Below, one piece after another: positions 1-20,934 of a stretch of 20,934 nucleotides of DNA. The notes beneath the pieces were generated by a model. The model did no database searches. It saw nothing but the letters and a program-made list of their open reading frames with translations, and was not told where the DNA came from. This DNA comes from a virus. Every line of letters begins with the position of its first letter. The stretch's first letter is position 1. Both the position numbers and the translations under genes were made by a program. Location: positions 1 through 20,934 of the IMG/VR virus record IMGVR_UViG_3300033388_003432, one strand, 5' to 3'.

Positions 1-1
1 A

Positions 2-100
2 GGAAAAGAATATGAACAACTTTTTCAATATGACTTAGATGTATTAACTAAGGAGAAAAATACAGTTCAGTTGAGGAGAGTAGAAAATGACTTGGAATGA
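2..100 (+). CDS. C-terminal end of an upstream gene (partial, unknown)
   Basis: An open frame enters from the left window edge and stops at TGA 98-100, giving the last 32 residues of a protein (ending RRVENDLE). The piece is rich in charged residues and looks helical. Its end overlaps the start of the next gene by 14 bases, as elsewhere in this tightly packed operon. No domain can be recognised from this fragment. It may simply be an open frame, but the overlap with a gene that has a good ribosome-binding site supports it. Confidence 0.45.
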   Translation, partial: GKEYEQLFQYDLDVLTKEKNTVQLRRVENDLE

Positions 101-236
101 GTTTGTTACACAGGTAGAGGAACTTTTAGAAGAAATGGGTTTATCTGGGGATGAGGATCTATTTTATATTGGCGTACACTTACCAGAAGGGGTAGAGGAA
201 GTAGGCTACGATGACTTGGGAATATTCGTCGACTAG
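87..236 (+). CDS. Small acidic hypothetical protein, 49 aa
   Basis: ATG at 87 follows a GGAG-type SD at about 74-78 with usual spacing and runs to TAG 234-236. The product (starts MTWNEFVTQVEELLEEMG) is strongly acidic, with an amphipathic N-terminal helix and a short beta-like C-terminal part. No family recognised. The stop TAG shares its last base with the GTG start of the deaminase gene, so the two are probably translationally coupled. It is too short to judge further, but SD, frame and overlap all favour a real gene. Confidence 0.6.
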   Translation: MTWNEFVTQVEELLEEMGLSGDEDLFYIGVHLPEGVEEVGYDDLGIFVD

Positions 237-649
237 TGCACAGTTTAACGTGGGATAAGTATTTTATGGGGTTGGTACAAGAGGTTAGCAAAAAGGGTTC
301 TTGTCTACGTGCTCAAGTTGGGGTAGTTATAGCTAAGGATAATGTCATAATATCTACCGGTTATAATGGTGCTCCTACTGGTATGCCTCACTGTTACGAT
401 ATAGGGTGTTTAATGGTTAATAACCACTGTGTCAGGTCATTACACGCTGAAGAGAACGCTTTGTTATTTGCTGGCAGAGAAAGGACAATCGGGACTACCC
501 TCTACACAACCCACATGCCTTGTTACCACTGTTGTCTAATGATTATCAATATGAAAATAGTACGGGTTGTATATGGTACTCAGTACGGTAATACCGATGG
601 TATTGAGTTGTTGAAATTAGCTGGTATAGAAGTAAAGGAGATGAAATAA
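236..649 (+). CDS. dCMP deaminase (deoxycytidylate deaminase)
   Basis: Zinc-dependent enzyme converting dCMP to dUMP, the substrate for thymidylate synthesis. The 137-aa product has the family hallmarks: TGYNGAPTGMPHC (residues 41-53), the zinc and catalytic HAEE at 70-73, and the PCYHC zinc motif at 95-99. Length is normal for phage dCMP deaminases. The GTG start at 236 is preferred over an internal ATG at 266 because the preceding residues (SLTWDKYFMG) match the usual family N-terminus. Its stop TAA overlaps the ATG of thyX (TAATG), and the pair forms a dCMP to dUMP to dTMP route. Composition is AT-rich (22 of 60 G+C at 541-600), unlike the following thyX. Confidence 0.93.
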   Translation: MHSLTWDKYFMGLVQEVSKKGSCLRAQVGVVIAKDNVIISTGYNGAPTGMPHCYDIGCLMVNNHCVRSLHAEENALLFAGRERTIGTTLYTTHMPCYHCCLMIINMKIVRVVYGTQYGNTDGIELLKLAGIEVKEMK

Positions 650-1476
650 TGGTTAAATTATGGGCCATTCAACCAGGCCCGATGGATAAAAGCGAACTGG
701 TAGAGCGAGCGGCGCGGATTTGCTACCGGTCAGAGATGGCATCTACAGTTGAGAGATGCACGGAGTTTTTGACCAAGTTGGCAAAGCGGGGCCATTTGTC
801 GGTTTTTGAGCATGCGCGGTATGTTTTCGCGTATTTTGACACCAATCCATATAAGCATTATTGGAGTATTCGTTACGGGACGAATATAACCGGCCCGCGT
901 ACATGTGCCGATTTGCCATATTTCGTTGTCTCGCTGAATGCCCGAAACTCAATTGACCTGCGCGACTATAACCCTGTCACGGGCGGCGAGCCAAATGAAA
1001 ACTTGATGAGTTACGACGAACTAACCTCCGCCGAACGTCTCGCCCACGCCTCGGCAACCTTCGAGATCGGAGGAATCAGCCGCGCTTGTAGCCATCAACT
1101 CGTCAGGCATCGCGTGATGAGTTTCAGCCAGGAGAGCCAGAGGTATTGTGATAGTGGCGAGTGGGTAGCAGTCACGCCGCCGTCAATCTATTTCGATTGC
1201 CAGGCTTATGGGGTATTCGTTAGAGCAATGCAAAGACTCAAGCGGGTGTACAGCGAGATGCGGCGCTTTGGCATCCCAAAACAAGACGCCCGTTTCGTCC
1301 TGCCAAACGCAACCCCAACCCGCCTAATGGTCACGGCCACATTTGAGCACTGGCGGCACTTTCTCTCCCTACGGCTAGACAAAGCGGCGCAATGGGAGAT
1401 ACGCGGGGTGGCTCAACAGATTCACACGGCGTTAATGGAAGTTGAACCTATATTATTTAAGGATTTGGTAAAATGA
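649..1476 (+). CDS. thyX: Flavin-dependent thymidylate synthase ThyX
   Basis: Makes dTMP from dUMP using FAD, NADPH and methylene-tetrahydrofolate. The 275-aa product carries the signature RHRVMSFSQESQRY at residues 153-166 (RHRxxSxxxxSxRY type), an N-terminal HLSVFEHA segment (49-56), and the C-terminal DARFVLPNATPTRL and AQWEIR segments (213-226, 247-252). It is complete. Start ATG 649 overlaps the deaminase stop and follows AAGGAG at about 634-639. Most of the gene is much richer in G+C than its neighbours (38 of 60 at 1021-1080, against 22 of 60 at 541-600 and 21 of 60 at 1741-1800), while its first few and last about ten codons look like the surroundings. That suggests the middle was replaced by recombination. 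Confidence 0.96.
   Translation: MVKLWAIQPGPMDKSELVERAARICYRSEMASTVERCTEFLTKLAKRGHLSVFEHARYVFAYFDTNPYKHYWSIRYGTNITGPRTCADLPYFVVSLNARNSIDLRDYNPVTGGEPNENLMSYDELTSAERLAHASATFEIGGISRACSHQLVRHRVMSFSQESQRYCDSGEWVAVTPPSIYFDCQAYGVFVRAMQRLKRVYSEMRRFGIPKQDARFVLPNATPTRLMVTATFEHWRHFLSLRLDKAAQWEIRGVAQQIHTALMEVEPILFKDLVK
660..1440. other. GC-rich patch covering most of thyX
   Basis: Counting 60-base lines gives 38 G+C at 1021-1080, compared with 22 at 541-600 and 21 at 1741-1800. The change falls inside the gene at both ends (about codons 4-8 and the last ten codons). Borders are approximate because they were judged by eye. This fits replacement of a gene core by a homologue from a higher-GC relative. Confidence 0.6.
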
Positions 1477-1688
1477 AATACTTAACTGGTATATTATGGA
1501 TAAACGTGTTCGTCATTGTGTGGTTACAAATATTCAAGATCATTGAGATGTGGCCCAGTGCGTTTTATTTGGTGATACTTTTTGCCACTGCTGTAGTGTG
1601 TTCAATGTTACTGTTTGGAGGCGGTAAGAGTGTTGCCCCAGAACCCCCAGATAAAGTTCTATCGACACGTGTTAAGGGTGTAAAATGA
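1473..1688 (+). CDS. Small membrane protein, 71 aa, unknown
   Basis: ATG overlaps the thyX stop (ATGA) and follows an AAGGA-type SD. The sequence shows two hydrophobic stretches, roughly residues 4-22 and 28-49 (the second including FYLVILFATAVVCSMLLF), joined by a short loop, then a polar tail containing PEPPDK. It probably spans the membrane twice. Nothing visible identifies it as a holin; holins of this size also have two helices, but no lysis gene is adjacent. AT-rich like its neighbours. Function unknown. Confidence 0.75.
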   Translation: MKYLTGILWINVFVIVWLQIFKIIEMWPSAFYLVILFATAVVCSMLLFGGGKSVAPEPPDKVLSTRVKGVK

Positions 1689-2047
1689 ATTATAATGAAG
1701 TAACTCTCGAAAAATTACAATTTGGTATAAGCACACGCCTCTCAGATGAATTATTATGTGGCACTAAAGTCGAAGTAACGTATGACTACTTAGTAAACCA
1801 TATAGTGCTTACTGTTAAAGGATTTGTATGGGGTGAAAACGCGCAACGTGAAGAAATAAAGTATCCCTGTGATTGGTGGCAAATGTTTAAGAAGCAATAT
1901 TTCCCTTCTTGGGCATTATCGAAATGGCCTGTTGAATACACTAGAATAGTTGTAGATGTAAAAGCCATATATCCCAATTTTAGACCAGCGATGCCGTATG
2001 AAGATATGGTTTTGGTTATACAGGATAAAGTATATGCCACTATTTGA
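1685..2047 (+). CDS. Hypothetical protein, 120 aa
   Basis: ATG overlaps the previous stop by four bases (ATGA) and has AAGGGTG as SD. The product is soluble, rich in aromatic residues (several W, Y and F) and alternates hydrophobic strands with loops, suggesting a mostly beta or alpha/beta fold. A WENAQREEIKYPCDWW-like central stretch is rich in tryptophan and charge. No family recognised. It belongs to the same translationally coupled string as thyX and the downstream small genes. Confidence 0.7.
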   Translation: MNYNEVTLEKLQFGISTRLSDELLCGTKVEVTYDYLVNHIVLTVKGFVWGENAQREEIKYPCDWWQMFKKQYFPSWALSKWPVEYTRIVVDVKAIYPNFRPAMPYEDMVLVIQDKVYATI

Positions 2048-2210
2048 CTTTTTATTTATGATAGGTAAGAAAAAGAATTGGTCTCTCAACAGAACAATGC
2101 GTTATCTTCTTGTCCTCGGTTTATGGGGGTATTATAACAGTGGGCTCGACTTATCATTAGAGGAGTTAAAGGATTTGGTTAGTATAACTACTGAGGAGAA
2201 TAAAAAATGA
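2034..2210 (+). CDS. Small hypothetical protein, 58 aa
   Basis: The frame is open from 1998, but ATG 2034 is preferred: it follows a weak GGATAAAG SD, and the longer start would overlap the previous gene much more. The product begins MPLFDFLFMIGKKKNWSLNR and holds a SLNRTMRYLLVLGL helix. That helix loosely resembles the first helix of small ribbon-helix-helix DNA binders, but there is not enough to call it. The acidic C-terminus ends TTEENKK. It overlaps the next gene by ATGA. Confidence 0.6.
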   Translation: MPLFDFLFMIGKKKNWSLNRTMRYLLVLGLWGYYNSGLDLSLEELKDLVSITTEENKK

Positions 2211-2449
2211 ATAGCCTTCCTCGTGTGGTTTCGTTATTAAAAGATAATATGTATTGGCAGTATATTTTAATAACAAATAAAAAGGATCATTATACTTTAT
2301 ATGGGGAAAAGCTCAATGGCAGATTGGGTGTAACAATAAAGAATATAAAGGGAACAATTGTCGGGCGTTTTGGAAGTTCTTTTGGTGTTGTCGGTTCGAG
2401 AAAATGGGTGGAGAAAGTGGCTAATTATTTGGACAAAGTGAGGAAATAA
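2207..2449 (+). CDS. Small basic hypothetical protein, 80 aa
   Basis: ATG overlaps the upstream stop (ATGA) and has GAGGAG at 2193-2198 with good spacing. The protein is basic, with beta-strand-like segments (YWQYILITNKKDHYTLYG, then a GRLGVTIKNIKG stretch) and a C-terminal helix (SRKWVEKVANYLDKVRK). No family recognised. It is the last gene of the rightward early operon; a terminator hairpin starts one base after its stop. Confidence 0.68.
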   Translation: MNSLPRVVSLLKDNMYWQYILITNKKDHYTLYGEKLNGRLGVTIKNIKGTIVGRFGSSFGVVGSRKWVEKVANYLDKVRK

Positions 2450-2450
2450 A

Positions 2451-2474
2451 AACACCCCCATTTCTGAGGGTGTT
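2451..2474. terminator. Bidirectional intrinsic terminator between convergent genes
   Basis: AACACCC (2451-2457) pairs with GGGTGTT (2468-2474), with one mismatch and two further pairs (CA/TG) closing a TTTC loop. Read leftward, the hairpin is followed by TTTTTA, a good terminator for the minus-strand gene. Read rightward, it is followed by AAGTTTT, weaker but adequate. It lies exactly between the stops of two convergent genes (2449 and 2491). Confidence 0.8.
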
Positions 2475-2490
2475 AAGTTTTGGTACTTTA

Positions 2491-2796
2491 TTACCAGTCA
2501 AGTCCTGGGAACGCGCCCGCCAAAGTGTCAACTGTTTCCTTTATGTGCTCATCTGAGGATTTGGTATCCCATTCTGCCTGTGCTTTTTCTTTCTCTGCCA
2601 ATTCAGTGGGGGTTGCTTCGCGCATCGTGTGGAGCCAGGTTTTCTCAATTCCGTATTCTCCGTATACTTCCCCGGCTTCCACGCTTGTGATAATGTGCCA
2701 GGTGTTGCGCGCCCAGTTTTCGTAAAATGTTCCTATCTCGTGCTTTATACTATTTGTGTATTTTATGTCCCCGTTTTCCATTTTTACCTTTCTCAT
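2491..2796 (-). CDS. Hypothetical protein, 101 aa, minus strand
   Basis: Read leftward, ATG at 2796 follows AAAAAAAGGAGAAACAA, a strong SD, and a plausible promoter lies at 2827-2855. The product starts MRKVKMENGDIKYTNS, has an aromatic centre (FYENWARNTWHIITSVEAGE), and an acidic helical C-terminal half (PTELAEKEKAQAEW). No known family seen. It is the only minus-strand gene apart from the homing endonuclease, so it may be a separately regulated gene such as a moron or early regulator; that is inference. Confidence 0.78.
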   Translation of the reverse strand: MRKVKMENGDIKYTNSIKHEIGTFYENWARNTWHIITSVEAGEVYGEYGIEKTWLHTMREATPTELAEKEKAQAEWDTKSSDEHIKETVDTLAGAFPGLDW

Positions 2797-2826
2797 TTGT
2801 TTCTCCTTTTTTTATTTTTTAACCTA

Positions 2827-2855
2827 ACTATATATTACCACAAAATTTGAGTAAA
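2827..2855 (-). promoter_or_regulatory. Sigma-70-like promoter for the minus-strand 101-aa gene
   Basis: On the minus strand, TTTACT (2855-2850) and TATAGT (2832-2827) are separated by 17 bases, close to the TTGACA-17-TATAAT consensus. The gene's SD and ATG follow downstream. Assigned by sequence likeness only. Confidence 0.5.
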
Positions 2856-2931
2856 AACCGACGACTTCCAGAAAACTCTATATTTTAAGGTTGGTCAAAA
2901 ACCGTATATACAACCCATAACCAAAAAGAAA

Positions 2932-2950
2932 TACCCTATATATGGGGGTA
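2932..2950. promoter_or_regulatory. Near-palindrome, possible operator
   Basis: TACCC and GGGTA flank a TATATATGG centre, giving a 19-base imperfect inverted repeat of operator size. It lies between divergent promoter candidates. No repressor gene is in the window, so the role is a guess. Confidence 0.3.
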
Positions 2951-3054
2951 CAAAATAAACGATATTTTATTTTTGGTAGAGTAACATCAAAATAGTAAGG
3001 AAATAGACGTTTAGTTGACCCCAAAGTAACCATAATAAGGTAGATAATTATAAC

Positions 3055-3083
3055 TTGTATGTTTTTAACTAGTGTGTTATACT
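3055..3083 (+). promoter_or_regulatory. Sigma-70-like promoter upstream of zinc-ribbon ORF and portal gene
   Basis: TTGTAT (3055-3060) and TATACT (3078-3083) are separated by exactly 17 bases. Expected transcription start is around 3090, downstream of ATG 3085 but at GTG 3091. If real, the zinc-ribbon ORF would be read from a nearly leaderless message, or the promoter serves mainly the structural operon. Confidence 0.45.
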
Positions 3084-3084
3084 T

Positions 3085-3261
3085 ATGAATGTGGACAACC
3101 CTTTACTAGTATGTTCCTGTGGTAACAAAGTCACAATACGTATCAATAAGAGACGTATTATCATATTGTGTGAGGTGTGTGATTTTACTTTTATCAATTA
3201 CAGGGTTAATAGAGTAGTAGAAGAAGACAATTTACCGAAATTTATTGTAGAAAATTACTAA
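3085..3261 (+). CDS. Small zinc-ribbon-like protein, 58 aa
   Basis: An open frame from ATG 3085 to TAA 3259-3261 encodes a peptide with CSCGNK near the N-terminus and CEVC about 17 residues later, a four-cysteine pattern (CxC and CxxC) typical of small zinc ribbons. It then has basic and acidic segments and ends KFIVENY. No SD is visible before ATG 3085. GTG 3091 in the same frame would start right at the predicted transcription start, giving a leaderless message. The stop lies within a small perfect hairpin (3257-3273). The paired cysteines make chance less likely, but expression is uncertain. Confidence 0.5.
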   Translation: MNVDNPLLVCSCGNKVTIRINKRRIIILCEVCDFTFINYRVNRVVEEDNLPKFIVENY

Positions 3262-3273
3262 GCTCGGCTTAGT
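3257..3273 (+). other. Small perfect hairpin over the stop of the zinc-ribbon ORF
   Basis: ACTAAGC (3257-3263) and GCTTAGT (3267-3273) pair perfectly around a TCG loop. No T-tract follows, so it is not a terminator by itself; it may assist the larger hairpin at 3297. Confidence 0.4.
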
Positions 3274-3286
3274 TTCATAGAGTTTT

Positions 3287-3291
3287 GGAGG
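3287..3291 (+). promoter_or_regulatory. SD sequence placed before a hairpin, possibly for the portal gene
   Basis: GGAGG at 3287-3291 is a strong SD but lies 43 bases before ATG 3335. If the 3297-3323 hairpin folds, the single-stranded distance falls to about 16 bases. No other SD precedes ATG 3335. Confidence 0.35.
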
Positions 3292-3296
3292 CGTTT

Positions 3297-3334
3297 GGCC
3301 CCACTGCGTAATGCGGTGGGGCCTTTTTTGTTTT
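3297..3334 (+). terminator. Strong intrinsic-terminator hairpin abutting the portal start
   Basis: GGCCCCACTGC (3297-3307) pairs with GCGGTGGGGCC (3313-3323) around GTAAT, with one T-G pair. Six T's, a G and four more T's follow (3324-3334). It is a textbook rho-independent terminator, but the T-tract ends one base before the portal ATG. It may end the upstream transcript, act as a gate needing antitermination, or structure the portal leader. Confidence 0.8.
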
Positions 3335-5551
3335 ATGAAGAAACCCGGAACACTGGTACGGTTGAGAGAGACGCTAGAATTTTATAGACACGGTTATAAA
3401 CCGGCTCCCTTTACACCAAGTACGAAGGAAGCCCCGTTCATCTGGCCTGCTTGGCGTCGAGAAACCCCACAGTGGCAAATCGTGAACTATGATGCCTATG
3501 TCAACGAGGGCTTTAATCTCAACTCTGTAGTGTACAGTGCAATTATGTACAAAGTACGGGCAATTATGCAAGCTCCCCTTCGTGCCTACAGTGGAGAACC
3601 CGATAACCCGGAACCAGTAAACAAGAATTCGCCACTTGCTCAACTCGTATTTCGACCCAATCCACAGACGTCGTTTATGGCGATGCAAAGTGCAAATGTG
3701 GTGTCCCTTAACATTCACGGTAATGCCTATATTTTCCTAGACCGACCTGGCTTAGATCAATTTCCCACTGCGATGTATACGTTGAGGCCGGATAGGGTTT
3801 ACATTATACCTAATAGAGATCGGGGTGTAATGGGTTATCTGTACGTACCAGAAGGAAAGGGTATAGGCGACGGAGAACCTATTTTACCCCAGGATATGAT
3901 ACATATTAAGTTTCCCAATCCTGGTGATCCTCTCGAAGGCTTGGGGTATGGGTTAAGCCCTATGTCGTCGATGGCTCGCGTTGTAGACGTAGATAATGCC
4001 ATTACTCATTTTCTCAAACTATTTTTTGATAAAGGGGTAATGGTTCCCGGTATATTGAGTTCGGACCAGAAACTTACCCCAGCCATACTGTCGCGTATAC
4101 GTGAGAGATGGAAAGAAATTTATGGGGGCTATCGTCAATGGGCAGAGGAAATAGGGGTACTAGAAGCTGGAACTACTTACCAACGAGTGGGTCTCACATT
4201 TGACGAGATGGGTTTTGACGGGTTGGATGAAAGAAATGAAAGTAGAATATTAGGCCCGTTTGGTGTAGCCCCGATACTCACTGGTACAAGAGTTGGGTTG
4301 AAACACGCCACTTATTCTAATTACGAACAAGCCAGACAAGCTACGTGGGAAGATACACTTGTACCAGAATTAAAATTATTTGAAACTGAGTACCAATATG
4401 CCTTGCAGTACGAAAATGAGTGGGTAGCATTTGACGTCAGTAGAGTGCCTGCCCTTATTGAAGCATCTAAACAGAAACGCGAGGAAGCTCAGACTGCTTT
4501 TGATGGTTCAGCTATAACCAGAAATGAGTACCGTGTTACATTGGGGTATCCTAGTATAGATGGGGGAGACGTATACAAAGTTTCGTTTAACACTTTATTT
4601 ATACCGTCCGATGTTTCTCAAGTAGATGATACACCTGCCCCGGTAGAGGCTGTAGACGACACTAGAGATAAAGAGTACAAAGCACTGGACAAAGAACACC
4701 GTGAGGTATTTTATAAAGCGTTCGACGCCCAGGCTGTATCTTGGGAGGAACGATTTGGAGACACGGCCAACGCGGCTTTTGAATATGACTTACGTAACAT
4801 ACTCGCAATAATTAGCGACGCGAAAGCTAAAGCACTCGAAAGAAAAGCTACCCCAAATTGGGCAGAAACTCAAAATGATATAGTTGAGTACCTTCGTAAC
4901 AACGGAACCGATAATTGGAGAGAGGAGTTCCTGCCAGTTATGTCGGGACTCATATTGGAGAGAGGAGATTTTCTTAATGTCCAGTTTGGTATGCAGTTTG
5001 ACGTTAATAATTTACTAGCCGAAGAATGGTTTGATCTTTATACAATACAATTTGCTCAAATTATAACAGAGTCAACCGAACAAACTATTAGAGCAATGCT
5101 CCAACAAGGTATGAACGAGGGTTGGAGTATTGAGCAAATGTCTAATCGTATGGAGGCTATGTTTACCCAATGGATGACGGGTAACCTCAGTTCAAGCGAT
5201 TTTGAGTGGTTTGCACAAAGAATGCCCCCTTGGCGTCGTGAGTTGATTTCTCGAACAGAAACCATATCCGCTTCAAATAAGGGATCATTAGAATTGTATA
5301 GAGCGTGGGGAACAAAATTGAAGGAGTGGTTAGCCACACCCGATGAGCGAGTAAGAACTTTTGAAAATAGTCCTTGGGGGCATCTTGAATCCGATGGAGA
5401 GACTGTTTTAATAGATAAGCCATTTGTTAATACTAGTGAATCTTTAATGTACCCAGGTGATAAAGATGGGTCTCCTGGAAATACGATAAATTGTAGATGT
5501 ACTATTGTTCCAGTATTTGAAAATATACTTCAGCCGGAATTGTCTATATAA
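3335..5551 (+). CDS. Portal protein fused to MuF-like head morphogenesis domain, 738 aa
   Basis: The portal ring is the DNA gateway at one capsid vertex; MuF (SPP1 gp7 family) proteins are minor head proteins. The N-terminal two-thirds (about nt 3490-4440) reads as an HK97-type portal, with segments such as FNLNSVVYSAIMYKV and GLGYGLSPMSSMARVVD. The C-terminal part (about residues 638-735) has the MuF pattern: SRTETISASNKGSLELY, then KEWLATPDERVRT, then PGD and NCRCT. Start ATG 3335 is chosen because the longer frame starts inside the terminator loop. No normally spaced SD precedes it. The tail, PVFENILQPELSI, overlaps the antisense endonuclease stop by 22 bases, and a second version of the tail lies at 6377-6421. 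Confidence 0.88.
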   Translation: MKKPGTLVRLRETLEFYRHGYKPAPFTPSTKEAPFIWPAWRRETPQWQIVNYDAYVNEGFNLNSVVYSAIMYKVRAIMQAPLRAYSGEPDNPEPVNKNSPLAQLVFRPNPQTSFMAMQSANVVSLNIHGNAYIFLDRPGLDQFPTAMYTLRPDRVYIIPNRDRGVMGYLYVPEGKGIGDGEPILPQDMIHIKFPNPGDPLEGLGYGLSPMSSMARVVDVDNAITHFLKLFFDKGVMVPGILSSDQKLTPAILSRIRERWKEIYGGYRQWAEEIGVLEAGTTYQRVGLTFDEMGFDGLDERNESRILGPFGVAPILTGTRVGLKHATYSNYEQARQATWEDTLVPELKLFETEYQYALQYENEWVAFDVSRVPALIEASKQKREEAQTAFDGSAITRNEYRVTLGYPSIDGGDVYKVSFNTLFIPSDVSQVDDTPAPVEAVDDTRDKEYKALDKEHREVFYKAFDAQAVSWEERFGDTANAAFEYDLRNILAIISDAKAKALERKATPNWAETQNDIVEYLRNNGTDNWREEFLPVMSGLILERGDFLNVQFGMQFDVNNLLAEEWFDLYTIQFAQIITESTEQTIRAMLQQGMNEGWSIEQMSNRMEAMFTQWMTGNLSSSDFEWFAQRMPPWRRELISRTETISASNKGSLELYRAWGTKLKEWLATPDERVRTFENSPWGHLESDGETVLIDKPFVNTSESLMYPGDKDGSPGNTINCRCTIVPVFENILQPELSI
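5489..5521 (+). repeat. Left copy of the MuF C-terminal motif (NCRCT..PVFE)
   Basis: These bases encode NCRCTIVPVFE. The same motif, NCRCTVLPVFE, is encoded at 6377-6409 on the other side of the endonuclease. The protein motif is shared but third codon positions differ widely, so this is not a recent direct repeat. Confidence 0.75.
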
Positions 5552-6264
5552 TGAAGAACTTTATCAATACATTGAGAAGGAGAAAGCCTAATAGTAGACC
5601 CAGAAAACCTAAATACAGTCCATTTGTGCGATTCGAGCCATCTAGTTTTATTAGCATCTTTCACTTTTTGTTTTTCAGAGCTATGCCAATAATCGCCATC
5701 GGCTTCTATAGCAATCCTGTGTTCGGGTATAGTTATATCAATAAGCCATACAGCAATTTTATGTTGAAAACGATATTTTACATTTCTGTGGGTAAGTTCA
5801 TCCATAAGCAATTGTTCGATAGATGTAGGGCCATTTTTATGGGCAAGTGTAAAAGCTACGTGACTGCCAACACAACGTTTGGAACAAAAATGAGAAGTGT
5901 CGATGCAAGACAATTTTACCCACATTGTGTTTCCACAGAATTTACAAGACTTTTGAACTCTTTTCCAGAGTGGGTGGGCAGGACCATATACACGACGTTT
6001 TGATTCGTGGGCGCAGGAGCGAGAGCAGTATTTGGCACTATCTTTTCTATTGGGGGATACTTTAAATGGCTGATTGCATATTTTACATATTATACTAATT
6101 TTTTGTTTTTTATTCCAGGGTTTGATACCTGTTTTATCGAACACTGGTATACCTTTTTTAGATTTCCAGTAACAAGAATGAGAACAATATTTAGCTTTTT
6201 GTGCTCTATATGGTTCAACAATAAATTTTGTTCCGCAAATTAGACAATATTTTATAATAGACAT
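5530..6264 (-). CDS. Free-standing homing endonuclease, three zinc fingers plus Vsr/DUF559-like nuclease, 244 aa
   Basis: Probably a selfish endonuclease that cuts related genomes lacking it. The N-terminal half has three equal CxxC-x16-CxxxC units: C7/C10/C27/C31, C60/C63/C80/C84 and C107/C110/C127/C131. The C-terminal half (about 147-240) matches the Vsr-like/DUF559 fold: TSIEQLLMDELTHR, then LIDITI (D176), IEADGDYWH (E187, D189, H194), and WTVFRFSG. ATG 6264 is preferred over an in-frame TTG at 6270 because GGGAGG lies ten bases before it. It has its own promoter at 6287-6314. It is antisense to the head operon and overlaps the portal-MuF stop tail to tail. Confidence 0.85.
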   Translation of the reverse strand: MSIIKYCLICGTKFIVEPYRAQKAKYCSHSCYWKSKKGIPVFDKTGIKPWNKKQKISIICKICNQPFKVSPNRKDSAKYCSRSCAHESKRRVYGPAHPLWKRVQKSCKFCGNTMWVKLSCIDTSHFCSKRCVGSHVAFTLAHKNGPTSIEQLLMDELTHRNVKYRFQHKIAVWLIDITIPEHRIAIEADGDYWHSSEKQKVKDANKTRWLESHKWTVFRFSGSTIRLSPSQCIDKVLHYIDNSG

Positions 6265-6286
6265 ATTCAATATACCTCCCTACAAT

Positions 6287-6314
6287 AGTATACCATAAAA
6301 GAGTACTTTGTAAA
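6287..6314 (-). promoter_or_regulatory. Promoter of the homing-endonuclease gene
   Basis: On the minus strand, TTTACA (6314-6309) and TATACT (6292-6287) are 16 bases apart, close to the sigma-70 consensus. The SD (GGGAGG) and ATG of the endonuclease follow directly. It gives the gene expression independent of the opposing head operon. Confidence 0.6.
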
Positions 6315-6328
6315 GTGAGGGACACATT

Positions 6329-6421
6329 ATGAAAAACTATAAATACAAATCAAGATTCTTGATAGAAGAAGTGGCTAATTGTCGTTGCACAGTATTGCCG
6401 GTATTTGAGGGGAAATTATGA
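6329..6421 (+). pseudogene. Displaced original 3' end of the portal-MuF gene, now a 30-aa mini-ORF
   Basis: The frame ends EEVANCRCTVLPVFEGKL, matching the conserved MuF end NCRCTIVPVFE at 5489-5521. Its stop TGA (6419-6421) overlaps the ATG of the next gene by ATGA, the normal join between head genes here. The likely original MuF sequence starts near 6366; the earlier bases belong to the insertion or are worn. ATG 6329 has a GTGAGGG SD, so it may still be translated as a short peptide that passes ribosomes to the next gene. A genuine small gene is less likely. Confidence 0.75.
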
Positions 6422-6657
6422 CGCGTAACGTCAACCTAATCATATCAGAAATAACTCCAACCGGCCAGACTGTAAACGTCGATCAATACGAGATCGAGTT
6501 GACGGCGCAATGGACAGGCGCGGACGGGCAGTCGCGCGAACGCACCGAGACGGTGAGGTTCCCGAATATCCTGGCGCAAGTTCCTGGTACGTGGCTGAAA
6601 GAGGAGTTGACGGATTTGCTCATTCGAGCCGCACGTAAAAAGTGGGAGATTGACTGA
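6418..6657 (+). CDS. Small hypothetical structural-operon protein, 79 aa
   Basis: ATG overlaps the stop of the MuF remnant (ATGA), with GAGGGG shortly before. The product (MTRNVNLIISEITPTGQTV) is predicted mainly beta (YEIELTAQWTGADG; TETVRFPNI), then a helix (LKEELTDLLIRAARKKWEID). The size and position after portal suggest a small virion or adaptor protein, but no family is recognised. G+C is high (37 of 60 at 6481-6540), marking the left end of the GC-rich module. It overlaps the next gene (TGATG). Confidence 0.75.
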   Translation: MTRNVNLIISEITPTGQTVNVDQYEIELTAQWTGADGQSRERTETVRFPNILAQVPGTWLKEELTDLLIRAARKKWEID

Positions 6658-8066
6658 TGGCGACGCGATATTGCGGCATCGGTGGCAACGACGGCAATAC
6701 CGGCTTGAGTTGGGCACAACGAAAACTCACACTTGGCGGCGTCGAGGACACTCCCGTCGTAGCGGACGATGTATGCTATATCGGCCCTGGCGTATACCGC
6801 GAACTGCTAATCTGTGACGTTTCAGGCAACGCTGGCAACCCGATCACCTACATTGCCGACGACACTGGCGAGAACACAGACGGCGTGGGCGGTGTCGTCC
6901 GCATCACCGGTAGCGACAACGACCAGACCGAAACACGCGCCAATTGCATCACGGCGAACGGTATTGATTATCGCACGTTTCGCGGATTTGTGTTTGACAC
7001 CACATCGGGCATTGAGGTCAATGTCGTCGGTTCTCCTGAAAATTGGATTGTCGAGGATTGCGAGTTCCAACCCTCCGCCTCCGCCGCACTGCTCAAATTT
7101 ATAGGCGACACACAAACGACGTGCATCGTTCGCCGGTGCAAATTCTATTCGTCTGGCGGCTCGTCAACGTATGCCATAGAGTTTGAAAGCGCCGCCGGGT
7201 TGGGAGACGCCGACCACCTCGTAGCAAATTGTATATTTGAGACGGGCGGCTCTCGTGGCGTGAATATTGACGATGTGGGCGGTATTGATTTTATTCAATG
7301 TACGTTTGCTGGCTGTGACACGGGCATCAGAATCACGGACGCATTGCCGGGCGGCCATACCGTTTGCAACGTCTACGACTCCATTTTTGTCGGATGCGTG
7401 ACTGCTATGCAATCGGTCAACCTGGGTGAACTGGTAGAAAATTTCAACACGTTTTACCGCAACAACACAGCCCGTACGAACGTCAACGTCGGCGCAAACT
7501 CGCAGACATACCCGCCCCTGTTCGTCTCGCAAATCCTGAATGCGGGGGCCGGATTGGTGAGCGGTTTCAAATTCCCATACCAGCACGGGGCTTTGTCTGA
7601 ATGGTCGCAGGTTGCAGCCATCACAGGGACGAACGAGCAATCGACTGATCTGCACGCCAAACGACGCCCCGCAACGGCGAGCAAAAACAGTTGGGGGGCA
7701 GTACAGCGTACAGATATGGAAGTGGAGACGGGAACCGTACAGGCCGGGACGTATGCCAGGGTGCTGCACGACGCGGGTAGTGTTTTGGTGCGGCGCATCC
7801 CGGTGACCGGTGTGGAAATCACCGTTACATTGTACGTGAGGCGTGAGGCAAACTATGCCGGGAACCTGCCGCGAATGATTATCAAACAGCCTGGCGCAGC
7901 CGACCAGATAACAACGTCAGTTGCAGCGGTGAACACCTGGGAGCAATTGAGCGATACATTCACACCGAACGCGCTCCCCGGCTATGTCGAGGTGTGGGCG
8001 CAGAGCCGCAACACGGCGGCAGCGGGAAACTATGAAACGTTCTACGATACAATGGATACGAGCTAA
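6657..8066 (+). CDS. Right-handed beta-helix virion protein, tailspike- or fibre-like, 469 aa
   Basis: The N-terminal two-thirds reads as a parallel beta-helix of the pectate-lyase or PbH1 kind: repeated short strands with N/D/G turns and a recurring C-x-F pattern (VEDCEFQPS, VRRCKFYSS, VANCIFETGG, FIQCTFAGC, YDSIFVGC). The opening (YCGIGGNDGNTGLSWAQ) with PGVYRELL is common in such proteins. The last about 110 residues (VRRIPVTGVEITVTLYVRR and on to YVEVWAQSRN) look like a beta-sandwich, perhaps carbohydrate-binding. Catalytic residues cannot be named. Likely role: surface adhesion or glycan binding or cleavage. It overlaps neighbours by TGATG and TAATG. Confidence 0.8.
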   Translation: MATRYCGIGGNDGNTGLSWAQRKLTLGGVEDTPVVADDVCYIGPGVYRELLICDVSGNAGNPITYIADDTGENTDGVGGVVRITGSDNDQTETRANCITANGIDYRTFRGFVFDTTSGIEVNVVGSPENWIVEDCEFQPSASAALLKFIGDTQTTCIVRRCKFYSSGGSSTYAIEFESAAGLGDADHLVANCIFETGGSRGVNIDDVGGIDFIQCTFAGCDTGIRITDALPGGHTVCNVYDSIFVGCVTAMQSVNLGELVENFNTFYRNNTARTNVNVGANSQTYPPLFVSQILNAGAGLVSGFKFPYQHGALSEWSQVAAITGTNEQSTDLHAKRRPATASKNSWGAVQRTDMEVETGTVQAGTYARVLHDAGSVLVRRIPVTGVEITVTLYVRREANYAGNLPRMIIKQPGAADQITTSVAAVNTWEQLSDTFTPNALPGYVEVWAQSRNTAAAGNYETFYDTMDTS

Positions 8067-8296
8067 TGGCAGACAGCGATACAAACGATTTTGAGCAATT
8101 TATCGCCGCCGACATTGACTTCACGACGGGCACACCGCCAATTGGCAACAGTGGCGATATGGAGCAGTTCATCACGGCAGATATTGACCTGGCCGAGTTT
8201 GCAAAGGCGGCAGCCCCGCCAGCGGGCGCAATTATGAATCAAATACAATTCTCAAATTTTGGGGCCGACCTCTATAACGGGGCTTTAATTCTATGA
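8066..8296 (+). CDS. Small acidic protein with internal repeat, 76 aa
   Basis: Contains two copies of one motif, DFEQFIAADIDF (about residues 8-19) and DMEQFITADIDL (about 31-42), then an alanine/proline-rich link and a hydrophobic end. It could be a small adaptor or capping protein between the beta-helix protein and the fibre. It is joined to both neighbours by overlapping stop/start codons. No family recognised. Confidence 0.7.
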   Translation: MADSDTNDFEQFIAADIDFTTGTPPIGNSGDMEQFITADIDLAEFAKAAAPPAGAIMNQIQFSNFGADLYNGALIL

Positions 8297-10182
8297 GTAT
8301 ACACCGGCACGCGACAATCGAGGACACCGTATATTTTTGGTTCGGCTCGAACGATACGAGCGGTTCGGGCGACGATGGCGCAGCACCAGCGGCGGACGTG
8401 AGGCTCGCGGGCGCGGCGGCTGGCGCAATTCCAACTCTAAGCCCAGTTCCGGCTCTGCTAACACACGCAAACTATCCGCCTGGCTGCTACGAGGTAGCTG
8501 TGGCGGCGACGGTTGTGAACGGATTCGCGGCGACGGATACCTACGCAGTATTTTGTACGCTTGCCGTGGATGGCCAAAATCCTACTGGGTTCGTGGGTTC
8601 ATTTACTCTTGACCCGATCATTGCCAACGTCAAAGAGATTAGTGATGACGCCACAGCAGCCGATAACCTTGAACTAGATTATGATGGTACTGGGTACACT
8701 AAAGCTAATAGTACTATAGGAACTACAACGACTAATACTGATATGGTAGGCACAGATGGGGCATTACTTGCGGCTAATGTCAACGTGGCAGCGGGGATAG
8801 TTGAGAGTAATTTAATTCAAATGAGAGGAGTAGCTCAGAGTGCAATTGATTTGACCGATTTTGCCGACGCTGGATACGACCCAGGTACAAACAAAGTCCA
8901 AGGGGTTGTATTAACAGATACAACTACCAATGTGACAAACCAAGTGACTGCTGATGTAACCGCTATTTCTGGAGACGCCGCTGCTGCTAATAATGCCGAG
9001 TCATTTTTTGACGGGACAGGATATGCGGGTACAAATAATGTCATACCGACTGTTACAGATGTGACTAATAGAGTAACAGCAAACACCGATCAAATTGAAG
9101 GAGCAGATGCTACAGATCAAATACGTGATTCTGTGGTGGACGACGCTACTCGTATAGACGGTTCGGCTTTAAATACTCTGAGCGGACACGACCCCGGTAG
9201 CACAATTTGTGCCGATTCTACTCCACTCACAGCAGTAGAGACTGAAAGCGAAGTCAACGATGCTTTGGTAGCTTTAAGGCTCGACCATCTTGTAGCGGTA
9301 GCCGATGCTAATGATCCTGTTGACAATTCTATTATGGCTAAAATAGCCGCAAGCGATGGGGATTGGAGTGGGTTTGTTCCCGCAGACGATGCGTTAGAAG
9401 CTATTAGGGATAGAGGAGACACGGCTTGGGGCACAGGGGCAGCAGCGCCTACAGCAGCGGCAATAGTGGACGAGTGGGAAACACAGTCGCAAGCCGATCC
9501 TACCGGGTTTCACGTAAACGTGTTAGAGGTTGGGGGAACAAACCAAACAGCTAACGATAATGGAGCGGATATTAATACACTTATAAGTAGAGTAACAGCG
9601 GCGGTTGCTCTGGCTTCAATTTGTACAGAGGTAAGGCTTGCCGAATTAGATGCTGGTAATTTACCGACAGACATTGCGGATATACCTACTGTAGCAGAAT
9701 TTAATGCCCGTACAATATTAGCAGCAAATTATGCTTTAGCCGCTACCGCTCTCAGTACTGCCCAGTGGACAAATGCACGCGCTGGGTATCTTGATGAACT
9801 AGCAGCGGCAAATTTGCCAACCGATATTACAAATGTATTAGCAAGATTACCCGCTGCATTGATAGGAGGAAGGATAGACGCTATAGTGGGAGCTTTAGCA
9901 GCGAATGTTATTACAGCAGCAGGCATTGCGGCGGACGCTATAACATCTAGCGAATTAGCACAAAGTGCGGCTATTGAAATTGCTGACGAAACTCTCAAGA
10001 GAGGAGTATCAAACGTTGAGGACTCTGCTGATACTACCAGTCTAACAGCTATAGTTTTGGCAATATTGGAATCGGGAATTGTGGGTACAACATGGACTAT
10101 AAGAAAAACTGATGGAACGAACTTTGTGGTTAAAACTGCTACAGTTGACGCCACTGCTGATCCTATAACGGCGGTGACATGA
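8293..10182 (+). CDS. Long fibre-like structural protein, 629 aa, compositionally chimeric
   Basis: Begins with a compact beta domain (residues about 5-110, VYFWFGSNDTSGSGDDGAA and CYEVAVAATVVNG), similar in style to N-terminal anchoring domains of fibres. The rest is low-complexity, rich in A, D, T and N, with repeated units: DATAADNLELDYDGTGY and DAAAANNAESFFDGTGY, and two LPTDI stretches near the end. It ends in a small beta domain (WTIRKTDGTNFVVKTATVDA). Such sequences form trimeric fibres. Codon use switches from GC-rich to AT-rich around codon 110-130, so the gene looks like a fusion of two sources. Confidence 0.78.
   Translation: MSIHRHATIEDTVYFWFGSNDTSGSGDDGAAPAADVRLAGAAAGAIPTLSPVPALLTHANYPPGCYEVAVAATVVNGFAATDTYAVFCTLAVDGQNPTGFVGSFTLDPIIANVKEISDDATAADNLELDYDGTGYTKANSTIGTTTTNTDMVGTDGALLAANVNVAAGIVESNLIQMRGVAQSAIDLTDFADAGYDPGTNKVQGVVLTDTTTNVTNQVTADVTAISGDAAAANNAESFFDGTGYAGTNNVIPTVTDVTNRVTANTDQIEGADATDQIRDSVVDDATRIDGSALNTLSGHDPGSTICADSTPLTAVETESEVNDALVALRLDHLVAVADANDPVDNSIMAKIAASDGDWSGFVPADDALEAIRDRGDTAWGTGAAAPTAAAIVDEWETQSQADPTGFHVNVLEVGGTNQTANDNGADINTLISRVTAAVALASICTEVRLAELDAGNLPTDIADIPTVAEFNARTILAANYALAATALSTAQWTNARAGYLDELAAANLPTDITNVLARLPAALIGGRIDAIVGALAANVITAAGIAADAITSSELAQSAAIEIADETLKRGVSNVEDSADTTSLTAIVLAILESGIVGTTWTIRKTDGTNFVVKTATVDATADPITAVT
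8644..9028 (+). repeat. Repeated fibre motif (DAxAAxNxExxxDGTGY)
   Basis: Two copies, encoded about 8647-8697 and 8974-9024, share the pattern D-A-x-A-A-x-N-x-E, then D-G-T-G-Y. This shows that the fibre shaft arose by duplication of a unit of about 110 codons. Boundaries are approximate. Confidence 0.55.
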
Positions 10183-10367
10183 CAATTAGAAGTATTTTTC
10201 GGTGGGTAAAATGGTTAGCATCGTCTACTTTTGTACCAGCTACGTGTAAAGGTAATGTCTATGCTAGCATTATTCCTACAGGTAATCTTTATAAAGCAAC
10301 TCCTGCGGGAAGTCTGTGGGCGAGTTTAACACCAACCGGCGAGGTATATGCGGATGAGCTTGGCTAA
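10179..10367 (+). CDS. Small repeat protein, 62 aa
   Basis: After a basic start (MTIRSIFRWVKWLASS) come short beta-hairpin-like repeats: GNVYASIIPTGNLYKATPAG, then SLWASLTPTGEVYA, with PTG turns spaced about 13-26 residues apart. Probably a small accessory of the fibre. ATGA overlap with the fibre gene. The next gene starts inside its 3' end. Function unknown. Confidence 0.65.
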   Translation: MTIRSIFRWVKWLASSTFVPATCKGNVYASIIPTGNLYKATPAGSLWASLTPTGEVYADELG

Positions 10368-10665
10368 TATTGTATCGGGAGATTATGGTCAGGTTATTCA
10401 ACTCACTGTATTAGATACCGACACTGGCGGGGCGGGAGATGTGAGTGGGTACGCAACGTCTCAATCTATGGTATTTAGAGACCCAGATGGTAATGAAGAA
10501 ACAAAGGTAGCTACATTTGTTACTGACGGGTCGGATGGATTAGTAAAATATACTCTTGTCGATGGAGACATAGATGAGAGAGGAAATTGGAATGTGCGTG
10601 TAATTTTAACTAGTGCCACAGCATTATTGACGTCTACGTGGCTTGAATTTTTAGTGTTACCGTAG
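10354..10665 (+). CDS. BppU-like N-terminal beta-domain protein, 103 aa
   Basis: Reads like the immunoglobulin-like N-terminal domain of baseplate upper proteins: GDYGQVIQLTVLDTDTG at the start, then DVSGY, SMVFRDPDGNEE, a DGLVKYTLVDGDIDERGNW strand-turn segment, and a closing TWLEFLVLP strand. Proteins with this domain hold receptor-binding proteins at the tail tip. ATG 10354 is preferred to ATG 10348 because GAGGT at 10341-10345 is then 8 bases away rather than 2. It lies in the fibre module, just before the protease. Confidence 0.65.
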   Translation: MSLANIVSGDYGQVIQLTVLDTDTGGAGDVSGYATSQSMVFRDPDGNEETKVATFVTDGSDGLVKYTLVDGDIDERGNWNVRVILTSATALLTSTWLEFLVLP

Positions 10666-10673
10666 GAGGATTT

Positions 10674-12365
10674 ATGGAAAAGAAAACATTTCCCGGCTTG
10701 GTTATAAAGGCCGACGAAGAGCAAGGCATTATTGAAACTATTTTTGCAGTGATGGGTAATATAGACCACGGCGAAGATAGAATATGGAAAGGCGCTTTCA
10801 CCAAAACATTTATGGAACAAAGTGGCAAAGTTAAAGTGCTCGATCATCACAACGCCCATTCCATTATGAACGTTATTGGAAAGCCTTTGTTTTTTGAGGA
10901 GATAAGCGCCGATCAACTACCTCCTACACTCAAAGCTAAATACCCTGAAGCTACTGGCGGAGCACGAGCAGAAGTCAAAATGTTGATGGATACCCCAGAG
11001 GGTAAGGGGGCCTTTATACGGTTAAAAGAGGGCGCTATTGACGAATGGTCATTTGGGTACGATGTGCTCGATTCTGATTTTACTAAGGAAAAAGTAGATG
11101 GTCAGGAACGTACTATTCGAAACCTAAGAACATTAAAATTATATGAAATTAGTCCGGTGATCTGGGGCATGAATTCTGCAACAACTACCACAGGGGCTAA
11201 AGCTAAAGAACAAAAACCATATACTATCGAAAATGAAGATGGTCAATATGTGGTGTATAGAGCGGACGAAGACGATAACCCTACAGGCGACGCATTAGGT
11301 AGCCACGATACACGAGAAGGGGCAGAGGAGCAGATACAGGCTATTTTAATCGAAGAGCAAGATGATAAAGGGGTAAACGGTAAAACTGGTTTAACTTTAA
11401 CGTCAAGGGAACGTGAATGGGATAATACAGCGGCAGAGGCTAGAGTTCGAGAATGGGCGGGTGGCGAAGATAATATAAATTGGGCTAAATATAAAGAGGC
11501 CCATTTCTGGTTTGATAATGACAAGGCAGAAGAATTTGGTGGGTATAAATTACAGTTCGCTGACGTTATTGGAGGAGAATTACAAGCCGTTCCTCGCGCC
11601 GTATTCGCTGTAGCTGGGGCTTTACAAGGAGCACGGCAAGGGCTAGATATACCAGAAGATGACCAGGACAAAATTAAAACTAAAGTTTCTGGTTATTATG
11701 CTAATATGCGTACCGAATTTAGTGATGATACTATTATACCGCCTTGGGATAAACAATTTACCTGGGAAACTATTCAAGCTAAAATGGCATCGTACTACAA
11801 AGAAAACGAAATTGGCGATCCAACAGATGAGCAAGTAGGTTTAGCTTTAGTATTTGCCGTGGACGAAACGATGAAAGAGTATACACCGATGGGGCCGGTT
11901 CAACGTTTAGGCGAGGTTCTACAGGGTATCATACACAAGTCATTTACCACAGCAGCGGATACATTTTATATTGAGGGAATGTTAAGCACTGAGGAACGTA
12001 TCGGGTTATCTAACGCCATTGGGGATGCTTTAGAGGTATTTAGAGCGGGCATACCGTTAGGAGTTGAGGAACGACAAGTTTATTATTATCCATATTGTGC
12101 CTTACCTGTGGAGACAGAAGAAAAAGCTGGTAGGGTACTTTCTACACGTAACGCAAATAGAATTACTACAGCAATAACCTCACTCATTGAGGCATTAGAT
12201 AGTGCGGGTATAGAACTAGACGGGTTCGCTCGTGTAGTTGAAGAAGAGGAAGAAGAACCAAAACAAATCGAGCAAACAGAGGCCGGGCCGGATAGTCCAC
12301 CCACCTATTCAAAGGAATTGCACGAGATTGATTTAGAATTACTTAGATTAGCGGAGGAAATGTAA
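10674..12365 (+). CDS. HK97-type prohead protease with long C-terminal extension, 563 aa
   Basis: The N-terminal about 175 residues form a U35/S78-type prohead protease, which cleaves scaffold and capsid during maturation. Features: GNIDHGEDRIWKGAF (28-42), histidines in LDHHNAH (56-62), catalytic-type serine in EWSFGYD (124-130), and LKLYEISPVIWGMNSAT (154-170). Next is a short repeat-like module (YVVYRADEDDNPTGDALGSH, 192-211), then a separate domain (about 245-345: EWDNTAAEARVREWA, HFWFDND, YKLQFADVIGGELQAVPRA). The C-terminal about 200 residues (AGRVLSTRNANRITTAI at 485-501, a run of E at 523-528) are helical and acidic, probably scaffold. SD is AGGAGG. Confidence 0.88.
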   Translation: MEKKTFPGLVIKADEEQGIIETIFAVMGNIDHGEDRIWKGAFTKTFMEQSGKVKVLDHHNAHSIMNVIGKPLFFEEISADQLPPTLKAKYPEATGGARAEVKMLMDTPEGKGAFIRLKEGAIDEWSFGYDVLDSDFTKEKVDGQERTIRNLRTLKLYEISPVIWGMNSATTTTGAKAKEQKPYTIENEDGQYVVYRADEDDNPTGDALGSHDTREGAEEQIQAILIEEQDDKGVNGKTGLTLTSREREWDNTAAEARVREWAGGEDNINWAKYKEAHFWFDNDKAEEFGGYKLQFADVIGGELQAVPRAVFAVAGALQGARQGLDIPEDDQDKIKTKVSGYYANMRTEFSDDTIIPPWDKQFTWETIQAKMASYYKENEIGDPTDEQVGLALVFAVDETMKEYTPMGPVQRLGEVLQGIIHKSFTTAADTFYIEGMLSTEERIGLSNAIGDALEVFRAGIPLGVEERQVYYYPYCALPVETEEKAGRVLSTRNANRITTAITSLIEALDSAGIELDGFARVVEEEEEEPKQIEQTEAGPDSPPTYSKELHEIDLELLRLAEEM

Positions 12366-12366
12366 A

Positions 12367-13677
12367 ATGGATTACAAGGAAATTTTAGCCCGGTCGAAGA
12401 AATTATTCGATGACGCGGCGGCCATTTATGCCAACGAAGAGTCTACTTCGGAAGACAAAGGAAATGCAGCTAAAATGGTAAAGGATGCTCGTGAAATGCG
12501 GGCTAATGGGGTACAGCTTAAAGAAATCAAGATGACTTCGGCTGAAATGGAAAAAGAGTTGAAAGAGGTTCAGAGTCAAGGGCCTAAAGATACTCCTACC
12601 CCACAAACCAAAGAAAAGAAATTTACGGATTGGACAGACTTTTTGAAATCGTGTTATTTTGCGGGCCATCGTGAGCCTTCCATTCGTAGGTTAGATCAAC
12701 GTCTTATTAAACATAAGGACGAAAACGAAGGGCACGAGAAAAAGCAAATGGTCGAGTCAGTTGGTGCGTCTGGGGGTTTCTTAGTACCTACTGAGTTCCT
12801 TGCTCAATTGCAGAGTGTTATGGCAGAGAATGCGATTGTACGGCCCCGTGCTACCACAATTCGTATGAACCGTCGTCAAATTGACATTCCTGTGTTAGAT
12901 CAGACTGGGGCTACCCCAACAGGTAGAGGTCATTGGTTCGGTGGTATGTTAGCATATTGGGCAGAGGAAGCATCGGAAAAAACTATGACGACTGCTACTT
13001 TCCGCAAGGTTAGCCTTGTCGCTCACAAACTCATTATGTATACGCGAGCAAGTGATGAGTTGTTAGACGACAGTGCAATTAGTTTGAGCGATTTCTTAGC
13101 AGGACCTTTGGGATTTGCAGGAGCTATTGCGTGGCAGGAAGATTATGCATTCTTTATGGGTACTGGGGTAGGTCAACCATTAGGTGTTATCACTGCGGTC
13201 AACCGTCCTACTATTGTCGTAGCCCGCGCTGCGGCTGGTACGTTTGGGTATGCTGATTTAGTTAATATGCTGGAAAGTTTCTTACCTTCGGCGTCGGGAA
13301 TGTGGAGCATTACGCAGAGTGGTCTAAGCAATATGATGACTATTCAAGATCCAAATGGTTCATACATTTGGCAACCTAATGCTCGCGAAGGTGTTCCTCA
13401 AACGTTGTTTGGTATGCCCGTTGTGTTCAACGAAAAGCAACCGGTTGTGGGTACTCAAGGCGATGTTCTGTTGGCAGATTGGCGCTACTACTTACTGGGC
13501 GATAGACAAGCAACAACTGTTGAATCCACTCAGTTTGACTATTGGCGTTATGATCAGACGAGTTGGCGGGCGGTTCATCGTGTGGACGGCCAGCCTTGGT
13601 TAAGTGCTCCTCTGACGTACCAGGATGGAGCCACCACCGTGAGCCCCTTTGTTATCCTGGGTGGCGTAGGGAGCTAG
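12367..13677 (+). CDS. HK97-fold major capsid protein, 436 aa
   Basis: The shell-forming protein. The first about 130 residues are charged and helical (scaffolding or delta domain, normally removed by the prohead protease). The mature part starts about ESVGASGGFLVPTEF (residues about 131-145) and follows the family pattern: TTIRMNRRQIDIPVLDQTG, YWAEEASEKTMTTATFRKV, and QEDYAFFMGTGVGQPLGVI. Later segments: WQPNAREGVPQTLFGMPVV, DWRYYLLGDRQ, and WRAVHRVDGQPWLSAPLT. It lies one codon after the protease stop, with GGAGG before its ATG. Confidence 0.96.
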   Translation: MDYKEILARSKKLFDDAAAIYANEESTSEDKGNAAKMVKDAREMRANGVQLKEIKMTSAEMEKELKEVQSQGPKDTPTPQTKEKKFTDWTDFLKSCYFAGHREPSIRRLDQRLIKHKDENEGHEKKQMVESVGASGGFLVPTEFLAQLQSVMAENAIVRPRATTIRMNRRQIDIPVLDQTGATPTGRGHWFGGMLAYWAEEASEKTMTTATFRKVSLVAHKLIMYTRASDELLDDSAISLSDFLAGPLGFAGAIAWQEDYAFFMGTGVGQPLGVITAVNRPTIVVARAAAGTFGYADLVNMLESFLPSASGMWSITQSGLSNMMTIQDPNGSYIWQPNAREGVPQTLFGMPVVFNEKQPVVGTQGDVLLADWRYYLLGDRQATTVESTQFDYWRYDQTSWRAVHRVDGQPWLSAPLTYQDGATTVSPFVILGGVGS

Positions 13678-13686
13678 GAGGATTAA

Positions 13687-14130
13687 ATGTCTTACACTGA
13701 AAGAAATTCTGAAGTTTTGTATCCCCTCGCAACTTATAATTCGGATGCTTTGGGAGTGGGTATTTTTCAAAGTGGCTACGTTTCGATGCGAGATTATCAT
13801 AGGGCGTGGCTTGTAATTAACGTTGGAGCTATGGCGGGAGGGGCTACCCTCGACGCTGGTATTTTACAAGCTACCGATGTTTTAGGGACTGGTGCAAAAG
13901 TCATTGCAAATAAATTCATTACTCAACTTACACAGGTGGGTGGAGATGGAGATGACTTGGTTTGCATTGAGTTGCAAACAGAGGAATTGGATGTGAGTCT
14001 TAATTTTGACGCTATTCAATTTTACCTCACTGCTGCGGGAGCGGCTGTCGAGGTTAGTGCTATTTTGTATGGGTGTCAGTCGCGGTTCGAGGCTGTACCT
14101 GTTACAAATTGGACAGAAATAATTCCTTGA
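13687..14130 (+). CDS. Probable capsid-decoration or accessory head protein, 147 aa
   Basis: Starts ten bases after the capsid stop with a strong AGGAGG SD. A beta-rich protein without a signal peptide: YHRAWLVINVGAMAGGATLD, then DLVCIELQTEELDVSLNFD and AVEVSAILYGCQSRFEAVP. Position straight after the major capsid gene and high-expression SD suggest a head decoration or vertex protein; this is inference from place, not from a recognised motif. It is the last gene before the hairpin at 14140. Confidence 0.75.
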   Translation: MSYTERNSEVLYPLATYNSDALGVGIFQSGYVSMRDYHRAWLVINVGAMAGGATLDAGILQATDVLGTGAKVIANKFITQLTQVGGDGDDLVCIELQTEELDVSLNFDAIQFYLTAAGAAVEVSAILYGCQSRFEAVPVTNWTEIIP

Positions 14131-14139
14131 CGTTTAGAA

Positions 14140-14182
14140 GGGATGGGGTAGAGGTTTAACTCCTTTGCCTCTACCCCATCCC
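14140..14182 (+). other. Perfect 15-bp stem hairpin behind the capsid genes
   Basis: GGGATGGGGTAGAGG (14140-14154) is exactly complementary to CCTCTACCCCATCCC (14168-14182) around a 13-base loop. No T-tract follows on either strand, so it is not a standard terminator. It ends five bases before the start codon of the first glycosyltransferase. It may protect the 3' end of the capsid message, limit readthrough, or control translation of the next gene. Confidence 0.85.
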
Positions 14183-14187
14183 GAATT

Positions 14188-14778
14188 ATGATAGTATATG
14201 TAGCTTACGGTAAAAAGGCAATAAACGAAGTATCGCTCAGTATTAAATCATTAAATGGGCGATACTCTATAACAGTTATATGTCAAGAACCTTTGGGTAT
14301 ACCTGGTATAAATTATGTAATATTTGACGATAAAAGTTACGGGGCAAGATGGGCTAAACTAAATATCGACAAATTAGTCGACGACGAAATAATAGGATAC
14401 TTGGACGCAGATACGAGGATACACGGAAACATAGAACCAGCATTTGAAATGGTAGAAGCAGGATGGGATATGGCTATGTCATATAGTATAAATCAAGGAA
14501 GCGATGTTCTAAAACACATAGGCGAAAAAGAACGGGAAGCAACCCTGACTCATAACCCATTTCCGCTACAATTTCAATGCGGTGTTATGTTTTTTCATAG
14601 AGATAGATGTGGAGAGTTTTTCGAACGTTGGAGACACGAGTGGACCAGGTATAAAGAAAAAGACCAAGGCGCTTTTATACGTGCTTTAACAGAGTGTCCG
14701 CTTAGAATTGCGTTATTGGGTAGGCCGTGGAATGGAGGAAACATAGTGGAACATTTGTTTGGAAGGGCGCATGGCTAA
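14188..14778 (+). CDS. GT-A-type glycosyltransferase, 196 aa
   Basis: Transfers a sugar from a nucleotide-sugar donor, by fold likeness to GT8-like enzymes. It starts MIVYVAYGKKAI, has the metal/donor DXD motif in YLDADTRIHG (D73, D75), the CGVMFFHRD segment (131-139), and DQGAFIRAL (159-167), followed by PLRIALLGRPWN (171-182). ATG 14188 lies only five bases after the 15-bp hairpin and has no SD. The closest relative in the window is the C-terminal half of the protein at 15367-17007. It is first in the eight-gene sugar/methyl cassette; acceptor unknown. Confidence 0.82.
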   Translation: MIVYVAYGKKAINEVSLSIKSLNGRYSITVICQEPLGIPGINYVIFDDKSYGARWAKLNIDKLVDDEIIGYLDADTRIHGNIEPAFEMVEAGWDMAMSYSINQGSDVLKHIGEKEREATLTHNPFPLQFQCGVMFFHRDRCGEFFERWRHEWTRYKEKDQGAFIRALTECPLRIALLGRPWNGGNIVEHLFGRAHG

Positions 14779-15370
14779 AATATGGGTAAGAGCCTTGACA
14801 ACTATATTTGTAGAAGAGCGTGGTATGATGCAAATGAAACCAAGGGGCGCTTGGGTTGAAGTGGGTAAACATCAAGCTCGTCAAATGCAGGCTACTGGTC
14901 AATGCGATATACCTAATATAAAGGCTCGTGAACAACTCATAACCGACGAATGTGGAATAGTTACACAAGGGTCTTTTACTTATAACGATATTAAAGTGGT
15001 CGAGGGTGGTTTAACATTGCCATTTGAAAAAACCTTTTTATATAACCAGGAAATATCGTTTAACAGCAATCTAATCCCAATAGGGTTTTCACTATTAGAC
15101 AAATGGGAAATAGCTGTACCAATAGCGGACTATGATGTGTTGGCTAGAGATGTAGGCACAGAAGAAGATAGAGCAAAAACGTTGGAAATAACCGGAGATT
15201 TGCGAATACCTGTGTATGAGCCGGGGATTATGTTTGTGCGTAAAACACAAAGTACTGAAAAATTGCTCGAAGTATTCAAACAAGAAGAAGGGCATAAAGG
15301 CCTCGCATTTATACGAGCATTGTACCAGGTAAAACCGTATATACTAGCATTGCCGACGGTGTGGCTATGA
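14771..15370 (+). CDS. GT-A-like protein that lacks the DXD motif, 199 aa
   Basis: N-terminal about 55 residues (MKPRGAWVEVGKHQARQMQA, CDIPN) look like a separate small domain. From about residue 77 the order of motifs follows the GT-A enzymes beside it: PFEKTFLYNQEISFN (84-98) occupies the place of the usual PFEKTLYLDADT, but the DXD is NQE. Then come FSLLDKWEIAVPIADYDVL (matching FEMVEAGWDMAM...DVL of the previous gene), PGIMFV (matching CGVMFF), and KGLAFIRALYQV (matching DQGAFIRAL). Probably an inactive, perhaps regulatory or sugar-binding, paralogue. ATG 14771 follows GGAAGG. ATGA overlap with the next gene. Confidence 0.65.
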   Translation: MAKIWVRALTTIFVEERGMMQMKPRGAWVEVGKHQARQMQATGQCDIPNIKAREQLITDECGIVTQGSFTYNDIKVVEGGLTLPFEKTFLYNQEISFNSNLIPIGFSLLDKWEIAVPIADYDVLARDVGTEEDRAKTLEITGDLRIPVYEPGIMFVRKTQSTEKLLEVFKQEEGHKGLAFIRALYQVKPYILALPTVWL

Positions 15371-17007
15371 TACATATTGTTTGCCAACGATTAGATAAAG
15401 ACAGAGTGTTACCGAGATTGGCTAGGTCTCTTGCCGAATCGACGGGATGGAGTATAAGTGAGGGCCCAGTACCAGGAGTAAAACTTAACTATTTTTTCCC
15501 ATATCTCGAACTACAGAAAAGGGAATGGGAAGATACTCTCTCTGCTGCGTGGTTTACCCATAAAGACACAGCAGAACCACGAAAAGAGGCGGTGTGGAAT
15601 AGTGTGGCCAAACGAGTTAATCTCAGAACACTAACAGCCGGAATTTATAAAAAAGATTTAGAACAGTATGGCGATGTTCGTATGGTACGTCCTATTGTAG
15701 AGCTAGATAGATTTGTACCTATTAAAAGGAAACGAGAAAATACTATAGGTGTATCCGGTTGGTTATATCGCGACAATAGAAAAGGCGAGGATTTAATAAC
15801 CAGGGCGTCAAGAGAAATCGAAGGAGATTGGAAAGCTAGTGGAAGAGGTTGGTCGATTCCTACTAAATGTTATCTGTGGAAAGATTTACCCAAGTTTTTC
15901 CAATCGCTTGATTTGTTCGTTTGTGCCAGTCGTATTGAGGGTGTACCAATGCCCCCACTTGAGGCTTTAGCTTGTGGTATACCAGTGGTTATCCCAAGGG
16001 GGGTGGGGCTATTAGATGATCTACCTAATATACCGGGTATAACTAGATTTATGGCCGGGAATTATAAAGATTTACGTGCGGCAATAAAAAACGCATTAAC
16101 TGCTGAGTACAACAAAGAAGAATTGAGAAACTCTGTTTTACAATATAATGAAAAGAACTGGGCTAACGATCATAAACTAGCTTTTGATAACCTGGTACAT
16201 AGTACGAAACCATATATACAGCCGGGTAGAGGCAAACAAGGAATGTATTGTGTGGCGTTTGGCGAACCGTCGCGTAAATGCGCCACACGGTTAGTAAAAT
16301 CATTTAAGAAATATATGCCCAATACGCCTGTTATGTTTGTAGGAACTAAACCTCTCAACGTAGGAGAGGATTTATTCATAAAACAGGACGATAAAGACAT
16401 TGGAGGGCGCTTAGGTAAATTATCGGTAGACAGATTGGTCCCTAAAGATTGGGAATACATTTTATATCTTGATGCGGATACAGAGTTAATAGAACCAGTT
16501 GATTTTATATTTAACACTTTACGTAAAGGTTGGGAATTTGTTATATGTAAAGATATGCACGACCGTCATTGGCTCAAAACTATGAGGCGAGGAGATAACA
16601 ATGATGAGTGCGATTATACAGAAAAACTAGTAGGAACCGATAGAGTAATGCAATACAATGGGGGTGTGTTCGCTTATCGAAGAACCATAGGTACAAAACG
16701 GTTTTTCGAGTTGTGGAATACTGAGTATCAAAAATGGCTAGGCAGAGATCAAGGGGCGCTTATTAGAGCATTACACACTCAGCCATTGAGAATGCTTGTG
16801 TTGGGTAACCAGTGGAATGCGAGCGACCGGTATGATTTGCCGCCAGGCCCTATCGCAATTATGCACCATAATGTACAGGCAAGGCGCTGGTCGAGATCAA
16901 TACAAGGTAGAATAGATAGCAAAGACGCTTGGAATGCTGTGGAGGAATGGGAACGTGTCAATTCTCAACTTGGGAGCAGGAACCCGTTTAGTGCCGGGGG
17001 CCGTTAA
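15367..17007 (+). CDS. Two-domain glycosyltransferase, GT4-like plus GT-A, 546 aa
   Basis: Residues 1-270: GT-B (GT4-type) half, with a Rossmann-like SLDLFVCASR, then EGVPMPPLEALACGIPVVIP (191-210), the donor-binding signature of family 4, and GVGLLDDL. Residues about 285-540: a GT-A domain like the protein at 14188, with LYLDADTELIEP (366-377), GGVFAYRR, DQGALIRAL (461-469), LGNQWNAS, and HHNVQARRW near the end. ATG 15367 (ATGA overlap with the upstream gene) is preferred to GTG 15361. One chain probably adds two different sugars in turn. Its last 53 bases overlap the next gene. Confidence 0.85.
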   Translation: MIHIVCQRLDKDRVLPRLARSLAESTGWSISEGPVPGVKLNYFFPYLELQKREWEDTLSAAWFTHKDTAEPRKEAVWNSVAKRVNLRTLTAGIYKKDLEQYGDVRMVRPIVELDRFVPIKRKRENTIGVSGWLYRDNRKGEDLITRASREIEGDWKASGRGWSIPTKCYLWKDLPKFFQSLDLFVCASRIEGVPMPPLEALACGIPVVIPRGVGLLDDLPNIPGITRFMAGNYKDLRAAIKNALTAEYNKEELRNSVLQYNEKNWANDHKLAFDNLVHSTKPYIQPGRGKQGMYCVAFGEPSRKCATRLVKSFKKYMPNTPVMFVGTKPLNVGEDLFIKQDDKDIGGRLGKLSVDRLVPKDWEYILYLDADTELIEPVDFIFNTLRKGWEFVICKDMHDRHWLKTMRRGDNNDECDYTEKLVGTDRVMQYNGGVFAYRRTIGTKRFFELWNTEYQKWLGRDQGALIRALHTQPLRMLVLGNQWNASDRYDLPPGPIAIMHHNVQARRWSRSIQGRIDSKDAWNAVEEWERVNSQLGSRNPFSAGGR

Positions 17008-17395
17008 TCACGATCTTACAAAACATAGTCCCGATATACACGTAACGTGGGATTTGAATAAAACACCTTGGCCCTGGAAAGATAATGAGTTTGACCAGGT
17101 ACAATTGATAAGTGTAGCGGAGCATTTGAAACTAACACTCATCGAGACACTAAATGAATGTCATCGTATAACAAAAGGCGTTTTAATAATAAAATTCCCT
17201 CTGTGGAATGGGGTTAATACTCACAAAGACCCGACGCATAGGTGGTTTTGGGACTTGGGCGTTTTAGATTATGTAGATCAAACAACGAGGGCAGGACAAG
17301 TTTATTATTATTATACTCCTCTCAAGTGGAAAATTAAAGCAAGAGGGGTAATCAAAAATAGAAATGTCAAAGCGGAGCTAGCGCCAGTTAAATGA
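16955..17395 (+). CDS. SAM-dependent methyltransferase-like protein, 146 aa
   Basis: Class I methyltransferase pattern: LNLGAGT (residues 4-10, motif I), a DLTKHSPDIH strand, DLNKTPWPWKDNEFDQV (motif IV region), HL, and a KDPTHRWFW element of a common small-methyltransferase family. It is short, but the SAM-binding part looks intact. Start: GTG 16955 has GGAGG at 16941-16945 with 9-base spacing. The longer ATG 16934 would lie before that SD. It begins within the preceding glycosyltransferase gene and overlaps the next gene (ATGA). It may methylate a sugar made by the cassette (inference). Confidence 0.72.
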   Translation: MSILNLGAGTRLVPGAVNHDLTKHSPDIHVTWDLNKTPWPWKDNEFDQVQLISVAEHLKLTLIETLNECHRITKGVLIIKFPLWNGVNTHKDPTHRWFWDLGVLDYVDQTTRAGQVYYYYTPLKWKIKARGVIKNRNVKAELAPVK

Positions 17396-17955
17396 AAAGC
17401 AACGAGATAACAAAACAAGCACATAAAACTTTACTTGAGAGTAAATTAGACGCATCTTGGGAACGCTATTTTGCTGGATGGGTCGATGTTGTTGATAGGT
17501 ACAATGTTACCTCTGTTTTAGTGCAGGGGCAAAAAGTGCTCGATATTGGTTGCGGAGAAGGCCTACTTGGGTTTTTACTGAAGGGCAAATATGTTATCGG
17601 CATAGATGCTTGTGAAAGTATAATCGTTTTAGGAAAAAGCCGCCCGGCGCATATTGCTGATTTACGGGTTATGGACGCTGAAAATTTAACTTTTGAAAAC
17701 GGCGAATTTGATACTGTGGTACTGGGACAGGTATTGGAACATGTGGTGGATGTAGACAAAACAATTCAAGAGGCGTTGAGAGTATTAAAACCAGGGGGGC
17801 GGTTAATTGTCAATGTGCCTTGTGATGACGCAGAACCACGCGGTAACCATTTGCACGTATTCGAGAGCTTACAAGAACTGTTAGAATTATTTCCTGTAAA
17901 ATGGGAAGGAAAGGGAATATTACATAGGTTCTATTTTGCCTGGGGTATTAAATGA
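17392..17955 (+). CDS. SAM-dependent methyltransferase, 187 aa
   Basis: Clear class I methyltransferase: VLDIGCGEGLLG (49-60, motif I), GIDACES (motif II), DAENLTFENGEFDTVVLGQV (motif IV), LEHVVDV, and LRVLKPGGRLIVNVP (motifs V-VI). Such proteins commonly methylate sugars or small molecules; the substrate cannot be read from sequence. ATGA overlaps on both sides place it within the glycan cassette. AT-rich composition agrees with its neighbours. Confidence 0.88.
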   Translation: MKSNEITKQAHKTLLESKLDASWERYFAGWVDVVDRYNVTSVLVQGQKVLDIGCGEGLLGFLLKGKYVIGIDACESIIVLGKSRPAHIADLRVMDAENLTFENGEFDTVVLGQVLEHVVDVDKTIQEALRVLKPGGRLIVNVPCDDAEPRGNHLHVFESLQELLELFPVKWEGKGILHRFYFAWGIK

Positions 17956-18869
17956 TTTCGATATTGGTACATGGGCCCGACTTTGCGAGTAGTGAGAACC
18001 TCACTAAAGCATTGTCTCTGTGGGGTACTACTCAACTCATTTGCATAAATAAAAGCGACTGGCGAGAATACGACGAGGGACTGGTATACAGTGAAGAAAC
18101 TAAAGACGAAATACACGATGTACTCGATAGGAGCCATACTTTGTTTCTGGGGGATGCTACGTCTGTACATAGTTTGGCCAAAATATCGCCATCTTCAAAT
18201 TGGATAAGCTGGGCGTCAACGAAACGAGTTATACCATATTTTGGAGACAGTGCATATTTCAAACACCCTCAATTTTACAATGGGCTTGTCAACGCATTGG
18301 GGGCTAAGACTTTATTTTTGCTACCTAACCTAATCCCGCTTAATAAAAATGCTGTACCATTACATCACCCAATGCCAGTTCAGTGGGTAGATAAAAACGA
18401 GGACTTAACTATAGTACACGCCCCAGGTAGAGACGGGAAGGCGGCACAAAAGGGAACGGAAACAATCGAAATAGCTATAACAGAATTAGAAAACGATTTT
18501 GAATTTGAATATAAAAGGCTTATGCATCTTACTATTGATGAGTGCCTTAACGTTAAGAATTCGGCTCATATAGTTATTGACCAATTACCGCCAGATGGGG
18601 TTCCTTATGGTATAGGACGCACTGGTACAGAGGCTTTGGCAGTAGGTTCGGCGGTGGTTACTCGTTTATACGACACAGGTGTACTAGATGGGTTTTTCGA
18701 GAAACCGCCTGTTATTGACGTGCAATCAGAAGAACAATTGATTTTAGAACTTGGTAAATTATTAGAAGATAAGGATAAGCTATTTAAGATACAAAAAGAA
18801 TCGTTATCTTGGGCTGCGGAAAACATAGATTATCCCCAGTGGTTAAAATACATAGAAAGGTATATATGA
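17952..18869 (+). CDS. GT-B-type glycosyltransferase, 305 aa
   Basis: The protein starts MISILVHGPDF and has two Rossmann-like halves. The second holds LTIVHAPGRDGKAAQKGTE (the inter-domain strand and loop), MHLTIDECL, then a stretch typical of GT4/CgeB-type enzymes: AHIVIDQL, GIGRTGTEALAVGSAVV (about residues 221-237), donor-site glycine and glutamate included. Length is on the short side for a GT-B enzyme, but both halves seem present. No signal peptide, so it probably acts in the cytoplasm. ATGA overlaps on both sides. Acceptor unknown. Confidence 0.72.
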   Translation: MISILVHGPDFASSENLTKALSLWGTTQLICINKSDWREYDEGLVYSEETKDEIHDVLDRSHTLFLGDATSVHSLAKISPSSNWISWASTKRVIPYFGDSAYFKHPQFYNGLVNALGAKTLFLLPNLIPLNKNAVPLHHPMPVQWVDKNEDLTIVHAPGRDGKAAQKGTETIEIAITELENDFEFEYKRLMHLTIDECLNVKNSAHIVIDQLPPDGVPYGIGRTGTEALAVGSAVVTRLYDTGVLDGFFEKPPVIDVQSEEQLILELGKLLEDKDKLFKIQKESLSWAAENIDYPQWLKYIERYI

Positions 18870-19453
18870 AATTACACGGAGCACCAAACTATCTAATAGA
18901 AAAAATACTCACTCTTGATTCTGGTAGAGCCTTGTCCACATCCGCAAATATAAAAGGGCAGTTGTTAGGTTATCAAGCGGCTGCTTTATTTGAATTAGCT
19001 AAAAAATACGACGGTAAACCTATACTAGAGATAGGTACATTTGTGGGGTATTCCACGTCTATACTAGCTCAGGCGTGCCCTAATTCGCATATAATAACAT
19101 TAAACAACGCCAAAAATGAAATACAGGATGCTCGAAAGAATTTAGCAAAATATAGTAATGCGACTGTATTATGCACAACGTCGTGGGATTATTTAGATAT
19201 AAGTCCTTTTGATTTGGGTTTTATTTTTGTGGATGGCGACCACGTTCGTGTAGGAAAAGATTTACCTTGGTGGAATAAATTATCTGTAGGCGGGTTGATG
19301 TTATTTCACGATTACTCAATAAATGAAATATATGTCAACCTCGCAGTAGACACTATGGGGTTAAAATTCGGTAGAGAACCCGATGTGTCGATTATAGATA
19401 CAGACAAAATAGGAATGGCCGGGTTTTATAAACAGGATACAGACATATTATGA
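18866..19453 (+). CDS. SAM-dependent methyltransferase (Methyltransf_24-like), 195 aa
   Basis: Motif I is ILEIGTFVGYST (53-64), followed by SHIITLN, then DLGFIFVDGDHVRVGKDL (about 116-133), and GGLMLFHDY (142-150). The FVDGDH and FHDY pair marks the Methyltransf_24/CmcI-like family, which includes sugar O-methyltransferases. ATG 18866 is chosen for its ATGA overlap with the upstream stop; the frame is open further up but within the previous gene. The next gene is a clear paralogue. Confidence 0.83.
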   Translation: MKLHGAPNYLIEKILTLDSGRALSTSANIKGQLLGYQAAALFELAKKYDGKPILEIGTFVGYSTSILAQACPNSHIITLNNAKNEIQDARKNLAKYSNATVLCTTSWDYLDISPFDLGFIFVDGDHVRVGKDLPWWNKLSVGGLMLFHDYSINEIYVNLAVDTMGLKFGREPDVSIIDTDKIGMAGFYKQDTDIL

Positions 19454-20022
19454 TTTCTCGACAAGACGCCGTACAAACAGGAATAGAATTTAATAGTAAT
19501 CTCTATGATAAAAACCGCGACGATTCTACTCAATTGGGGTTTTTATATGATCTTGCTATTAAAGCGCCCGATGGCATTGCGGTAGAATGTGGGGTAAAAG
19601 CTGGTGGCAGTTTGGTCACATGGGGATTAACCCGTATAGGTAGAGGCCCAATTATAGCAGTTGATAGTCGACGTACACAAGATTATAGTTTTTCTCTCAT
19701 TGCTAAACTAGCGGGGCAGGGTGTAGATATAACACTGTTAGAAGTTTTAAGTTGGGATGCTCCTGATTTAATAGATGGACAAGTGGCGTTTTGTTTTATT
19801 GACGCCGATCACTCTCTGAGGGGTATTCCAAGAGACGTTACAGTATGGCCCGATAAAATGATGTCAGGAGGAATTTTAGTTTTTCACGATTACAATGTTC
19901 CTAATCAAGCCACTGTAGTCAAATGTGTTGTCGATGCGTGGCAAGCCGAGAATATATGGAGAAACGAGGGCTGGGAACATATTGGTACGGTAGGGAGTAC
20001 CATAGCATTTAAAAAACCATAA
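19450..20022 (+). CDS. SAM-dependent methyltransferase (Methyltransf_24-like), 190 aa
   Basis: Paralogue of the preceding gene by motif order: AVECGVKAGGSLVTWG (44-59, motif I), IIAVDSRR (motif II), AFCFIDADHSLRG (113-125), and GGILVFHDYNVP (140-151). The HDY and DADH positions match FVDGDH/FHDY of its neighbour. The two likely arose by tandem duplication and may methylate different positions of a sugar. It closes the cassette; a 9-base gap with AAGGAGGAA precedes the next structural gene. Confidence 0.8.
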   Translation: MISRQDAVQTGIEFNSNLYDKNRDDSTQLGFLYDLAIKAPDGIAVECGVKAGGSLVTWGLTRIGRGPIIAVDSRRTQDYSFSLIAKLAGQGVDITLLEVLSWDAPDLIDGQVAFCFIDADHSLRGIPRDVTVWPDKMMSGGILVFHDYNVPNQATVVKCVVDAWQAENIWRNEGWEHIGTVGSTIAFKKP

Positions 20023-20031
20023 GGAGGAAGT

Positions 20032-20457
20032 ATGGCAAATTTAACTAGTTATAGATCAATTGATGTTATTGGGGTAGATTTAGTAGGACGTTACCCGTTT
20101 ACGTATGTCGATATGGGGGATGGAACTTACGCTGAACGTGTTGCGGCTGTTTCGGTTGTGGGTATTGGGGCATCCTATGATACAGCGGGCCATACTAACG
20201 TTAATGTAAACGGTAACACTAACATCATAGCAGCTAACGCAAGTAGAAAATATTTGTTGATAGTTAACGATAGCGATACTGTGATTTACCTGGTACTTGG
20301 AGGTAATGCTACAGTACCAGCAGGTATTCGATTAAATGCTAATGGGGGAAGTTATGAAATGTCTCCTCAATTTGGAAATTTATGGAATGGATCTATAAAT
20401 GCTAATCACGGTGGAGGAGCAGTTAATAAAATTTTACTTTTAACTGAGGGAATATAA
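20032..20457 (+). CDS. Virion-type beta-sandwich protein, 141 aa
   Basis: Strong SD (AAGGAGGAA) and ATG 20032. The N-terminal segment (YRSIDVIGVDLVGRYPFTYV) leads into a beta-rich region: GHTNVNVNGNTNIIAANASR, then YLLIVNDSDTVIYLVLGGNA and PAGIRLNANGGSYEMSPQFG. This resembles the small jelly-roll or Ig-like modules found on phage capsids and fibres; a firm family cannot be given. The next gene follows with a TAATG overlap. It marks the return from the sugar cassette to structural genes. Confidence 0.72.
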   Translation: MANLTSYRSIDVIGVDLVGRYPFTYVDMGDGTYAERVAAVSVVGIGASYDTAGHTNVNVNGNTNIIAANASRKYLLIVNDSDTVIYLVLGGNATVPAGIRLNANGGSYEMSPQFGNLWNGSINANHGGGAVNKILLLTEGI

Positions 20458-20934
20458 TGCCATTAAATAATCCAGGGGATAGTGCGGACGTAACGGCTAT
20501 AAAAGCTGTAACCGATAATATACCCGATAGTGGGGCGCTTGTTGTTCCCACCCAAGACGATGCTGTCAACGTAGATTGGGGGGACGCCATTGGTAACAAA
20601 ACAGATACTACTGCTGGCGATTCTATAGTAGCATTGACAAAAATAACACAGGTCGAAACAAATAAGATAGACTCGGCAGCGACGAATGGCCTTATGGGCG
20701 TAAACAATTCACTGGCCTACCGTGTCCACGAAATTGAAAAGCACGCACACAGCCGAGGGCGATACTGGGGTGCAGTTGCCGTACCAGACGAGACAGACGC
20801 CATTGAGGCAAACGTTGGGCGACCATTTGCGGCCACGAGCGGAGCAGATGCCTGGGGCGCGGCCATTCCGATCTGCGGCACTGACGATGTGCCCGTGCCG
20901 TCTGGACTGGTGAAGTTTGACGCTCACCGCTTGT
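20457..20934 (+). CDS. Fibre-like structural protein, 5' part only (cut by window end)
   Basis: ATG 20457 overlaps the previous stop (TAATG) and the frame stays open to the window edge, so at least 159 residues are encoded and the C-terminus is missing. It begins MPLNNPGDSADVTAIKAVTD, a fibre-like spacer, passes a short coil, then enters HEIEKHAHSRGRYWGAVAVP, ANVGRPFAATSGADAWG, and IPICGTDDVPVPSG, a globular part unlike the start. G+C is 26 of 60 at 20581-20640 and 41 of 60 at 20821-20880, so composition changes near codon 73. Confidence 0.75.
   Translation, partial: MPLNNPGDSADVTAIKAVTDNIPDSGALVVPTQDDAVNVDWGDAIGNKTDTTAGDSIVALTKITQVETNKIDSAATNGLMGVNNSLAYRVHEIEKHAHSRGRYWGAVAVPDETDAIEANVGRPFAATSGADAWGAAIPICGTDDVPVPSGLVKFDAHRL
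20675..20934. other. Start of a second GC-rich patch inside a fibre-like gene
   Basis: Composition rises sharply inside the open frame (41 of 60 G+C at 20821-20880 after 26 of 60 at 20581-20640). Codon style matches the 6425-8640 block. It continues beyond the window, so its right edge is unknown. Confidence 0.55.

Follow-up and report, generated by a model that had tools for sequence, protein, structure and literature searches.

The window analysed here, a virus record of 20,934 bp taken at its full length, appears to carry a free-standing EDxHD-type homing endonuclease cassette that targets the 3′ end of a MuF gene at its conserved NCxC codons and replaces the gene end, a reading to which we give a probability of roughly 0.7. 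The features on which the argument turns are as follows.

3311..5551, + strand: portal-MuF fusion gene, 746 aa, with PF04860 and PF04233 domains and a complete, functional-looking C-terminus
5489..5551, + strand: upstream MuF end, NCRCTIVPVFENILQPELSI, of which the final 22 bp fall within the endonuclease ORF
5530..6264, − strand: predicted EDxHD/Vsr-like endonuclease with a Cys-rich, zinc-finger-like N-terminal part (Pfam, 3r3p, AlphaFold, Foldseek)
5551..6003, + strand: open frame opposite the endonuclease, its start overlapping the portal stop (TAATG)
6275..6281, − strand: Shine-Dalgarno-like AGGGAGG of the endonuclease, read in the sequence
6287..6314, − strand: promoter-like TTTACA-16-TATACT with TG before the second hexamer, a consensus match only
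6330..6421, + strand: 30-codon ORF with its ATG at 6330, holding the displaced end
6363..6421, + strand: putative displaced MuF end (relic), IEEVANCRCTVLPVFEGKL, in the same frame modulo 3 as the portal gene
6418..6657, + strand: next gene, 79 aa, an orphan at the start of a block that is GC-rich by composition

The portal-MuF protein has the portal domain PF04860 at residues 72-411 (8e-53) and the MuF domain PF04233 at residues 591-732 (9e-10), and it aligns over its full length with the proteins of loci L005, L002, and L003 at 39-44%. Its terminus reads NTINCRCTIVPVFENILQPELSI, with NCRCTIVPVFE at 5489-5521 running on to the stop at 5549-5551. Beyond the endonuclease, at about 6363-6421, lies a second MuF end, EEVANCRCTVLPVFEGKL, with NCRCTVLPVFE at 6377-6409 and a terminal GKL, whose stop (6419-6421) overlaps the ATG at 6418 of the next gene as ATGA. 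The sequence-only reading had proposed an endonuclease at the portal-MuF 3′ end with two versions of the gene's tail, the downstream one overlapping the next gene by ATGA and keeping the motif in different codons, and each of these points holds: both tails are present, the antisense ORF is supported by Pfam, the overlap is as described, and the 11 shared codons comprise four identical, five synonymous, and two conservatively changed ones, with nine residues in common and 23/33 nucleotides in agreement. The relic scores 60 (BLOSUM62) against the upstream motif, whereas 2000 shuffles of the downstream 300 bp reach 33 at most.

With the 30-residue ORF as the tblastn query, weak matches were obtained to MuF/head-morphogenesis proteins of phiH (E 0.02), PhiCh1 (E 2), and a Gordonia phage. 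All of them begin at residue 12 of the ORF, which identifies the second tail as a MuF end with its left edge near 6363; on these weak matches, the MuF-like part would start around I12. The short frame that had been delimited as 6329-6421 thus does carry a MuF end, but its ATG is at 6330 and it is MuF-like only from about 6363. Nothing recognisably related to the relic was found except MuF C-termini, and MuF ends of either style occur without an endonuclease. The two findings named beforehand as telling against the earlier proposal, a peptide conserved as a gene of its own and endonuclease-free relatives whose MuF ends like the upstream copy, were thus not borne out. The ORF could possibly serve as a leader for translational coupling to the 6418 gene, and the sense-strand frame at 5551..6003 is possibly not a gene.

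The antisense ORF matches PF18741 (2e-12) and PF04480 (9e-12) and shares 22 bp (5530-5551) with the MuF gene end, including the stop. It matches PDB 3r3p with a profile E of 2.3e-14; the AlphaFold model has a pLDDT of 86.7, and its best Foldseek match is the catalytic domain of I-Bth0305I (3.9e-5, TM 0.74 by target length). By sequence and predicted fold, the window protein is therefore an EDxHD/Vsr-like endonuclease with an I-Bth0305I-type catalytic domain, in which E150, D176, E187, D189, H194, and D203, invariant in ten relatives, are candidate active-site residues. A start at ATG 6264 is more likely than one at TTG 6270. Promoter-like matches of the kind at 6287..6314 occur in the region in numbers near chance; TATAAT-like boxes also precede the endonucleases of L005, L006, L073, L076, L089, L093, and L094. 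A structured leader lies ahead of four endonucleases and has no match in Rfam. For the window itself, a group I or II intron around the endonuclease was considered and rejected, with no Rfam match at the gathering score.

The strand opposite the window endonuclease contains two stops where 11.2 are expected (P 5e-5). The same depletion is found at the endonucleases of L005, L073, and L076 and is absent in L006, L089, L094, L008, L009, L011, L017, and L018. Because the portal gene of the window also shows a milder lack (23 versus 34.8 expected), part of the endonuclease depletion may be codon preference. The endonuclease may also once have resided in an intein, or selection may have favoured a translated sense RNA spanning it; either could account for the depletion.

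Occupied MuF 3′ ends recur in otherwise different genomes. Loci were gathered by the endonuclease query alone and then by its alignment, and MuF was located with a purpose-built profile. MuF and the endonuclease are convergent and overlapping in L005 (44 bp), L089 (40 bp), L006/L007 (29 bp), L017 (22 bp), and, with shorter overlaps, L093 (15 bp), L094 (12 bp), and L018 (4 bp), and a co-directional endonuclease stands by MuF in L008, L009, and L011-L013. The endonuclease of L076 is convergent with MuF at 446 bp, and that of L073 is convergent behind a small gene, its MuF being recognised by eye from an NCPHRW ending; both loci were first met through a portal search, and hence neither counts as independent support for the site. 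In total, the MuF 3′ end is occupied in no fewer than eight loci with a convergent endonuclease and in several with a co-directional one. As convergent genes share the DNA of their ends, such cassettes carry the last MuF codons by construction, and a phage that acquires a convergent overlapping cassette necessarily acquires a MuF end with it. On a tree of the endonuclease catalytic domain, built by a quick method and with most inner branches weakly supported, labels of MuF association require 8 changes versus 16.8 when shuffled (0/500 as low); the MuF-adjacent endonucleases cluster, yet do not form one clade. Searched by tblastn against phage records, the window endonuclease had no match and that of L005 had distant matches elsewhere, e.g., beside DNA methyltransferase genes. 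A genome scan with the endonuclease alignment returned 13 weak loci.

The two-tail layout itself recurs independently in two unrelated phages. In L093 the upstream tail is GCRCTAAPARLSRK and the downstream tail NCECALAPARLPK (0/200 shuffles as good), with the endonuclease oriented as in the window and again an ATGA into the next gene. In L011-L013, one sequence found in three samples, the upstream tail is NPISHPNCTRSFTYNLKDDTDSQDEE and the downstream tail SPLEHPNCVRSFTYVLKDDSDGNEE (0/200 shuffles as good), and the endonuclease is co-directional with MuF. L009 offers a candidate fourth relic, CRCPTMPLPAKNDER, which is only marginal (P 0.035). No second tail is present at L005, L006, L089, L094, and L017, and a stranded tail is thus not obligatory.

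For L093 the empty site can be seen. In L159, whose portal is 78% identical to that of L093, there is no endonuclease, the MuF end is CTCAIAPARLPK, and the gene runs by ATGA into a homologue (68%) of the L093 next gene; L161, L196, L231, and L232 are alike, with a downstream-type tail leading straight into the next gene. Of 48 distinct tails of the L093 family, 39 are closer to the relic and five to the upstream copy. Together, these empty sites and tail counts identify the downstream tail of L093, at the level of sequence comparison, as the resident one. The L093 relic opens with the C-terminal residues of an intein, SIVVKN, followed by CECALAPARLPK, with 20/21 nucleotides as in L215; the displaced L093 allele thus had an intein at the site. 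The relic of L011-L013 consists of ordinary MuF sequence (SPLEHPNCVR).

On the right side of the window, the 6418 gene has no Pfam or PHROG match, and no relatives of the 6418 and 6657 genes were found in the viral contig and phage collections searched. Endonuclease-free portal-MuF relatives of the window exist, none of them carrying the 6418 gene, and the window's own empty site is therefore unseen in those collections. Among 16 tails of portal relatives, the downstream copy of the window is closer in eight and the upstream copy in four, a split that does not single out the resident copy; for L012, too, tail comparison favours neither copy. The prediction that an uninterrupted allele should join a downstream-type tail directly to the next gene consequently stands for the relatives of L093 and has no counterpart with the 6418 gene. 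Likewise, the proposal that a cassette with its own MuF end displaced the resident end gains from the recurrent overlaps and the two-tail loci of L093 and L011-L013, but the window's own tail counts and the lack of a 6418 relative leave it less firm there.

Composition points to a break in this area. GC3 is about 0.38 in the portal gene, 0.26 in the endonuclease, and 0.65 from 6418, and it falls to 0.17 in the last 46 codons of the portal gene (from 5411), a drop that, over 46 codons only, is suggestive of a converted tract. The rise in GC at 6418 suggests that recombination joined two sequences there. With GC3 lower on the left, the right-hand block has another background, and the stranded tail lies at the junction or next to it. 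By the same contrast, the left side, portal gene and endonuclease together, could as well be the import. Either the cassette arrived in a phage of the right-hand type along with a large part of the left-hand DNA, or both sides were joined at the break.

MuF genes also host inteins. They occur at the NCxC site in L184, L187, L194, L201, and L215 and at the CxxC site in L016, L022, L031, L041, and L053, and in each an EDxHD-type endonuclease lies antisense where the endonuclease domain normally sits, both frames being open. TTA, CTA, and TCA codons are lacking in the inteins of L187, L194, L201, and L215 (P 0.001 to below 5e-5) and more weakly so in L184 (P 0.018) and L041 (P 0.037). The endonuclease call in L187 and L194 rests on similarity to the others, with weak or no Pfam matches, and L022, L031, and L041 carry no weight alone, as they are GC-rich and open antisense frames are common at high GC. 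A wider scenario, speculative and on balance decidedly unlikely, would make MuF ends a common landing site at which EDxHD endonucleases spare their host either through an antisense-bearing intein or through a cassette with a new gene end, the window endonuclease lineage having come from an intein-nested form and passed from splicing to gene-end replacement. Such an origin, if true, would explain the two stops found versus 11.2 expected.

Several other histories could produce two gene ends. Two lineages may have recombined within the MuF end, the left one bringing the portal gene and endonuclease and the right one the MuF end and the GC-rich 6418 block, with the endonuclease merely at the boundary or the cause of the break and no small cassette moved. 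This would account for the sharp GC change at 6418 and for the region 6418-10665, which has no counterpart in most relatives, whose protease follows MuF more closely; nuclease genes are also reported at phage exchange boundaries (PMC10448857). However, the next gene of L093 is the same as in endonuclease-free relatives, so that only a short piece was exchanged rightward there, and the relic sits in the same ATGA layout in both the window and L093. We regard such a mosaic as unlikely; it has a break at the MuF end in common with the cassette and differs from it in the amount of incoming DNA.

More doubtful still is a history in which MuF once held an intein, with the endonuclease inside or beside it, and recombination gave the left half a complete end again while the old C-extein stayed downstream. 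The inteins at the same MuF codons in L184, L187, L194, L201, and L215, with antisense EDxHD endonucleases inside, the SIVVKN opening of the L093 relic, and the stop-poor strand opposite the window endonuclease are all in line with it, as are EDxHD endonucleases recorded with split inteins (Dassa 2009, as cited in PMC12350094). In contrast, no intein motif is found in any of the three + frames of 5489-6421 and no intein domain in the portal; the EEVAN before the window relic matches ordinary MuF of L005 (SEVANCRC); the L011-L013 relic is ordinary MuF sequence; and the endonuclease of L093 does not share a subgroup with the intein-borne ones. We think this history very improbable, and a split intein in the window itself was rejected because there is no intein domain or motif and the upstream gene is complete. 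Finally, ORF 6330-6421 does have its own ATG and an operon-like overlap with the next gene, as an independent small gene might. Yet this reading, like chance resemblance, is ruled out for practical purposes by the shuffle maximum of 33 versus 60 and by matches in known phage genes that are MuF C-termini starting only at the MuF-like part, and the same layout in L093 and L011-L013 also speaks against it; its probability is close to nil.

Returning to gene-end replacement by a cassette, we infer from these layouts the cutting, its target position, the repair route, protection by recoding, coupling, and the direction of transfer in the window. The cassette would consist of a substitute MuF end, the overlapping antisense endonuclease, and the endonuclease's own promoter. 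In a phage lacking the cassette, the endonuclease would cut near the NCxC codons, and repair, guided by MuF homology on the left, would copy in the substitute end and the endonuclease. On the right side, homology past the last codons would be scant, placing the junction at the break and leaving the recipient's last 14-20 codons stranded beyond it, still adjoining the next gene, while the head gene would stay working with the substitute end. The three relics begin roughly 15-30 bp before the NC codons, and these starts may mark the cut. The recoded codons of the upstream copy may resist cutting. Translational coupling of the next gene through the ATGA may be what has kept the stranded tail in place.

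The closest known systems are fungal. In Allomyces macrogynus atp6 and in Glomus atp6, atp9, cox2, and nad3, an incoming endonuclease ORF supplies the gene with a foreign C-terminal end, the native one stays downstream, and the protein sequence is kept in differing codons, a mechanism with biochemical and RT-PCR support cited in the same source (PMC3630166). As there, two differing copies of a gene end flank the endonuclease in the window, L093, and L011-L013, and the analogy is strong enough to suggest that the phage cassettes work in the same way. However, the fungal cases involve mitochondrial genes and LAGLIDADG or GIY-YIG endonucleases, usually in the gene's orientation, whereas the phage cases involve the head gene MuF and an EDxHD endonuclease that is mostly antisense and overlaps the last host codons; as endonuclease family, orientation, and genome differ, membership in the fungal set cannot be claimed. 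It had been suggested that gene-end replacement was known for other mobile elements but not for this family in MuF; the fungal mitochondrial mORFs (PMC3630166) confirm the former, so the finding is not wholly new in kind. No description of gene-end replacement in phages or in MuF was found in the open-access literature, some of the searches being narrow, and as far as that literature goes the layout is new for phages and for the EDxHD family.

I-Bth0305I is intron-borne and resides in recA. The window enzyme resembles it (PDB 3r3p; PMC3943268) in its catalytic domain, by sequence and fold, and in a tethered DNA-binding part. It differs in being free-standing, with Cys-rich repeats and no Rfam intron. 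The fractured genes attributed to Dassa in 2009 reportedly combine split inteins with free-standing EDxHD endonucleases, the halves being joined by protein splicing. The endonuclease family and its free-standing position in the middle of a broken gene are shared with the window. In the window, however, the gene upstream is intact to its end, and a search for split-intein sequence found none. Phage free-standing homing endonucleases at exchange boundaries, in the consulted part of PMC10448857, are likewise selfish nucleases by essential genes that bias the inheritance of their flanks; the families treated in that part are T5orf172 and IPA-HNH, and a duplicated gene end is not described in it.

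A replacement end would give homing endonucleases a third way, beside introns and inteins, to persist at a conserved position in an essential phage gene. The reading predicts that the MuF NCxC codons are the target and that the same genome holds a recoded version shielded from cutting. MuF C-termini may then be chimeric, and short ORFs behind MuF-like genes may be discarded gene ends. More generally, a selfish gene may settle in an essential gene without splicing itself out.

The window endonuclease (5533-6264, minus strand), an EDxHD/Vsr-like gene overlapping the last MuF codons, contains only 2 TTA, CTA or TCA codons against 11.2 expected, and because these codons are depleted, the opposite strand is almost free of stops. 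The endonucleases of the comparison loci L005, L073 and L076 are likewise depleted. Together with that of L011, they are preceded by a common leader, located 3' of a TATAAT box and ordered as GGGATAGG, a stem, a CCGAAAAG-like loop, a stem and CCC, for which an Rfam search up to E 1 returned no match.

Antisense endonuclease-like frames also occur inside MuF inteins, at two distinct sites.

Antisense EDxHD-like open frames inside MuF inteins at the NCxC site:
L184, 2921-3658, minus strand
L187, 2694-3416, minus strand
L194, 8316-8984, minus strand
L201, 8044-8799, minus strand
L215, 2815-3711, minus strand

Inteins at the MuF VHNCxxC site with an antisense EDxHD/DUF559 endonuclease:
L041, 2755-3774, plus strand
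L016, 2764-3600, plus strand

The five NCxC-site frames span 222-298 codons, the intein strand opposite them lacks any stop, and these inteins seem to be coding on both strands. At the VHNCxxC site, where L022, L031 and L053 carry inteins of the same arrangement, splicing blocks flank the antisense endonuclease in all five loci.

L071 and L075 carry in-frame interruptions of ~1 kb in the portal domain, probably inteins, the latter with a weak zinc-finger-like match. Long C-terminal extensions past the NCxC motif occur in L168, L223, L224, L227, L230, L233, L079 and L075. The MuF end of L063 stays open except near 5487, where the NCRC motif has TGA in place of its second Cys codon, reflecting a pseudogene, a sequencing error or recoding.

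Elsewhere in the window lie two further regions:
6418-10665, orphan GC-rich block between MuF and the prohead protease, including a beta-helix protein
14188-20022, run of genes inside the structural region that are, on sequence evidence, glycosyltransferase-like and methyltransferase-like

The MuF-to-protease interval is variable in relatives too (e.g., L059, L060, L063).

L007 (and L084, L091), a near-identical copy of L006 whose endonuclease has an in-frame stop, is an endonuclease cassette in decay. In L093, the displaced MuF end (~4838-4908, flipped strand) opens with an intein C-terminus, and therefore the allele displaced by the cassette seems to have borne an intein.
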